Both the position numbers and the translations under genes were made by a program. From assembly GCF_017751145.1 (NCBI RefSeq), contig NZ_CP046640.1, positions 2,770,137-2,834,136 of the forward strand: a stretch of DNA of 64,000 nucleotides, written 5' to 3'. Shown in pieces: positions 1 to 64,000 of the stretch; the stretch's first letter is position 1; each line of letters opens with the position of its first letter. This DNA comes from Iocasia fonsfrigidae. Its GTDB lineage: Bacteria; Bacillota; Halanaerobiia; Halanaerobiales; DTU029. Below the pieces are notes generated by a model. It did not search any database and was not told where the DNA came from. It was given only the letters and a program-made list of their open reading frames with translations.

Positions 1-156
1 AATTTTATCTCTGCTCACATTATAAATAATATAGGGGATGTATTTCTTTTTTAGATTCCTTTCAATAAGTTCCTGGTTACTACTTTTGGTCGTATGCAGT
101 ATTAGGTTTCTTAAGCCTTTTTTAAATTCATATAAATGGTGATAAAAAACTCTCAT
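1..156 (-). CDS. DUF2023 family protein (partial, 3' end outside window)
   Basis: Minus-strand reading frame starting MRVFYHHLYEFKKGLRNL, preceded by a good ribosome site (AGGAG, 8 nt before the ATG at 156), open to the window edge (52 codons visible). The start matches the DUF2023 family, small proteins of unknown function often encoded next to flavodoxin, as here (flavodoxin ends 45 nt upstream in the same direction). Likely co-transcribed with flavodoxin. The function is unknown; a link to iron-limited electron transfer is inference from the pairing. Confidence 0.8.
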   Translation of the reverse strand, partial: MRVFYHHLYEFKKGLRNLILHTTKSSNQELIERNLKKKYIPYIIYNVSRDKI

Positions 157-200
157 TTTCTTCACTCCTAATATTCATAAATAAACACAGCTCAATCTCA

Positions 201-704
201 TTAAAATGCTTTTAATAAATCATCTACCCAGTTTCTAATCCTCTCTTCTGTCAAATCACCCTGACTATTATTATCCAAAGGAAGACCAACAAATGCATCA
301 TTAATTAAAGCCTCAGAGTGATTAAAATCATAGTCATCCGCCAAAACCCCTCCTATTACTTCTGCCCCTTTTTCCTTGACAACATCATATATTATCCCCA
401 TAGCATCTACAAAGGTATCTGAATACATTGCCTGGTCACCTAAACCAAATAAAGCCACCTTTTTATTACTTAAATCCAGTGTTTTAAGTTTTTCAATAAA
501 GGTATCCCAATCATCCTGTAGCTCACCAAGTCCCCAAGTGGATGAACCAAAGATTAATTTATCATATTTCTCAACCTCATCTACAGTAACTGAGCCAACA
601 TTATAAACCTCTGCCTTATCTTTTCCAATCACATCAGCTATCATCTCTGCAGCCTCTTCGGTCTCACCCATTGTACTACCATAAAAAATTCCGATTTCTT
701 TCAT
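201..704 (-). CDS. fldA: Flavodoxin (long-chain type)
   Basis: FMN-containing low-potential electron carrier that can replace ferredoxin when iron is scarce. The N-terminus carries the FMN-phosphate loop (IFYGSTMGETEEAA). STWGLGELQDDW and FGLGDQAMYSDTF correspond to the two flavin-stacking loops, and the 167-residue length fits the long-chain class. An upstream TTG gives two more codons, but AGGAGG lies 8-9 nt before the ATG at 704, so that ATG is chosen. It lies upstream of the DUF2023 gene and downstream of an outer-membrane protein remnant and a DtxR-like palindrome, so iron control is plausible but not shown. Confidence 0.95.
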   Translation of the reverse strand: MKEIGIFYGSTMGETEEAAEMIADVIGKDKAEVYNVGSVTVDEVEKYDKLIFGSSTWGLGELQDDWDTFIEKLKTLDLSNKKVALFGLGDQAMYSDTFVDAMGIIYDVVKEKGAEVIGGVLADDYDFNHSEALINDAFVGLPLDNNSQGDLTEERIRNWVDDLLKAF

Positions 705-767
705 TAACAATCTCCTCCTATAATTTTAGTTTTTAGTTTATTTAATCTAAATCTACAAGACATTTAA

Positions 768-1058
768 TTAAAAGTTAACACCTAATGAAGTAGTTATAAT
801 AGATTCATCTGTCCCCGCATTGTCATCATAACTATGATCTTCATACTCTAACTCCCAGTAAGTATTTTTAGTCAGATCATAGTTGAAAATAAGGTCTAAA
901 TAATTATCCTGGGCATCAGAATTATCAGCCTCATAAATTGCATAAGAAAAATCCACATTTAATCTATCACCAAAATCAACATTTAAACCGGGTCTAAACA
1001 TCTTTAGATCATCACTTTGATTAAGTGTACTTTCAGCAAAGAACCAATATTTTCTCAT
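768..1058 (-). pseudogene. C-terminal remnant of an outer-membrane beta-barrel protein
   Basis: A 96-codon frame of alternating hydrophobic and polar residues (LNVDFSYAIYEAD, YLDLIFNYDLTK, TYWELEYEDHSYDD) ending in TTSLGVNF, the terminal-Phe signal of outer-membrane barrels. It resembles the last four to five strands of a porin. There is no signal peptide, no convincing ribosome site, and an in-frame stop five codons upstream of the ATG. It therefore looks like the 3' end of a longer gene whose front was deleted. It sits between a perfect TTAGG-N4-CCTAA palindrome and flavodoxin. It could be translated as a short peptide, but I doubt it is functional. Confidence 0.55.
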
Positions 1059-1060
1059 TA

Positions 1061-1074
1061 TTAGGTTAACCTAA
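1061..1074. promoter_or_regulatory. DtxR/IdeR-like palindrome TTAGGTTAACCTAA
   Basis: Perfect 14-bp palindrome matching the core of the DtxR/IdeR iron-box consensus (TTAGGTTAGCCTAA-type). It lies immediately upstream of the porin remnant and hence of the flavodoxin/DUF2023 genes. Two related boxes occur upstream of the feo operon (6949 and 6990). No DtxR-family gene is in the window; the Fur-family protein here is not expected to bind this type of site, so the regulator is unknown. Confidence 0.6.
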
Positions 1075-1094
1075 ATCATTAGCAAAATAAACCA

Positions 1095-1391
1095 TTATAT
1101 GCAATTTAACACCTGCCTCCTCTCTAATTTCTTATATATAGCAGCCCAACTCCTCCTGGCATAAATAACATCTACTTTTTTGTCTTTAGCCTCTCTTTTA
1201 ACTTTTTTCATTGCTGTATGGTGAATATAATCAGTCAAAACTAAGACCATATCTATATCTACAGGGAGCTGAAAATTACGAAAGGCACTCTTGCTTCTAC
1301 CGGATAAATGTATTATCTCAGTAAAACCAATATCCCTAACATTCTCCTCAATACTACCTAAATTATCAGCACCTATAATCATTAAAGACAT
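1095..1391 (-). CDS. DUF2325 domain-containing protein
   Basis: 98-residue protein with the features of DUF2325: a hydrophobic N-terminus MSLMIIGADNLGSIEENV, a central VDMVLVLTDYI-like strand and a basic C-terminus (YARRSWAAIYKKL). DUF2325 proteins are small predicted alpha/beta proteins of unknown role. AAGGAGG precedes the ATG. It is the last gene of the iron operon, 42 nt after the Fur-family gene, so a part in metal or redox response is suggested only by context. Confidence 0.8.
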   Translation of the reverse strand: MSLMIIGADNLGSIEENVRDIGFTEIIHLSGRSKSAFRNFQLPVDIDMVLVLTDYIHHTAMKKVKREAKDKKVDVIYARRSWAAIYKKLERRQVLNCI

Positions 1392-1432
1392 ATTTCCCTC
1401 CTTTACTACTTTTCCTTATTCTCTTAAACATA

Positions 1433-1891
1433 TCAACTTGTCTTTTCCTCAGAAAATAATTGCTGGCACTCTTTACAAAGTCCAGAAACCTTTAGGCTGA
1501 ATTCCTGACAGATGAATTGATTTTTATCATATATCTCATCCTTAAAATGACCAGGAAGGTAATTTTCAACCTCTATTATTTTACCGCAATTTTTGCATAT
1601 TAAATGATGATGAATATCCTGCTCTTTTTGACAGCTTAATTCGTATTTAGCAAATTCCTTGTCAAAATGATATTCAGCTATTATTCCTACATCCCTTAAT
1701 AGATTTAAAGTTCTATAGACCGTAGAAAGACCTATTGAATCATCAATATCTTTACCTAAAGTATATATATCACGGGCTGAAAGGTGTTCACCCTTATTAT
1801 TATTTAAAATCCCCAGGATAATCCTTCTCTGCTGGGTTACTTTTATATTTTTTCTCTCTAATTCATTTACAAGAGATATTATCTCACTCAC
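1433..1891 (-). CDS. Fur-family metal-responsive repressor
   Basis: 152-residue Fur-family protein: an N-terminal winged helix (residues about 8-85, with DDSIGLSTVYRTLNLL as recognition region) and a C-terminal metal-binding dimerisation domain with the HHHLICKNCG motif and a second CKECQ pair, which would hold structural zinc. Fur, PerR and Zur cannot be told apart with confidence by eye; placement at the end of a ferrous-iron operon favours Fur. It uses a GTG start with a GGGGGG purine tract about 9 nt upstream. Its location suggests feedback control of the feo genes. Confidence 0.9.
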   Translation of the reverse strand: MSEIISLVNELERKNIKVTQQRRIILGILNNNKGEHLSARDIYTLGKDIDDSIGLSTVYRTLNLLRDVGIIAEYHFDKEFAKYELSCQKEQDIHHHLICKNCGKIIEVENYLPGHFKDEIYDKNQFICQEFSLKVSGLCKECQQLFSEEKTS

Positions 1892-1963
1892 CTTTTACTG
1901 CCCCCCTTTTTCTACATAATCAAAGAATAATAGCTGGATTTTATCATAAATCAAATAAATACT

Positions 1964-2104
1964 TTATTTTGAATCATCTTCTTCATTTGTCATACTACAA
2001 CACCCGCAGGCCCCACAAGGACTTTTGCCTTTAGCAGGTTTAAATTTGCGATAGATGTACCAGACACACAAAACAGCAATTATTATCAATATAAGATTTT
2101 GCAT
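1964..2104 (-). CDS. FeoB-associated Cys-rich membrane protein
   Basis: A 46-codon gene not obvious from longer ORFs: MQNLILIIIAVLCVWYIY forms one membrane helix, followed by a basic linker and the cysteine cluster PCGACGCC, then an acidic tail. This is the signature of the FeoB-associated Cys-rich protein family (FeoC-like position). AGGGTG lies 7 nt upstream of the ATG. It follows the FeoB GTPase gene by 24 nt and precedes the Fur-family gene, all on the minus strand. Probably an inner-membrane accessory of the ferrous iron transporter; the role of its cysteines is unknown. Confidence 0.85.
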   Translation of the reverse strand: MQNLILIIIAVLCVWYIYRKFKPAKGKSPCGACGCCSMTNEEDDSK

Positions 2105-2128
2105 ATTAGAATCACCCTTTCTCTTGGC

Positions 2129-2812
2129 TCAATTTCCACTAAACATAGTACGAACCTCGGGGTCTCCAGCCAGCAATTTAACTGCCATCCACCTGGGTAG
2201 ATGACCAGCAAATCGGTTATCTGCAGCAATCTTATCCTCTAATTCTGTTAAAATATTCTCCATAGTCTCACCATAATCAATCATAAAGTCATTTTGATAG
2301 CTTTCTTTATTATTACAGGCATCATAAATAAGCAGTTTTAAGTCATCCTTACCTCTACCTTTTTTTGCCACTGTAGGAAGGACTGAAACCCCTAATTCTT
2401 CACTAAGTTTCTCAAGATCAATTTTAAAACCCCTATTTTGGGAAACATCGATCATATTTAAGGCTATAATCATCGGAAGACCCATTTCCAATAATTGAAA
2501 AGTCAAATTTAAATGACGTTCCAGATTTGAGGCATCAACAATATTTAAAATCAAATCAGGTTTCTCATCAATCAAAAAATTCCGGGCAACCCTTTCCTCT
2601 AAACTATACGAGGTTAAACTATATGTTCCAGGTAAATCAACTAGTTTGATTTTTTGATCCTTATAATTATAAATCCCTATCTTTTTTTCCACTGTAACCC
2701 CTGGATAATTGGCAATGAATTGCCTGGCTCCAGTTAACATATTAAAAACCGTTGATTTACCAGAATTAGGTTGACCAGCTACTGCCACAATATACTCTCC
2801 TGTGTTTTTCAT
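2129..2812 (-). CDS. feoB: FeoB GTPase domain protein (separate N-terminal half of FeoB)
   Basis: 227 residues comprising only the cytoplasmic G domain of FeoB: G1 GQPNSGKS (13-20), G3 DLPG (59-62), G4 NMID (119-122). It stops within the following helical domain (ends PRWMAVKLLAGDPEVRTMF). No membrane helices follow; the membrane half is a separate gene upstream at 3365-5218. The ATG at 2812 overlaps the feoA stop (TGATG), implying translational coupling; a TTG one codon earlier is less likely. It would power or gate ferrous iron uptake in trans with the membrane protein. Confidence 0.93.
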   Translation of the reverse strand: MKNTGEYIVAVAGQPNSGKSTVFNMLTGARQFIANYPGVTVEKKIGIYNYKDQKIKLVDLPGTYSLTSYSLEERVARNFLIDEKPDLILNIVDASNLERHLNLTFQLLEMGLPMIIALNMIDVSQNRGFKIDLEKLSEELGVSVLPTVAKKGRGKDDLKLLIYDACNNKESYQNDFMIDYGETMENILTELEDKIAADNRFAGHLPRWMAVKLLAGDPEVRTMFSGN

Positions 2813-3057
2813 CAAAGACTCACCTCTATATACCTGGCTTCAGCATGACGAATACTTACATTATATCCTCTGATTTCAAGCTCTACCGGGTCTGTCAATG
2901 GGGCATTACGCAACACCTTTATTTTAACACCAGGCATAAAACCCATATCCATTAAGCGCTGTCCATTAGCCCCGGTTAAATGTACATCAATCAGCTTACA
3001 CTCCTGACCTGGTTTTAACTTATCTAAATTCATTGTTTTATTTTCAACCATAGACAT
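2812..3057 (-). CDS. feoA: FeoA domain protein (second copy)
   Basis: 81-residue FeoA: SH3-like beta-barrel with LDKLKPGQECKLIDV at the start, the LMDMGFMPGVKIKVLR centre and a VSIRHAEARYIEV end, all typical of FeoA. It follows another feoA and overlaps it by 28 nt; AAGGGGG stands 7 nt before its ATG. The C-terminus is coupled by TGATG to the GTPase gene. FeoA proteins are cytosolic regulators thought to bind FeoB; two copies may form a heteromeric regulator here. Confidence 0.92.
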   Translation of the reverse strand: MSMVENKTMNLDKLKPGQECKLIDVHLTGANGQRLMDMGFMPGVKIKVLRNAPLTDPVELEIRGYNVSIRHAEARYIEVSL

Positions 3058-3317
3058 ATATATCCCCCTTTATATGTTTTTTCCACCAGTATTCTTTTCG
3101 CTATTCCCTGACCAATAGCCAGTGAAGTATCCTTAACTTCGATAAGAAAAGGGCCTGGGTTACCTGGGGCAATAATTTCAATCTCTGAGCCATCACTTAA
3201 CCCCATATCAGATAGATGCTGAACAAAGCCCCTGCCATATTCTTTGGTATAAACAACCCGGGCCCTTTCACCCTGCTTGAGTTTTACTAATGGTATTACA
3301 CCAATTTGACTGATCAT
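3030..3317 (-). CDS. feoA: FeoA domain protein (first copy)
   Basis: 95-residue FeoA-type SH3-like protein with LVKLKQGERARVVYTKEYG and the HLSDMGLSDGSEIEIIAPG core. A TTG would extend it by five codons, but the GGAGGGG site lies inside that extension, so the ATG at 3317 is preferred. The last ~10 residues (GGYICLWLKIKQ) are encoded across the ribosome site and start of the next feoA and look like a read-on tail. It lies 47 nt downstream of the FeoB membrane gene. Confidence 0.88.
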   Translation of the reverse strand: MISQIGVIPLVKLKQGERARVVYTKEYGRGFVQHLSDMGLSDGSEIEIIAPGNPGPFLIEVKDTSLAIGQGIAKRILVEKTYKGGYICLWLKIKQ

Positions 3318-3364
3318 TAATAACCCCTCCAATTTTTGAATCCTTATTAATTTATTAGTCCAGT

Positions 3365-5218
3365 TTAAAGCTGAACTGTCTCCTGCTCAATATCTCCTGC
3401 AAACTCATTACCAACCCCATCTTGCTTAATAAAACCCATTAGTACCATAGTAATTATTGCTAAGATGTAAAATGAAATCATAGCCTGTAAACCACTGAGT
3501 CCTAATAAATTACCACCACTAAAAATAAGAATTGAAATGAATGAACCCAGGATAATCGGATAAAAACCAGCAAATAACATCCACTTAGTACTACCACTTT
3601 CTAAACGTACAGCCATTAAGGTAGGTATACAAGGGGGATACATAGCCATAAACAACATTATGGCCAGAGCGTGTAATGGTGTCCAACCCTGTTCCTGCTC
3701 AGACATCTTTTCTTCCAGGCTTTCCCCTTGATCTGACTTATAAATACTCCCCAGGGTAGCTACACTACTCTCTTTAGCAGCAAATGAACTAATTAAAGCC
3801 ATATTTACCCGCCAGTTAAATCCAGCATATTTGGTAATCGGCTCTATCTTATGTGCCAGCAGACCGAGAACACTGTTAATTAATGTCTTATCATTTATCT
3901 CAGCCCTGAGCTCTTTTCTACCCCGTTCAAGATAACGATATGCTTTGGCTACTTGCATTGCCTCGCGGTCTCTTGTTAATTCTCCATCTTCCCTATAAAC
4001 CCCTCTATTGGCAATTTTATAAAAAGCCAGGTTTCTTTCTTTAAATTCGTTATCAATTATTTCTTTTTTCTCTTCACTATCTACCCCTCTTTTAGACAAG
4101 GAATAGTCTGCATTATAATTGATGTATTTCTCTAAATTATCTCCAGCAAGTACTGTCCTATAAGGGGAATCCTGACCTATATCTTGATAAAACTTGTCAA
4201 TCACCTGTTCCATTTGCGCTTGGTAATTAGCCCTTTGTTCCTGATCCAATCCAGGGAAATGTGTTAAAGCAAAAACCAGAGCCATTACAACTATTACGAT
4301 CGTAACAATCTTTTTAAAGAAAAGCCATAACCTCTCTAGACAGCGTCTGATAACACCCGTTATCGTAGGCAAGTGATAAGGGGGCATTTCTAGAACAAAT
4401 GGAGCCGGCTCTTTTCTTTTTAAAATCGTAAGCGAAAACAATTTACTAACACTCAAAGCAATGATTAAAGTTATAGTTGCCATAAAAAACATAGTAAATC
4501 CCTGATAATCTTTAAAGAACAAACCTATTAATAAGATATACAAAGGGGTTTTGGCCAGGCAATTCATTAAAGGTACAATAAGTATCGTAGCCAATCTAGC
4601 CTTCTCATCTTTAATTCCCCTGGTAGCCATAACACCTGGTATCGCACAACCACCGACAAACACCCCACCAAGAACAAGAGGGAAAAGCGATTGCCCGTGA
4701 AGTCCGAAATGGCGGAATACCCGGTCCATAATAAAAGTCATCCGCGGTATATAACCAATGTCTTCTAGAACTGCTACCAGGGTAAAAAGAATGGCAAAAA
4801 TAGGCACATAATTTAGAACAGCCAGAATACCATCCATAACACTTAAAACCAGAGAACGTAATAAAGGATCAAAAAGCAAGCCTTCTGATGGTAAAATAGA
4901 GGCTACTAAATCCCTGAAAGATGCCAGAATAGGCCAGGTATAATTGGTAAGTTTATACCCTTGAACAATACTAAGATTATACAATAAATATATTATAGCC
5001 AGTAAAACCAGGGGACCAGTAAACCTATTTAACACAATTTTATCAATCTTACTGGTCAATGGACGTTTCTTTTTATTTGTTTTATTAACACATTTTGCAG
5101 AAATCTGAATAGCCTTTTGGTAATACTGCTGGGAAATTATCCTTTCCGGATCCCTACCCTCTTTCTCTTTTACTTCCTTTCTCTTTGCTTCAATATAATC
5201 CAGGAAATCTTCCTTCAT
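3365..5218 (-). CDS. feoB: FeoB membrane domain protein (separate C-terminal half)
   Basis: 617-residue polytopic membrane protein with both FeoB Gate domains: VGGCAIPGVMATRG (first Gate, including the conserved Cys-Pro motif) and SSFAAKESSVATLGSIY (second Gate), followed by a FeoB C-terminal helix cluster. It lacks the G domain and begins in the helical linker (EGRDPERIISQQYYQKA), the part missing from the GTPase protein encoded downstream. AAGGAG precedes the ATG. It contains a long soluble insertion between the Gates (roughly residues 315-445). It would form the Fe(II) channel with the separate GTPase. Confidence 0.93.
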   Translation of the reverse strand: MKEDFLDYIEAKRKEVKEKEGRDPERIISQQYYQKAIQISAKCVNKTNKKKRPLTSKIDKIVLNRFTGPLVLLAIIYLLYNLSIVQGYKLTNYTWPILASFRDLVASILPSEGLLFDPLLRSLVLSVMDGILAVLNYVPIFAILFTLVAVLEDIGYIPRMTFIMDRVFRHFGLHGQSLFPLVLGGVFVGGCAIPGVMATRGIKDEKARLATILIVPLMNCLAKTPLYILLIGLFFKDYQGFTMFFMATITLIIALSVSKLFSLTILKRKEPAPFVLEMPPYHLPTITGVIRRCLERLWLFFKKIVTIVIVVMALVFALTHFPGLDQEQRANYQAQMEQVIDKFYQDIGQDSPYRTVLAGDNLEKYINYNADYSLSKRGVDSEEKKEIIDNEFKERNLAFYKIANRGVYREDGELTRDREAMQVAKAYRYLERGRKELRAEINDKTLINSVLGLLAHKIEPITKYAGFNWRVNMALISSFAAKESSVATLGSIYKSDQGESLEEKMSEQEQGWTPLHALAIMLFMAMYPPCIPTLMAVRLESGSTKWMLFAGFYPIILGSFISILIFSGGNLLGLSGLQAMISFYILAIITMVLMGFIKQDGVGNEFAGDIEQETVQL

Positions 5219-5257
5219 ATTAAATCTTCTCCTTTATGCATATCAAATGTTGTCTCA

Positions 5258-5271
5258 TTAATCATGATAAA
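5258..5271. promoter_or_regulatory. Imperfect palindrome upstream of feoB (weak Fur-like candidate)
   Basis: TTAATCATGATAAA, centred about 46 bp upstream of the feoB membrane gene, is a 14-bp imperfect palindrome around ATCATGAT. It shares the A/T-rich ATCAT character of Fur boxes but is a poor match to the 19-bp consensus. It could allow separate control of the feo genes below the hairpin at 5392. Confidence 0.25.
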
Positions 5272-5391
5272 AACAATAATAAATCAACTAACAATCAAAC
5301 TATTATCTTTGTATTATTAAGAAAGATGTTTATTTCGGTTAATCAAAACTTGTTTTCTAAATTTATTGCAACAATAAATATTTATTTTAAG

Positions 5392-5421
5392 GCAGAGAGG
5401 GGAAACATTAATCCTCTCTGC
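5392..5421 (-). other. Intergenic stem-loop between DUF4198 gene and feoB
   Basis: Perfect 9-bp stem (GCAGAGAGG/CCTCTCTGC) with a 12-nt loop, 12 nt after the DUF4198 stop codon. No U-tract follows on the minus strand, so it is not a canonical intrinsic terminator. It could stabilise the upstream mRNA for the secreted proteins or give partial termination. Confidence 0.6.
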
Positions 5422-5433
5422 AGCATAGCTCTT

Positions 5434-6228
5434 TTAATTCATGTCATAAGCCTTAATCCACATTACAGCACCAACTTCATGTCCTTTACCATTAATTTCT
5501 TCACCCTCCATCAGAGCAGCAAAACCCCACCAGCCTTCTTTAGGAATACCAAAGGTGAAAACACCATTCTCATCAGCTCTGACCACCTGAGTTATATGGG
5601 CATCAGATGGGAATTCCTGACCTTCACCTACCAAACCACTAAAAGCAGGTGCATTTAGTCTTTCAACCTCTATTTCGGCATAAGGAACTGGCTCACCATC
5701 CATTTTAACTATTCCCTGAAAAACATTACCTGTCCAGAGACCATAAGGTTTATTTAGAGGTACTATTTCCGCTTTTAAGCCCAGTTCAGCATCCCAGTCT
5801 GTAGGCATACCCAGATTATTAACTACCACCTTAGTTATCTGTGTAATATAACCATCTTCCATTTTTTCATAATATGGTGCAGGTTCAAGATAAAAAACAA
5901 AATCACCGAAGCCCCTGATATTATAAGATGTCTCCCAGGCCTTTCCTCCAAAATATGTAAAGGAATTAAGGGTATCTGTTAAATCCTTTTTTCTACCCTT
6001 ATTTAAAACAGCAAATGAAACTGGTTTTTCCATATCCATGGTGTGTGAGGCCTCAGCCGGATGAGTAAAAATCAACTGAATATCAATCTCTGAGTCTTCC
6101 CCCTCATTAATAAGGTCATCAGATGGTAAAATCATCTGAAAGTGAGCAGAAGCAGTAGAAACCATTCCAAAAGCCATTAAGACCAGCGCCATCATTAAAA
6201 CTGATAATTTCCTTGCATTTTGCATCAT
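5434..6228 (-). CDS. Secreted DUF4198 (NikM-like) protein
   Basis: 264-residue exported protein. A signal peptide (residues 1-28, cleavage ASA-HFQMILPS) is followed by a DUF4198-type beta-rich domain related to the periplasmic NikM component of nickel/cobalt uptake and to other metal-delivery proteins. The predicted mature N-terminus is histidine. A longer in-frame ATG exists 16 codons upstream, but AAAGGGG lies before the ATG pair at 6228, giving a standard signal peptide. It is encoded between the 172-aa secreted protein and feoB, suggesting a periplasmic role in ferrous iron capture; this is inference. Confidence 0.8.
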   Translation of the reverse strand: MMQNARKLSVLMMALVLMAFGMVSTASAHFQMILPSDDLINEGEDSEIDIQLIFTHPAEASHTMDMEKPVSFAVLNKGRKKDLTDTLNSFTYFGGKAWETSYNIRGFGDFVFYLEPAPYYEKMEDGYITQITKVVVNNLGMPTDWDAELGLKAEIVPLNKPYGLWTGNVFQGIVKMDGEPVPYAEIEVERLNAPAFSGLVGEGQEFPSDAHITQVVRADENGVFTFGIPKEGWWGFAALMEGEEINGKGHEVGAVMWIKAYDMN

Positions 6229-6295
6229 AACATCATTCCCCTTTAAATTTAGTTTACTTACTTTTGACATAATCAATAATTAGCATTAAATTTAT

Positions 6296-6814
6296 CTATT
6301 CCAGTAAGGCCTTTTCATCTTCTGTTAAAACAGCACCTTTTTTTACAACTGTATGCCCAGGCCCCGCATTAAAGACAACCAGATAAGAACCTTCTGGTTT
6401 GGGGAGATTAAGACTGCTAAAATCATCTAACTGACTTTTAAAGATTATTAATTTGCCTTCTAATAATTCTGCTTCCAGCTTACTAAAATCTGCTACTTTA
6501 TTACCCTCTATTTTAGCTCCATTTTCTTCAGCTATTTTTAAATATGTATCAGCAAGTTCTTCAAAATTAACACTGTTAAAAATGAACTCAAGGTATTTAT
6601 CCCTTACAGCAGTATCATTATCAAAGTCTTTGTCTTCTACCAGCAAAATTTCTGTACCAGAAGCAGATGAACCATCGGAAAATCCACCTTCTAAATAAAT
6701 AGTACCGTCACCATAATCTTCTACATATAACATTGGTGTATGGGCACTAACCGGTACAGCAATTACAATTCCCATGACAAAGAAAAAAGAAAACACAAGT
6801 AATTTTTTAAACAT
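6296..6814 (-). CDS. Secreted protein of unknown function, first gene of the iron operon
   Basis: 172 residues with a clear signal peptide (FKKLLVFSFFFVMGIVIA, cleavage VSA-HTPML). The mature part starts with His and contains YGDGTIYLEGGFSDGSSASG, an Ig-like/carboxypeptidase-regulatory-like strand pattern, and a C-terminal half with FKSQLDDFSSL and YLVVFNAGPGHTVV. I do not recognise a characterised family. It lies 68 nt upstream of the DUF4198 gene and directly downstream of two DtxR-like boxes, so it is probably an iron-regulated periplasmic partner of the Feo system. Confidence 0.7.
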   Translation of the reverse strand: MFKKLLVFSFFFVMGIVIAVPVSAHTPMLYVEDYGDGTIYLEGGFSDGSSASGTEILLVEDKDFDNDTAVRDKYLEFIFNSVNFEELADTYLKIAEENGAKIEGNKVADFSKLEAELLEGKLIIFKSQLDDFSSLNLPKPEGSYLVVFNAGPGHTVVKKGAVLTEDEKALLE

Positions 6815-6948
6815 TCATTTACACTCCTTTGTTTTAAATATTTTTCCTGACATCATATAATTCCAGCTAGCTATATTCCTAATTTTTCTATATCACCCCC
6901 GACTCTAGAAATTATTCATTTTTTCTACACATTATCCAGGCAAGACTT

Positions 6949-6962
6949 TTAGGCAATCCTAA
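6949..6962. promoter_or_regulatory. DtxR/IdeR-like box TTAGGCAATCCTAA
   Basis: TTAGG-N4-CCTAA palindrome 135 bp upstream of the 172-aa gene start. A second copy begins exactly 41 bp further on, about four helical turns, placing both on the same DNA face. Confidence 0.6.
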
Positions 6963-6989
6963 TTTATTGCTAAAAAAATATTTTGTCGC

Positions 6990-7003
6990 TTAGGCATTCC
7001 TAA
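6990..7003. promoter_or_regulatory. DtxR/IdeR-like box TTAGGCATTCCTAA
   Basis: Second TTAGG-N4-CCTAA palindrome upstream of the feo-linked operon. With 6949 and 1061 it defines a shared motif in the iron block. The remainder of the 6815-7292 gap is AT-rich and shows no other clear feature. Confidence 0.6.
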
Positions 7004-7292
7004 AAACAAAAACTAGTGAGAATAAATCTCATTTTCAACACAACTTTATTTTATTATTCTTTTCTGCAAGTGTCAAATGATAATTTTGCTTTATTCAGCG
7101 AATATAGTCAATTAAACTTAATCAGCTTACTAATCCTCATTAATAATTAATATATATTTTTGAAACATCATCACCTACTATTAAAGTTGATTTTTGCTTG
7201 TCTTATTTTGCAATTTCTTGCAATCTTTCTTAGAATAACCCTTTTTATCAAGAAGTGCTCTTGTCTACATGAATATTGCAGAAAGAAAAACC

Positions 7293-7801
7293 TTACAAAT
7301 ATAATTCAAAGCATTGTTCAATAAGATTTTTTCCAAACAAAAAAACTTGTTTTTCCTTTACTTTTTGAAAACCAAAAGAAGTATATAACTTAGAAGCTAC
7401 AGCTAATACATCAAAAGTTATAAGAAAAACTCTTTTATAATTACTTTCTTTGCAAAACATAACTGCTTCATTAAGCAAACATTTTCCGATACCATTATTA
7501 CGATATTGTTCATCTACAAGAACCCATCTAAGACGGCTTCAAAATTTGATTTACCAATTACACCAATAGAACCAATTATTTTTTTTTAAAATTCTGCAAT
7601 AAATAAATTATCTTTCCCTTGAGTAAATTTTTTATCAAATTGGTAAAGGGAATTTTTAACTTTTTTTCCAAATGTCTTATCAAATCCATATTCACTAAAA
7701 TATGAGTCATCATGCATACAACTAATTAAATCAAGATCTTCTTTTGTAAAACAAGTTCTCAAATTATAATTTAAATTTTCTTTTTTATACATTTTCATCA
7801 T
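7293..7801 (-). pseudogene. Broken GNAT N-acetyltransferase
   Basis: Two frames together spell one GNAT protein. The 5' part (YNLRTCFTKEDLDLISCMH ... NLFIAEF) ends at a TAA within an A-rich run at 7586-7588. Reading on in that frame gives KKIIGSIGVIGKSNFEA, then a single missing base near 7530 shifts to LRWVLVDEQYRNNGIGKC, the acetyl-CoA-binding motif, and on to SKLYTSFGFQKVKE. One nonsense codon and one frameshift make it a pseudogene. AT content is higher than in neighbours. Sequencing error at the homopolymer is a possible alternative for one lesion only. Confidence 0.8.
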
Positions 7802-7970
7802 CCTTCAATTTAATATTTTTCTTTAGTGTTACTTCAATATATTATTTCCTTTCTTTAATATAAATCAACTAACATTTCAACCCCCATACTATTATCAATC
7901 CTTATGCATATAATTCAGTATTAAATTTAATCCCTCTTTCAATTATTGTATAATTATGGATATATTCCTA

Positions 7971-8204
7971 TTAATTATTATACAACATAAAGAAAAAATT
8001 GTAAATACTAATTTTACCAAATAGACTTTTATTTTTATTTAACTTGGATTCAGCAAGTATTCTATCAAAATCCAATAGTACTAATACTTTGTTGACAGAA
8101 CCAAAAAAATTAAGAATTAAATGACTTCCTAAAGTAGCATGAAGACAAGGATCTATAATTTCTCTTGCTGAATTAGCTTTAATTATATCCCTAGGAAAAT
8201 TCAT
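7971..8204 (-). pseudogene. Short ORF, possible S-adenosylmethionine decarboxylase relic
   Basis: 77 codons; the stretch LGSHLILNFFGSVNKVL is reminiscent of the SpeD N-terminus (LGRHLILDLYGC-like), but the catalytic HisSer processing region is absent and the rest is low-complexity Asn/Lys/Phe. There is only a weak ribosome site. It lies in a decayed region with the broken acetyltransferase. It may be a remnant or a chance ORF. Confidence 0.25.
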
Positions 8205-8265
8205 CTATATCTCTAATACTCTCTTATAATTACTAATCAATCATTTTATATTTTTATACACTAAG

Positions 8266-8289
8266 AAGCCTACCCCTGTGGGTAGACTT
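8266..8289 (-). terminator. Hairpin downstream of the DUF89 gene
   Basis: On the minus strand a 10-bp stem (AAGTCTACCC/GGGTAGGCTT, one G-U pair) with a 4-nt loop, about 50 nt after the DUF89 stop. There is no strong U-tract, so it may be a weak terminator or a 3' stabilising hairpin. Confidence 0.4.
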
Positions 8290-8337
8290 AATATTCAAAA
8301 TATCAACTAAGAAATATATTGTAAATAAGCAGCTATT

Positions 8338-9192
8338 TTACATTAACTTAAATATAAAATCACCTTCGGCCATTCCTGAGTCTAATCTACTGGCTATCAA
8401 ATCACATTTAATCTTTAATAGATAATAAATTGGTCGACTCGTCCCCATGAGTCCTTCCAAATTCCCCTGTCCTTTACTTATAACTATATCTGCCTCTGAA
8501 AAAACATTAAGAAACTCTTCACTTGCCCTTTCCATTACTGTCCCTGGGGTGTCACAACCACTGGAAATCAGCTGGCAGAGCTTGTCAATACCAAGCTGTC
8601 TAGCTTCTTTTAAGGTCACATCATTTAAAATAGGCTTATCCCTGACAGCATAAATAATTTCTAGCTCAAATTTATCTAACTCCCTAATTAGTAATCTATC
8701 AAAAACCGCCTCTCCTGTATTATCAGCAATAATTAAAAGCCTGTCAGCTTTCTCCACTTCTTTTTTAAAATGTTGATAATCACTATATTTAAAGCCATAT
8801 TCTACCGCCCTGGCAAGATTGCCTGCTATATCTACCTTTAGACTAACTCCTGCATCTATTGAATTCCCCATGGCAGAAATAATCAATGCTGCCAGCAATA
8901 GATCCTCAGCATTAACTATATTTTTTTCGACATCAGAGTAGTGATTTAAGGCTAATTTCAAATTTGCCTCTTTAAATTTGTAATAAGGATCTTTTTTTCC
9001 ACTTACCTCTTTAAGATAATCTTGTATTCTACTGACCAGTACTGGTGCTGACAAATCTGACTCAAGCTCAGGGATCATCCTGGAAAATTCATTTAATATT
9101 TCTCTAATAAGTTCTTGATCATCAGTAACCATCCTACTAGCTTCAAGCACCTGTCGATAAATACAGGGTATACAATCAAATTCTAACTGCAT
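8338..9192 (-). CDS. DUF89 / ARMT1-like metal-dependent phosphatase
   Basis: 284 residues. It starts LEFDCIPCIYRQ with the N-terminal CxxC seen in prokaryotic DUF89 proteins; later come ADNTGEAVFDRLL (metal-binding Asp-Asn-Thr-Gly-Glu motif, about residues 156-168) and SKGQGNLEGL near the C-terminus. DUF89 proteins are metal-dependent phosphatases proposed to hydrolyse damaged or surplus sugar phosphates. It appears to stand alone. Confidence 0.85.
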   Translation of the reverse strand: MQLEFDCIPCIYRQVLEASRMVTDDQELIREILNEFSRMIPELESDLSAPVLVSRIQDYLKEVSGKKDPYYKFKEANLKLALNHYSDVEKNIVNAEDLLLAALIISAMGNSIDAGVSLKVDIAGNLARAVEYGFKYSDYQHFKKEVEKADRLLIIADNTGEAVFDRLLIRELDKFELEIIYAVRDKPILNDVTLKEARQLGIDKLCQLISSGCDTPGTVMERASEEFLNVFSEADIVISKGQGNLEGLMGTSRPIYYLLKIKCDLIASRLDSGMAEGDFIFKLM

Positions 9193-9238
9193 TTAATTCC
9201 CTCCACTTTACTAATTTAATATAAAACATCTATATAGA

Positions 9239-9405
9239 AAATAATGCCTTACCAAAGTTAAACATTAAAAACTGAGAGTTTATTATATTCTCTTTTTAAT
9301 CATATGTCAATAATAATTGGCTGTTGTTTACTATTTTAGTTTAGCTGGCTCAACATTAGCTCTATTTCCCTTAATAGAATTATCATTTATATCCTCTACT
9401 ACCTT
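9239..9405 (-). repeat. Relic of a duplicated DEAD-box helicase 3' end
   Basis: The minus strand here reads DNSIKGNRANVEPAKLK then stop, nearly the same as the end of the DEAD-box helicase at 34.7 kb (DNYIKGNKVNVEPAKPK, stop). Similarity continues into the downstream non-coding DNA: both contain an AAAATAATGCC...AC block, a T-rich stretch and an ATGTCAAT block in the same order and spacing. No helicase upstream of this tail remains. This is a decayed duplicate or the remnant of a second helicase gene. Confidence 0.7.
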
Positions 9406-9615
9406 AAATATAATCCCAAAATATCTGAATTTTAACCTTTTTTAAAATCAAAAATATATTATGCAGTAGAAAAAAGCAACTTTTATTGAGAATAAATAAA
9501 TACAGATAGTCCTGATTAACATTCAACCTTGAATTCATCATAAACCATTGATATAATAAAAGTATCATATAATAAAAAGTAAATCTATGCCATAATATTA
9601 CGATATAAAAAACCT

Positions 9616-9664
9616 TGATATTCGTGTTTATGGAATTGCTTTAATATAAAATGATCGAATATCA
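9616..9664. repeat. Inverted repeat upstream of the OPT transporter
   Basis: TGATATTCG (9616-9624) and CGAATATCA (9656-9664) form a perfect 9-bp inverted repeat with a 31-bp spacer, about 230 bp before the OPT start. It could be an operator pair or an RNA hairpin. The rest of 9406-9895 is AT-rich with no further recognised feature. Confidence 0.35.
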
Positions 9665-9898
9665 TTATTAGAATTTTGGTCTTTAAAAGATTTTTGGAAT
9701 ATTTTTTGCATTTATTACAGTCTTTTTTTTTGCAAAAATTATTCATACAAGCTATCTATAAAAATATATAAAGGGGGGTAAAAGAAATTAATTGTTCAAA
9801 TTTCTTAGTATATAGGAAACATACCTATGTATATTTTTATTACTAGTTTCCTGTATTACAAAAGAGGCTGTAACAAAATCAAATATGGAGGTATAATG

Positions 9899-11848
9899 AT
9901 GGTAGATAAAGAAATTAAAGGTTTAGATTCAAACGCTTATGAAGCAATACCTGGTGAAGAGTATCAACCTTATATTGCTGCAGAGAAGGTTATGCCGGAA
10001 TTCACGTTAACTTCTGTTATACTTGGTATAATTATGACTGTTATTTTTGGGGCGGCAAATGCTTATCTCGGTCTTAAAGTAGGGATGACCGTTACAGCTT
10101 CCGTTCCTGCAGCTGTCGTTTCTATGGGTGTAATCCGCGGAATACTAAAAAAGAATTCTATTTTAGAAAATAACATGGTGCAAACAATCAGTTCTGCCGG
10201 AGAATCAGTGGCTGCTGGTGTTATCTTTACTATTCCTGCTTTAATAATTTGGGGAATGGACCCCAGTATCTTTAAGATGTTTCTGATGGCCCTTTTAGGC
10301 GGTATGGTTGGTGTTTTATTTATGATTCCCCTTCGTAAACATTTAATTGTTGGGGAACATGGCAAACTACCATATCCAGAGGGAACTGCCTGTGCAGAGG
10401 TTCTGGTAGCTGGGGAAAAAGGTGGTGTAGGTACTAAAACAGTTTTCGCCGGCCTGGGAGCTGGTGCACTATATAAGATTTTAGCTGAAGCAAAAGGCTT
10501 TAATATCTGGCCGACAAGTGTAGAATGGTCTATTCCTGGAGTAAAAGGTGCTGCTGTTGGAATGGATGTTTTACCTTCTTTACTTGGTGTAGGTTTTATT
10601 ATTGGTCCCAAAATTTCTGCTTTGATGCTTTCAGGTGGTATCATGGGGTGGTTGGTATTGATACCAATTATTGCTTTACTTGGAGCTAATTCAGGTACAG
10701 TTATATTTCCAGCTGAAGTACCTATCTCTCAATTAGGATTCTGGGGTATCTGGGATAATTATATCAGGTATATTGGAGCTGGTGCTGTTGCCCTTGGTGG
10801 TGTAATTAGTCTAATCAAAGCATTACCTACTATCTGGAGTTCATTTAAAGCTGCTCTTTCTGGATTAGCTGAAGATATTAACATTGAAAAGAAACGGACT
10901 ACTGAAGATCTTTCTATAAAATCGGTTCTTTTGATTGCAGTAGCAATAATCATTTTGATTGCTATCATGCCACAAATTCCAGTAGGTATCTGGGGCGCCA
11001 TTTTCGTTCTCATTTTTGGTTTTTTCTTTGTAACCGTATCTTCCAGGATTGTTGGTATTGTAGGTAGTTCTTCCAATCCAGCTTCAGGAATGACCATTGC
11101 AACCTTGCTCTTTACTACAGCCCTTTTTAAGGCCCTTGGCTGGAGCGGTGAAACAGGCATGGTTGCTGCTTTAAGTGTAGGTGCAATTGTCTGCATTGCT
11201 ATTGCAGTAGCTGGTGATACATCTCAGGACTTAAAAACAGGTTTTCTTGTCGGAGCTACTCCAAAGAAACAGCAGATAGGTGAAATGCTTGGTGTGCTTA
11301 TTTCTGCCCTGGCTATAGGCTATGTTCTTCTTTTACTGCATGGTGCCTATACCATTGGTTCAAAGGAATTAGCCGCACCACAGGCCACTTTAATGTCGAT
11401 GGTTGTGGAGGGTGTTATGAAAGGCACCTTACCCTGGTCACTTATATTCGTTGGTGCTTTTACAGCCCTGATTGTTGAATTATTCGGGATAGGTTCACTA
11501 CCATTTGCAGTCGGACTTTACCTGCCAATTCATCTTACAACACCTATTATGGTTGGTGGTATAATTAGAGGCATCCTTGACAGACAGAAAGATAAAAATA
11601 AAGCAGCTTTTGCACAGAAACGGGAAAGAGGAGTATTATATGCCTCGGGTCTGATTGCTGGAGATGCTGTCATGGGGGTTATCCTTGCTATCTTTGCATA
11701 TGCTGAAATTAGTTTTGGATTTAAAACAACGGCACTAGGCCCTATCTGGGGTTTAATTTTCTTTGCTCTTGTTGTGATTACACTAATTTATAATTCTATT
11801 TTGAGCAAAAATAACTCATTAGAAGACAATACTAATTTATCTGTCTAA
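9899..11848 (+). CDS. OPT family oligopeptide transporter
   Basis: About 649 residues, very hydrophobic, with roughly 14-16 membrane segments and the OPT family motif [19 protein letters not shown] near residue 45, plus [19 protein letters not shown] and [21 protein letters not shown] proteins import peptides or metal chelates by proton or ion coupling. Upstream in-frame codons exist, but GGAGG at 9887-9891 supports the ATG pair at 9896/9899; 9899 gives the better 7-nt spacing. A PqqD-like gene follows by 72 bp, probably in the same transcript. The substrate cannot be told from sequence. Confidence 0.92.
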
Positions 11849-11919
11849 AAAGAAATTAATAATGCTGTTCCGGACATTAATTCCGGGACAGTTCATATTA
11901 TATTTGAGGTGGTTAATAA

Positions 11920-12294
11920 ATGGCTTCCTTAGTTAATAAGAAATTAAAAGGAAATATTTTTGAGATGATACCTGAAAGAAAAGAAAACATAGAATGGAAA
12001 AAAGATGAAGATGGTAATATAATATTGATTATAAAAAGAAACAAATGGATAGATAAATTATTGCAAAAGATATTTAATATTCCTAAACAGACCACTCTTG
12101 AGTTTGATAAATTAGGTGGTTTTGTCTGGGAAAATATTGATGGTCAGAAAACTATCGGTAAAATTACTGATATATTAAGAAAGCAAGATTTTGAAAAATA
12201 TTCTCCGGTTGAAGAAAGATTAATTACTTTCATGAGAGTATTAAAGAATAATGGTCTTATTAAATTATATTCAAAAAAAAATAGTAATATTTGA
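11920..12294 (+). CDS. PqqD-like (RiPP recognition element fold) protein
   Basis: 124 residues. The C-terminal ~80 residues match PqqD-type folds: LDKLGGFVWENIDGQKTIGKI-like core followed by VEERLITFMRVLKNNGLIKL. PqqD proteins bind precursor peptides for radical SAM peptide-modifying enzymes. No such enzyme or precursor peptide is near; the only neighbour is the OPT peptide transporter. GAGGTGG precedes the ATG. The N-terminal 45 residues are charged and not recognised. The function here is unknown. Confidence 0.75.
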   Translation: MASLVNKKLKGNIFEMIPERKENIEWKKDEDGNIILIIKRNKWIDKLLQKIFNIPKQTTLEFDKLGGFVWENIDGQKTIGKITDILRKQDFEKYSPVEERLITFMRVLKNNGLIKLYSKKNSNI

Positions 12295-12352
12295 GGTAAT
12301 TTTTTTGCTAAAAACAATTTTAGGTATTTTATTATTTCTTTTCAGGGACCTT

Positions 12353-12382
12353 AAAACCTCAGCATTTTTAGCTGAGGTTTTT
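12353..12382. terminator. Bidirectional intrinsic terminator (OPT/PqqD and nucleoside transporter)
   Basis: 11-bp stem AAAACCTCAGC/GCTGAGGTTTT with a 7-nt loop and T-rich flanks on both sides, placed between convergent genes ending at 12294 (+) and 12414 (-). Confidence 0.85.
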
Positions 12383-12413
12383 GTATTTATAGAGAGTATT
12401 TGGAGAATCCTGC

Positions 12414-13352
12414 TTATTTACCCGATTCATAGTGTTCTCCCAGAGCTTGAGGTGGACGCGAACGAACAACTGCTCCAGCCAGTACAATTACAGTTAAAAG
12501 ATAGGGTAACATTTGAATAATCTCATTGGCTATTCCCAGATTTAGCCCCTGTAACCTCATCTGTACTGCATCGGTAAAGGAAAAGAGAAAACTTGCTCCC
12601 AGGCCTCCCAGTGGATTCCACTGACCAAAAGTATTGGCAGCCAGTGCCATGTATCCTCTTCCTGCTGACATATTCATACTAAACCAGTTAAGCTGCCCCA
12701 GAGAAAGATAGGCTCCACCAAGACCTGATAAAGCTCCACTTAAAATTACACTAAAATACTGTATCTTCTTAGTATCTATCCCCAGTGTATCAGCGGCTTC
12801 CGGATGTTCTCCGGTCATTCTTATCCTTAAACCAAGAGGTGTTTTAAATAACAAAATCCAGCCAGCAACAACTAAAATAAACATAAGATAAACAAGGGGA
12901 GATTGGCTACCTAATAATCTATCAATAACAGGAATATCTTTTAGTAATGGTAGTGAAATTTCCCCAAGACCCTTCACAGTTGGTGAACTACCACGACTTC
13001 CCCATAAAACCTGCATCAACCAGGTAGTAGCTCCCAGAGCTAGAATATTTAAGCCAACACCTGTTACCACATGATTTGCTTTATATTTAATAGTAAAAAT
13101 AGCAAAAAGGGCTGCCATTAAACCACCAGCAACAGCGGCTAACAATACCCCTATCCAGGGGTTTCCTGTATAAAATGAACCCAGAACACCAGCAAAAGCA
13201 CCAGAGAGAATCATACCCTCTAGGCCGATATTAACAATACCTGACCTTTCGGAAAAAGTACCGCCCATGGCCGCCAGGGCCAGCGGTGTAGTCATCCTTA
13301 TAGCCGCCGCTGTAGTATTAAGACTAAAAATTGAAGTAATGATCTCATTCAT
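12414..13352 (-). CDS. nupQ: Nucleoside ABC transporter permease (NupQ-like)
   Basis: 312-residue inner-membrane permease of the BMP-associated (BPD_transp_2) family, with SERSGIVNIGLEGMILSGAFAG near the N-terminus, a hallmark of guanosine/purine nucleoside importers of the Bacillus NupNOPQ type. About 8-10 membrane segments. The start overlaps the end of the other permease gene by 8 nt. It is the last gene of the riboswitch-controlled operon, followed by a strong terminator. Confidence 0.9.
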   Translation of the reverse strand: MNEIITSIFSLNTTAAAIRMTTPLALAAMGGTFSERSGIVNIGLEGMILSGAFAGVLGSFYTGNPWIGVLLAAVAGGLMAALFAIFTIKYKANHVVTGVGLNILALGATTWLMQVLWGSRGSSPTVKGLGEISLPLLKDIPVIDRLLGSQSPLVYLMFILVVAGWILLFKTPLGLRIRMTGEHPEAADTLGIDTKKIQYFSVILSGALSGLGGAYLSLGQLNWFSMNMSAGRGYMALAANTFGQWNPLGGLGASFLFSFTDAVQMRLQGLNLGIANEIIQMLPYLLTVIVLAGAVVRSRPPQALGEHYESGK

Positions 13353-14430
13353 TTAAACCAGCCCCTTTCCCTCCAACAGAAAATCTAGTAATAATCTGAA
13401 TAAAAGCTGGAGCAGCAACAAAGAGTATAACCAATCCCTGAACAATAGTCATCAGGTCCTGTGGAATTTTAGCAAAAAGTTGCATGGACATCCCCCCTGC
13501 TTCCAGGGCACCAAATAACAAAGCAGCCGCCAGCACACCCCAGGGTTTATTTCTTCCCAGAACCGCTACAGCAATCCCGGTAAAACCATAGCCAGGAGAA
13601 AAATTGGTAATAAAACGGTGTAAAACACCCAGAACCATAGTACTACCTGCCAGACCAGCAATAGCCCCACTTAAGCCCATTGTTATTACTAAAATCCACT
13701 CTGCCGAGATACCAGCATATTCAGCAGCAGCAGGATTATATCCTACTGCCTGTAAATCAAAGCCTAAAGAAGTATTTTTTAAGAGATAATCAACAATAAA
13801 TATTATAAATACACCCAGTATAATAGCCCAGGTCAACCTGGTATATGGAATAAGCTCCTTTAAACCAGCTGATTCTGGAATCATCCTGGTCTGGTCTACT
13901 GGACCATCTGCTTTAAAATAATTTTTTAATAAAAAGCTAGTTGCTAGAATACCAATATAATTAAACATAATTGTAGTAATCACCTCATGGGCCCCTGTTT
14001 TAGCTTTGAGATAACCAGGGATAATACTCCAGAGTCCTCCAGCCAGAGCTCCACTAACTAGCGAAAGTGGTATCAATATCACTCCGGGCAGAGCAGAAAA
14101 AGCAATAGCAACAATAGCAGTTACAAAAGCCCCCCAGTACAGCTGCCCCTCTCCCCCTATATTAAAAAGACCACTTTGAAAGCCAATAGCAACAGCCAGG
14201 CCGGTAAAGATCAATGGTGTTGTTTTAAGAAGGGTTTGAGCCAGGTTATAGGAATTTCCAAAGGCACCATAAAAAAGATAATAATAAGCCTGCCAGACAT
14301 TATGGCCGGAAATATGTATTAAAATTGCTCCAATTATCAGTGCCATCACAATAGCCAGAAAGGAATAAGTCAGATTGGCTAACCAGGAATTCTCTTTCAT
14401 CTTTGTATATAATTTATTAATTAATGCCAT
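13345..14430 (-). CDS. nupP: Nucleoside ABC transporter permease (NupP-like)
   Basis: 361-residue polytopic permease, partner of the gene downstream. The motif GFQSGLFNIGGEGQLYWGAF (about residues 80-100) is the counterpart of the NIGLEGM motif in the other permease. It overlaps the ATPase gene by 14 nt and the second permease by 8 nt, indicating translational coupling. It forms the membrane channel of a purine nucleoside importer with NupQ. Confidence 0.9.
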   Translation of the reverse strand: MALINKLYTKMKENSWLANLTYSFLAIVMALIIGAILIHISGHNVWQAYYYLFYGAFGNSYNLAQTLLKTTPLIFTGLAVAIGFQSGLFNIGGEGQLYWGAFVTAIVAIAFSALPGVILIPLSLVSGALAGGLWSIIPGYLKAKTGAHEVITTIMFNYIGILATSFLLKNYFKADGPVDQTRMIPESAGLKELIPYTRLTWAIILGVFIIFIVDYLLKNTSLGFDLQAVGYNPAAAEYAGISAEWILVITMGLSGAIAGLAGSTMVLGVLHRFITNFSPGYGFTGIAVAVLGRNKPWGVLAAALLFGALEAGGMSMQLFAKIPQDLMTIVQGLVILFVAAPAFIQIITRFSVGGKGAGLNE

Positions 14431-15946
14431 CCTTATTACCCTCCAATCGGTGGCCTGCCATTAATAGACCTAAATCTTCTTCTGAAAATTCTTCTGTTTT
14501 TCCTTCAGATACTATTTTCCCTTCATAGATGACTATAATCCGATCACTTAAAGAACGAAGTTCATCTAACTCAGCAGAAATAAGCAAAATACCCTTCCCT
14601 TTATCCCTCATCTCCAGAAGAAGGTTATGGATATATTCAATGGCACCTACATCAACCCCCCGGGTGGGTTGTGAGGCTAAAATAAAACCTGGGTTCTGAT
14701 CTAATTCTCTAGCTATTATTAACTTCTGCTGATTACCCCCGGAGAGATTACCTACCAGGTCTTTACTACTTGAACACCTAATATCAAATTGTTCAATAAT
14801 TTTATTACTATATTTTTTAATCATATTTTTATTTAGAAAACCCTTTTTAGCAAAAGGAGTAGACCACTCACTACCGAGAATTAAATTTCTTTCTATGTTA
14901 AAATTTTCAATTAAACCACGTTTTAAACGGTCAGAAGGAATATAGGCCATCCCTGACCTTCTTTTCTCCTTTGTCTTCAGAGTAGTTATATCTTTGCCAC
15001 GAAACAATATCTTACCTTGCTCAATTGTTCTAAGCCCCATTAAAGCTTCTTCTAATTCTAATTGGCCATTTCCCTCAACTCCAGCTACACCCAGAATTTC
15101 CCCCTGCTCTATGGTAAAACTCACATCAGCCAGGGTAAGATTGCTTTTTTTATTATTTAATGACAATCCCTCTACCTTAAAAATAGGTTTACTATTACCC
15201 CGCTTATTTCTAAATACCTTTAAAACTACTTCACGACCAACCATCATCCTGGCTAGTTGATTTGGATTGGTATCAGCAGTATTAACAGTACCTACCTTTT
15301 TGCCATTCCTTAAGATAGTAATTCTATCTGAGATTGCTATTGTTTCTTTTAATTTATGGGTAATAAAGATAATTGTCTTGCCAGCTCTTTTTAATTCTCT
15401 CATCACATTAAACAGTTCTTTGGTCTCCTGAGGGGTTAAAACAGCAGTTGGTTCATCAAGAATTAATATCTCAGCCTGACGATAAAGCGCCTTTAAGATT
15501 TCAACTCTCTGCTGTTCACCTATTGATATATTTTCTATCCTGGCTTCAGGGTCTACCTTTAAATTAAACCTCTGGGATAAATTTTCTACCCTTTGTTTTG
15601 CTTCAGTTCTATCAATAAATAATCCATGTTTCGGTTCATCACCGGCAATAATATTTTCAGTTACAGTTAACCGGTCTACCAGCATAAAATGCTGGTGGAT
15701 CATACCTATCCCCAGCTCAATTGCCTGGCGAGGTTCTTCTATCTCAACCTTTTTACCTTTAATATAAATACTACCACTGTCTTTACTATATAGACCAAAC
15801 AGGATTTTCATTAAAGTTGTCTTTCCAGCCCCATTTTCCCCAAGAAGACAGTGAACTTCACCTTCCTGAACGGCTAAATTAATCCCCTCATTAGCATATT
15901 TTTTACCAAAGGTTTTAGTAATGTTTTTTAGTTCAACAGCATTCAT
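14417..15946 (-). CDS. nupO: Nucleoside ABC transporter ATP-binding protein (NupO-like, duplicated ABC)
   Basis: 509-residue protein with two ABC domains in tandem, as in sugar/nucleoside class II importers. The first has GENGAGKTTL and a LDEPTAVLTPQE Walker B; the second has GVEGNGQLELEE in place of a canonical Walker A and LSGGNQQKLIIAREL as signature. The degenerate second P-loop is normal for this family. It is preceded by a stem-loop separating it from the binding-protein gene. Confidence 0.93.
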   Translation of the reverse strand: MNAVELKNITKTFGKKYANEGINLAVQEGEVHCLLGENGAGKTTLMKILFGLYSKDSGSIYIKGKKVEIEEPRQAIELGIGMIHQHFMLVDRLTVTENIIAGDEPKHGLFIDRTEAKQRVENLSQRFNLKVDPEARIENISIGEQQRVEILKALYRQAEILILDEPTAVLTPQETKELFNVMRELKRAGKTIIFITHKLKETIAISDRITILRNGKKVGTVNTADTNPNQLARMMVGREVVLKVFRNKRGNSKPIFKVEGLSLNNKKSNLTLADVSFTIEQGEILGVAGVEGNGQLELEEALMGLRTIEQGKILFRGKDITTLKTKEKRRSGMAYIPSDRLKRGLIENFNIERNLILGSEWSTPFAKKGFLNKNMIKKYSNKIIEQFDIRCSSSKDLVGNLSGGNQQKLIIARELDQNPGFILASQPTRGVDVGAIEYIHNLLLEMRDKGKGILLISAELDELRSLSDRIIVIYEGKIVSEGKTEEFSEEDLGLLMAGHRLEGNKDGIN

Positions 15947-15978
15947 AGCTAATCCCTTCCTTAAGGTTAAATAAATAT

Positions 15979-16002
15979 TAGGGGCAAGGTAGCCTGCCCC
16001 TA
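15979..16002 (-). other. Stem-loop between binding-protein gene and ATPase gene
   Basis: 8-bp perfect GC-rich stem TAGGGGCA/TGCCCCTA with an 8-nt loop, 36 nt after the binding-protein stop. No U-tract follows on the minus strand. It probably stabilises the binding-protein message or causes partial termination, giving more binding protein than membrane components. Confidence 0.6.
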
Positions 16003-16038
16003 TTAAACCTCTATATCCCTATTTACCATAAAATCATT

Positions 16039-17034
16039 TTACTCAACAGTATCTGGAATCTCAATCTCTGAGTTAATAACCTTTACCTTAACTTCTTCTA
16101 CTTTTGCAATTACATCAGCTGGTAATAAACTGTCTGTATAACCCAGTGCACCATCTTTAACACCAAGGACATGGGTTCCTGCAGAGAAACTATCATTAAT
16201 AACCTCTTCAATAGCAATTAAAACTGTGTTATTAACTAATTTCATACCATTTGTTAAAACATTTTCTGGAGCAAGATAACTCTGATCAGAATCAGCACCG
16301 AGGCCATAACAATTTTCTTCTTCAGCTGCCTTGATTACTCCTAATCCTGACCGACCGGCTGCTCCCCAGATAATATCTACACCCTTTTCAATCATTGACA
16401 GGGTAAGCTCTTTACCTTTGGCAGGATCAGCCCAACTACCAACATAAGAATGCATAACTTCTACTTCAGGATCAACATATTTAGCTCCTGCTATAAACCC
16501 GGCAATGTTAGCATCAATTAAAGGTATCTTCATACCCCCAATAACACCAATCTTTTTAGCTGCATTTATCCTGGGATCATCTGTTTTAGTAGTCATTAAA
16601 GCAGAAGCTACTCCCAATAGAAAACCCCTTTCATTTTCCTGGTATACATATGAAGCCACATTAGGTTTATCTACTACCGAATCAATTAGAGCAAATTTCT
16701 GCTCCGGGAATCTGGAAGCAACATTAGTTAAGGCATCAGCCTGGTCAAAACCAATAGAAATAATCAAATCATATCTCCTGGAAACAGCAAATTGGGTCAG
16801 ATATGTTTCATATTCAGCAATAGCAGTCGGTTCAGCCTGCTCAAATTCAATTCTGTATTTTTCTTTGGCCAGCTTCATACCTTCATATGCTGAATCATTA
16901 AATGCCTTGTCCCCAAGACCACCAGTTGCAAAAACAATCGCCACTCTTCCTTCAGCCTGGACAGCTCCACTACCAATAAAAACCGACACCAACAAACCTA
17001 CTAAGACTATACCTAACAAATATTTTTTAAACAT
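16039..17034 (-). CDS. nupN: BMP family nucleoside-binding protein
   Basis: 331-residue PnrA/BMP-family solute-binding protein: signal peptide 1-28 (cleavage VQA-EG, no lipobox cysteine, which fits a two-membrane cell), then AIVFATGGLGDKAFNDSAYEG, the family's ligand-contact start (GGxxDxxFN), and WGAAGRSGLGVIKAAEE later. It captures purine nucleosides for the NupOPQ importer. The start is supported by GGAGGAA before the ATG. Confidence 0.92.
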   Translation of the reverse strand: MFKKYLLGIVLVGLLVSVFIGSGAVQAEGRVAIVFATGGLGDKAFNDSAYEGMKLAKEKYRIEFEQAEPTAIAEYETYLTQFAVSRRYDLIISIGFDQADALTNVASRFPEQKFALIDSVVDKPNVASYVYQENERGFLLGVASALMTTKTDDPRINAAKKIGVIGGMKIPLIDANIAGFIAGAKYVDPEVEVMHSYVGSWADPAKGKELTLSMIEKGVDIIWGAAGRSGLGVIKAAEEENCYGLGADSDQSYLAPENVLTNGMKLVNNTVLIAIEEVINDSFSAGTHVLGVKDGALGYTDSLLPADVIAKVEEVKVKVINSEIEIPDTVE

Positions 17035-17073
17035 TATAAATTCCTCCTCAGATTTTTAGATTAATGAACTATT

Positions 17074-18303
17074 CTATTCCATACTTGAATCTAGATAACT
17101 TAAAAAGGATTCATTTATCCAGATATCATTTACTTCAAAATCAACTACTGGATTATAATCTTCCAACTGTCCTTTAAGTTTCTGGGCTACACTGTCAAGT
17201 GCATATGATATAATAGCATATCCATTTATTTTACCCCGTATTTCTGAAACTTTCACAAAACCTGGCAGTGGTGTAGTAGAGGTATATAAAGGTACAAACC
17301 AGGAATTTTTTATAAGTCCTGGTTGATTCTCAACCTCTTTTTGGGCATATTTTTGTATTACAGCAGCAAAAGCTTCTTTTTCAGCTAATGATGGAAATTC
17401 AATTAATAAGTCATATTCTTTAGCATGTACTATACATTTTTCATCACTAATCGCTGTTGTGTCTACATAAGCCGGCGGCTGCCCCCATTCTTTTAACAAA
17501 TGAATATATGAAGAGATTCGTCCTTCAACAGCTATCCTGGCATTAAACTCCTCTCTTCTCAGCAGGGAAATAAGTTGAAATAAATGAGGAAAAGAAGAAT
17601 GACCATAACGTATTGTTTTTGAATAATCCAGCATAGCCCTTTCTGACAGGTCTTTAATAGTATAACCTGTAAATGTCCCATCAGTGATTTCTAACAAACC
17701 TTTATTACCAACACTGTACAAATTTCTGGTATCGGTTTGTATAAGATTTTTAGTATGTATTTGACTTAAGATCTTATTAGTTTTTCCATAAACTTTGGGA
17801 TCCTGTAGCTCAACTGGCAGGTCATATGTAAGACCTAGCCTGTCCATAGCAGTATATATAAGTTTCAATCCATTTATCTTATTAACTATATCATCAGGTT
17901 CTGGTTTATGATCTAATCTAGCGAAAATATCAACTATCTTTGCTGCTTGCCAGTATTTACGCATATCATTTGTTTCTTCTAGATAAGTATAAACAAATTC
18001 TTGCTGATTAATAGCCTCCAGTAAATAAACTGAAGCCTCATTATAAGTTAAAGTTGCATTTTTGTCTAATGATGCCTTTGTTAATCCTTCATTATAATTT
18101 AAAACAATATTAAGCCATTTATTAAATTCAGTTTCTGTCAGCTCTTCTTCATTAATAAATAAATCCTTCTCAATTATTCCTATATCATCGAAATAAACTA
18201 ATAAGGTTTCCTCAATGATAGAATTAGCTGAAGCAAACACATTAAAAGAAAAGATAAACACTAAAATTAAAATAAGTTTAGTAGTTTTAGTTTGAAAGCG
18301 CAT
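17074..18303 (-). CDS. Secreted protein of unknown function, first gene of the guanine/PRPP-controlled operon
   Basis: 409 residues with a signal peptide (residues 1-27, FASA-NS). The N-terminal 130 residues are helical with S-layer-homology-like spacing (ETEFNKWLNIVLNYNEG, NEASVYLLEAINQQ), but the motif is not clear. The C-terminal half is mixed alpha/beta (YDLLIEFPSLAEKEAF, LPGFVKVSEIRGKINGYA). I do not recognise a family. It is 39 nt upstream of the nucleoside-binding protein gene and directly behind the tandem riboswitch, so it is likely an envelope protein linked to purine or nucleic-acid scavenging. AAGGAG supports the ATG. Confidence 0.75.
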   Translation of the reverse strand: MRFQTKTTKLILILVFIFSFNVFASANSIIEETLLVYFDDIGIIEKDLFINEEELTETEFNKWLNIVLNYNEGLTKASLDKNATLTYNEASVYLLEAINQQEFVYTYLEETNDMRKYWQAAKIVDIFARLDHKPEPDDIVNKINGLKLIYTAMDRLGLTYDLPVELQDPKVYGKTNKILSQIHTKNLIQTDTRNLYSVGNKGLLEITDGTFTGYTIKDLSERAMLDYSKTIRYGHSSFPHLFQLISLLRREEFNARIAVEGRISSYIHLLKEWGQPPAYVDTTAISDEKCIVHAKEYDLLIEFPSLAEKEAFAAVIQKYAQKEVENQPGLIKNSWFVPLYTSTTPLPGFVKVSEIRGKINGYAIISYALDSVAQKLKGQLEDYNPVVDFEVNDIWINESFLSYLDSSME

Positions 18304-18360
18304 TTTCTCACTCCTTAGTTTTTAAATATAAAATTCCTTATGTCTGCTATTTATCTTAAA

Positions 18361-18426
18361 ACCAAAAATAGCCTGCACATGATAAATCCCTTTCTTTCAA
18401 AAATGAGGAATTTACCTGTTCAGGCT
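18361..18426 (-). terminator. Riboswitch expression-platform terminator
   Basis: On the minus strand AGCCTG pairs with CAGGCT and the stem continues through AACAGGTAAATTCC with GGGATTTATCATGT (one mismatch, one bulge, a few G-U pairs), followed by ATTTTTGGTTTT. Its 5' arm contains CAGGTA, the 3' strand of the PRPP aptamer P1 helix, so ligand-bound aptamer and terminator exclude one another. Confidence 0.85.
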
Positions 18427-18516
18427 TTTATCCTTCCGGCGTAGAATTACGTTTTTATGTTAATATAAGACCTCTGCCACTCAGACCAGACCTTTTTATA
18501 AGCGGAATCCCAGGTA
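18413..18516 (-). ncRNA. ykkC-class riboswitch aptamer, probable PRPP subtype
   Basis: The minus-strand RNA carries the ykkC-class blocks in order: GGGATTCCGC, CTGGTCTGAG, then CCGGAAGGATAAAAGCC. P1 is TACCTG (18511-18516) with CAGGTA (18413-18418). Known subtypes sense guanidine, ppGpp, PRPP or ADP; PRPP is favoured because this class is the one known to occur in tandem with guanine aptamers, as here. P1 formation uses bases of the terminator, so ligand binding should switch transcription on. The subtype assignment is inference. Confidence 0.82.
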
Positions 18517-18520
18517 CCTT

Positions 18521-18590
18521 CCCCGTAGTCCAGTTAATTTACGGTTAACCGGGTAGAAACTCGTGAACCATATCTTCACAATTATACGAG
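18521..18590 (-). ncRNA. Guanine (purine class) riboswitch aptamer
   Basis: The minus-strand RNA shows all purine-riboswitch signatures: TATAAT after P1, GATATGG in loop L2, GTTTCTACC in J2/3, CCGTAAA in L3 and GGACTACG closing. P1 CTCGTA/TACGGG, P2 GTGAA/TTCAC and P3 CCGGTTAA/TTAACTGG can be drawn. The specificity base in GACTAC is C (position 74 of the class), which pairs with guanine rather than adenine. It lies 5' of the ykkC aptamer by 4 nt in the same transcript. There is no terminator of its own, so it must act through the shared one. Confidence 0.93.
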
Positions 18591-18612
18591 ATTTATTTAA
18601 TTTTACATTGTA

Positions 18613-18641
18613 ATTATAAATCATTGTAATATCTATGTCAA
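18613..18641 (-). promoter_or_regulatory. Consensus housekeeping promoter of the riboswitch operon
   Basis: On the minus strand TTGACA (18636-18641), 17-bp spacer, TATAAT (18613-18618): both hexamers are perfect. Transcription would begin about 15 nt before the guanine aptamer, which leaves control to the RNA. Confidence 0.9.
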
Positions 18642-18731
18642 TTATTTATCATGATTTAGATCTCTTTTTTCATTTCATAAAAATTCTATAAACTTATTTC
18701 TATCCTTTATCACTAGGTAGCCCTCCCTGTG

Positions 18732-19181
18732 TTAAATACTTTTCATTTCTTCTAGATAGCTTTCTATTTCCTCTCCACTAAGGTATTTTATCTGCCCCTC
18801 TTCAACTGGCTGATGACCTTTAGAAATAAAGACTGGTTCCATAGTATCACAATATTTTTGTTTATTTTTCTTTAAATAATCTTTTAGTTCTCCCAGATCT
18901 GGATATATCTTAAATGACTTTCTACCTGATTTCTTATCAGTAATTTCATAAATATTACAGCTGCTCCCACTGATAATTTCAGCACATTTCAAATACAACA
19001 AAGCATCCTCCAGGCTGCTAAAAGGAAAAAAACACCTGGCTCTCCTCTTCCCTTTTAAATCAATACAAACATGCCGGCCACAGACAGAACAGATATATTG
19101 CCGGTGATTTCTAAGACAGTCTTCAGCCCCCCTTAATGGTGTAGCCCTCGACTCTTCACTATAACATTCAGGACATCTCAA
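18732..19181 (-). CDS. Zinc-ribbon-like conserved protein of unknown function
   Basis: About 149 residues: an N-terminal RCPECYSEES and ICSVCGRHVCI give two CxxC pairs spaced like a zinc ribbon. A middle FPFSSLEDALLYLKCAEII helix and a lysine-rich C-terminus follow. An ORF start exists further upstream, but the GGGGGG purine tract lies inside it and 6 nt before a TTG at 19181, which would put the first CxxC right at the start; this start is tentative. I do not recognise the family. It stands alone between two operons. Confidence 0.55.
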   Translation of the reverse strand: MRCPECYSEESRATPLRGAEDCLRNHRQYICSVCGRHVCIDLKGKRRARCFFPFSSLEDALLYLKCAEIISGSSCNIYEITDKKSGRKSFKIYPDLGELKDYLKKNKQKYCDTMEPVFISKGHQPVEEGQIKYLSGEEIESYLEEMKSI

Positions 19182-19220
19182 TTCAATCCCCCCCATATAT
19201 AATATATAACCAGTATACAC

Positions 19221-19563
19221 AGAAAAACTAAAAAAATCAAGAACATTTGTTCATCGTGTTGTGGAGACGTTTTGTTTGTCATATTAAGTGTTGTAATTAC
19301 GCAGAATGAAATATTATAAAAGGTGACAATGGAAAGTTCCTCGTGTCATGTACTTCCCTAATGGAAAACATCTGTCTCCTCATAGAAATTAGTCTCTTTA
19401 TGCCCATCTTGTATAAGCCATGCAAGATCTAACCTTTTCTCAAGAAACATGGGAACAATCCATTTATTTCCTTCTATTTAATATTACCTCAATCATATGA
19501 ATCTCTCAAAACCTATATAATGGACTAAAGTATATATCCCGGACAATGTGGATAGTTTTTAAT
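19221..19563. other. Gene-free stretch with a possible coding relic
   Basis: No intact gene. On the minus strand about 37 codons (roughly 19340-19462) read KWIVPMFLEKRLDLAWLIQD and on through HKETNFYEETDVFH, with stops on either side. Composition looks protein-coding, so this may be a fragment of a decayed transposase or other gene, but I cannot name it. Confidence 0.3.
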
Positions 19564-19603
19564 AAAAAAAAGTATAGTCCTTTTTAAAAGGAATTATACT
19601 TTT
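19564..19603 (-). terminator. Intrinsic terminator of the tungstate/molybdopterin operon
   Basis: On the minus strand a 16-bp stem (AAAGTATAATTCCTTTT with its complement, one mismatch) is followed by eight T residues. It lies about 80 nt after the mobB stop. Confidence 0.9.
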
Positions 19604-19680
19604 AAATGTTTTATATTAACTTTTATTAATCTCACATTCTGTATAGACAAATATTAGTTTTTAATAATATAAAAATAACA

Positions 19681-20166
19681 TTATTTTAAAATTTTATTTT
19701 CAATCAACATCACAATCTCTGCTAACTGGTCTTCATACAGTTCTGCTAAATCTTCTTCCCTATTTATTATTCTGGTCAAAACCTCGTCTTCTACAAAAAC
19801 CGGTTGCTCATATAAATCCGGCCTAAAAACCTCTATTTTAGGAACTGAACCAGTTTTATATCCCTCCACAATGACTAAATCAATCTCCTGGTCTATATAT
19901 CGACTAACTAATTCTTCTAATACTACTTCTTCTTCAATTTCTTTAACCACTGCTATTTTCTCTTTACAGGTTAATATAACTGTTTCTGCTCCAGCTTGCC
20001 TGTGTCTCCAACTATCTTTACCTTCCTTATCTATCTCAAATTTATGGGCATTGTGTTTTATGGTTGCAATTCTATAACCTCTACTTTTCAAGACAGGTAT
20101 TAGTTTTGTTATAAAAGTTGTTTTTCCCGAATTAGTCCAACCAACTATTGAAACTATAGGTATCAT
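19681..20166 (-). CDS. mobB: Molybdopterin-guanine dinucleotide biosynthesis protein B
   Basis: 161-residue P-loop protein. The Walker A motif GWTNSGKTTF is at residues 8-17, with TIKHNAHKFEIDKEGKDSW and LVIVEGYK later, all diagnostic of MobB. It binds GTP and assists nucleotide attachment to, or handling of, the pterin cofactor. Its partner MobA is not in the window. Last gene of the operon, 36 nt after mogA. Confidence 0.92.
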   Translation of the reverse strand: MIPIVSIVGWTNSGKTTFITKLIPVLKSRGYRIATIKHNAHKFEIDKEGKDSWRHRQAGAETVILTCKEKIAVVKEIEEEVVLEELVSRYIDQEIDLVIVEGYKTGSVPKIEVFRPDLYEQPVFVEDEVLTRIINREEDLAELYEDQLAEIVMLIENKILK

Positions 20167-20202
20167 TTTATCCCGCCTTTTTTAGCTATAATTATATAAA
20201 CA

Positions 20203-20694
20203 TCATTCCCGCGCACAATTAGTTACTTCATTTTTTATAAGTTCAATTGCATGGGACAGTACTGGCAGCACAACTTCAAGGCATTCTTCTACTGCTTTAG
20301 GACTACCTGGCAAGTTAATAATTAGTGTTTCTTTTCTTACACCTGATACCCCTCTAGACAACATCGCTTTAGGAGTTTTCTTTAAACTTTCTAATCTTAT
20401 TGTCTCTGCTATTCCCGGTACTTCCCTATCAATCACTTCTCTGGTAGCTTCCGGAGTAACATCTCTGGGGGCCAACCCTGTACCTCCAGTAGTCAAAATC
20501 AAGTTTAAACCTAAATCATCAGTCATCTTGATCAACTCAGCAGCAATCTGCTCCTGATCATCAGGAATAACTTGATAATAATCAACCTGCCCACCATTTT
20601 TTGAAATAATTTTCTGTATTAATGGACCACTCTTATCTTCTCGCTGCCCGGCTGCGCCAGTATCACTTAAAGTCAAGATTCCTACCCTAATCAT
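20203..20694 (-). CDS. mogA: Molybdopterin adenylyltransferase (MogA/MoaB family)
   Basis: 163 residues: [20 protein letters not shown] start, [17 protein letters not shown] (the GGTG pterin-binding signature, about 89-105) and [12 protein letters not shown]. It activates molybdopterin by adenylylation before metal insertion by MoeA. It overlaps the 3' end of moaC-MOSC by 8 nt. Confidence 0.93.
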
Positions 20695-21607
20695 CTAACA
20701 ACACCTCAATTTTAGTTCCACTTTGTAACTTTCCTCCCTGTAGAACCTTAGCAAAAATACCCCGTTTAGGCATAATGCAATCACCAACTTGATGATAAAT
20801 ATTACAACGGTCATGACATTCTTTTCCAATCTGGGTAACCTCTAATAAGATTTCTTCACCTATCTTTAATTTTGTCCCTATCGGTATATTATATAACTTA
20901 AGACCTTTAGTTACTATATTTTCACCAAAAGCACCTAGCTCTAACTCTAACCCCAGGGCCTTCATCTCATCTATATCCTCTTGACCTAATAAACTAATCT
21001 GCCGGTGCCAATCTCCAGCATGAGCATCGTCCTCCAGACCATGACCTTCTACTAAATAACCTTCAGCTATCTCCTTTTTGGCCACACCTTTCTTCTCACT
21101 CCTACAGACAGCAATAACCTCTCCTTTTAATTCATCAGATAAATAAATTCCACTCTTTCCTCCACTTTTTTTAAGCAATTTTATCTCCCCAATCTCTATT
21201 CCTTTATCAACTGCTTTACACATATCATAAATAGTTAGGCCAGCAACTGCCACGGCAGTTAAAGCCTCCATTTCAACCCCTGTCTTGCCAGTTATTTTAA
21301 CAATTGCAACAATCTCTATAATTGATTCAGCGTCTCTGATATTGAATTTTAGATCTATCCCGCTAATTAATAAAGGATGGCACATAGGAATTAAGTCTGG
21401 AGTCCTTTTTACTCCCATGATTCCTGCTACTCTGGCTACTTCTAACACATCCCCCTTGGCCAGTTTATGTTCCTTAATTAGAGCCAGAGTTCCAGGGGCA
21501 ACCTTAACCTCTCCTTTAGCAATTGCTACCCGTTTAGTCTCTGATTTATCACTAACATCCACCATTCTTGATCTACCTTCTTCATCAAAATGACTTAATC
21601 TTTCCAT
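20687..21607 (-). CDS. moaC: MoaC-MOSC fusion protein
   Basis: 306 residues. Residues 1-158 are MoaC ([38 protein letters not shown], the pterin-site [12 protein letters not shown]), which makes cyclic pyranopterin monophosphate with MoaA. Residues about 165-306 are a MOSC domain ([40 protein letters not shown]-like Cys region), a sulfur/pterin-carrier fold. The fusion joins early pterin formation to a possible sulfur or cofactor transfer module. It starts 3 nt after moaA. Confidence 0.93.
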
Positions 21608-21610
21608 CCT

Positions 21611-22594
21611 TTACCCTCCTATCTGTGACATATTCTTGCTAAAACAATCTGCTTGATACATTTGATGCTCTTCTGGTTTTCTTTTAATAGCCTTAATAAA
21701 GACCTCTTTTAACTTGCTGGTATCTTTACTATCTCTTAAGATGCCCTTCAAATCATACTCCTGGTCACTAGTTAAACAGGGTCGTAACTGTCCGGTTGCT
21801 GTCAATCTTAGACGGTTACAACTACTACAAAAATGATTACTGATCGGGGTAATAAACCCAATGGTACCTAAAAACCCTGGTACTTTATAATAAGCTGCTG
21901 GTCCATTTCCCTGGCTAAATCTAATGGGTAATAGCTTTTCTTTTCTGCTGATTCTTTCCTTCAATTCATCAATTCCTAAATATCTATCATCCTGTTTAGC
22001 ACTATTATTACCAGCAGGCATAAATTCAATAAATCTAACATGCAATGAAGCTTCTTTAGTTAAATTAATAAAATCAAATACCTCATTATCATTAATACCT
22101 TTCATTAAAACTACATTGATTTTAACTGGTTTTAATCCTAGTTTTAAGGCAGTTTCAATCCCAGAGATAACCTGGTGATGGTTATCAAATCCTGTAATTT
22201 TTTTAAATTTATCAGCCTGTAAAGTATCTAAACTAATATTTACCCTATCCAGACCAGCAGCTAATAATCCCTCTGCATATTTCTCCAATAAAATTCCATT
22301 TGTCGTTAAAGATATATCTTCAATCTCTGGTATCTTATTTAACATTCTAACCAGTTTAACAATCTGGGGCCTTACCAGAGGCTCTCCCCCTGTCAATCTA
22401 ATTTTTTTTATCCCCAGCTTTACTCCTGTTTTCACTACTTTAATTATCTCTTCATATCTCAATATTTCAATATGATCTTTAAATTCAACCCCTTCAGGAG
22501 GCATACAATAATAACAGCGCAAATTACATCTATCGGTTACAGAAATCCTTAAATAATCTATCTTACGACCACAGGTATCTATAAGTTTACTCAT
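21611..22594 (-). CDS. moaA: GTP 3',8-cyclase MoaA
   Basis: 327-residue radical SAM enzyme: CNLRCYYC cluster (residues 22-29), GGEPL SAM motif, and a C-terminal second Fe-S motif with CSSCNRLRLTATGQLRPC. It carries out the first step of molybdopterin synthesis from GTP, acting with MoaC. Typical C-terminal GG tail present (SQIGG). It overlaps the upstream moeA fusion gene by 8 nt. Confidence 0.97.
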   Translation of the reverse strand: MSKLIDTCGRKIDYLRISVTDRCNLRCYYCMPPEGVEFKDHIEILRYEEIIKVVKTGVKLGIKKIRLTGGEPLVRPQIVKLVRMLNKIPEIEDISLTTNGILLEKYAEGLLAAGLDRVNISLDTLQADKFKKITGFDNHHQVISGIETALKLGLKPVKINVVLMKGINDNEVFDFINLTKEASLHVRFIEFMPAGNNSAKQDDRYLGIDELKERISRKEKLLPIRFSQGNGPAAYYKVPGFLGTIGFITPISNHFCSSCNRLRLTATGQLRPCLTSDQEYDLKGILRDSKDTSKLKEVFIKAIKRKPEEHQMYQADCFSKNMSQIGG

Positions 22595-24491
22595 GTTTTA
22601 TCACCTGACCCGTCTTAGAAGTATCATACCCAGATAATTTATTAACCCTCTCCTTAAACTCATCACTGCGAAGCACCTTTAACAATACCTGAATCCTCTC
22701 ATCCTCCCAATACTCTCTAGGTATTGCCAGGTCATATCTCTCTTTTGCTATAGGAATAAAATCAAGGTCAAAAGCCTGGGCTGCCGCTAAAATTCCCAGT
22801 CCAGTATCTGCTCCTCCACTGGCTATAGCTGCTGCTAAAGTCATATGAGTATACTCTATCCGATCATAGCCATTAATCTGTTCTGGATTAATGCCTTTCT
22901 CCTTTAACATATAATCCAGTAATACTCTGGTACCTGCCCCACGCTGACGATTAATAAATAACAGGTCTTCTTTAGCCAGATCTTCAAAACCCTGAATCTT
23001 TTTAGAATTATCCTTTCTAAACATTAATCCCTGTTCCCGGTAAACTAGATTAACCAGCATAATCTCTCTATTTTTAAATAAATTCTTCAGATAAGAAAAA
23101 TTATATTCCCCTGTTTCTGGATCAAGTAAATGAGTCCCTGCCAGATGAGTCTCTCTTCTTTTTAAGGCTGTTAATCCTCCTAAACTGCCTGTAGATTTTG
23201 TTATAAAATCAAAGCCTGTTCCCGCCAATTCATCTTTTAATATATCCAGAGTTAAATCATTACTTCCAGCACTTAGTAAAGTTTTTTCTGCTCTAACTCT
23301 ATCCTTTAATAATTCTACCTCTACCTCTTCCTTACTATTTAATCCCTCACTAAACTCAGAAATAGCCACTAAACCATCAGCTTCTACTAATGAGCCCATT
23401 ACCCCTGATGATCTAGCTAACGGAGTGGCAACAACTTCACCATCTAGCTCAGACAATTTAACCCTTAAAAACTCTCTAAACCCTAAACTGGAAAGAACCT
23501 TACTAACTATTTTAGCTTTTACTTTTCTATCTTCTTCTTCTTCTACTTTTCCTGCTAACTTATAAATCACTGACCGGGCAAATAATCTAAAAGTCAAAGC
23601 TGCTGCTACAGGATAACCTGGTACTCCAATTACAGGTGTATTACCTATCCTGGCTAAAATAACCGGTCCACCTGGCTTCATACTAACTCCATGGACAAAT
23701 ACTTCACCTAATTCAGCTAGAATTTGTGCTGTATAATCCTCACTTCCAGCAGAAGAACCAGCTGTAACTACTACTAAATCCATCTCAGCTACTGCTCTAC
23801 TGACTTCTGCTTTAATTTCCTGATAATTATCAGGAATAATTTTCTTCCTGACAGCTTTTCCACCCCATTTTTGCACAAGTTTAGCTAAAACCTGAGAATT
23901 AAATTCAATAATATTACCGGGCTTTAAAGAAGCACCTGGTTCAACCAACTCAGTACCAGTGGGAATAATCTGAACTTGAGGCTGACTATAAACCTTAACT
24001 TCAATAACTCCTCCGTCTAATACTAATCCAATATCATAGGGAGATATTTGATGATTAGCAGGTAAAATTAACTCTCCTTTCACTAAGCTTTCTCCTACTG
24101 TTCGTACATGCTGCCAGGGAGTAGCTCCTTTTTCAATTTCAACTATCTCTTCACTGATTCTATTTACATCTTCAATCATAATTACAGCATTAAACACTTC
24201 AGGAATGGGATCTCCTGTATCGATCATTTGATAATCTTTATCCTTTTCTAACTTAATCGGGTTTTTCTCTGATGCTCCTGCTGTCTTTTCAGCTTTAACA
24301 GCAATTCCATCCATGGCCGAAGCATGGTAATGAGGAGCAGAAACCTTAGCTACTATCGGTTCAGCTGTTATTCTATCTAAAGCATCTCTAATATCTATCT
24401 TTTCCGTTGCCCTCTTTAACTCTAATGCAGAATACCATTTCTTTTTTGCTTCCTCTACAGATACATTATTTAAATATATATTTCTGGTCAT
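22587..24491 (-). CDS. moeA: MoeA fused to a periplasmic-binding-protein-like domain
   Basis: 634 residues. Residues 1 to about 400 are MoeA (HYHASAMDGIAVKAEKT, VTAGSSAGSEDYT, MKPGGPVILARIGNTPVIG). The last ~215 residues are a PBP-like domain without signal peptide (GSLGGLTALKRRETHLAGTH, FINRQRGAGTRVLLDYMLKE), found in some MoeA proteins of anaerobes and possibly binding molybdate/tungstate or pterin. AGGAGG-like GGGAGGG lies before the ATG at 24491, so a five-codon longer start is rejected. A second plain MoeA is encoded just upstream. Confidence 0.94.
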   Translation of the reverse strand: MTRNIYLNNVSVEEAKKKWYSALELKRATEKIDIRDALDRITAEPIVAKVSAPHYHASAMDGIAVKAEKTAGASEKNPIKLEKDKDYQMIDTGDPIPEVFNAVIMIEDVNRISEEIVEIEKGATPWQHVRTVGESLVKGELILPANHQISPYDIGLVLDGGVIEVKVYSQPQVQIIPTGTELVEPGASLKPGNIIEFNSQVLAKLVQKWGGKAVRKKIIPDNYQEIKAEVSRAVAEMDLVVVTAGSSAGSEDYTAQILAELGEVFVHGVSMKPGGPVILARIGNTPVIGVPGYPVAAALTFRLFARSVIYKLAGKVEEEEDRKVKAKIVSKVLSSLGFREFLRVKLSELDGEVVATPLARSSGVMGSLVEADGLVAISEFSEGLNSKEEVEVELLKDRVRAEKTLLSAGSNDLTLDILKDELAGTGFDFITKSTGSLGGLTALKRRETHLAGTHLLDPETGEYNFSYLKNLFKNREIMLVNLVYREQGLMFRKDNSKKIQGFEDLAKEDLLFINRQRGAGTRVLLDYMLKEKGINPEQINGYDRIEYTHMTLAAAIASGGADTGLGILAAAQAFDLDFIPIAKERYDLAIPREYWEDERIQVLLKVLRSDEFKERVNKLSGYDTSKTGQVIKHE

Positions 24492-24545
24492 TTTATACCC
24501 TCCCATTTAAACCTGAAATCTAGCTTTAACTTAATATTTATCTGC

Positions 24546-25778
24546 TTAAAATAATAAAACCTGAACCTCTTCTCCTTGATCCAGGCCTTCTTTACCTAAA
24601 TCAATCTTAACTAAACCATCAGCTTCAACCATAGTAGTAATTAAACTTGATTTACCTAAAATAGGATAAGCCCATAATTGGTTGTTCTCTTTTACTAACT
24701 TAACTCTTATATATTCTTCTCTCCCTTTATCGGAAGCTAGATTACGACTTAATTTAGCAGATACACTACCTTGAAATTGATTAAGCTCCTGTCCAGCTAA
24801 TTTTTGAATAATAGGTGTTCCTACAATTTTTAAAACAGTCATTGCTGAAGCAGGATGACCAGGCAATCCAATCACAGGAGTATCACCAATTAAAGCCAAA
24901 ATAGTAGGTTTTCCAGGCTTAATACTAATTCCATGAACCAGTACTCCCGGCTCCCCTAATTCATTTAAAACTTCAATAGTTAAATCTTTAGTTCCAACAG
25001 AACTACCCCCAGATAAAATAACTAAATCACTATTTTTCAAACTTGCTCCAATCTTGTTTTTTAGTTCTTCTTTATTATCTGCAATAATACCACCATAATT
25101 TACTGTTCCCCCGGTTTCTTCTACTAGACTACCAACCAGATAGGTATTTATATCCCTGATTTGGCCTAATTTAGGACTTTCTTCAGGTGCTACTAATTCA
25201 TCTCCAGTAGAAAAAACTGTAACAACAGGCTTAACAAAAACCTCTACTTCTGTAATACCAATTCCAGCTAAAGCCCCTATATCCTGAGCTCGTAATAAAT
25301 GTCCCTGTTTTAATAGGAGGCTCTCCTGGTCTATATCCTCTCCTTTTACAACTATATTTTCTCTACTGGCTACTGACTTAAAGACCTCAATCATATCTTC
25401 TCCAAGGGTCTCTGTATATTCTACCATTACCACCGCATCTGCACCTTTAGGTAACATACCACCAGTTGCAATCTTAATTGCCTGTCCTGCCTTAATCTCC
25501 TGTTCAGCTTCCTCACCCATTAATATCTCTCCAACCAGGTCTAGATAAACAGGCATTGATTCAGAAGCACCAAAGGTATCTATCGCCTTCACAGCAAAGC
25601 CATCCATTGTCGATCTGGAAAACGGAGGTAAATCTATCTGGCTAATAATATCTCTGGCTAAAACTCTGGCTTTTGCCTTTGTAATATTTATTTTCTCTGT
25701 TGCTAAATTAACAGCTAATTTTCCTTCAAAAAAATCGGGAATTTTGTCTATTTCAACTAATTGGAACAATTCTGACAT
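24546..25778 (-). CDS. moeA: Molybdopterin molybdenumtransferase MoeA
   Basis: 410-residue MoeA with SRSTMDGFAVKAIDTFG, GGMLPKGADAVVMVEYTE, LSGGSSVGTKDLT and KPGKPTILALIGDTPVIGLPG motifs. It inserts molybdate or tungstate into adenylylated molybdopterin. Two MoeA proteins in one operon suggest separate metal- or cofactor-specific roles, as in organisms using both Mo and W; this is inference. It follows tupC by 19 nt. Confidence 0.96.
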   Translation of the reverse strand: MSELFQLVEIDKIPDFFEGKLAVNLATEKINITKAKARVLARDIISQIDLPPFSRSTMDGFAVKAIDTFGASESMPVYLDLVGEILMGEEAEQEIKAGQAIKIATGGMLPKGADAVVMVEYTETLGEDMIEVFKSVASRENIVVKGEDIDQESLLLKQGHLLRAQDIGALAGIGITEVEVFVKPVVTVFSTGDELVAPEESPKLGQIRDINTYLVGSLVEETGGTVNYGGIIADNKEELKNKIGASLKNSDLVILSGGSSVGTKDLTIEVLNELGEPGVLVHGISIKPGKPTILALIGDTPVIGLPGHPASAMTVLKIVGTPIIQKLAGQELNQFQGSVSAKLSRNLASDKGREEYIRVKLVKENNQLWAYPILGKSSLITTMVEADGLVKIDLGKEGLDQGEEVQVLLF

Positions 25779-25797
25779 CAGACCACTCCTTCAAACA

Positions 25798-26499
25798 TTA
25801 TAAATACTTCAATAATTCCTCTTGTTTTACAAATATTTCCTGTTCTTCCCCTTGAGCAACTATCTTTCCTTTTCTTAAAAGTATTATCTCATCTGCCAGA
25901 TTTTTTGCCTGATAAAAATTATGGGTAACTAATACAATACCCACTCCCTTTTTTACTTCTTCTTTGATAATCTCTTCAATTAAAGCTATACTCTCTACAT
26001 CAAGACTTGTATTAGGCTCATCAATAAAGATTAGCCCGGGTTCAGTTATTAAAGTTCTGGCAATAGACACCTTCTGCTGTTCACCGCCAGATAATTTTTT
26101 AGCTTCTTTATCTTTCAAGTCAGTTATCTTTAACCTTGCTAAAACTTGATTAACCCGTCTTTGAATATCAGTTTTTCCCATCTTTCTATATTTTAACCCC
26201 AGAGCTATATTATCATAAACAGAGCCTCTATATAATAAAGGTTTCTGCCAGATAAACCCTATCTTGCGGCGCATCTTTAAACTATCCTTTTTATTTATCT
26301 TATCACCTTGATAATATATTTCTCCGGTATTTTTTTCCTCTAATTGACTTAATATTTTAATTAAAGTTGTCTTTCCACTTCCATTTGGACCCATTAGTAC
26401 CATAATACTACCTTGCTTTATGGTTATCTCACTTATATCTAAAACTTTTTCCTTTCCATAATACTTTATAATATCTTTTCCCACCAGTAATTCTGTCAT
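25798..26499 (-). CDS. tupC: Tungstate ABC transporter ATP-binding protein
   Basis: 233-residue ABC ATPase: GPNGSGKTTL Walker A (about residues 38-47), KLSGGEQQKVSIARTL signature, LIFIDEPNTSLD Walker B. No regulatory C-terminal domain such as that of ModC. The start ATG overlaps the tupB stop (TGATG). It energises tungstate import with TupAB. Confidence 0.93.
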   Translation of the reverse strand: MTELLVGKDIIKYYGKEKVLDISEITIKQGSIMVLMGPNGSGKTTLIKILSQLEEKNTGEIYYQGDKINKKDSLKMRRKIGFIWQKPLLYRGSVYDNIALGLKYRKMGKTDIQRRVNQVLARLKITDLKDKEAKKLSGGEQQKVSIARTLITEPGLIFIDEPNTSLDVESIALIEEIIKEEVKKGVGIVLVTHNFYQAKNLADEIILLRKGKIVAQGEEQEIFVKQEELLKYL

Positions 26500-27191
26500 C
26501 AGGCTCCACCTGCCTGAAAGTGGTGTAATACAAAATTAATTATTAGTGAGATAGACATAAGAATAATTCCTAAAGCAATTCCAAAACCAAATTCACCTTT
26601 ACTGGTTTCTAAAGCAATAGCAGTAGTTAAAGTTCTGGTTACCCTTTTAATATTACCACCAATCATCATGGAAACTCCTACTTCACCTATTACCCGGCCA
26701 AAACCAGTAATAACTGCCCCCAGGACTCCAAACTTGATCTCCTTTAATAACATTAAGACTGCCTGTTGTTGTGAGGCTCCTAAAGATAATGCTGTAACAA
26801 CTACCTGACTTTCAGAATCTTTAACTGTATTGAGTGTTAAAGTGGCGATAATAGGTAAAGCCAGGATAATTTGTCCGATAATAATTCCTTTTGAAGTAAA
26901 AAGTAATTCCAGGTCACCTAAAGGACCTCGTCTGGAAACAAAAGCAAATAATAATATTCCTATAACTACTGTTGGTAAACTCAATAACGTATTTAAAATA
27001 GTTATAATAATCCGTTTTCCCTTAAAGTCATAATGTCCAATTAAAAATCCAATTGGGATACCTATAATTGAAGCTATTAAAGAAGAGATTAAAGAAGTGG
27101 TTATTGATAATACTGCAATTTGCATAACTTCCTGGTCCATAGTTAAAATTAATTCCAGAGCATTCTTTATCCCTATTAGAATATATTCCAC
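26499..27191 (-). CDS. tupB: Tungstate ABC transporter permease
   Basis: 230-residue permease with six or so membrane segments and the EAA-like loop ALSLGASQQQAVLMLLKEIK, plus GFGRVIGEVGVSMMIGGNIK, typical of TupB. GTG start with GGGAG upstream. Separated from tupA by a 165-nt spacer with a large inverted repeat. Confidence 0.93.
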   Translation of the reverse strand: MEYILIGIKNALELILTMDQEVMQIAVLSITTSLISSLIASIIGIPIGFLIGHYDFKGKRIIITILNTLLSLPTVVIGILLFAFVSRRGPLGDLELLFTSKGIIIGQIILALPIIATLTLNTVKDSESQVVVTALSLGASQQQAVLMLLKEIKFGVLGAVITGFGRVIGEVGVSMMIGGNIKRVTRTLTTAIALETSKGEFGFGIALGIILMSISLIINFVLHHFQAGGA

Positions 27192-27245
27192 TAGAACTCT
27201 CCCTTTCTAAAAACAGTGACTAGTAACGTGTAAATAGCTTTAATT

Positions 27246-27344
27246 AGAGTAATAGAGAGATAGAGTATTAGAGTTTCAGACTAAAATGATTGTTTTCACC
27301 TCTGCCTTTGTCCCTAATACTCTACCACTAACCTCTATTACTCT
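27246..27344 (-). repeat. Nested inverted repeat between tupA and tupB
   Basis: Two perfect arms: AGAGTAATAGAG (27246-27257) with CTCTATTACTCT (27333-27344), and inside them TAGAGTATTAG (27261-27271) with CTAATACTCTA (27314-27324). This folds into a 23-bp stem with an asymmetric internal loop and a 42-nt apex. It lies directly after the tupA stop. No U-tract follows. Probable mRNA processing or stability element. Confidence 0.65.
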
Positions 27345-27356
27345 CCACTCTATCTA

Positions 27357-28178
27357 TTACAAGTTAAGTGGATTAAACAATCTTTCTCCAGAAACCGTAA
27401 AATCTCTAATAATTTCCTGTCCCTTTTTAGACATTATAAATTCAATAAATTCCATTGCTCCATCATAGTTAATTCCTTCATGTTTTTCTGGATTAACAGC
27501 CATTACACCATAAAGATTAAAAAATAGTGGGTCTCCTTCAGATAAAATTTCTAACTCAATCTTATCTTTATAAGCTAAATAAGTGCCGCGGTCAGCCAGA
27601 ATATAAGCCTGTTTTTCATTAGCAATTGTCAAACTGGCTCCCATTCCCTGGCCGGTCTCCTGATACCAACTACCCTGAGGTTCAATCCCGGCTTCTTTCC
27701 AGATACTTAATTCTTTCTTATTGGTTCCAGAATCATCACCACGGGAGACAAAGGCCGCTTCTGCTGCAGCAATCTTTTTGAATACTGCTAAAGCATCTGA
27801 ATTGCCTTTAATATTAGCCGGGTCATCTTTAGGTCCAAGAACTATAAAGTCATTATACATTACTTCCTGCCGGTTAACCCCATAACCATTATCAATAAAT
27901 TCCAATTCTGCCGATTTGGCATGTACTAATAATACATCTGCATCTCCATTTCTACCTAACTCTAAAGCCTTCCCTGTGCCAACAGCAACTACATCCACTC
28001 TAATATTTCTACCCTTTTCAAAAGCAGGAATTAATTGGTCTAACAAACCAGAATTATCGGTACTGGTGGTTGTAGCCATAATTAATCTTTGGTCTTTAAC
28101 ACCACTAACATACCCTACAACAACTAAAGCCATTAAACAGACAAGTACAAATACAAGTGTCATTCTTTTCTTTGACAT
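27357..28178 (-). CDS. tupA: Tungstate-binding protein TupA
   Basis: 273-residue exported binding protein with an N-terminal membrane/signal segment (residues 6-26) and the TupA signature MATTTSTDNSGLLD, which contacts the oxyanion, followed by AVGTGKALELGRNGDADVLL and VSRGDDSGTNKKEL. No clear lipobox. First gene of the riboswitch-controlled operon. High-affinity tungstate capture outside the inner membrane. Confidence 0.95.
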   Translation of the reverse strand: MSKKRMTLVFVLVCLMALVVVGYVSGVKDQRLIMATTTSTDNSGLLDQLIPAFEKGRNIRVDVVAVGTGKALELGRNGDADVLLVHAKSAELEFIDNGYGVNRQEVMYNDFIVLGPKDDPANIKGNSDALAVFKKIAAAEAAFVSRGDDSGTNKKELSIWKEAGIEPQGSWYQETGQGMGASLTIANEKQAYILADRGTYLAYKDKIELEILSEGDPLFFNLYGVMAVNPEKHEGINYDGAMEFIEFIMSKKGQEIIRDFTVSGERLFNPLNL

Positions 28179-28216
28179 AATTATAAATCATCCCCTTAGC
28201 TAGATTATTAAATTAT

Positions 28217-28263
28217 AAAAAAATAAGGACCAATACCTAACGGAAAGCAGATATCAATCCTTA
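28217..28263 (-). terminator. Expression-platform terminator of the Moco/Tuco riboswitch
   Basis: On the minus strand TAAGGATTGATATC pairs over 14 positions (five G-U) with GGTATTGGTCCTTA, followed by seven T residues. A competing antiterminator pairs GGAAAG-A-AGATAT at the aptamer's 3' edge with ATATCT-G-CTTTCC inside this terminator. Confidence 0.9.
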
Positions 28264-28271
28264 ATTTATAT

Positions 28272-28361
28272 CTTCTTTCCAAACACGGGAGGCTGAAAGG
28301 TTTCCCTGTTAACCCAAACGACTAAACCACCTTAGAATTTTATCCTTAGGTAAAATAGTTC
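28272..28361 (-). ncRNA. Moco RNA family riboswitch, probable tungsten-cofactor (Tuco) variant
   Basis: The minus-strand leader of tupA has the conserved Moco-RNA 3' block CAGCCTCCCGTGTTTGGAAAG, very like the Escherichia coli moaA element (GCCTCCCGTATCTGGAAAGG), plus AAGGTGGTTTAG and CAGGG upstream in the right order. The region equivalent to the P3 arm is much shortened or absent, which is the feature of the variant proposed to bind tungsten cofactor. Boundaries are approximate. Genes controlled (tungstate uptake, pterin synthesis) fit. GGAAAG is shared with the antiterminator, so ligand binding should lead to termination. Confidence 0.85.
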
Positions 28362-28516
28362 GAAGATAAATATATTATTTTATTACAAATTATAGTAAAT
28401 TATAATTTGAAAATTAGCAATTATCTATCAAAATTATAACAAACACGATAATTTTAGTCAATAATTATCAATTTATGGCTTTATTATGCAAAGTTTTAGA
28501 CAATAAGACAATAAAA

Positions 28517-29197
28517 TCATAAGCTAACGACCTCATAATCTTGCGCAAACAAATCAGCATAAAGAATTTTATTCCTTAACAATTCACCCCTAGCAATAAG
28601 TATTTTTAATGTTTCACTTACTTGAACAGAAGCAACAAAGGCCGGAGTAAAAGAAGGATTTCCTAATTTATTTTCTATTCCCTCTATATTTTTTTTGGCA
28701 TATAAGATATCCAAAGTCTTATCTCCCGGGAAAATAGTTGTAACCTGTCCATACCAACCAGCAATAGCTCCATGAACCAGTGTTATTCCCAACTCATAAG
28801 CTAATTCCTGTAAAAGCAATCTGGCAGCTATGTTATCTACAGCATCAATAATAACATCATGTCCTTTCAAAATTTTAATCCCATTATCATTATTTATATT
28901 TTGAGAAATCGGCATAAAGTTTATCAGAGGATTGACCAAAGCTATTCTCTCTTTGGCAATCTCTGCCTTGTTTTTTCCAATAACATTAGCATCAGATAAT
29001 AACTGTCGATTAAGATTTGTGGCATCAAATATATCTCCATCTACTGCTGTTATATTTCCTACACCAAGCCTTGCCAGCATTTCAATAACATATCCCCCAA
29101 GACCACCACAACCGATCACACATACTTGACTATTTTTTATTTTTTCAATTTCTAATTCTGAGAGCATAGTCATATTTTTTAGATACCTTTTTTCCAT
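28517..29197 (-). CDS. moeB: MoeB/ThiF-family sulfur-carrier adenylyltransferase
   Basis: About 226 residues of the ThiF/MoeB family: GCGGLGGYVIEMLARLG nucleotide-binding motif, VDGDIFDATNLNRQLL, IIDAVDN and HGAIAGWYGQV. The zinc CxxC pairs of longer MoeB proteins are absent. An upstream start adds 27 codons, but GAGGGGG stands 6-8 nt before the ATG at 29197, one base after the moaD stop. It activates the MoaD C-terminal glycine as an adenylate. Confidence 0.9.
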   Translation of the reverse strand: MEKRYLKNMTMLSELEIEKIKNSQVCVIGCGGLGGYVIEMLARLGVGNITAVDGDIFDATNLNRQLLSDANVIGKNKAEIAKERIALVNPLINFMPISQNINNDNGIKILKGHDVIIDAVDNIAARLLLQELAYELGITLVHGAIAGWYGQVTTIFPGDKTLDILYAKKNIEGIENKLGNPSFTPAFVASVQVSETLKILIARGELLRNKILYADLFAQDYEVVSL

Positions 29198-29198
29198 C

Positions 29199-29426
29199 TT
29201 ATCCCCCTCCAACAGGAGGAAATAAAGAAAGATAATCCCCCTCATGAAGACTAGCATCAAATTTTCCATCCCTACCATTTATTAATAAAAGGGCTACATC
29301 CTCTTGTTTTATTTTAAATATATCCAGCACTTTACTCACAGTGGTATTTTCTTCTACTTCCATCTCCAGTACTTTATCTCTTCCATCTCTCAATGTCGCA
29401 AATAATCTGATCTCTACTTTCATCAT
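29199..29426 (-). CDS. moaD: Molybdopterin synthase sulfur carrier MoaD
   Basis: 75-residue beta-grasp protein (VEIRLFATLRDGRDKV) ending FPPVGGG, the Gly-Gly tail that becomes a thiocarboxylate. AGGAGG precedes the ATG. Its partner large subunit MoaE is not in the window. It is placed between the radical SAM maturase and moeB, so it may serve the tungstopterin of AOR. Confidence 0.92.
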   Translation of the reverse strand: MMKVEIRLFATLRDGRDKVLEMEVEENTTVSKVLDIFKIKQEDVALLLINGRDGKFDASLHEGDYLSLFPPVGGG

Positions 29427-29436
29427 CCTCCACCTC

Positions 29437-30477
29437 CTAAGGGCAAATTATATACTTTCTACTCCACAGACAGTCGGCACAGGAAGGGCTCCCAGTATAA
29501 CAATCAGTGCTTGTATCCTTAACCAGATCACATCCTTCTGCATAATCACAGTCAATACAGGAAGGGTATCGATTATTCCTGATAATAGAACGGAAATTAC
29601 TGTATTCACTACTTTCCCAGGTCTCCTTCAAACTCTGATCATGCAAATTAGCAAATGAATGTTTTAAAACTGTTTTCTCCCTACCAAATACATATTCCTT
29701 ATAAGTATGTGATAACCTGTAACAGGGAACAACTTCACCAGAAGCACTAATAAAAGCTGCTTTATCTTCGATAAAGATGCATCTTCTTTCTGTCTTTAAT
29801 TCATAGTTTGGTAAAATGAGATTTAATCCTTTTCTAAAGGAATAATTATAAGCTTTAGCAAATAAACGCTTCATTTCTTTATTTTCATATCTAGTATAGA
29901 GTATTTTATCTGCATTTTCTTCCTTTTGCGGTAATAAATTTGATAATACTAATTGATGGACCTTTAATTCACTGGCTAGATCTATCAATCTAAAAATGTC
30001 GTCAACATTATTTTTCGAAATAACAAACTGGATCCCAAGATAAAGAGTACTACTTTTCTTCTTTTCTTTCAATTCATTAATTTTATTAATATTATTAACA
30101 ACAAGATCTAAATTTGTTCCCCGAATTTTCGAAAAATTCTCATGTAACCCATCAATTGAAACCATAATCAGATTAACATACTGAACAATCAAATTAATTA
30201 AGGTATCATCCATTTTTATAGCATTAGTAGTCAAGATTAAATCATAATTCCCAAGTTCTTCAATCGCTTCATAAATTAGAGGTGCACAGGTCGGCTCTCC
30301 AATTCCTCCCAAAACAATAGATTTTAATCTGCCCATTTCTTTTATTTCTTTTTTTATCTTTACAAATAGTTCTCTGTTCATATCCTGTAATTTTTCAGTC
30401 CAGGAATGTCTATAACACATTACACAATTTAAATTGCATTTATTGGTAAGCTCGAGATAGAGTTTCTGTAAGGACAT
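29437..30477 (-). CDS. Radical SAM/SPASM protein, tungsten oxidoreductase maturase type
   Basis: 346 residues. The CNLNCVMC cluster at 13-20 is followed by LGGIGEPTCAPL (SAM-binding GGE-like) and VSIDGLHEN; the C-terminal third has a cysteine-rich SPASM region (CIDCDYAEGCDL, SPSCADCLWSRK). This matches the radical SAM proteins that accompany tungsten-dependent aldehyde oxidoreductases, and it sits 110 nt downstream of such a gene. The precise reaction is not established; a role in cofactor or enzyme maturation is inferred. Confidence 0.85.
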   Translation of the reverse strand: MSLQKLYLELTNKCNLNCVMCYRHSWTEKLQDMNRELFVKIKKEIKEMGRLKSIVLGGIGEPTCAPLIYEAIEELGNYDLILTTNAIKMDDTLINLIVQYVNLIMVSIDGLHENFSKIRGTNLDLVVNNINKINELKEKKKSSTLYLGIQFVISKNNVDDIFRLIDLASELKVHQLVLSNLLPQKEENADKILYTRYENKEMKRLFAKAYNYSFRKGLNLILPNYELKTERRCIFIEDKAAFISASGEVVPCYRLSHTYKEYVFGREKTVLKHSFANLHDQSLKETWESSEYSNFRSIIRNNRYPSCIDCDYAEGCDLVKDTSTDCYTGSPSCADCLWSRKYIICP

Positions 30478-30526
30478 ATTATCAACCTTCCTGGTCCCAT
30501 TTTGAATATTAACATTTAATAACTTT

Positions 30527-30570
30527 AAAAAATTATTATAAAGGCTTCTATAAGTAGAAGCCTTTATAAT
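30527..30570 (-). terminator. Intrinsic terminator after AOR
   Basis: 16-bp perfect stem (ATTATAAAGGCTTCTA and complement) with a 4-nt loop and, on the minus strand, six T residues, 18 nt after the AOR stop. It separates AOR from the maturase/moaD/moeB genes, which would be reached by read-through or their own promoter. Confidence 0.9.
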
Positions 30571-30587
30571 ATTGTTAGTATTTTTAT

Positions 30588-32387
30588 CTATGCTAACCCT
30601 AATTCCTTAAGTTTTTCTGGAGTAGGTATTCCATCAATACTCCAGCCTCTAACTTCATAGTATTGGGGAAGGAGTTCATCTAATTTGTGTACCCATCCCT
30701 TGGAAGGTCCATCTGGAATAGGCTCTTCCAATAATCTTTTAGGCAGTGTATCCTGTGAAGAGTCGATTCCAGCTTCCAGGTTATACAATTTTTCAAGATT
30801 CCAGATCCTTTCACCAGCTTGAATAAAATCATCACCAGTTATATTGGTACCGCAAACAGCATTAAGCAGAGCAGCATAATCTTCTGCACCCATGGCAAAA
30901 GAAGTAAAGAGACACAGTCCAGATGAATCAATAGCCGCAGTAAAATCCTGGAATATCTTGGCCCAGGTTGGCTTGCCTTCCAGGGTTAATCTATCAAGTT
31001 TTTCAGGAAGTCCTAATATTTCAGGTGAAATCATATAACCTCTAACATGGCAACCACCTCTGTTGGAAGTAGCATAATTAACTCCATGTCCCTGGATACC
31101 TCTGGGATCATAAGCAGGCAGTTCCTGTTTTTTAACTGTCATTGAAATTTCTGGAACACCATACATTTCACAAAGTCTGTAAGACCCTTGAGCCATCTTA
31201 GCTCCCAGTCCCTCAGTATCAGCCATCTTCTTTGTCCATTCTATAATCGCTTCATTATTTCCCCAGGCAAGTTCAGATGCTCCAGCTAATTCTTCTTCTT
31301 TAATATATCCTTTATCATATAACTCCATAGCTGCAGCAATTGTAGAACCAGCAGAAATGGTATCGATTCCTATTTCATTACACCAATAATTGGCTTTAAT
31401 AATATCACCAAGGTTAGATACTCCACAATCAGAGCCAAAAGCCCAGACAGTTTCATACTCAGGCCCAGCACCTTCAATATCATCAACTTCACAATACCTA
31501 CCACAAGCTATTGGACATCTAAAACAAGGATCTTTCTTTTTCAGATATTTATCTGCTAAAGTCTCGCCACTAATTTCTTCAGCCTGATCAAAAGTACTAT
31601 ACTGAAAATTATTGGTTGGAAATACACCATTCTCATTGATAATATTAACCAACACAGCTGTACCATAAGCTGGTAGTCCCTGTCCGGTAACTCCATTTTC
31701 TTTTATTTTTTTCATACAGACAGAGAAAACTTCTTTAAGTTTGTCAGGCTCTGCTATCTCAACTTTATTATTTCCTTTAACTACTATAGCTTTAAGATTT
31801 TTTGAGCCCATTACAGCACCAACACCAGAACGTCCTGCCGCTCTACCCAGGTCATTCATAATAGCTGCTATTTTGGAAAGATTTTCACCAGCAGGTCCAA
31901 TAGTCGCAACTTTTACTTTTTCTCCATGTTCTTTTTCTAAAACATGGGTAGTCTCGGAAACAACTTTTCCCCAGAGATGAGAGGCATCTTTAATTTCAAC
32001 CTTATCATCAACAATATTAAGATAGACAGGTGAATCAGCCTTTCCTTCAAAAATAATAGCATCATAACCGGCAAATTTAAGTTCAGCACCCCAGTATCCA
32101 CCTGAGTTAGAACTAGCTACAGTACCTGTTAGAGGCGCTTTAGTTACTACCATATACCTTCCACCAGTTGGTGTACTGGTTCCTGTCAGTGGACCAGTAA
32201 TAAAAATCAATTTATTCTCTGGACTTAAGGCATCAACTTTAGGATCAACCTCATCCATCAGCATTTTGGTACCTAATCCTCTACCACCAATAAATTTCTG
32301 TGCCAGGTCAATGTCCAGTTCTTCATTTTTTACTGTTTTGTTGCTCAAATTGACTCTTAAAATCTTACCATTATATCCATACATCAT
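30588..32387 (-). CDS. aor: Tungsten-dependent aldehyde:ferredoxin oxidoreductase
   Basis: 599 residues, normal AOR length. N-terminal domain with GGRGLGTKMLMDEV and GGRYMVVTKAPLTG (pterin contacts), [4Fe-4S] ligands in DPCFRCPIACGRYC with a fourth Cys in DSSGLCLF. It oxidises aldehydes to acids with ferredoxin, or runs in reverse, in the cytoplasm using a bis-tungstopterin. AAGGAGGG precedes two adjacent ATG codons. Transcribed from a sigma-54 promoter. Confidence 0.96.
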   Translation of the reverse strand: MMYGYNGKILRVNLSNKTVKNEELDIDLAQKFIGGRGLGTKMLMDEVDPKVDALSPENKLIFITGPLTGTSTPTGGRYMVVTKAPLTGTVASSNSGGYWGAELKFAGYDAIIFEGKADSPVYLNIVDDKVEIKDASHLWGKVVSETTHVLEKEHGEKVKVATIGPAGENLSKIAAIMNDLGRAAGRSGVGAVMGSKNLKAIVVKGNNKVEIAEPDKLKEVFSVCMKKIKENGVTGQGLPAYGTAVLVNIINENGVFPTNNFQYSTFDQAEEISGETLADKYLKKKDPCFRCPIACGRYCEVDDIEGAGPEYETVWAFGSDCGVSNLGDIIKANYWCNEIGIDTISAGSTIAAAMELYDKGYIKEEELAGASELAWGNNEAIIEWTKKMADTEGLGAKMAQGSYRLCEMYGVPEISMTVKKQELPAYDPRGIQGHGVNYATSNRGGCHVRGYMISPEILGLPEKLDRLTLEGKPTWAKIFQDFTAAIDSSGLCLFTSFAMGAEDYAALLNAVCGTNITGDDFIQAGERIWNLEKLYNLEAGIDSSQDTLPKRLLEEPIPDGPSKGWVHKLDELLPQYYEVRGWSIDGIPTPEKLKELGLA

Positions 32388-32425
32388 ATACCCTCCTTCA
32401 AATAAGTATCATATATATTTAAATA

Positions 32426-32441
32426 TGCAATCTTTATGCCA
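32426..32441 (-). promoter_or_regulatory. Sigma-54 promoter of AOR
   Basis: Minus strand TGGCATAAAGATTGCA: GG and GC dinucleotides with exact 10-nt spacing (-24/-12), about 39 bp upstream of the AOR start codon. The adjacent gene encodes a sigma-54 activator. Confidence 0.85.
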
Positions 32442-32443
32442 AT

Positions 32444-32470
32444 AAAAAAACCCTTTAATATAAAGGGTTT
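32444..32470 (-). terminator. Intrinsic terminator of the sigma-54 activator gene
   Basis: Minus-strand stem AAACCCTTTA/TAAAGGGTTT followed by seven T residues, 68 nt after the activator stop and just before the AOR promoter. Confidence 0.9.
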
Positions 32471-32500
32471 CAAGGGGAAAAATAATATATATTCAGATCT

Positions 32501-32571
32501 TGTTCCAATCTGGCGCATTATTAAAGAGTTTTTTGTGTTATATATTGGAACACTGCTCCATAATAGAACAG
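32501..32571. promoter_or_regulatory. Candidate activator (UAS) sites TGTTCC/GGAACA
   Basis: TGTTCCAAT at 32501-32509 and ATTGGAACA at 32544-32552 form a perfect 9-bp inverted repeat; a further near-palindrome with CTGCTCC and GAACAG lies at 32553-32571. They are 60-130 bp upstream of the sigma-54 promoter, the usual range for enhancer sites, and partly inside the 3' end of the activator gene. TGTTCC/GGAACA half-sites are reported for AcoR-type activators. Confidence 0.5.
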
Positions 32572-34496
32572 TCTATTTTATAATTTTCTATTTTTCTATA
32601 AAGGGTATTCCTGCCTATATTTAAAGCCTTAGCACTTTTACTGATATTTCCATCATACAAATTAAGCACTTTGATAATATGCTCTTTTTCCACAGCTGCC
32701 AAACTTAGATCTTTGCCTATTTCAGCACTTGCATCTTTTAAAACAGAGGTTTTAAAACTAATCCCTGATTTTTTTGATAATACAGTTTTCCTTCCACCAA
32801 TCTTATCTGGAACAGATTCCATATTAATCATCCACTCTACTAAATTTTCCAGTTCTCTTACATTGCCAGGCCACTCATATTCTACCAGAGTTTTAATAAA
32901 CTCCTCAGAAGTTTTTACACTTCTCTTGTTCATTTTTTTTGATTTCGTTTTCATAAAAAATTCAAATAAAAGTGGAATATCTTCTTTTCGTTCTCGTAAA
33001 GGTGGAAGTCTTACAGGTAGAACATTGAGTCGATAGAATAAATCCTTACGAAAATTGCCATTTTGAACCTCTTTATATAAATCCTTATTAGTCGCTGCAA
33101 TAACTCTAACATTTACAACATTTTCCTTAATGCTTCCTATTCTACTCACTGTATCTTCTTCAATCACCCGCAGTAATCTAGTTTGCATGTCAAGGGGCAT
33201 CTCACCAATTTCATCAAGAAAAATTGTTCCTCCATCAGCTATTTCAAACTTTCCAGGTTGTCCACTGCTTTTGGCACCAGTAAAAGCCCCTTCTTCATAT
33301 CCGAATAATTCAGATTCAATCAAATTTCTTGGTATAGCACCACAGTTTATTGCTACAAAAGGTTCTTGACTTCTATTACTACAGTTATGAATAGCCTGAG
33401 CAAAAAGCTCTTTACCTGTACCACTCTCACCCATAATTAGAATATTTGATCTACTATCTGAGACCTTTTTAGCAAATTTAACCATCCTTTGAAAATCTTC
33501 GTCTTTGCCAATTATTTTATCAAAGGTATAGATAGCCTGACGTCCCATAATTTTATTAGCCAGTTTCCTCACCTTTTTTACTTCTTTAAAAACAAAAATA
33601 ATATTCCTTACATTCTCTTCGTAGTCCAGTATAGGATAGGTACTTAAATTAAACTGAAGTTTATTTTTTTTAGCATTTACAAAAACCTCTTCTTCCATAA
33701 AATTACGTTTTGCAAAAACTGTAGTTTTAACCTTTTCCCAGCTTTCAAATAAATCCCAGATCTTCATTTTCCTCATTTTATCTGATTTATATCCAAACAT
33801 ATCTGCTACATAACTGTTAACAGTTATAATATTTCCAGCTAGATCAACTGTTAGAATTCCTGCTTTTATAGAATCAATAACAGTTTCGGTATACATTTTC
33901 GCCATAGATAGTTCTTCGGTGTATTTTTTTATTTCCAACATTTTTTCGATGGCATTGGCAGCTGCCACAACCATACCAAGAGTATGTGAATGAACACTTT
34001 CACTATAACCGGTTAAATCAAGGGAAGCAATAATCTCACCTTTAGTATTTCTTATCGGTGTAGCAGAACAGGTCCAACGATGGTAGACCTTTATAAAGTG
34101 CTCTTTACCAGAAATCTGGACTGCTTGACCTTCTACTAAAGCTGTCCCCATAGCATTTGTACCAATATTAACTTCATCCATATATGCCCCAGGTATCATT
34201 TTAAAAGAAAAAGCCTCAGAAAGAATATCTTCATCTCCAATTACACTTAAAATACAACCCTCTTCATCAGTTAATATTGAAAAAAAATTAGATCCTTTCA
34301 CAAAATTATATAATTGATTCATAAAAGGCTCTGCCGTAACAATTAATTCTCTTTTTGCTTCAAGTTTTTCGAAAAGTTCATTTTCATCAATAATTTTGCC
34401 GCTAAATACTCGGTCAACATTAACATTATAATCCTTGCACCTTTTATGAGAATTTATTATATATTCTTTTTTATCTGATAAATTTAGGTTATTCAT
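32538..34496 (-). CDS. Sigma-54-dependent activator (AcoR-like: GAF-PAS-AAA+-Fis)
   Basis: 652 residues: N-terminal GAF-type sensor (to about 185), PAS domain (205-305), AAA+ domain with GESGTGKE (356-363) and the sigma-54 contact GAFTGA (403-408), then a Fis-type HTH at the C-terminus (SKSAKALNIGRNTLYRKI). No receiver domain, so it senses a ligand directly. It lies upstream of AOR and its sigma-54 promoter and is the probable aldehyde- or alcohol-responsive activator of AOR; the ligand is unknown. Confidence 0.93.
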   Translation of the reverse strand: MNNLNLSDKKEYIINSHKRCKDYNVNVDRVFSGKIIDENELFEKLEAKRELIVTAEPFMNQLYNFVKGSNFFSILTDEEGCILSVIGDEDILSEAFSFKMIPGAYMDEVNIGTNAMGTALVEGQAVQISGKEHFIKVYHRWTCSATPIRNTKGEIIASLDLTGYSESVHSHTLGMVVAAANAIEKMLEIKKYTEELSMAKMYTETVIDSIKAGILTVDLAGNIITVNSYVADMFGYKSDKMRKMKIWDLFESWEKVKTTVFAKRNFMEEEVFVNAKKNKLQFNLSTYPILDYEENVRNIIFVFKEVKKVRKLANKIMGRQAIYTFDKIIGKDEDFQRMVKFAKKVSDSRSNILIMGESGTGKELFAQAIHNCSNRSQEPFVAINCGAIPRNLIESELFGYEEGAFTGAKSSGQPGKFEIADGGTIFLDEIGEMPLDMQTRLLRVIEEDTVSRIGSIKENVVNVRVIAATNKDLYKEVQNGNFRKDLFYRLNVLPVRLPPLRERKEDIPLLFEFFMKTKSKKMNKRSVKTSEEFIKTLVEYEWPGNVRELENLVEWMINMESVPDKIGGRKTVLSKKSGISFKTSVLKDASAEIGKDLSLAAVEKEHIIKVLNLYDGNISKSAKALNIGRNTLYRKIENYKIDCSIMEQCSNI

Positions 34497-34627
34497 TAAA
34501 ATTTCACTCCCTTTTATTTAAATAACCTTTATATTATAATTTAATTATAACATGCATAATATAAATCATCAAAAAACATTCTCCACTCCTTATGTTAAAA
34601 ACTAAATTAATTTATCACTCTCCACAA

Positions 34628-34800
34628 AGAAAAATAATGCCCTACTAGTATAAGACATTATTAACTGTGATTTTATTATCTTTTTTTTCGGACACATGTC
34701 AATTAAATTCCAGCTATTATATCCTATTTAGGTTTAGCTGGTTCAACATTCACCTTATTTCCCTTAATATAATTATCCTTCATAATATTTAAGACATGGG
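34628..34800 (-). repeat. Intact counterpart of the duplicated helicase 3' end
   Basis: The last codons of the DEAD-box helicase and about 95 nt of downstream DNA match the decayed copy at 9239-9405. Shared blocks include AAATAATGCC, ATGTCAAT and GTTTAGCTGG in the same order. Confidence 0.65.
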
Positions 34801-36313
34801 CACCCATTTCACTGGGGACTTCAACAAAAGTAAAGTTATTATAAACATCAATAGCCCCTATTAGTTTTCCTTCCAGATCTGTTTCCCCGGCAATTGCCCC
34901 CACAATATGTCTAGGACTGATCTTATCCTTCTTACCTATATTAATAAACAACCTGACCATACCTGGTTCTGCACCAGTATCCCCAAAATTATCTCTATAA
35001 TCATTCTCTTCTTCTTTTTCATCTGTTAAAGACATTTTTAGTAATCCAGCTGCAAGTTCTATTGCTGTATAATCATCTTCAAGCAAACCTTCAATAATTT
35101 TGGTATGTTTTCCTAAATGTTCTTTTTCTATATATTTTTTTAAACTACTAACAAATTTTTCAATCTGTACTTCTTCTATATCATTAAGTGAAGGTATATT
35201 TTGGCGCTCAATTTTTATCTTAGTATATTTTTGTATATCACGCAGTTTATAGATATCTTTACCGACAACAAAGGTATAGGCGGTACCCGTCTTACCCGCT
35301 CGACCTGTCCTGCCAATTCTATGGACATAATAATCAGTATCCTGAGGAAGGTCATAGTTAAAAACAGCTTCCACATTATCTACATCAATACCACGGGCTG
35401 CTACATCTGTAGCAACTAAATGCTCTATAATACCATTCCTAAATTTATCCATTACCCGATCTCGCTGGTTTTGATTCATACCACCGTGTAAAGCATCTGC
35501 AAGATATCCCCTGGCCTGAAGCTGTATATTCAATTCATCAACCTGTTTCCTTGTATTACAAAAAATCAAGGATAACTGAGGGAGGTGCATATCAATTAAA
35601 CGTGTTAAAACCTTTAGTTTATCTCCCCTTTTAATCTCATAATAATATTGTTCAATACTAGGTGCTGTTAAATTTTCGTGAGCTATTCTTATTAATTTTG
35701 CATCCTTTTGATACCTTTTACCCAGATTAATTATTGTTTTAGGTATTGTAGCAGAAAAAAATAAAGTCTGCCTATCCTGTGGAATATCCTCTAATATTTT
35801 TTCAATATCATCAATAAAGCCCATATCTAGCATCACATCGGCTTCATCTAATACAAGAAAATCGATACCAGATAACTGTAATGTACCCCTTCGCATATGA
35901 TCCATCACCCTACCAGGTGTACCAATAATAACCTGTACTCCCTTTTTTAAGACCTTGATCTGTCTTTTAATAGATTGTCCACCATAAACAGGTAGAGTAT
36001 GTAAATTCCGTTTGTATCTGGCCAATCTCTTTAATTCTTCAGCAACCTGAATTGCTAATTCCCTGGTAGGACATAATATAATCGCCTGTGGATTTTTATT
36101 ATCTGGGTCAACCCTTTCTAATAAGGGTATCCCAAAAGCTGCTGTCTTTCCTGTTCCTGTTTGCGCCTGTCCTATAATATCTCTGCCCTCTAGTGCTGGC
36201 GGAATAGCATTTGTTTGTATGGGGGTAGTTTCTTCAAATCCCATGTCTTCTATTGCCTTTAATACATCCCTGGATATCTTTAGTTCTTCAAATTTAATTT
36301 TTTTCAAATCCAA
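34724..36313 (-). CDS. DEAD-box ATP-dependent RNA helicase
   Basis: About 529 residues: Q motif TPIQTNAIPP, AQTGTGKTAAF, PTRELAIQV, DEAD (VLDEADVML), SAT, and HRIGRTGRAGKTG. The C-terminal ~75 residues form a DbpA-type RNA-binding domain (RLFINIGKKDKISPRHIVGA). A DeaD/CshA-like cold-inducible helicase; a cold-shock protein gene lies upstream. A GTG at 36319 is too close to AAGGA; a TTG two codons later is better spaced and is chosen tentatively. Confidence 0.94.
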   Translation of the reverse strand: MDLKKIKFEELKISRDVLKAIEDMGFEETTPIQTNAIPPALEGRDIIGQAQTGTGKTAAFGIPLLERVDPDNKNPQAIILCPTRELAIQVAEELKRLARYKRNLHTLPVYGGQSIKRQIKVLKKGVQVIIGTPGRVMDHMRRGTLQLSGIDFLVLDEADVMLDMGFIDDIEKILEDIPQDRQTLFFSATIPKTIINLGKRYQKDAKLIRIAHENLTAPSIEQYYYEIKRGDKLKVLTRLIDMHLPQLSLIFCNTRKQVDELNIQLQARGYLADALHGGMNQNQRDRVMDKFRNGIIEHLVATDVAARGIDVDNVEAVFNYDLPQDTDYYVHRIGRTGRAGKTGTAYTFVVGKDIYKLRDIQKYTKIKIERQNIPSLNDIEEVQIEKFVSSLKKYIEKEHLGKHTKIIEGLLEDDYTAIELAAGLLKMSLTDEKEEENDYRDNFGDTGAEPGMVRLFINIGKKDKISPRHIVGAIAGETDLEGKLIGAIDVYNNFTFVEVPSEMGAHVLNIMKDNYIKGNKVNVEPAKPK

Positions 36314-36369
36314 TTTCACTTCCTTTTTATTCTTTATTATATGTAGTATTTCATTTTCTATCTAAGAAA

Positions 36370-36401
36370 TAAAAACCCTGACTACAAAGATATAGTCAGG
36401 G
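36370..36401 (-). terminator. Intrinsic terminator of the cold-shock gene
   Basis: 9-bp stem CCCTGACTA/TAGTCAGGG with an 8-nt loop followed on the minus strand by TTTTTATTT, 34 nt after the stop. Confidence 0.9.
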
Positions 36402-36434
36402 AATAGTTGCTATATTTTAAAGGCATTATTTACT

Positions 36435-36641
36435 TTATAATGTAACAACATTTGCAGCCTGTGGACCGCGGTCACCATCAACAATCTCAAATTCAACTTC
36501 CTGGCCTTCTTCCAGGTTTTTAAAACCATCTTGTTGAATCGCAGAAAAATGTACAAAAACATCATCATCACCAGAATCTCTTTCAATAAAACCGAAACCT
36601 TTTTGATCATTAAACCATTTTACCTTACCATTGTAAATCAT
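36435..36641 (-). CDS. csp: Cold-shock protein (CspA family)
   Basis: 68 residues, single CSD fold with both RNA-binding motifs: KGFGFIERD (RNP1) and VFVHFSAI (RNP2), and a typical GPQAANVV C-terminus. AGGAGG lies 10 nt upstream of the ATG. Nucleic-acid chaperone, encoded upstream of a DEAD-box helicase that may share its role. Confidence 0.97.
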
Positions 36642-36788
36642 TAAATTGAATTCCTCCTATATTTTCCCTGGGTAATTCTTAACAAATTTTTAATACCCAA
36701 TATCAATAAGTATAATATAATAAATTGTTTATGTCAAGAAGAAACTGCAAATTTATGAATTAAAAAATTCAAATAGTCTTAACAACAT

Positions 36789-37364
36789 TTATCTTTTTTC
36801 AGCTATTTTCTGGCAAAATGCCGTCGCAATCTCCCTGTCAAATTGTGAACCAGCATTATTCAGGATCTCTTCCAGAGCCTCCTTAATTGTAAAAGGGACT
36901 TTACGATAGGGTCTAACAGTAGTCATCGCATCAAAAGCATCAACAATAGAAACAATTCTAGCTGCCAGAGGGATCTCTTCTCCCCTTAATTTATAGGGGT
37001 AACCATTACCATCCCACCTTTCATGGTGGTAACTAATAATATCCAGTATTTCTTTATTGTTAAGGTGTTCCTGCAGCATTTCAGTACCAAAGATTGGGTG
37101 TCTCTTTATTATTTCAAACTCCAGATCATTTAAACACCCCGGTTTATTTAAAATAAGATTGTCCACCTGTACTTTCCCCAGGTCATGTAAAAGAGCACCA
37201 TATTTAATTATCCTTATTTCCCGCTGGCTTAATCCCAGATGTTCAGCCAGCATAATGGCCAACTGACATACCCTTTTAGAATGGCCGCGTAAATATTCAT
37301 TTTTGTTTTTAATTACAGTTAACATTTTCCTTACCTTGAACAACTGCCTCTTCCTGATAATCAT
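36789..37364 (-). CDS. HD-GYP domain protein
   Basis: 191 residues, almost only an HD-GYP domain: HSKRV (28), HD at 60-61, HHERWDGNGYP (113-123, HHE plus a GYP variant), DAFDAMTTVRPYRK. All metal ligands of a cyclic di-GMP phosphodiesterase are present. No sensor domain is fused, unlike most members. GGAGGAAG lies before the ATG. Monocistronic by spacing. Confidence 0.9.
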   Translation of the reverse strand: MIIRKRQLFKVRKMLTVIKNKNEYLRGHSKRVCQLAIMLAEHLGLSQREIRIIKYGALLHDLGKVQVDNLILNKPGCLNDLEFEIIKRHPIFGTEMLQEHLNNKEILDIISYHHERWDGNGYPYKLRGEEIPLAARIVSIVDAFDAMTTVRPYRKVPFTIKEALEEILNNAGSQFDREIATAFCQKIAEKR

Positions 37365-37662
37365 TAATTACTTCCTCCCCTATAAAGTAAAGTGATTAGT
37401 TCATTCATTTAATCGAGAACAATTATCAATTCTTAAATTATTATTTCTTATATTTAAACAGATATTTAGTTTTAGATTAATGATTTATAGCAACTTTATT
37501 TAATTCTTAAAGTAATTACATAAATATATTATATCATAAACTGGAAATATTTTATTATAATATATACTAAGTTAATGACACATTTTGAGTAAATTTAGTT
37601 ATAGATTAAGTAGTCTGGTACAGAATAACACATTCTTAGGCATATTATTTGGAAAAACAACG

Positions 37663-37696
37663 AAAAAATCCAGGACAAAATATACCCTGGATTTTT
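37663..37696 (-). terminator. Intrinsic terminator of the chemoreceptor gene
   Basis: Stem AAAATCCAGG/CCTGGATTTT with an 11-nt loop and T-rich flank on the minus strand, 43 nt after the chemoreceptor stop. The rest of 37365-37662 is AT-rich with no other feature seen. Confidence 0.9.
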
Positions 37697-37739
37697 AACT
37701 TATTCGACTATTAATTATTTGATTTAAAGTCAATAATAT

Positions 37740-39704
37740 TTATATCCTGAACTGATCAACTGTCCGGGAGAGTTCCTGGGCCATCTCAGCCAACTGTCTG
37801 GCTAAAGAAACAATCTCTTCAGTTGCCGCAAGCTGTTCCTCACTGGAAGCTGCTACTTCTTCTGAATTGGAAGCAAATTCTTCACTAACTGAATTAATAT
37901 TTTCTGTGGTTTCTTCTACATTATTACTATATTCATTCATATTAGCAACATTTTCAGAAATATTTTTAAGCTGTTCTTTGAGATTTACGGTGTGTTCCTC
38001 TATAACACTAAATATCTCACCAGTATTATTAATTGACTCAACACTCACTTCCACCAATTGAACATTATTATCCATCTCTTCAACAGCCCCTAAAGAATCT
38101 GACTGAACCTGTTTTACCAGATTAGTAATTTCATTGCTTGCCTTAGCCGACTCTTCAGCAAGTTCCCGTATTTCATCAGCAACTACACTAAAACCCCTGC
38201 CTGCCTCACCAGCCCGGGCTGCCTCAATTGCTGCATTTAAAGCCAGTAAATTAGTCTGTTCAGCTATACCACTAATAAGTTCCACTATTTGCTCAATCTC
38301 TCTGGATCTCTCTCCCAGGGTATTAATGGTTTTAGATACTCCCAGGGTATTTTCCTTCATTTCATTAATATTACTAACAGATTCCTGTACTGAACTGATC
38401 CCCTGCTCTAATTTATCAGTTAACTCAACTGCATTACTACTTAATTCATTAGTACTTATATCTACCCTTTTGATACTGTCACTTAATTTCTTAACATTTG
38501 AGCTTGTTTCCTCTACCCTGATTGACTGCTCCTCAGCACCACTGGCTACGTCCTGTATCGAAGTACCAACCTGTTCAGCAATCTCTCCCACCTGTTCACC
38601 TGAGGCAGACAGTTCCTGACTGGATGCAGCCACCTGGTCAGAGATATTAACTACCTGAGCAATCATTGTTTTTAAGCCACTGAGCATATTATTTAATGAT
38701 TCTCCCAGCTTGCCTATTTCATCTCTTGATACTACCTTTAATTTAGCGAGACGCAGGTTTCCTGTTGATATTGCCTGTGCAAAGCCAGCAGCCTTAATAA
38801 TAGGCTTAGTAACATAATTACCCATTATAAACGCGACTACTATACCAACTAATACCGTAATAATTATACTTATTACCGCCCCCCGGACAATATCAACCAC
38901 TGGTTGAAAAGCCTCTTTAGCAGTAAGCTGTACTACCACACCCCAACCCGTTTCTTTTACTGGTAAATAAGCTGCCAGTTTATTATCACCCTCATAGCTG
39001 TATTCACTGATACCCGTTTTTCCCTCAATAGCTGCTTTAACCGGAGCTAAATGAGAGGCATCAAGCATGTTACTTACTAGTTCTTCATCAGGATGGGCTA
39101 TTATCTTGCCGTTATTTTCCACTATAAATCCATAGCCTGTCTTCCCCGGTTTATATTTAGCCGCAAGTTCACTTAATACCTCCAGATCTATACTGCACCC
39201 AATCACCCCAACAATTCTACCATTGTTTCTGACCGATCTGGCATAAACAACTATTGGAACCTTACGGCTGCCTGATATAATAACATTAGAGAAGTTGGCC
39301 TCTCCCCTGATAGCCTTTTGCATATATTCCCTGTTTGAGCGGTCATCAAGGTCACCGACAGTTTTATAGATCTGCCTCCCGGCCCTATTCATAACATATA
39401 GATTGGCAATATAGGGGTTACCAGCTGTTATAGGGTCTAAGACATCCTTAATTCTTTCAGGATCCATCTCCTTTACCCCAGCTGTCTCTACAATTGAATC
39501 AACAGTTATCCGGGTATTAGTTATCATAGAACCAACTGTATCCCCAAGACCTTCAGCTAATTTCATATTATCATTATATATCTGCTTATTTATTAAAGCT
39601 CTTTCTTGATTTATAGTAATAATACCATATATGATTAGGGGTGTTATCATTAAAAAGACCAGGATTAAAAATAATTTTGTTTTAAAACTCTCCAATACTT
39701 TCAT
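37740..39704 (-). CDS. Methyl-accepting chemotaxis protein with dCache sensor
   Basis: 654 residues: TM1 (about 8-27), periplasmic dCache_1 ligand domain (about 35-270, with [15 protein letters not shown] and [12 protein letters not shown]), TM2 (about 277-300), HAMP (300-355), and a long cytoplasmic signalling hairpin with [20 protein letters not shown] at its tip. The ATG at 39719 contains the GGAGG site, so the ATG at 39704 is used. It relays chemical signals to CheA; the ligand is unknown. A Spo0E-like gene is 64 nt upstream. Confidence 0.95.
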
Positions 39705-39768
39705 TATATGTACCTCCATTTCCTATTATATTGCTCTGCTGTATTGTATTGAACGTTTTTATTATCTT

Positions 39769-39933
39769 TTAACCACGCTGATCTTTCATGACCTGATAAA
39801 TAAACTTATCAATTTTTTGACTCACCTCCAGTACTTTTGGTGAAGTAAGAGTTAGCTTCATAACCTCATCTTTGACCTGATTTTTAAGGGTATTGATTTT
39901 ATTTAATGTAGGGTCGTTCCTTTCGTCTATCAC
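39769..39933 (-). CDS. Spo0E-like aspartyl-phosphate phosphatase
   Basis: A 54-codon gene with GTG start; AGGAGG lies 9 nt upstream. The product (M)IDERNDPTLNKINTLKNQV... ends TSPKVLEVSQKIDKFIYQVM, matching the Spo0E family helical hairpin: the S-Q-x-L-D-x-x-I motif is seen here as SQKIDKFI. Family members dephosphorylate Spo0A-P and delay sporulation. It lies directly upstream of the chemoreceptor in the same direction. The I/F replacements make activity uncertain. Confidence 0.75.
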   Translation of the reverse strand: MIDERNDPTLNKINTLKNQVKDEVMKLTLTSPKVLEVSQKIDKFIYQVMKDQRG

Positions 39934-40224
39934 ATCTATTTTCCTCCTATTATTTTAGGTTTTATAATTTATTATAAATACAATTATCTAATACCTTTAA
40001 GGTTTATTTGCTAGTTTAATTTCTATGTATTATTTCTGTTACTATTGTACCATAATATTTTGAACAAATTATCAAATTTAACCAATTATTTTGACACATT
40101 CTGAGTTGTTATGTTAAAAAATCTACTAATAAATAACAATTGATTAATATTGTGACTAATTTTGTTTTTTTCGTATAAAAAATTTCTATATAATGATGAT
40201 ATTAGTTTATAAGGGGGCAAAAAC
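39934..40224. other. Divergent intergenic region
   Basis: 291 bp between the Spo0E-like gene (-) and the HTH-PAS-HD-GYP gene (+). AT-rich, must hold both promoters; no perfect hexamers were seen. The region before the + gene has a purine-rich AAGGGGG ribosome site at 40211. Confidence 0.4.
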
Positions 40225-41379
40225 ATGAATTCATTTTCATTTCGCTTAAAAAATTTAAGAAAAGAAAAAAATATATCACAGGAAAAATTAGCAAATGATC
40301 TGGGGTATTCCCGGTCCACTATTGCCAATTACGAACAAAATACCAGACTGCCTTCAGCTGATGTTTTGACTAGAATTGCAGACTATTTTGAAGTTTCTTT
40401 AGATTACCTGCTAGGGAGGTCAAATATACGCTTAAGTCTGAAGGACTACCTAACACATAACACCCCAAGCATTCTGTTATTTATTGACTTTGAAAGTGGT
40501 AAAATCATTGAGCACAGCCCAGCTGCTCTATCATACTATGGTTATACCCGCGAACAATTTCTTAATAAAACAATCTTTGATCTACATACCCATCCCAGGG
40601 GGGAGATCAAAATATTAATCGATGAGGCACACAATAAAAAACAGCAGGTCTTTTATTCTAAACATAGATTAGCTAATGGTGAGATTAGAGATGTTAAAAT
40701 AACTATAACCAGCTTAACTATTAATAGTAAAATCATCATAACCTTTTTAATTCAGGATATAACTGATTTTAGAAAAGAAAACATCTTTACTAATATACTC
40801 GATTCTTTACTGCTTACTCTGGGAAAAATTAACTTATATAAAACACCTTATAAAAAAAATCATTCTGAACATGTAGCTGCCCTTGCCTATGAAATAGGTA
40901 AACTCCTATCTCTACCAGCTTATAGACTTAATGCTCTGAAGATTGCTGCCTTACTCCATGATATTGGAGAATTGAATATCCCTTATGATATTCTAAACAA
41001 ACCATCTGGTTTAACAGAAAATGAATTTAATCTTATCAAAGAACATCCTCAGTTTAGTTATGACATAATCAGCAATATCCCTTTTGAACAACCAGTAGCA
41101 AAAATTGTATTACAACACCATGAAAGAATAGATGGCTCAGGTTATCCTAAGGGCTTAAGTAATAGCAATATACTCATTGAAGCAAAAATATTGGCGGTTG
41201 CTGATGTTGTTGATGCTATCACCTCAGATCGGCCATATAGACAGGCCCTGGGAATAGACTATGCCTTAAATGAATTAAAAAGAAACAGCAGGATAAAATA
41301 TGACCCGGATGTAGTTGAGGCCTGTCTTAAATTGTTTAAAAATAAGTTGTTTACATTTAAAAATAAAAAACTAAAATAA
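40225..41379 (+). CDS. XRE-type HTH fused to PAS and HD-GYP domains
   Basis: 384 residues with an unusual order: Cro/CI-type HTH (residues 5-65, ISQEKLANDLGYSRSTIANY), PAS sensor (about 78-182, FIDFESGKIIEHSPAAL), HD-GYP domain (205-375) with H216, HD 245-246, HHERIDGSGYP 298-308. Catalytic residues are complete, so it may both degrade cyclic di-GMP and bind DNA. No membrane segment. It is transcribed away from a chemoreceptor/Spo0E pair and is followed by DUF1657. Function inferred from domains only. Confidence 0.92.
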   Translation: MNSFSFRLKNLRKEKNISQEKLANDLGYSRSTIANYEQNTRLPSADVLTRIADYFEVSLDYLLGRSNIRLSLKDYLTHNTPSILLFIDFESGKIIEHSPAALSYYGYTREQFLNKTIFDLHTHPRGEIKILIDEAHNKKQQVFYSKHRLANGEIRDVKITITSLTINSKIIITFLIQDITDFRKENIFTNILDSLLLTLGKINLYKTPYKKNHSEHVAALAYEIGKLLSLPAYRLNALKIAALLHDIGELNIPYDILNKPSGLTENEFNLIKEHPQFSYDIISNIPFEQPVAKIVLQHHERIDGSGYPKGLSNSNILIEAKILAVADVVDAITSDRPYRQALGIDYALNELKRNSRIKYDPDVVEACLKLFKNKLFTFKNKKLK

Positions 41380-41447
41380 TTACCATAATTAAAAGGCTAA
41401 ATTCAGGAAATAACTAAAGAAGAGTAAGAAAAGGGAGGTGAAACTAA

Positions 41448-41687
41448 ATGAGTGTAGGCAAACAACTCCATCAAACCCTGGCCTCTCTCCGTAGTGCCAA
41501 GACTGATATGGAAACCTATGCCTTATCAACTGAAGATAAAGATGCTCAAAAACTCTATGCCGATTGTGAAAACCAACTGGAAAATATGATCAATAGTTTT
41601 GCTGGCAGGGTAAATTATGTTGAAGAACAGGAACCACAGTATAATGTAAAAAAACAAATGCAGGAAAATAATCAACAAAAATCCTGA
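41448..41687 (+). CDS. DUF1657 domain-containing protein
   Basis: 79 residues, helical: MSVGKQLHQTLASLRSAKTDM then ALSTEDKDAQKLYADCENQL. DUF1657 proteins are small and common in sporulating Firmicutes, often near spoVA-type genes; the function is unknown. AGGGAGG lies 9 nt before the ATG. It follows the HTH-PAS-HD-GYP gene by 68 nt. Confidence 0.88.
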   Translation: MSVGKQLHQTLASLRSAKTDMETYALSTEDKDAQKLYADCENQLENMINSFAGRVNYVEEQEPQYNVKKQMQENNQQKS

Positions 41688-41708
41688 AAATTTAAATGTT
41701 GAACCCAC

Positions 41709-41739
41709 AAAGGAGACTTATCAAATGATAAGTCTCCTT
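41709..41739. terminator. Bidirectional intrinsic terminator
   Basis: 14-bp stem AAGGAGACTTATCA/TGATAAGTCTCCTT with a 2-nt apex, between convergent genes (DUF1657, + and the Mrp operon, -), T-rich on the plus side. Confidence 0.85.
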
Positions 41740-41774
41740 CTTTGTAATTTAAATCCTTAGCTATTTTATTGATT

Positions 41775-43217
41775 CTAATGAAATACTAATTCCCAGTAGA
41801 GTAAAAAAATCAGAAAAAGGGGTATCCACAATAATTGATACTGAAAGTCTTTATATATCAGATTATAAAGATACCTACCTAATTTATCTAAATACCTATT
41901 AACTCTGTTAAACAAGATATCAAGTGATGGTGTTTGCTGTTTTTTTATCTCAAAGCAATTAAAGACCTTAAGAATAAATACAGCAGGCAGCAGGTAGAAA
42001 ATCACCTCTAAAAAGCCAGTTTTGAAATTATACCTGAAATCTATATCCTTTATAATTTTTACAATTAATTCACCATAAAACCCTACTGTTAAAAGTAATA
42101 CAATAATTATAAATAGGGAAAGATATTCAAACTTTCTCAGCTGATATTTATTTCGGGCTCTACCTGATTCCCTTTGTCTTCTAGCAAGCAGATCCCTGAA
42201 AATACCCCAGTACAAAAAACGCAGGGCATATAAAGCAGTTAATAGACTGGAGATAAATAAGAGTATTGAGAAAAATTGTCCGCTATCAATTCCATGTTTT
42301 ATCAGATGTTTACTATTATACCCGGCCAGTAGGGGAATCCCCATCAGAGAACTAAAACTTATGATGATACTTAAACAGCTTACTGTCTGTCTCTGCCAGG
42401 CATCTTTGAAATCATAGATACATCTACTCCCATATTCCTCAATTAAACACCCATTAGTTAAAAACAAAGCTGTTTTGGCCAAACCATGAGCAATAATATG
42501 CAAAATACTACCTAGATAAGCATAGCTAACCCCACTTCCAATCCCAATTGCTATATACCCTAACTGACTGATTGAACTATAGGCCAGCAAAACTTTATAA
42601 TCAATTGCTAAAAGGGCCTTTATCCCACCATAGAAAACCATTAAAAAGCCCAGGATTAGTAGTAAATTACTCCCTTCTGGAATAATCTTTAAGTAAGTAA
42701 TAAAACCAAGTTTTACTACCCAGCCAGATAGTACAGCACTTACCGGAACCGGTGCCTGTGAATGAACTGGAGGCAGCCAGAAATGCAAACCAAAAATAGC
42801 ACTCTTCATTCCCAGACCCAGAATAAGTAAATTTTGCAGCCAGACCTCTTTGATGGGCATTATCTCACTATACCCGGCATTAATAGCCAGCAGTATGGCA
42901 TATAACAAAATACTACTACCTAAAAACTGAACAATAAAATACTGCCCAGCCAGTCCCCTCCCTTTCCAGAGTAACATTAAACTGGTTGAAACACTCACCA
43001 TTTCCCAACCTATCAGGAGAATCAACCACCTCCTGCTAAATATTACAATTAAAAAAGAAAGGATATAAATAAAATTCAACAGATAATATTCCTTCCGCTT
43101 TGTTTTAATACTAAGCCTGGCCAGAGACATAGTTAAGGCTGTCAGTAAGATGCCTGTTATTCCAAAAATAAGATTTAAATTATCTATTTTAAAATTCATC
43201 TTAATAATCTCAGACAT
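41775..43217 (-). CDS. Antiporter-like proton-conducting membrane subunit (extra MrpD/NuoM-type, second copy)
   Basis: 480 residues, 13-14 membrane helices, of the MrpA/D-NuoL/M/N family. Key residues seen: Glu in LIGWEMVSVSTSLML, Lys in LGMKSAIFGLHFWLP, Lys in WVVKLGF, Lys in HGLAKTALF. The HFWLPPVHSQAPVPVSAVLSG-type loop is intact. Last gene of the Mrp operon and a close paralogue of the gene upstream (about 50 percent identical by eye). A C-terminal extension (LDILFNRVNRYLDKLGRYLY) is shared by both. Probably part of the Na+/H+ antiporter complex. Confidence 0.88.
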   Translation of the reverse strand: MSEIIKMNFKIDNLNLIFGITGILLTALTMSLARLSIKTKRKEYYLLNFIYILSFLIVIFSRRWLILLIGWEMVSVSTSLMLLWKGRGLAGQYFIVQFLGSSILLYAILLAINAGYSEIMPIKEVWLQNLLILGLGMKSAIFGLHFWLPPVHSQAPVPVSAVLSGWVVKLGFITYLKIIPEGSNLLLILGFLMVFYGGIKALLAIDYKVLLAYSSISQLGYIAIGIGSGVSYAYLGSILHIIAHGLAKTALFLTNGCLIEEYGSRCIYDFKDAWQRQTVSCLSIIISFSSLMGIPLLAGYNSKHLIKHGIDSGQFFSILLFISSLLTALYALRFLYWGIFRDLLARRQRESGRARNKYQLRKFEYLSLFIIIVLLLTVGFYGELIVKIIKDIDFRYNFKTGFLEVIFYLLPAVFILKVFNCFEIKKQQTPSLDILFNRVNRYLDKLGRYLYNLIYKDFQYQLLWIPLFLIFLLYWELVFH

Positions 43218-43269
43218 AGAATCCTCCCCATATTTACATAATACAAAGGTCTTAATCTGCTTTTATGAG

Positions 43270-44700
43270 CTACATCAACAATATCCAGAGAAAAAGTATT
43301 ACTAAAAATATTGGTATCCATAACAATTGATACTGGAAGTCCTGGTATACTAAATTATAGATAAATTGTCCATTTTTAAATAATATCCTGTTGATATTAT
43401 TAAATAGTTTATCCAATGTTGGTCCAGTACCATGAGGGATTTTATTCCAGGAGATACCCCTTAAAATCAATATTGAAGCCACTGTAAAGGCTGAAACCTC
43501 CAGAAAACCCTTTAAGAAGTTATACTGAAATTCTATTTTCTCAAACATATTAACAATTGTCCCGGAGTAAAAACCTAAAGTAATAAGCAGTACTATAATC
43601 ATAGTTAAAACAAGATACTCACTTTTGCCTATCTGCCCAGAAGATAGTTTGGAATCCCGTTTTTCCCTGGATATCAGATCCCTGAAAACACCCCAGTATA
43701 GAAACCGTACTGAATATAAAGCAGTCAACAGGCTTGCTGCATAGAGAATAATACTAAAGAAAAACCCGTTCTCAAAACCATATTTGATAAGATATTTACT
43801 GTTAAAACCAGCTAGAACAGGAAAACCCATTAAAGATGAAAAACTAATTAGGATACCCAGGCTGGACATTTTATACCTGGGCCACATATTCTTAAATTCA
43901 TAAATACTGCTGCTGCCATATCCTTTAATTAAATTAGCACTCCCCAGAAAAAGCCCGCTTTTAGCCAGACCGTGGGTGATTATATGTAAGATACTCCCCA
44001 GATAGCCATAGATAGTCCCACTACCAATTCCAATAGCAATATAACCCAAATGACTGATTGAACTATAGGCCAGTAAAACCTTATAATTAGTAGCCATCAG
44101 GGCCTTTATTCCACCATAAAAAGCCATCAATAAACCCAGTACTAATAAAAGATTATTTCCCTTGCTAATCAGTTTCAACATGGTGATAAAACCTAATTTA
44201 ACAACCCAGCCTGATGAGACAGCATTAAAGATTACAGAAGCCTGAGAATATATAGCTGGAAGCCAGAAATGCAGCCCAAAGATAGCACTCTTCATCCCCA
44301 GTCCAAAAATAAACAGATTCTGCAGCCAGGTATCACCAATAGCTTGAATCTCAGTATATCCCTGACTAATAGCCACTAAAATAACCAGTAATAAAAAACT
44401 ACTTCCTAAAAACTGAACTATAAAATACTGGGTTGCTAACTCCTTCCCACGCCAGATAAGCATCAAACTGGTAGTAATCGTAACCATTTCCCAAGCTACA
44501 AAGAAAACCAACCAGTCCTGACTAAATATAACAATTAAAAAAGAAAAAACATAAGCAAGATTTAAAATTAAATATTCCCTGCGCTTTACCTCTATATCTG
44601 TCCAGGCAAATAAGATTGTAAAAACAGTCAATAATACCCCAGCAATAGCAATCATCAAGTTTAAACTACTGAAAACAAAGCTGCTCATAATCCCTGCCAT
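43270..44700 (-). CDS. Antiporter-like membrane subunit (extra MrpD/NuoM-type, diverged first copy)
   Basis: 476 residues, paralogue of the following gene. It keeps the membrane Glu (FFVAWEMVTITTSLML) and Lys residues (GLGMKSAIFGLHFWLP, WVVKLGF, HGLAKSGLF), but the loop after HFWLP has become AIYSQASVIFNAVSSG, losing the His and Pro residues conserved in the family. It may therefore have altered ion translocation or a structural role. It begins 1 nt after mrpD and is probably translated in step with it. Confidence 0.88.
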   Translation of the reverse strand: MAGIMSSFVFSSLNLMIAIAGVLLTVFTILFAWTDIEVKRREYLILNLAYVFSFLIVIFSQDWLVFFVAWEMVTITTSLMLIWRGKELATQYFIVQFLGSSFLLLVILVAISQGYTEIQAIGDTWLQNLFIFGLGMKSAIFGLHFWLPAIYSQASVIFNAVSSGWVVKLGFITMLKLISKGNNLLLVLGLLMAFYGGIKALMATNYKVLLAYSSISHLGYIAIGIGSGTIYGYLGSILHIITHGLAKSGLFLGSANLIKGYGSSSIYEFKNMWPRYKMSSLGILISFSSLMGFPVLAGFNSKYLIKYGFENGFFFSIILYAASLLTALYSVRFLYWGVFRDLISREKRDSKLSSGQIGKSEYLVLTMIIVLLITLGFYSGTIVNMFEKIEFQYNFLKGFLEVSAFTVASILILRGISWNKIPHGTGPTLDKLFNNINRILFKNGQFIYNLVYQDFQYQLLWIPIFLVILFLWILLM

Positions 44701-44701
44701 A

Positions 44702-46201
44702 TTAAGCCCTCCTCAATAGATTCTGGACAATGGCTATTACTGGTTGAGTAAACAGCCAGTAAAAAATACCGCTGACAAGCATGATTATTGTAAAGATATA
44801 GGCAACACCAGTAACAATTTTCTCCCTGTAGAAAACCGACAACACCAGACTGAGTTTCCTGGGTTTTATACCCCTTTCATAATCCAGTAAGTTATATCCC
44901 CTAAAAATATAACGCAGATAATAGAATAAAGAAATCACACTTAAAATAATGATCAAAAAGGCTGCAAAATAATAACCTGACTCAATAAATCCCTTTAAAA
45001 TATAATATTTACTAAAAAACCCGGGTAAGGGAGGAACACCAACCATCCCCATAGCTGCTATAATAAAGGCAATAAAAATACCCTGATTTTTATAGGCAAT
45101 ACCATTGAAATCAGCAATATGATGACTATCAGCATATTGTAATAAATACCCGGCAATGATAAAAAGGGTCGTCTTCATCAAGAGATGACTGAAAACATGT
45201 AATAAACCACCAGCTAAACCGCTTACTGTGTTAAGAGCCAGGGCAGCGGCAATCATACCGATATGACCTATAGTTGAAAAGGCCAGCAGCCTCTTTAGAT
45301 CATCTTCTTTAAAGGCCAGTAAGTGGCCTAAAGTACTGGAAAAAAGCCCTAAATATATAATAAAATTATGCAGTCCAACGTTTGATAATAAAGCAAAGCC
45401 AAAAACAGGCCAGAACAATCGCAGGAAAATATAGATAAATACTTTTAGTAACACACCTGATAATAAAGCACTAATCGGCCCCGGACAGGCGCTATGTGCC
45501 TTGGGTAACCAGAAATGGAAAGGGAAGATACCTGATTTAATAAATAATGAGGTCAGGAAAAATACTATAATAGCCATCATCAGGTTTGGATTGATTTTCC
45601 CAACATGGGCAGCAATACTTTCCATATTGAGTGTTCCAAGACTAAAGTAAATTAAAAATACAGCTATCAGGAAAAACAAACCCCCAACAACTCCATAAAA
45701 AAGATACTTAAACGCAGCCTCAGCACCTTCACGGTTCCTTTTAAACGCCACCAGGGCAGCTGAAGTTACCGTTATTAATTCGATAAAAACATATAAATTA
45801 AAGAGGTCGCCGGTCAGAATCGCCCCCTGCATCGCTCCTGAAACCAGAAAAAGCAGGACATAGTATTTGCCTTCATGATGACCGATAAACCCAATAGAAT
45901 ATAATATAATTAAAAACATACTTAAGCAGATCAATAGCGAAAAAAAGAGGCTTAGGCCATCCATCACAATTGTAATCCCTAAAGATGAAGCCCACCCCCC
46001 TAGCAGATACTTAATAAAAAAATCTCCCCTAATTACTGCCTGGTAATTGGCTGTCAAAAGCAGTATGGCAACTATCAACTCCCCTGCAGCCGATGAAATA
46101 ACCAGTAATTTCCTGACCTTGATATATATTATATCGATTAAGGGAATTAGAAAGGCTGTAATCAACGGTATTAATATTAAAAGTAGGACATTTAATTCCA
46201 T
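44702..46201 (-). CDS. mrpD: Na+/H+ antiporter subunit D
   Basis: 499 residues with about 14 membrane helices and the standard MrpD/MnhD motifs: LFNLYVFIELITVTSAALVA (Glu), FIKSGIFPFHFWLPKAHSAC, PGPISALLSG, and HVFSHLLMKTTLFI (Lys). Core ion-translocating subunit. It overlaps the mrpC stop by 1 nt. Confidence 0.95.
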   Translation of the reverse strand: MELNVLLLILIPLITAFLIPLIDIIYIKVRKLLVISSAAGELIVAILLLTANYQAVIRGDFFIKYLLGGWASSLGITIVMDGLSLFFSLLICLSMFLIILYSIGFIGHHEGKYYVLLFLVSGAMQGAILTGDLFNLYVFIELITVTSAALVAFKRNREGAEAAFKYLFYGVVGGLFFLIAVFLIYFSLGTLNMESIAAHVGKINPNLMMAIIVFFLTSLFIKSGIFPFHFWLPKAHSACPGPISALLSGVLLKVFIYIFLRLFWPVFGFALLSNVGLHNFIIYLGLFSSTLGHLLAFKEDDLKRLLAFSTIGHIGMIAAALALNTVSGLAGGLLHVFSHLLMKTTLFIIAGYLLQYADSHHIADFNGIAYKNQGIFIAFIIAAMGMVGVPPLPGFFSKYYILKGFIESGYYFAAFLIIILSVISLFYYLRYIFRGYNLLDYERGIKPRKLSLVLSVFYREKIVTGVAYIFTIIMLVSGIFYWLFTQPVIAIVQNLLRRA

Positions 46202-46536
46202 CAGTCACGCAACCCCTTTAATATATCCAAATCTATAACATTCGCATATTTATTTATCTCTATAATTAGGGTCAACAGAAAAGCTGTTGTACTAGCCCCA
46301 ATCACAATACCAGTTAAAATCAGGGCCTGTGGTAAAGGATTTACCACAGCAGCTGCCTTACTGCCAGTTTTCAAAATTGGGATAACCCCTTCCCTGTAAT
46401 TAAGAGCCATAACCCAGAAAAAAGTTGCAGCCTCCATTATATTTAACCCAATAACCAGTTTTATTAGATTTTTTTTAACTAATATTGTATAGAAGCCCAG
46501 CATAAAGAGTAAAAGAAAAACCAGATTATATATCAA
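46201..46536 (-). CDS. mrpC: Na+/H+ antiporter subunit C
   Basis: 111 residues, three membrane helices, NuoK-like: KLVIGLNIMEAATFFWVM and the conserved DPLPQALILTGIVIG-type motif, here NPLPQALILTGIVIGAST. Overlaps mrpB by 4 nt and mrpD by 1 nt. Confidence 0.95.
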   Translation of the reverse strand: MIYNLVFLLLFMLGFYTILVKKNLIKLVIGLNIMEAATFFWVMALNYREGVIPILKTGSKAAAVVNPLPQALILTGIVIGASTTAFLLTLIIEINKYANVIDLDILKGLRD

Positions 46537-47249
46537 GATTTCAACTCCTCTTCTACATAGGTTTTTTGTATCATACTATAGAAAATAATAGCCAGTCCAG
46601 CACCTATCTTAAAACCTATCCCAATATTTATGTAGGGAATAACCCCTGCACTTATTAGCCTCCCTGGTTCATTAATTAAGGGATTCACATTGGCCAGGAA
46701 ATGTCCCTTTAAAACCAGACCCAGCCCACCAATAAATAGAAATAACAGGGCACCTCCAGTCTCCAGTAAGGTCTTAGTTTTAGGGGGGTATTTTCTATAA
46801 TCATAGGCACTTCCATAGACAATACTCAGGATGATAGAAATAGTACCGAGGATAACTCCCCCCTGAAAACCACCACCAGGGGATAAATGTCCATGGGTAA
46901 TGACATATAAACCAAATAAAAATATAAATGGAGCTAGAAAACCGAAGGTGTTTTTCACAATAAATGATAAACCCTGAGAGGATACAGGGAGTGTTTTAAA
47001 AGACAGCAAAAGAACAATGGCACTAACTGTAGCAAATATAACAGTACTCTCACCCATAGAGTCAAAAGCCCTATAATCATAGAGTATAGCTGTAACCAGG
47101 TTCAAAGAACCTGTTTCTTGTAAACCCTTAGTAATAATGTGCTCAGCTGTACTATCCACAACAATCTCCTGTTCAGGTATAAAATCAAAACTAAAAATTA
47201 GTAAAGCACTTAGTAAAATCAGGAGTAAAATGACAATAGAATTCTTCAA
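46533..47249 (-). CDS. mrpB: MbhE-MrpB fusion subunit
   Basis: 238 residues. Residues 1 to about 90 correspond to the MbhE-like end of a full MrpA (VTAILYDYRAFDSMGESTVIF); the rest is MrpB/MnhB (ITHGHLSPGGGFQGGVILGT and GNGG-type helices). The full MrpA is split in this operon: its MbhD part is the preceding gene and its MbhE part is fused here. Membrane subunit of the antiporter. Confidence 0.92.
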   Translation of the reverse strand: MKNSIVILLLILLSALLIFSFDFIPEQEIVVDSTAEHIITKGLQETGSLNLVTAILYDYRAFDSMGESTVIFATVSAIVLLLSFKTLPVSSQGLSFIVKNTFGFLAPFIFLFGLYVITHGHLSPGGGFQGGVILGTISIILSIVYGSAYDYRKYPPKTKTLLETGGALLFLFIGGLGLVLKGHFLANVNPLINEPGRLISAGVIPYINIGIGFKIGAGLAIIFYSMIQKTYVEEELKS

Positions 47250-47513
47250 TTACTCATCCTCCCTGGAGACATGGTTTTTCCTACCTGATCTGACCTGACT
47301 AATTGCCGCCATAAAAATTGCTGTATTCAAACCTGAACCAATCACAGCTTCAGTCAGAGCCACATCAGGTGCTTTATACAGGAGATAGAGTGCTGTCAGG
47401 GCAAATGAAAAAATAGAAAGACAGATAATAGAGATTAATTCTTCTTCAAATATTACTGCCAGTAAGGCTGCAAAGACCATTAAAGCAATCAGCAAGTATT
47501 CCAGAAAAATCAT
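47250..47513 (-). CDS. MbhD-like subunit (DUF4040, detached part of MrpA)
   Basis: 87 residues with three membrane helices and SIFSFALTALYLLYKAPDVALTEA-type sequence, the DUF4040/MbhD motif equivalent to a C-terminal section of MrpA. Overlaps mrpG by 4 nt and abuts mrpB. It completes the split MrpA arrangement, common in archaea and thermophilic or halophilic anaerobes. Confidence 0.9.
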   Translation of the reverse strand: MIFLEYLLIALMVFAALLAVIFEEELISIICLSIFSFALTALYLLYKAPDVALTEAVIGSGLNTAIFMAAISQVRSGRKNHVSREDE

Positions 47514-47854
47514 TTTTCTCCCCTCTCAAGATAATCTGCATATTCATCAACACTCCTCACCCTGGGTAAGGCTACCTTCTGCTGATAAGAAGACCTGGCA
47601 ATAGAATGGGTGGCCATAGGGTTTGAAATCAAGAAAAACAAACCTATCAGGATAATTTTTGTACTTAGAAATAATTCCCAGACATAAACTGCCACACCAA
47701 AGGTTACTAAAACAGCACTAATAGTCAAAACTACAGCAGCGGCATGTATTCTGATGTAAACATCAGGAAACCTGATTAAACCTATTACCGTGATAATCGC
47801 AAAAACTCCGCCAGCTCCCATCAGCAGATATGAAATAATCTCCCTGATTAACAT
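47510..47854 (-). CDS. mrpG: Na+/H+ antiporter subunit G
   Basis: 114 residues, three helices; GLIRFPDVYIRIHAAA is the MrpG/MnhG signature, with NPMATHSIARSSY near the C-terminus. Overlaps mrpF by 1 nt. Confidence 0.94.
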   Translation of the reverse strand: MLIREIISYLLMGAGGVFAIITVIGLIRFPDVYIRIHAAAVVLTISAVLVTFGVAVYVWELFLSTKIILIGLFFLISNPMATHSIARSSYQQKVALPRVRSVDEYADYLERGEK

Positions 47855-48111
47855 TATTTATACAGCTCCTTATGTTCAAAAAACTTAGCAAAAATCAATA
47901 TATCTACAAAAAATAAGACAGCATAGGCTAAAACTATATCAACCAATAGTCCAATATCATAATATAAACCTAAGAGCAGCATAACCAGGGCCAGAAATAT
48001 CCCTATCGTATCTGCAGCTATCAGCCTGTCAGTTATTGTCGGACCAATTATCAAACGGTATAAAGTAAGAAAGGCCAGTATCACAAAGAAAATAGCTAAT
48101 CCCAAGATCAT
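47854..48111 (-). CDS. mrpF: Na+/H+ antiporter subunit F
   Basis: 85 residues, three helices; RLIIGPTITDRLIAADTIG is diagnostic of MrpF. Overlaps mrpE by 4 nt. Confidence 0.94.
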   Translation of the reverse strand: MILGLAIFFVILAFLTLYRLIIGPTITDRLIAADTIGIFLALVMLLLGLYYDIGLLVDIVLAYAVLFFVDILIFAKFFEHKELYK

Positions 48112-48614
48112 TTATAGATCACACCCAGCCATCTTTCAAACCTGGCGATAATTGCCTTTCTGGCCTCAGCCTCTTCCCTGGTATTTACATCTATCCAGTG
48201 GATATAGTAGGCCCTTTCTGCCCTATCAAAATCAATGGTTAACGTACCTGGAGTCAGGGTAATTAAATTAGCCAGAACAGTAATAGCAGAAACATTATTT
48301 AACTTTGTCTTCACTTTTACTATACCAGGGGAAAAAGAAGGTGATTTTTCAAAAACGTGTTTTGATACCTTTAAAGCCGAGATTACTGCTTCATAAAAAA
48401 AGACTGGGATAAAAAGAAAGGTCAATAAGCCTTTCCGCAATGCCCCCAGAAGGCCTATCCTCTGCTCTATCCTCTGGTAAAGCATATCCCCAAAAAGAAC
48501 CGTAGTAAGGAGTGAGGCTGCTATCCCCACTACTATAACATCTAAAGAAGATCTTCCGGCAAAGATAAGCCAGACTATCAAAAAAGAAACAAAGGTAAAT
48601 ATTTTTTTAATCAT
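48108..48614 (-). CDS. mrpE: Na+/H+ antiporter subunit E
   Basis: 168 residues; two to three N-terminal membrane helices and a soluble end with LANLITLTPGTLTIDFD, the MrpE motif, and IHWIDV. First gene of the nine-gene operon. AAGGGGG lies 7 nt before the ATG. The operon exports Na+ against H+, fitting a saline habitat. Confidence 0.94.
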   Translation of the reverse strand: MIKKIFTFVSFLIVWLIFAGRSSLDVIVVGIAASLLTTVLFGDMLYQRIEQRIGLLGALRKGLLTFLFIPVFFYEAVISALKVSKHVFEKSPSFSPGIVKVKTKLNNVSAITVLANLITLTPGTLTIDFDRAERAYYIHWIDVNTREEAEARKAIIARFERWLGVIYK

Positions 48615-48785
48615 ATATTACCCCCTTAATTGTGCCATATATTAATTCTAATTTAGAAATGACTAAAATAACTATGTTTCTATTTTCTAGATAAAACAGC
48701 AGATTCCTGCTTTTATTTTCAGCATAATAAATAGCATTACATATGATATTTTTTTATAAGGATTTTTAAAAAAGCAGTATATTTT

Positions 48786-48814
48786 TTGACATAAGCAGAT
48801 AACTTTGATATAGT
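48786..48814 (+). promoter_or_regulatory. Promoter of the glycine betaine transporter
   Basis: TTGACA (48786-48791), 17-bp spacer, TATAGT (48809-48814). It leaves a leader of about 135 nt before the opuAA start codon. Confidence 0.8.
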
Positions 48815-48868
48815 CAATAACGGTATGTAAGCTGACTAAACACTTATTCTACCACTATAAACCTGGAT

Positions 48869-48902
48869 AAATTCCTGTATATGTCATATGCGGGAATTTT
48901 TT
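48869..48902 (+). terminator. Terminator-like hairpin in the opuA leader
   Basis: 12-bp stem AAATTCCTGTAT/ATGCGGGAATTT (two G-U pairs) with a 7-nt loop, running into TTTTTT. It lies between the promoter and the gene, and no plus-strand gene precedes it, so it would act as an attenuator of the opu operon. Confidence 0.65.
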
Positions 48903-48954
48903 ATTGGAAATATATTTTTAACAACAAACAAAATTAATCTTAAGGGGGTTACAG

Positions 48955-50151
48955 ATGAATAAAATAGAAGTTAAAAACCTGTATAAGATATACGGTCCCA
49001 GACCAAAAGAGGTTATACCCCTCTTGAAAAAGGGATTAAACAAAGATGATATCTTACAGAAAACAAAACATAGTGTTGGTGTCAATAATATTAATTTTAA
49101 TGCCAGAGAGGGTGAGGTCTTTGTTATTATGGGGCTTTCTGGCAGTGGAAAGTCTACCCTGATTCGTTGTATGAATAGATTAATCGAACCTACCCAGGGG
49201 GAAATCTTACTCGATGGTGAAGACCTGACAAAAATGGATAAGGAAGCATTACGGGAAGTACGCCGCCATAAACTGGCAATGGTCTTCCAGCATTTTGCCC
49301 TCTTCCCCCATAGAACAGTCCTGGAAAATGTAGAATATGGTTTTGAAATCCAGCATATCAAGAAGCCTACCAGGAAAGAAATCGCTTTACAGGCCCTAAA
49401 ACAGGTAGGTCTTAAGGAATGGCATGATCACAAACCAGCCAACCTGAGTGGGGGTATGCAGCAGAGGGTAGGACTGGCCAGGGCACTGGCCATAGATCCT
49501 GATATTCTCTTAATGGATGAAGCCTTCAGTGCCCTTGACCCACTGATTAGAAGAGATATGCAGAATGAGCTGTTAAATCTCCAGTCTAAATTACACAAAA
49601 CAATTATTTTTATTACCCATGACCTTGATGAAGCCCTTAGGATTGGAGATAGGATTGCTATTTTAAATGAAGAGGGACAAATTGTGCAGATTGGTGAACC
49701 TGAAGAAATACTTTCAAACCCGGCCAATGACTATGTAGCAAAATTTGTTCAAGGTGTAAATAGATTAAAGGTTTTAACAGCTGAAGATGTAATGTTTAGA
49801 CCTGATGCCCTGATCCATCTTAAGGATGGGCCAAATATGGCCCTGAAAACCATGACCAGAGAAGGATTTTCCAGCCTTTATGTAGTCGATAGTAATAAAA
49901 AAGTTGCCGGTGTAATTGATATTGACAGAGCAGTGCAGGCTAAAAAAGACAGGAGTAAAAACCTGGATAAATACCTGGACAAGGATTTTGCCCAGGCCAA
50001 ACCTGATACCCCCCTTACAGAATTATTACCCATGACCTCCCAAACAGCATATCCAATAGCAATTACAGATGACAGTAAAAGACTGTTGGGGATTATTGTC
50101 CGGGTAACAATTCTTTCTTCACTGGCAGAAGGGAGTGTTGCTGATGATTAA
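48955..50151 (+). CDS. opuAA: Glycine betaine ABC transporter ATP-binding protein
   Basis: 398 residues: ABC domain with GLSGSGKSTLIRCMNRLIEP and LSGGMQQRVGLARAL and MDEAFSALDPL, followed by two CBS domains (about 280-398) that sense ionic strength or nucleotides in OpuA systems. Energises compatible-solute uptake. AGGGGG lies 9-10 nt before the ATG. Overlaps the permease gene. Confidence 0.95.
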   Translation: MNKIEVKNLYKIYGPRPKEVIPLLKKGLNKDDILQKTKHSVGVNNINFNAREGEVFVIMGLSGSGKSTLIRCMNRLIEPTQGEILLDGEDLTKMDKEALREVRRHKLAMVFQHFALFPHRTVLENVEYGFEIQHIKKPTRKEIALQALKQVGLKEWHDHKPANLSGGMQQRVGLARALAIDPDILLMDEAFSALDPLIRRDMQNELLNLQSKLHKTIIFITHDLDEALRIGDRIAILNEEGQIVQIGEPEEILSNPANDYVAKFVQGVNRLKVLTAEDVMFRPDALIHLKDGPNMALKTMTREGFSSLYVVDSNKKVAGVIDIDRAVQAKKDRSKNLDKYLDKDFAQAKPDTPLTELLPMTSQTAYPIAITDDSKRLLGIIVRVTILSSLAEGSVADD

Positions 50152-50962
50152 TCTTCCAATTGGTAGTATTTTTGATATCCTGGTAAAATGGCTGAGTAAT
50201 AATGCTGATTCCTTATTTGACTTTTTCTCTTCTATTATTGGTATCATTATAATCAATGTTGAGGGGCTATTACTGGTTATCCCCCCCTTACTCTTTATTA
50301 TAATATTAGCAGCTCTGGCCTGGTATTTAGAAGGTAGAAACCTGCTGATTTTTACTGTAGTTGGTTTTATGATAATACTCAGCATGGACCTCTGGAGTGA
50401 AACAATGGAAACCCTGGCTATGGTCTTAAGCTCAGGAGTGGTTACCCTCAGTTTAGGTATTCCCCTCGGCATTCTAGCAGCTAAAAAGGACCTCTTTGAT
50501 AAGATAATCAGGCCTGTACTGGATTTCATGCAGACTATGCCCAGTTTTGTTTATCTAATACCAGCTGTCATCTTTTTTGGAATGGGCATGGTTCCTGGTG
50601 TAATTGCTACAGTCATCTTCTCCATGCCACCTGTAATTAGATTAACCAATCTCGGATTGCGGCAGGTTGATAAAGAAGTAATTGAAGCAGCCAGGTCTTT
50701 CGGCTCTACCGGTAAACAAATACTCCTAAAGGTCCAGCTGCCCCTGGCAATTCCAACAATAATGGCCGGTATTAACCAAGCAATTATGCTCTCTTTATCT
50801 ATGGTTGTTATTTCTTCAATGATCGGTGCTGGAGGGCTTGGAGGTATTGTCTTAAGGGGGATTACCCAATTAAAAATTGGCATGGGATTTGAAGGTGGTT
50901 TAGGTGTTGTCATCCTGGCTATCTTCCTTGACAGGATAACCCAGAGTTTTACATCTGAATAA
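50144..50962 (+). CDS. opuAB: Glycine betaine ABC transporter permease
   Basis: About 272 residues, six or more membrane segments with ARSFGSTGKQILLKVQLPLA (EAA loop) and MQTMPSFVYLIPAVIFFGMG, typical of ProW/OpuAB. The ATG at 50144 overlaps the ATPase stop by 8 nt and is preferred over an upstream GTG because of AAGGGAG spacing. Confidence 0.95.
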   Translation: MINLPIGSIFDILVKWLSNNADSLFDFFSSIIGIIIINVEGLLLVIPPLLFIIILAALAWYLEGRNLLIFTVVGFMIILSMDLWSETMETLAMVLSSGVVTLSLGIPLGILAAKKDLFDKIIRPVLDFMQTMPSFVYLIPAVIFFGMGMVPGVIATVIFSMPPVIRLTNLGLRQVDKEVIEAARSFGSTGKQILLKVQLPLAIPTIMAGINQAIMLSLSMVVISSMIGAGGLGGIVLRGITQLKIGMGFEGGLGVVILAIFLDRITQSFTSE

Positions 50963-51030
50963 AAACCATTAAGTATATTAATTAAGTCATATTATAAAGT
51001 AGTCAAAAAATATTAAATGGAGGTATTCTA

Positions 51031-51966
51031 ATGAAGAAAACTAAATTATTATTAGGCATACTTGTTCTACTAATTTCACTTACTCTCTTTGTCGGCTGTA
51101 CAAATAACACAAAAAAAGAACCGCTTGTCATGGGCGAACCAAACTGGCCAGGAATTTTAGCTAAAAACGCTGTTGCTACACATATCTTAAGTAATATCGG
51201 TTATGAGGTTGACAGAAAACAGCTGACAGACCCGGTCATCCATCAGGGGCTGGCAGATGCTGAAGTTGATATCTATCTAGGGTCATGGATGCCTTCTATC
51301 AAAGAATTACGTCAGGAATTGGGAGAAAATAATATTGACCTGGTAACCACCAATATGAATGATGGTCTCTATACAATGGCTGTTCCTGAATACCTCTGGG
51401 AACAAGGTGTGAGAACTTATAGTGACCTGAATAAATATGCTGATAAATTTGATTATAAAATGTATGTTGGTGAAGCCGGCTGGGAAGCATCTGAAATAAT
51501 GAATCATGCCATCGATGAAAACATCTATAATCTTGGGAAATGGAAGGCAATTACTTCTACCCAGTCTGCCCTGATGGCCCAGATGAAAAAGGCCATTAAT
51601 AATGAAGAATGGATGGTCTTTATTGCCTGGAAACCCCACTGGATGAACTATGTTTTTGATATAAAATACCTGGAAGACCCGGAACAACTCTGGGAAAGTG
51701 CTGAATCATGGGTAGACACACTTGCCAGAAAAGGTCTTAAAGAAGACTATCCCCAGGTCTATAAATTCCTGGAGCAGTTTATACCAGATGCCGAACTATC
51801 CAATGAATGGATCTATGAAATTGGCTACCAGGAGAAAGACCCTGATGATGTCGCCCGGAAATGGGTTGCTGAAAACATGGATATTGTTGCAGAATGGCTT
51901 GCTGGTGTAAAATCTGCCGATGGCAAAAAAGCCATTGATGTTTTAAGAAAAAATATAAATAAATAA
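51031..51966 (+). CDS. opuAC: Glycine betaine-binding lipoprotein
   Basis: 311 residues with lipobox LFVGC (Cys at 23), then a ProX/OpuAC-type binding fold: MGEPNWPGILAKNAVATHI, DIYLGSWMPS and VFIAWKPHWMN. The Trp residues suggest an aromatic cage for quaternary amines. Last gene of the operon, followed by a terminator. Its lipid anchor contrasts with the SPase I-type signal of the nucleoside-binding protein in this window. Confidence 0.95.
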   Translation: MKKTKLLLGILVLLISLTLFVGCTNNTKKEPLVMGEPNWPGILAKNAVATHILSNIGYEVDRKQLTDPVIHQGLADAEVDIYLGSWMPSIKELRQELGENNIDLVTTNMNDGLYTMAVPEYLWEQGVRTYSDLNKYADKFDYKMYVGEAGWEASEIMNHAIDENIYNLGKWKAITSTQSALMAQMKKAINNEEWMVFIAWKPHWMNYVFDIKYLEDPEQLWESAESWVDTLARKGLKEDYPQVYKFLEQFIPDAELSNEWIYEIGYQEKDPDDVARKWVAENMDIVAEWLAGVKSADGKKAIDVLRKNINK

Positions 51967-51987
51967 TAACTAATCAGCACTACCTTT

Positions 51988-52019
51988 ATATCACCTGTAG
52001 TATTTTCTACAGGTGATAT
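51988..52019 (+). terminator. Terminator of the opuA operon
   Basis: 13-bp perfect stem ATATCACCTGTAG/CTACAGGTGATAT with a 6-nt loop, 21 nt after the stop of opuAC, with a T-rich but short tail. Confidence 0.85.
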
Positions 52020-52077
52020 TTATAAATACACTTAAATCTGGATAAAATACCTTCTAGAATAAGTATGAGGAAAGGTA

Positions 52078-53148
52078 GTGAATATTTTGTCCAGAAAAAT
52101 ATTCCTTTTTACAATAATATTGCTTTTTACTTTACTGCCAGGTCATACATTAAATACTGCTAGTACATTTATTGAGCATATTGAAGATAGTGCAATTAAT
52201 ATCTATAAAGAAAATGGAAAACACCTCTTTTCCACTACCATGGAAGTAGTCAAAGGTGATCGATATATTAGTGAAGATAATTTTGAATATATTATTAAAG
52301 AGGTTACTGCCAATAAAGCAGTAGCTGAAAAGATAGGTAAAATAGACCTCCTGGCAGGGAACCAAGCTAAAAACCAGGGTCCTTTTGAACTAGCAAGTGT
52401 TAAAAACAAAACCGTAGCTATTTACCATACCCATAATGGCGAATCATATGAACCAGGTAAACATAATATTAGTGGTAAAGGTGAAATTCACGAAATTGGT
52501 CAAACATTAAAGGAATCCCTGGAAAAAATAGGTGTTAAAACAATTCATAGCGAAAACCTCCACCTACCACATGATGGTTTTGCTTATGAAAGGTCCAGGG
52601 CTACTGCTGTAGATTTAGCCAGAAAAAATCCGGGACTTATTCTTGACCTGCACAGAGATGGGGTCCCTGATAAAAACGAATACTTAAAAAAAGTAGATGG
52701 TAAGATAATTAGCCAGATTAGGATTGTTATCGGCAGACAGAACCCCAATAGTAGTGCCAATGATCAATTAGCCCGTCAGCTGAAGGCCACAGCTGACAGA
52801 ACCTATCCCGGCCTAATTAAAGATATCTTTTATGGGCGGGGAAACTATAATCAAAGTATAGCCCCACGCTCCCTTTTACTGGAATTTGGAACCCATGTAA
52901 ATAACAAAGGAGAAGTAACAGCAAGTGCCCAGCTCCTGGCTGAACCATTAAAAGAACTACTATATGGAGAAACTACTCCAGCAGGTGGTGGGAAACGAAT
53001 ATTCCGCAACCTATTCTGGATTATTTTAGCGCTTATTACTGCTCTTTTAGCTTATTTATTTATTAATGAAAAAAATTGGCAGGGTGTCCTAAAACGAATT
53101 AAAAAAATAATACCAATAGAAATACTAGACAAACTTGATGATAAATAA
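52078..53148 (+). CDS. spoIIP: SpoIIP family sporulation/cell-wall hydrolase
   Basis: 356 residues: N-terminal signal or anchor helix (7-22), then the SpoIIP amidase/endopeptidase domain with IYHTHNGESYEP (115-126), LDLHRDGVPDKNEY and LLLEFGTHVNNKGE, which carry the metal ligands and catalytic Glu. A second membrane helix near the C-terminus (309-327) is not usual in SpoIIP. GTG start with GAGG 7 nt upstream. It degrades septal peptidoglycan during engulfment. Confidence 0.92.
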   Translation: MNILSRKIFLFTIILLFTLLPGHTLNTASTFIEHIEDSAINIYKENGKHLFSTTMEVVKGDRYISEDNFEYIIKEVTANKAVAEKIGKIDLLAGNQAKNQGPFELASVKNKTVAIYHTHNGESYEPGKHNISGKGEIHEIGQTLKESLEKIGVKTIHSENLHLPHDGFAYERSRATAVDLARKNPGLILDLHRDGVPDKNEYLKKVDGKIISQIRIVIGRQNPNSSANDQLARQLKATADRTYPGLIKDIFYGRGNYNQSIAPRSLLLEFGTHVNNKGEVTASAQLLAEPLKELLYGETTPAGGGKRIFRNLFWIILALITALLAYLFINEKNWQGVLKRIKKIIPIEILDKLDDK

Positions 53149-53315
53149 TTATCATCTGTAATTAAAAAAATATAATTTCTCTGCAAAATACCCCAAAAAA
53201 CCTGGTTTATACTAAAAAAGACCCTGGGGCTTATTTAAAATATAAGTAATTTATTGTATAATAAGAGTAATAAACAAAAAAAATACTATTATTATAGTGG
53301 AGAAGGTGAAATATT

Positions 53316-54440
53316 GTGGAAATCCTGCATAAGTCATTAATTAATTTTTCTCTTTTCATTCAAAAATACCCCTTATATTATTTTACTGCTATAGGACTAT
53401 TCTTAATTGTAATGATTATTTTTTTAATAAGGAATAAATATGGTAGCAAACACAAGATTAAGAAAATAAAAACTTTACTATCTAAAACCCCGGATCAAGC
53501 CTTAGATAAAATCAGCAATAATAATTTAGACATTACAGCCTATTTTTTAAACGAGGAGAATCTATCTCCAGATGAATACATATTAATAAAGAAATACCTC
53601 TCAAAACCAGAACAGCTTAAGAAGATTTATTATAAAATCATATCCTCAGATAGTAAAGCACGGGAAAAAGAAATTCTCTCCGGGATCTCTATCCTATCAA
53701 AACTATCTGTGTCTCAAGCAGCCGACTATATTATAACCTTCCTTTATGAAGAAAACCCACTTATTATTAATACAGCGATCAAAAAACTGGCTAAGTTCAA
53801 GACAAATAAAGTAATTTACTCCTTAATTGAGTTCATAAAGTATAGTACTGATAGTAATGTCCTGAATAATTTAAAAGAATCACTTAAAAAAATGGGTAAA
53901 AAAGCCACAGATAAATTGATTCCCTTTATTTATGAGGCTGACCCAAGTACTCAGATATGGTATATTGATATTTTAGGTGAAGAACAGAATAAAGAATTTT
54001 ATCAGGTCCTTCTTAATTTACTGGCTAGTGATAATCCAGAAGTAAAGATACATGTCCTGGAAAAATTAAGTGATTATGAGCTGTCAGACAAGATAATAGA
54101 TAAGATTATAACCTTACTTGAAGATGAAAACTGGGGGGTTAGAAGCAAGGCTGTTAAAATTCTGGGAGAACTAGAAATAACTAAAGCAGCTCCCGCACTG
54201 GCCAGAAAAATGACTGATAAAAGTGGGGTAGTCCGTGCTTCAGCAACTGAAGCCCTATTCAACCTGGGCTATGAAGGTATCAAATATATCTTTGAACTGG
54301 CTAAAAAACCTGAAGCCCCTAAAGAAATAACTGATATGATCAAAAAACAGGATATTGCCTTTATTATAGAATCCCTGGAACATATCTATCAGGGTGATCG
54401 AGAACAAATCGAATCACTAAATACTAAATTAAGCTCCTAA
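53316..54440 (+). CDS. HEAT-repeat membrane-anchored protein
   Basis: 374 residues: one N-terminal membrane helix (about 20-40), then helical repeats of HEAT/PBS-lyase type (LLEDENWGVRSKAVKILGELE, KMTDKSGVVRASATEALFNLG are clear units). Such proteins act as scaffolds; the partner is unknown. GTG start with AAGGTG 7 nt upstream. Lies between spoIIP and a terminator, so a sporulation link is possible but only by position. Confidence 0.8.
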   Translation: MEILHKSLINFSLFIQKYPLYYFTAIGLFLIVMIIFLIRNKYGSKHKIKKIKTLLSKTPDQALDKISNNNLDITAYFLNEENLSPDEYILIKKYLSKPEQLKKIYYKIISSDSKAREKEILSGISILSKLSVSQAADYIITFLYEENPLIINTAIKKLAKFKTNKVIYSLIEFIKYSTDSNVLNNLKESLKKMGKKATDKLIPFIYEADPSTQIWYIDILGEEQNKEFYQVLLNLLASDNPEVKIHVLEKLSDYELSDKIIDKIITLLEDENWGVRSKAVKILGELEITKAAPALARKMTDKSGVVRASATEALFNLGYEGIKYIFELAKKPEAPKEITDMIKKQDIAFIIESLEHIYQGDREQIESLNTKLSS

Positions 54441-54446
54441 AAGAGT

Positions 54447-54480
54447 AATGGCTCCCTGTAAAAATTACAGAGAGCCATTT
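54447..54480. terminator. Bidirectional intrinsic terminator
   Basis: 15-bp stem (AATGGCTCCCTGTAA and TTACAGAGAGCCATT, one mismatch) between convergent genes, with T-rich sequence on the plus side. Confidence 0.85.
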
Positions 54481-54514
54481 CATTTTACCTTGACCAGTTA
54501 ACCTGTTCTGTTGA

Positions 54515-56764
54515 TTACATGCTAACAGGTACTATTTTCTCCTCTAATTTTCTACTCATAATGCTTATTTCAGCACTAAACTGGCCTTTGATATATCCCT
54601 TTAAGTTAATCTTTCCCGGCTCCCGTTTACTCTGGAGATAAACTGCACCACGCCCTGCTTCAAGAGTAAAGGGATTTTCACCAATCAATCTGCCAGGACC
54701 TTCTACTTCAAAGAAGACCGGGTAGTGGGCCAGGTGTAATGTCTGGTCTTGATCATCCTTCAACTCGATTACTACTCTGCTGAGGTCAGCTCCATCAGCC
54801 TTTATTTCTTTAAAATCAGGTTTTAGTAGAAGTTTTTCCGGCTGACCAAAGGGATAGATACTATGTCTGGCTATTTCTTTGCCAGCTATTTTACCAACAG
54901 CCGTTATGCTACCCACAGTACTGGCACCCCATTCCCACCATTTACAACCTTTAAAAACAAAGGGTGGGTGCGGCAGGGCCGGATAAGTAAGATAATCAGG
55001 TTTGTTAACTGCAAAAAGCTCTTTACCGATAAAGAGTTCAACCTCTTCACAATTGCCAAAGACTATTAGCTCATCCCCATAGTCCTCATTAAATGAAGGA
55101 ATTAAATGACGGGCAATAAATACAACTGGATTTACAGCTGCTTCCTGCTGACTGCGGTAAAAGAAAGCTGCAAATTTGGGAAGCCGAAATACATCACAGA
55201 CACCGTGGTAACAAATCCTATCTCCGGAACCAAAATCCTGATGTGTATTATAATCAAAGGCACACCAGCCACAGGCACCAGCAATATGAGGAACACGGTA
55301 TTGTTTATCCTGAATTTGGGCATGTTTGACAGCATGTTTAATTAGTCTTTCTACACTATCATAGGCCTTTGTCGGGTACATATGCCCCATGAATTCTGTA
55401 ATCATATATGGTTTTTTATGTGGAAATTTTATTTTTCCCTCTCGGTTTAACTCAAAATCATTATAGGTAAAGACATCCTCCAGAAACTCACTATCCCTAA
55501 AATTACGCACCCCGGCTGTCGGCCGGCTGGGATCAAGCTGATGGGCTAATTTATTTGTAGCTAGATAAAAATCATTATCATCAGGGGATTCATTTATTCT
55601 AACACCCCAGAGAAAGACAGAGGGGTGGTTACGGTCCCTGATAATCATTTCCTCCAGATTCTGTAAAGAAAGTCCTTTCCACTCCTGGTCACCAATATGC
55701 TGCCAGCCGGGTATCTCCTCAAAGACCAATAAACCAATCTCGTCACATCTTTCAAGGAAAGCAGGGGAAGGTGGGTAGTGTGAGGAACGAACAAAGTTTA
55801 GACCCAGTTCATTTTTTAAAATGTCAACATCTTTTCTCTGTCCCCTGACTGGCATAGCATTACCAAGATAGGGAAACATCTGGTGCCGGTTTAAACCCCT
55901 GAGTTTCAGGGCTTGATTATTAAGATAGCAAACCCCATCTTCTCTGAACTCTAATTTTCTGACACCTATTCGACTCTCTATTTTATCAATTAAACAATTA
56001 TCAATATAAATTTCACATACAGCCTGATATAGATAAGGATTATTTATCTCCCAAAGTCGGGGGTTTTTTAATTCCAGTTCCCCTATTTTAATCTCCTGTG
56101 CACCTGCTTTTATGGTCTTTTCTTCCTCGTGGTAGACAAGTTCATCCCCCCTATCATCCAATATCCTGGTACAGATTTTTACCTTTTCAACCTTATCTAA
56201 GCTATTAATAATCTCAAAGGAAGGTCTTATAATCCCCCTGGTCTGCTCTACCTCTTTTAGCTCCCAGAAAGCCCAGTTAAGGTAGATAGGATTAACAACC
56301 TTAACACGTACATCACGATAAATCCCTCCAAAAAGAAGATAATCTACTACATTTCCTTCTGGTGGTATATCCTTTCGCTGGGTAGAATCAACCCTGACAG
56401 CCAGTAAATTCTCTTTAGCTAGTTCGACATAATCAGTAATATCAAAGGAAAAAGGGGTATACCCACCTTTATGTTCTCCAATTTTGTGACCATTAAGAAA
56501 AACCTCTCCGGCACTCATTACACCATCAAATTCCACTAACAGGCGTTTGTTTTCATATTCTTTGCCTGGATAAAAAGGACGGCGGTACCAGGAAATAAAT
56601 TGATATTCCTTTTCCAAAAAATAATGATGAGGTAAAAGTTTATTGCTGTGAGGCAGGCTAATTGCCTCCATTTTCTCGTTATTGAACCTCAATTCTTTGG
56701 CATCCTTTATATCCTCTGCCATAAAAAACCAATCTGTATTTAGATTTAAAACCTCTCTAGACAT
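54515..56764 (-). CDS. Glycoside hydrolase family 2 (beta-galactosidase/glucuronidase-like)
   Basis: 749 residues, all three GH2 domains: N-terminal sugar-binding (to about 160), Ig-like (160-270), TIM barrel (275-560), plus a C-terminal beta domain. Acid/base E392 in GVRINESP and nucleophile E457 in YMITEFMG are present. No signal peptide, so cytoplasmic. It appears intact although the transporter genes upstream in the same operon are broken. Substrate specificity between beta-galactoside, glucuronide and mannoside is not decidable by eye. Confidence 0.92.
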   Translation of the reverse strand: MSREVLNLNTDWFFMAEDIKDAKELRFNNEKMEAISLPHSNKLLPHHYFLEKEYQFISWYRRPFYPGKEYENKRLLVEFDGVMSAGEVFLNGHKIGEHKGGYTPFSFDITDYVELAKENLLAVRVDSTQRKDIPPEGNVVDYLLFGGIYRDVRVKVVNPIYLNWAFWELKEVEQTRGIIRPSFEIINSLDKVEKVKICTRILDDRGDELVYHEEEKTIKAGAQEIKIGELELKNPRLWEINNPYLYQAVCEIYIDNCLIDKIESRIGVRKLEFREDGVCYLNNQALKLRGLNRHQMFPYLGNAMPVRGQRKDVDILKNELGLNFVRSSHYPPSPAFLERCDEIGLLVFEEIPGWQHIGDQEWKGLSLQNLEEMIIRDRNHPSVFLWGVRINESPDDNDFYLATNKLAHQLDPSRPTAGVRNFRDSEFLEDVFTYNDFELNREGKIKFPHKKPYMITEFMGHMYPTKAYDSVERLIKHAVKHAQIQDKQYRVPHIAGACGWCAFDYNTHQDFGSGDRICYHGVCDVFRLPKFAAFFYRSQQEAAVNPVVFIARHLIPSFNEDYGDELIVFGNCEEVELFIGKELFAVNKPDYLTYPALPHPPFVFKGCKWWEWGASTVGSITAVGKIAGKEIARHSIYPFGQPEKLLLKPDFKEIKADGADLSRVVIELKDDQDQTLHLAHYPVFFEVEGPGRLIGENPFTLEAGRGAVYLQSKREPGKINLKGYIKGQFSAEISIMSRKLEEKIVPVSM

Positions 56765-56794
56765 CTATTAATTACCTCCTCTTTGTCCATATTC

Positions 56795-57605
56795 CTATTT
56801 GATAGAACTTATAATTCCCTCAGCAAAGTTTTTCTGTAATACTAAAAAGATGATCACTGTCGGTAGGATACTTATACTAACAGCCAGCATTAAAACACCA
56901 TAATCAATCACATAACCTGATATTAGGTCTGCAATCAATAGGGGCATAGTTTTACTTTCATTTTTCTGCATAATAATCAAGGGCCATAAATAATTATTCC
57001 AGGCAGTCATAAAGGTAATGACAGCTGCAGCAGCATAAGTAGACTTCATGATAGGTACATAAAGCCTGAAAAATATCCCCAGTTCTCCCATACCTTCTAT
57101 TCTTGCTGCCTCAATAATTTCACGGGGGAAAGACCTGGTACTCTGCCTGAATAAAAAAATTAAAAAGGCTGTTGCTACAGTTGGTAAAACAAAGGCAATT
57201 GTTGTATTTAATAGATTGGCATTGCCAAACATCATAAAAAGTGGAATCATAATCACTGCAAAGGGAACCATCATGGAAAGCAGCAGAATATTCATCAACA
57301 GGTCTTTTCCCCGGTCATGATATATCTCAAAACCATAACCTGCAATCGAACATACCACTAGACTGGCTATTGTAGCGACTGCTGCATTTCTGAATGAATT
57401 CCAGAGAGCCCTCATAACATTGGTATTTGCTGATAGTATCTTTAAATTCTCCAACAAATAACTGCCAGGTATTATTCGCCCACCAAGTATATCTACACTA
57501 CTATTAGTAGCTGAAGCCAGCATCCACAAAAGGGGAAATAAAGATACAAATGATGCAATACCCAAAAAATATATTTTACTGCAGCATTAAATCCTTTTTC
57601 GTCAT
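56795..57605 (-). pseudogene. Sugar ABC transporter permease (MalG-like), N-terminal frameshift
   Basis: The expected start is the ATG at 57605 (MTKKDLMLQ), which overlaps the previous gene's stop (ATGA), but this frame hits TAA after nine codons. One base shift resumes with KIYFLGIASFVSLFPLLWML and a complete CUT1 permease (EAARIEGMGELGIFFRLYVP EAA loop) of about 256 residues. Translation could only start at a TTG without ribosome site. Sequencing error is possible, but neighbours are also broken. Confidence 0.75.
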
Positions 57606-58515
57606 CTCTGATCACCTACCTTCATCTGCATAAAGGCCAGAATAGCAACTAAAATAAAGATAACAAAGGCAATAGCCGCTGCATAGCCAAATCTTGGTAC
57701 ATATTCAAATGACAATTTATATATATAATGGGAGACAGAAAGGGTGGCATTTGCTGGACCACCATCTGTCAGGTTTTTGGTCTCATCAAAGAGCTGTAAA
57801 GTACCATTAGTAGACATAATAGTAGTCAATAGTATAATCGGCTTTAATAATGGAATAGTAATTTTACGAAACCTGGTAAAGGCACTGGCCCCATCTATTT
57901 TAGCTGCTTCATAGACAGAGGGGTCTATATTTTGTAAACCTGCCAGATAAAAGATCATATTGTATCCCGTCCACCTCCAGGTAAGGGCAATAACAATTAG
58001 AATCCTTGCTGTCCACGGCTGACCTATCCAGTTAATCGGTCTGCTAATTAGCGATAAATTCATTAAAATTGTATTTACAAATCCATCAAGGGCAAACATC
58101 GAACGAAAAATAATGGCATATGACACCAATGAAGTTGCACAGGGTAAAAAGATTGCTGTTCGGAAAAATCCCCTGAATTTTAGACTTTATCATTTAATAT
58201 GTTAGCCGTATCAAAGCCAGTATAATCATTAGAGGAACTTGTAAAATTAAATAAATAAACACATTACTCAATGATCTCTTAAATAAACTATCAACAAATA
58301 ACCTCTTATAATTAAATAATCCAGTAACTTCATATTGGCACCCATCCCTGTCTGGAAAGACAATATAAAGGCCCGGATTATCGGGTAAAAATAAAAGATA
58401 AAGATTAAAATTGTAGCTGGTTATCACAAATCCCCAACCAATTATTTTCCGTCTCCTTGTAAGATTCATACTCTTGATTCCTTTTTCTTTTTTGCATTAA
58501 AACCGGGGTATTCAT
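57602..58515 (-). pseudogene. Sugar ABC transporter permease (MalF-like), frameshifted
   Basis: Starts at the ATG at 58515 behind GGGAGGGAAG (MNTPVLMQKRKRN), shifts frame into LTRRRKIIGWGFVITS and again later, breaks near 58195 after LQVPLMIILAL, and resumes as FRGFFRTAIFLPCATSLVSY through a normal C-terminal half (KIDGASAFTRFRKITIPLL EAA loop). At least three lesions. Decayed inner-membrane permease. Confidence 0.85.
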
Positions 58516-58559
58516 TAAGTTCTTCCCTCCCTTTATTCAATTAACTGATATTTTATGAT

Positions 58560-58594
58560 GGTGCTGTAAAACAAAATTTTTGTTTTACAGCACC
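58560..58594 (-). other. Stem-loop between binding-protein and permease pseudogenes
   Basis: 17-bp perfect stem GGTGCTGTAAAACAAAA and its complement with almost no loop. No T-tract follows on the minus strand. Same position in the operon as the hairpins after the nucleoside- and tungstate-binding protein genes. Confidence 0.7.
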
Positions 58595-58617
58595 AGTAAC
58601 CCTATATAATTACCACA

Positions 58618-59892
58618 TTAAAAACTTGGACTGTCTTCTTCTGCCTCTCTCAGGGCAGTATCTATATCAGTTCCAGAAATAATCTGGGTAATAGCAGTAC
58701 CAATAGCATCCCTTGCTTCATAATTTATAAACACCATAATTTACCTGTGGTACCTTGGCGGCAAAATCAGTGATATCAGCATAAATTGCCTGACCCCCAA
58801 AAAAACTCATGTGGTTCATTATAGACATCACTATCACCAGCTGGCAAATAGGTAGCCAGAGCACCTGAGGAAGGTAGAATAGTCTCATACAATTCTACAC
58901 TCCCAGCAAGGTGTGCTTCAAGAAATCCACAGCAATCTCCTGGTTCTCAGAATTGGCCAGAACCATCCAACTTGAACCACCCTGATTACTATAGTTAACA
59001 GCCCCTGCTGCCTTATCAAGTCTTGGTACATTAGTAATCCTCCACACACCTTTCTGTTCTGTCTGAGGTGTAATTGAACCAATAATCCAGCAGCCATTAA
59101 TTGTTCCAGCAACAGTACCACGGTTAAATGAACATAATATACTGATCCCAGTCATTTACTTCAACTACCACACCACTCTTAACCAGTTCTACGTAAACTT
59201 CAATTACCTCTTTTAAAACATCATTTTCAGTGATATATACCTCACCATGATCATCAAACATCCAACTGCCGGCACTCTGCAGCATCAACATTAGAAAATC
59301 TGGCTCGCCAGCTACAGCAGAGGCCAGGGGTTTATCGGTCTTGGCCAGGACATCTTTACCTATTGCTATATACTCAGACCAAGTAATATCTGTTAGGTCA
59401 TCCAGGGTATAACCCGCTTCCTTCAGAATATCTCTCTTACTGCATAATAATGGCAGCCCCATTATCAAATGGCACAGCATAATTTTTGCCATCAACCATA
59501 GTAAGAGCTACCTTGAAATCAGCAAAACTGGAAAAATCAATTCCTGAATTTGTTATATCTACAAATGTATCAGGGAAATTGATAACATTTTTCATCAGTG
59601 CATTATCCTGCATAAGTAAGATATCAGGGAGTGTATCGGTCTGCCCCCCACTTACTGCTGTTGTCAGTTTTGTTTGTATATCTTCCCAGGCTGTTTCGAC
59701 AACATCAATTTTTACATTAGGATTTATTCCCGCATAAATTTCTGCTGCCTCTTCCATAGCATAGATATTAAATGATGGGTCCCAGCACCAGACTGTAATT
59801 GTTACATCGGCACCTGCCCTAACTGCACAAGTGCTCACAGCACCTATCAGCACCATAAATAACACCAACAATAAAGTTATAGATTTTTTCAT
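58618..59892 (-). pseudogene. Sugar ABC transporter substrate-binding protein, multiply frameshifted
   Basis: Signal peptide and start MKKSITLLLVLFMVLIGAV are intact, followed by a CUT1 binding-protein fold (ITVWCWDPSFNIYAMEEAA). Frame breaks occur near 59437 (after NGAAIIMQ, resuming KRDILKEAGYTLDD), near 59130 (after NDWDQYI, resuming FNRGTVAGTINGC) and near 58895, ending ALREAEEDSPSF-like at the stop. At least three frameshifts, so not functional. Confidence 0.88.
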
Positions 59893-60005
59893 ACTTTTTC
59901 CTCCTTTAAAAATATTCTGTTAATTTTTGTCTCACCTATTGACACCCTTTAGACATTATCAATAATTAACCACCCCCAAAAGAAATCCGACAAAAATCCT
60001 TCATT

Positions 60006-60021
60006 TTTGAAACGTTTCAAA
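60006..60021. promoter_or_regulatory. LacI-family operator TTTGAAACGTTTCAAA
   Basis: Perfect 16-bp palindrome with the central CG typical of LacI-family sites, about 115 bp upstream of the binding-protein pseudogene; an identical core is found at the regulator's own promoter (61070). Confidence 0.85.
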
Positions 60022-60052
60022 TTTAGTCTAAAATAATATATTTATATAAAAG

Positions 60053-61048
60053 CTATTTTATGCTGGCAGTAGATTTTCGAATTACCAATTCTGTCGGAAA
60101 GTTAATTTCCATATCACTTTCTGCAGGCCTCTCTCCTACAATAAGCTTTAATAGCAGTCTAGCAGCCTTATCCCCTATTTCTGTTTTGGGAATATTAATG
60201 GTGGTCAGTGGTGGATTATAATGTTTGGACATACGGATATTATCAGTTCCACAGACAGAAATATCCTCAGGCACCCTGAGCCCTTGCCCTACCAGTAACT
60301 GAATCATTTTTATAGCACTTTTATCATTATAACAGACAAAAGCAGTTGGTTTGCTCCTAGACTGTAGTATATTATCAACTACTTCATCAACAGAGCTCAT
60401 TGGATAATAAACGTATTTGGGGTTGTAAAGCCCATGTTCCTTCATTGCCTCTTTATATCCTTCAAACCTTCGAGGGCTGTGACTGCCAAAGCCAATTTTT
60501 TGATGGCCCAGCTCAATCATATATTTGGTTGCCAGATAACCCGCTTTTTTCAGGTCTGTCTTTATTACCGGAATCAAATTACTCCCAAAATCCTGACTAT
60601 TAATATTAACCACCGGAATATAATCCACTGCCAGTTCCTCTAACAATTGGTAATTGTCCCTGGATAGGTTTTCCTGGGAAGTAAAAATAGCACCATCTAC
60701 CATCCCACTTTTAAAAAGGTCTATATAATGGGCCTCTTCTTCTGCCTTACCATCAGTACTACATAAGATTACATTATATCCCTCTTTTTTTACAGTATCC
60801 TTTACCGCCTGAGCCAGCTCAGCAAAAAAGGGGTTAATAATATGAGGAACTACCAGACCAATGATCTTTGTGGACTGCTTTACAAGAGCCCTGGCCCTGG
60901 CATTAGGAATATATTTTAAATCCCGGGCAACTTTACGTACCTTTTTGTAGGTATCAATATTTACTTTTTCACTATTATTTAGTGCCATTGAAGCTGTACC
61001 AATAGATACTCCTGCCTTTTTTGCAACATCTTTTAAAGTAACTCCCAT
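60053..61048 (-). CDS. LacI-family transcriptional repressor
   Basis: 331 residues: N-terminal LacI HTH (VTLKDVAKKAGVSIGTASMAL) with hinge helix (ARALVKQSTKIIG), then a periplasmic-binding-like effector domain (VPHIINPFFAELAQAV, VSVCGTDNI-type end). Intact. Flanked by two operators, so it is likely autoregulated and controls the sugar transporter/GH2 operon. Confidence 0.95.
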   Translation of the reverse strand: MGVTLKDVAKKAGVSIGTASMALNNSEKVNIDTYKKVRKVARDLKYIPNARARALVKQSTKIIGLVVPHIINPFFAELAQAVKDTVKKEGYNVILCSTDGKAEEEAHYIDLFKSGMVDGAIFTSQENLSRDNYQLLEELAVDYIPVVNINSQDFGSNLIPVIKTDLKKAGYLATKYMIELGHQKIGFGSHSPRRFEGYKEAMKEHGLYNPKYVYYPMSSVDEVVDNILQSRSKPTAFVCYNDKSAIKMIQLLVGQGLRVPEDISVCGTDNIRMSKHYNPPLTTINIPKTEIGDKAARLLLKLIVGERPAESDMEINFPTELVIRKSTASIK

Positions 61049-61069
61049 AGTTAATCCTTTCTGAATTAA

Positions 61070-61087
61070 ATTTGAAACGTTTCAAAT
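61070..61087. promoter_or_regulatory. LacI-family operator upstream of the repressor
   Basis: Perfect 18-bp palindrome ATTTGAAACGTTTCAAAT, 22 bp before the repressor start codon, consistent with autorepression. Confidence 0.85.
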
Positions 61088-61188
61088 GATTTTATTATAA
61101 TATATCAAAAATAACCTTAAAAATCAAGAAAAATCTATAATTAGAATTATACAAAATACAATATATTGAAATTATACAAGATTTATTT

Positions 61189-61638
61189 TTAAAGAGTTGC
61201 TGTCATTTTTATATGCTCAATCCCGGCCTCTTGAAAAATATCCCCATTTGTTTCAAAACCAAGTTTCCTATAGAAATCTACCGCATCCACCTGGGCCTCC
61301 AAAACCAATCTAGAACAGTTTCTTTCATCAGCTATAGCTATTATTTTCTGACATATCTTCCTGCCTATTCCCTGTTTGCGCCAAGATTTTGCAACTGCAA
61401 CACGTCCAATCTTACCATAAGAATCATTAAATATAACCCTACCACAGGCAATCACCTTAGAGCCCTCCTGGGCCAGGACATGCACAGCAGCCTGATCATA
61501 ACTATCTCTTTCCAGAGCAGGGTCTATCCCCTGTTCTTCAATAAAGACCTCTTCTCTCAAAGCCAGTACATCCTCCAGGTCAGTTTTACTACTTACTTCT
61601 TTAATAATTATTCCCATCTTTCTCTTCATCTCCTTCAT
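61189..61638 (-). CDS. GNAT family N-acetyltransferase
   Basis: 149 residues: VLALREEVFIEEQGIDPALE start typical of the YjcF/ElaA branch, then GRVAVAKSWRKQGIGRKICQ with the acetyl-CoA motif and ARLVLEAQV-type, here SRLVLEAQVDAVDFYRKLGF. The ATG at 61638 directly follows the DUF3006 stop (TGAATG); a later ATG (61617) behind AAGGAG is an alternative start. Substrate unknown. Co-transcribed with DUF3006 and the MBL protein. Confidence 0.9.
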   Translation of the reverse strand: MKEMKRKMGIIIKEVSSKTDLEDVLALREEVFIEEQGIDPALERDSYDQAAVHVLAQEGSKVIACGRVIFNDSYGKIGRVAVAKSWRKQGIGRKICQKIIAIADERNCSRLVLEAQVDAVDFYRKLGFETNGDIFQEAGIEHIKMTATL

Positions 61639-61842
61639 TCATTCAAAAAGACCATCACTAAATTTTTGCATTTCTTTTTTCCTATTTTGACTGGCATCTT
61701 TATTAATTTCTATGCTAAGTATATCCCCTTCTCCAACATCAACCGGAAGGGCCAGTCTGGGAATATCAAAGATTACTATATCATCCCCTTTACTAAATTC
61801 AATAACTGCTTTATCAGCCTCAAAACGGTCAATAATTAACAC
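61639..61842 (-). CDS. DUF3006 domain-containing protein
   Basis: 67 residues, small beta-barrel type (IDRFEADKAVIEF, VDVGEGDILSIEI). DUF3006 is often encoded directly beside ComEC-like or secreted MBL hydrolases, as here (8 nt from it). GTG start. Function unknown. Confidence 0.85.
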   Translation of the reverse strand: MLIIDRFEADKAVIEFSKGDDIVIFDIPRLALPVDVGEGDILSIEINKDASQNRKKEMQKFSDGLFE

Positions 61843-61849
61843 CTGGTCA

Positions 61850-63055
61850 TCACTCCTCTCTGGGAAACCTTGATACTAATTGACCTGATGGAGCATATAA
61901 AACAGCCGGGTCTCCATCATTATTCCAGATATAAGAATTATTCCACAATATAACACCCGGCTGCTCTGCTTTAGCCCCTCTTCCACTTACAACTTTCAAC
62001 TGACCCTGAGCTGGTATCTCTGTCCCTTTAGGAAAGATATATTCCTGGCCACCTACCTCACTGACTAATTTCCAGTTTGATAGATTAACAGTATCAGCAG
62101 TGTTATTTGAGATTACAACACTCTCCACAGAGCCTGTTAAAGTTACCATGGAAAGATAAACTCCAGTATCCCTTAGCACATTACTATCCATTACTAATTC
62201 TTCTTTATTAAATTTGATTTTATTACCATCACTACTGGCAATAATAGTCCCCTGCCTGTCTGTTCTATAGATCTTAATGTTATCTCTCTGCAATCTGTCT
62301 ATAATAAGCTGGGAGGGATGACCGTAGCTATTATCCTTGCCGACAGAAATAACAGCATACTGTGGTGCTACAGCCTTCAGAAATCTTTCGCCTGTAGAAG
62401 AACTGCTGCCATGGTGAGCCACCTTTAAAACATTTGCCTTTAAATCCAGCTGCTGCCTGAGTAGTTCATTTTCAACCAGCCCTTCTGCATCCCCGGTAAA
62501 CAAGTAAGTAGTATCACCATAAACCAGTCTTATTACTACTGAATAATTATTTAATTCATCATAGGAATCCCGGCCTGGTGAAAGTATAACAGCCTTTAAA
62601 TCTATATTATCATCATTAAATATTGTTTGTCCAACCTGAGCGGCAGATATTTTTAAACCATTATCCCTGATAGCCAACATTAAATCTTCAAAAGTTTTAC
62701 TGCTATGGCTAACCTTGGGCATAAATACCCTGCCTATATCAAATTCATTAATTATATCATCAAGTCCACCAATATGATCCTCATGGGGATGGGTCCCGAT
62801 CAAATAATCAATCTTATTGTTCGATTTTTTAAGTCCTTTAATATAGTTTATTATTAAAGAACCATCCCCATTATTTCCACCATCTATCAACATAGTCTGA
62901 CTATTGGGGAGCTGGATAAAAATCGAATCAGCCTGTCCCACATCTATAAAGTGTATGATTAAGCTGTCAGCAGCCGCATTGCTTATTAAAATTGATAGAG
63001 ATAAAAGTAGAATTATAAATACTGGTATTACTATATTTTTCTTTACTCTAAACAC
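61850..63055 (-). CDS. Secreted ComEC-like metallo-beta-lactamase with lamin-tail domain
   Basis: 401 residues: signal segment (8-28), then an MBL hydrolase domain of the ComEC type (IHFIDVGQADSIFIQLP, GTHPHEDHIGG at 88-97, FTGDAEGLVENELL, VLKVAHHGSSSST), followed by a lamin-tail domain (about 295-398, VESVVISNNTADTVNLSNW). No competence membrane domain. A secreted nuclease or phosphodiesterase is plausible. GTG start. Confidence 0.92.
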   Translation of the reverse strand: MFRVKKNIVIPVFIILLLSLSILISNAAADSLIIHFIDVGQADSIFIQLPNSQTMLIDGGNNGDGSLIINYIKGLKKSNNKIDYLIGTHPHEDHIGGLDDIINEFDIGRVFMPKVSHSSKTFEDLMLAIRDNGLKISAAQVGQTIFNDDNIDLKAVILSPGRDSYDELNNYSVVIRLVYGDTTYLFTGDAEGLVENELLRQQLDLKANVLKVAHHGSSSSTGERFLKAVAPQYAVISVGKDNSYGHPSQLIIDRLQRDNIKIYRTDRQGTIIASSDGNKIKFNKEELVMDSNVLRDTGVYLSMVTLTGSVESVVISNNTADTVNLSNWKLVSEVGGQEYIFPKGTEIPAQGQLKVVSGRGAKAEQPGVILWNNSYIWNNDGDPAVLYAPSGQLVSRFPREE

Positions 63056-63471
63056 TATTAAATTACCCCTTTTTTAAATTATTGTTTAAGCTTATTATTA
63101 TGTTTACTATTAAATTTATAACATATTATCACAAGAAATACAAAATTATAAGCATAAAATTTGCAAGTAAATATCTCTATCTATCCCTACTAGTGATTAT
63201 TTCTGACAAAAATTGCAGACCATCTCTAAAACCAGTTTTATAGGACAACGCCTTTAAAATCATTTTCTAACATTAATTAAAACATATCTCAGTTATATAG
63301 GGCACCAATATGCCTATTTATCATTTATAATTATTATTTAGACTTTATATTATAAAATTATCTTTATCAATATTATATAATTATAATTATTATAAGTCAA
63401 GTTAGTTTATTTTAGTTTATTGTTTTGTAGTTAAGTATTTATTATAATAATAATAAGGACGTGATACTATA
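63056..63471. other. AT-rich divergent intergenic region
   Basis: 416 bp between the MBL gene (-) and a small regulator gene (+). It must carry both promoters, but I see no perfect hexamer pair, repeat or gene. Confidence 0.4.
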
Positions 63472-63693
63472 ATGATAAGACTTAAAATCAAAGATCTATT
63501 AAGTAAAAAAAATAAATCTACTTACTGGCTGACTAAAAAGACTTCTCTTACCTCTCCTGCAATTTATAAAATTGTCAAAGGTAATACTGAAGGCATCCAA
63601 TTTAATACTTTAGAAGAAATAATGCAGGCCCTGGAGATTACTGATTTTAATGAGATACTGGAGATAATCCCTGAGAAAAAGGCTAATATCTGA
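63472..63693 (+). CDS. Small XRE-type HTH regulator
   Basis: 73 residues: a single Cro/CI-type HTH of the compact YozG-like kind (MIRLKIKDLLSKKNKSTYWL, SPAIYKIVKGNTEGI). DNA-binding repressor with unknown target. A weak AAGGA site lies upstream of the ATG. Confidence 0.85.
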   Translation: MIRLKIKDLLSKKNKSTYWLTKKTSLTSPAIYKIVKGNTEGIQFNTLEEIMQALEITDFNEILEIIPEKKANI

Positions 63694-63728
63694 AAGTCAA
63701 AATAAAAATAGAATTTAATCATAAAATA

Positions 63729-63768
63729 AAGATAACCCTGTCTGGACATCCCCAGACAGGGTTATCTT
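63729..63768. terminator. Bidirectional intrinsic terminator
   Basis: 17-bp perfect stem AAGATAACCCTGTCTGG and complement, 6-nt loop, T-rich on both sides, between the convergent XRE gene and DUF326 gene. Confidence 0.92.
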
Positions 63769-63772
63769 ATTC

Positions 63773-64000
63773 TTAAGACTGTACCATATTACGACATTCT
63801 GTAGCACAATCACGGCAGACCTGGGCACAGGTTTGACAGTGATTATCTTTAAATTCATTACACTCAGCAGCACAGGCATCACAGATATCAGCACATAATT
63901 GACATATTTGACTAGCAAATTGACTATTACCAGCCATGTATTTTGCAGAAACAGAACATATCTCAATACAGTCCTTCAACATTTCCATACACTCAATTCT
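63773..64000 (-). CDS. DUF326 four-helix Cys-rich (Csp-like) protein, partial
   Basis: The visible 75 codons are open to the window edge; the frame continues upstream of the Met at 63988 (RIECMEMLKD), so the true start is outside. Regular CxxxC spacing (CIEICSVSAKYM, CQLCADICDACAAEC, CQTCAQVCRDCATEC) is that of the DUF326/Csp four-helix bundle, which in characterised members stores Cu(I) through cysteines lining the bundle. Metal identity here is unknown. Confidence 0.9.
   Translation of the reverse strand, partial: RIECMEMLKDCIEICSVSAKYMAGNSQFASQICQLCADICDACAAECNEFKDNHCQTCAQVCRDCATECRNMVQS

Follow-up and report, generated by a model that had tools for sequence, protein, structure and literature searches.

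Probable collapse of a tandem guanine-PRPP riboswitch to a one-input guanine OFF switch ahead of an importer operon in Iocasia fonsfrigidae

Two-input RNA logic gates are few, and their gain and loss have been little studied. A guanine-PRPP tandem with IMPLY logic was described in the leaders of codA and purine genes (Sherlock et al. 2018, PMC5912903), and a 2022 survey counted 192 guanine-PRPP tandems and listed no guanine-ppGpp pair (PMC9481103). Within the PRPP family, more than 97% of members carry a G at position 96, and the G96A change in the T. mathranii aptamer moves the Kd for PRPP from 2.0 to 1600 uM (~800-fold) and that for ppGpp from 91 to 1.8 uM. In this mutant, C75 pairs with the guanine of ppGpp, and a U at the equivalent of C75 marks adenine-containing ligands (PMC6031431).

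The window, the whole 64,000-nucleotide stretch of I. fonsfrigidae DNA that was analysed, holds a leader in which, as in the tandem of PMC5912903, a guanine aptamer is followed at short distance by a ykkC domain, and the two share a terminator that overlaps the second aptamer through its 5' arm. Unlike that tandem, the window copy has changes at PRPP-contacting and other invariant residues, a BMP importer as its target and an antiterminator that seems to be ligand-independent. It also resembles a single guanine riboswitch (RF00167) with a P1-overlapping antiterminator, in that guanine would act as an OFF signal through competition between P1 and the antiterminator, but a ~90-nt ykkC remnant lies inside the antiterminator loop. 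Most likely, the leader is a degenerate, single-input form of a gate type that is already known. Its parts and their pairings, the lost conserved residues, an intact ortholog and recurrent loss at uptake genes, all read computationally from sequence, suggest that a tandem guanine-PRPP riboswitch has probably collapsed to an OFF switch with guanine as its one input and an antiterminator that needs no ligand. In the course of binding, folding and expression that we infer, the second (PRPP) aptamer would have lost its ligand pocket and both of its ends would now make up a long, remodelled antiterminator helix able to form without ligand, leaving the importer operon on by default. Once guanine is bound, the P1 of its aptamer would take the G run that opens the antiterminator, allowing the terminator to form and switching the importer off.

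The leader covers ~300 nt of the minus strand between the promoter and the start of a 409-aa gene. The consensus promoter named in the first-pass annotation (18613..18641, minus strand; TTGACA at 18641-18636, a 17-nt spacer and TATAAT at 18618-18613) matches 12 of 12 consensus bases. It is followed by a guanine-type purine aptamer, a ykkC-related domain and a single terminator with a U tract, which gives the neighbouring aptamers and common terminator of IMPLY-gate architecture. This tandem layout, also proposed at first pass, was borne out by matches to RF00167 and to a PRPP model (R1, below) and by folding. The guanine-type aptamer itself (18506..18609, minus strand), correctly named in that annotation, scores 77.8 bits on RF00167 (E 3.6e-12, gathering score 37), and its core extends from the P1 5' strand CUCGUA (18590-18585) to the P1 3' strand UACGGG (18527-18522). 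In the RF00167 alignment, J3/1 is GACUACG, fitting GACUAYG with the C that pairs with guanine, and J2/3 reads GUUUCUACC, as expected for a U51-type J2/3 (UUUCUACC). At columns conserved in at least 97% of the other tandems no mismatch was seen, and at those conserved in at least 95% (64 tandems aligned) there was one. The guanine aptamer of a permease leader in the same genome (L003) has GAACUACG, with an extra A in J3/1, and still scores 74.6 bits; its ligand may differ.

For the second domain, Rfam 15 gave no separate PRPP, ppGpp or ADP match on the window. Because Rfam alone was not decisive, its sole ykkC-type match being a sub-threshold one to Guanidine-I, two further models were built. 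A pattern scan of public genomes yielded 57 loci, most of them tandem or solitary PRPP aptamers with plain subtype 2b features. R1, a PRPP model, was built from 21 of these loci with the window copy left out, and R2 from six ppGpp-type aptamers whose putative assignment to ppGpp was made by their genes (glutamate-synthase-like, branched-chain amino acid and peptide transport, and a NatA-like ABC protein). The window domain (18403..18523, minus strand), a decayed PRPP (subtype 2b) aptamer, scores 50.0 bits on R1, compared with 86-110 bits for most canonical tandems in the same order. Its sister copies in the same genome reach 106.8 bits (purD leader) and 91.7 bits (permease leader), scores that are not independent because both copies (L001 and L003) are in the R1 training set. 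On R2 the window scores 39.9 bits, as against 99-117 for the six members of that model and 60-78 for canonical PRPP aptamers. The covariance-model comparison suggested by the first-pass annotation thus places PRPP first, ahead of ppGpp-type and Guanidine-I (28.9 bits on RF00442), but four guanidine-I RNAs score 43-47 bits on R1, about level with the window. Of the ykkC-class aptamer that had been claimed here, the ykkC-derived domain stands, but it departs from a canonical PRPP aptamer: it appears to be of subtype 2b descent, yet far from canonical 2b members. A Guanidine-I identity was rejected on its score (gathering score 63) and on the U, not A, at the equivalent of position 46. An ADP (subtype 2c) identity is disfavoured at the marker position, since 18441 (position 75) is C and not U.

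The residues of the domain were numbered after the T. mathranii aptamer, with positions placed through the contacts named in PMC6031431 and not from the T. mathranii sequence itself. In this numbering, U7 is deleted (between 18518 and 18517, minus strand), and the window carries A14G (18511), A76G (18440), G96A (18420), G99A (18417), G104A (18412) and G105A (18411); C61 and one P1 pair are also altered. When 64 tandems were aligned, the ykkC half of the window showed nine mismatches at columns conserved in at least 95%, and any other tandem had three at most. This appears more telling than a Fisher test comparing how far the ykkC and guanine halves had changed, which was borderline (p 0.04-0.16). 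G96 is retained by every other aligned tandem, and two residues that are invariant or ligand-contacting in the PRPP riboswitch, G105 and A76, are both lost. The P1 helix of the PRPP aptamer, which canonical members form with GCGGUACAG in mid-aptamer, is no longer intact: one base is deleted and there are two mismatches. CAGGUA, previously taken for the 3' strand of ykkC P1, is not that strand and sits in the new antiterminator helix. Traits of subtype 2b are nevertheless kept, namely pyrimidine 49 (in GAGUGG; A in guanidine-I) and the P0 helix GGGGAA/UUCCUC, and the P1a/P1b bases, the GAUAAAAG loop (present as GAUAAAAGCC), C75, C77 and G48 are still legible as well. The window and the T. mathranii G96A mutant (PMC6031431) share A at 96 and the kept C75, but in the window G105, A76, A14 and the P1 pair are changed too. 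Given G96A together with the changed A14, C61, A76, G105 and P1 pair, binding of PRPP or ppGpp is unlikely, and the proposal that PRPP switches this copy on did not hold; some residual or altered ligand binding by the ykkC half may persist.

The run of genes behind the leader is as first annotated: a predicted secreted protein of 409 aa (17074..18303, minus strand, as are all five; without a hit in Pfam or NCBIfam), a BMP/PnrA-type substrate-binding protein of an ABC importer (16039..17034; PF02608, 245.6 bits), the transporter ATPase (14417..15946; PF00005) and two permeases (13345..14430 and 12414..13352; both PF02653). Membership in the BMP/PnrA family predicts nucleosides as the cargo. For the secreted protein, whose orthologs might have dated the leader, none were found in the bacterial family searched. 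Among 398 genomes of the phylum, 7 others have partial matches, proteins with 26-35% identity to its C-terminal half. Elsewhere in the window, a Molybdenum/tungsten cofactor riboswitch (RF01055, 77 bits; 28256-28377, minus strand) lies among molybdenum-cofactor genes.

In a sister genus of the same family (genome G005), a canonical tandem directly precedes genes for a BMP protein, an ATPase and two permeases, without the secreted-protein gene between leader and BMP. The BMP protein there is 70% identical to that of the window, and the leader scores 104.3 bits on R1, has G96 and carries a purine aptamer of 69.3 bits. Another canonical tandem (L021) stands ahead of a phosphorylase-like gene and a BMP protein. 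The parts of the G005 leader (L191, L073) and of L021 are ordered as in the window, but both hold canonical PRPP aptamers (104.3 and 96.5 bits), unlike the window. For the BMP orthologs of four further genomes (G006, G004, G021, G017), no purine aptamer was present in the stretches read. By these comparisons, guanine-PRPP gates do stand ahead of BMP importers, and this genome is not the only one to show it. The tandem at the orthologous place in G005 upholds descent from a tandem guanine-PRPP riboswitch, the kind of element named at first pass, and the window copy is most simply a decayed form of a G005-type gate.

Folding confirmed the single long terminator (18364..18426, minus strand), a hairpin at 18426-18370 of -23.8 kcal/mol followed by U5 at 18368-18364; a simple terminator scan returned nothing at the site because the hairpin loop is over its limits. 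The antiterminator pairs a 5' strand, GGGGAAGGUACCUG (18511..18524, minus strand), which shares its GG(GG) with the 3' strand of guanine P1, with a 3' strand, CAGGUAAAUUCCUC (18405..18418, minus strand), within the 5' arm of the terminator. The pairing reported earlier between the flank of guanine P1 and this arm (UACCUG/CAGGUA and GGAA/UUCC) is present. The whole duplex has 12 standard pairs flanking two G-A mismatches and, at -19.2 kcal/mol, ranks strongest among 60 tandems. When the strands of the G005 leader (-11.8 kcal/mol) were given an equal number of random changes, -19.2 was reached in 1% of trials, and from three other starting sequences in 2.6-4.7%; at 1-5% by starting sequence, this control offers moderate support.

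In equilibrium secondary-structure estimates, which take in neither tertiary contacts nor kinetics, the ligand-free terminator minus antiterminator energy is -3.6 kcal/mol for the window versus -22.0 in 59 canonical tandems (sd 4.6, smallest 9.2), so that the equilibrium without ligand still leans towards the terminator, by 3.6 kcal/mol. When transcribed as far as 18405, the nascent RNA is predicted to fold unaided into the antiterminator. With the guanine P1 forced to form, the antiterminator state is penalised by 7.7 kcal/mol and that of the terminator by 0.5. In the folding model, an antiterminator that forms by default and is disfavoured by guanine P1 is the behaviour expected of an OFF switch for guanine whose default state is on, and the guanine-OFF logic put forward at first pass is well supported by the pairing. 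The terminator is weak for its class (mean -34.7 kcal/mol), and its pairing is retained although both arms have changed relative to G005 (C94-G to U94-A and G104-C to A104-U).

To place the window among related leaders, 59 purine aptamers in 38 genomes of the order were surveyed and the second aptamer scored, with four contig-end cases left out; the next gene was identified by eye from its N-terminus, and a PRPP aptamer was counted as kept at 60 bits or more. All 31 purine-synthesis leaders had kept it, versus 6 of the 24 leaders of uptake genes (PbuG-type NCS2 permeases, a single NCS2-like gene, and BMP), the window being among the 18 losses (Fisher p = 9e-10, uncorrected for shared ancestry, with one genus, g8, contributing 10 of the 18). 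Losses occur in genera g1, g4, g6, g7, g8, g11, g15 and g16, which, read without a rooted tree, is most simply explained by several independent losses. The guanine aptamer is retained in the decayed leaders, and many have a strong antiterminator (L182, -23.4; L185, -27.0; L183, -17.8 kcal/mol); in L199, L204 and L206 of g8 it was no better than in shuffled sequence. Compared with 59 canonical leaders, 14 decayed ones (window excluded) have weaker terminators and stronger antiterminators, with a terminator minus antiterminator energy of -8.9 versus -21.2 kcal/mol (p 3e-6; p 6e-5 with one leader per genus, six genera), in a comparison that omits L205 and L208 (g8, without a clear terminator) and in which the duplex search window differed somewhat between the sets. 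A literature search of incomplete coverage found no paper on PRPP-aptamer loss at uptake genes, and the pattern appears not to have been described previously.

Other readings of the window leader were weighed against this collapse. A working guanine-PRPP IMPLY gate, in which guanine shuts the operon off and PRPP overrides it, would fit the subtype 2b descent, the unchanged order of parts and helix overlap, the canonical G005 ortholog and a PRPP model score above those of the ppGpp-type and guanidine models. We consider it unlikely, as G96A, G105A, A76G and A14G have arisen and the P1 pair is lost; all other aligned tandems keep the G whose change to A raised the PRPP Kd ~800-fold in T. mathranii. 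That the operon is no longer under either aptamer is slightly less probable still: the weak terminator and an inserted downstream gene that the ortholog is without would agree with such a dead leader, but the guanine aptamer retains its score and an intact core, the promoter is a full consensus match, the terminator pairing has survived changes on both arms and the antiterminator is stronger than that of the ortholog.

The G96A change had first suggested a guanine-ppGpp gate (or one for another nucleotide or relative), in which the second aptamer switched ligand, and which, if true, would couple the uptake of purines to the stringent response. G96A alone made the T. mathranii aptamer a ppGpp binder (PMC6031431), C75 is kept, and the A at 18420 agrees with ppGpp subtype 2a, in which position 96 is not G. 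The idea was demoted because ppGpp-type aptamers retain A14, A76 and G105 (and likewise C61 and the P1 pair), all changed in the window, and because GCCUGAAC is also found in L181, a leader from which the greater part of the ykkC domain has been deleted; the R2 score, below both its own members and canonical PRPP aptamers, stands against it too. We regard it as the least probable of these readings, and favour the collapse to a guanine OFF switch with a single input.

The order offers a natural series: gates are intact at purine-synthesis genes and half decayed in the window leader, and at uptake genes the second aptamer has been erased completely. The guanine aptamer persists along the whole series, as in most cases does the antiterminator. 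Such a series suggests that there is value in retaining the PRPP override for synthesis but none for import, and that an input can be shed from a riboswitch whose antiterminator takes over its work. It also cautions against concluding from gene order and spacing alone that a second ligand is still sensed.

Several leaders of the survey had features of their own. In the g8 permease leaders L183, L199 and L201-L208, the guanine aptamer is followed by an unconserved spacer of 60-150 nt, probably the former place of the PRPP aptamer, and in most of them an antiterminator still closes the leader by pairing with the 3' strand of guanine P1. The permease leader L181 (G005:C81) retains a P3-like remnant with GCCUGAAC, its bases identical to those of the window. 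In L140, L142, L147 and L152, PRPP aptamers of 79-85 bits are without the P1b/P2 arm (no UUCCG...GGUCC) and represent a compact form.
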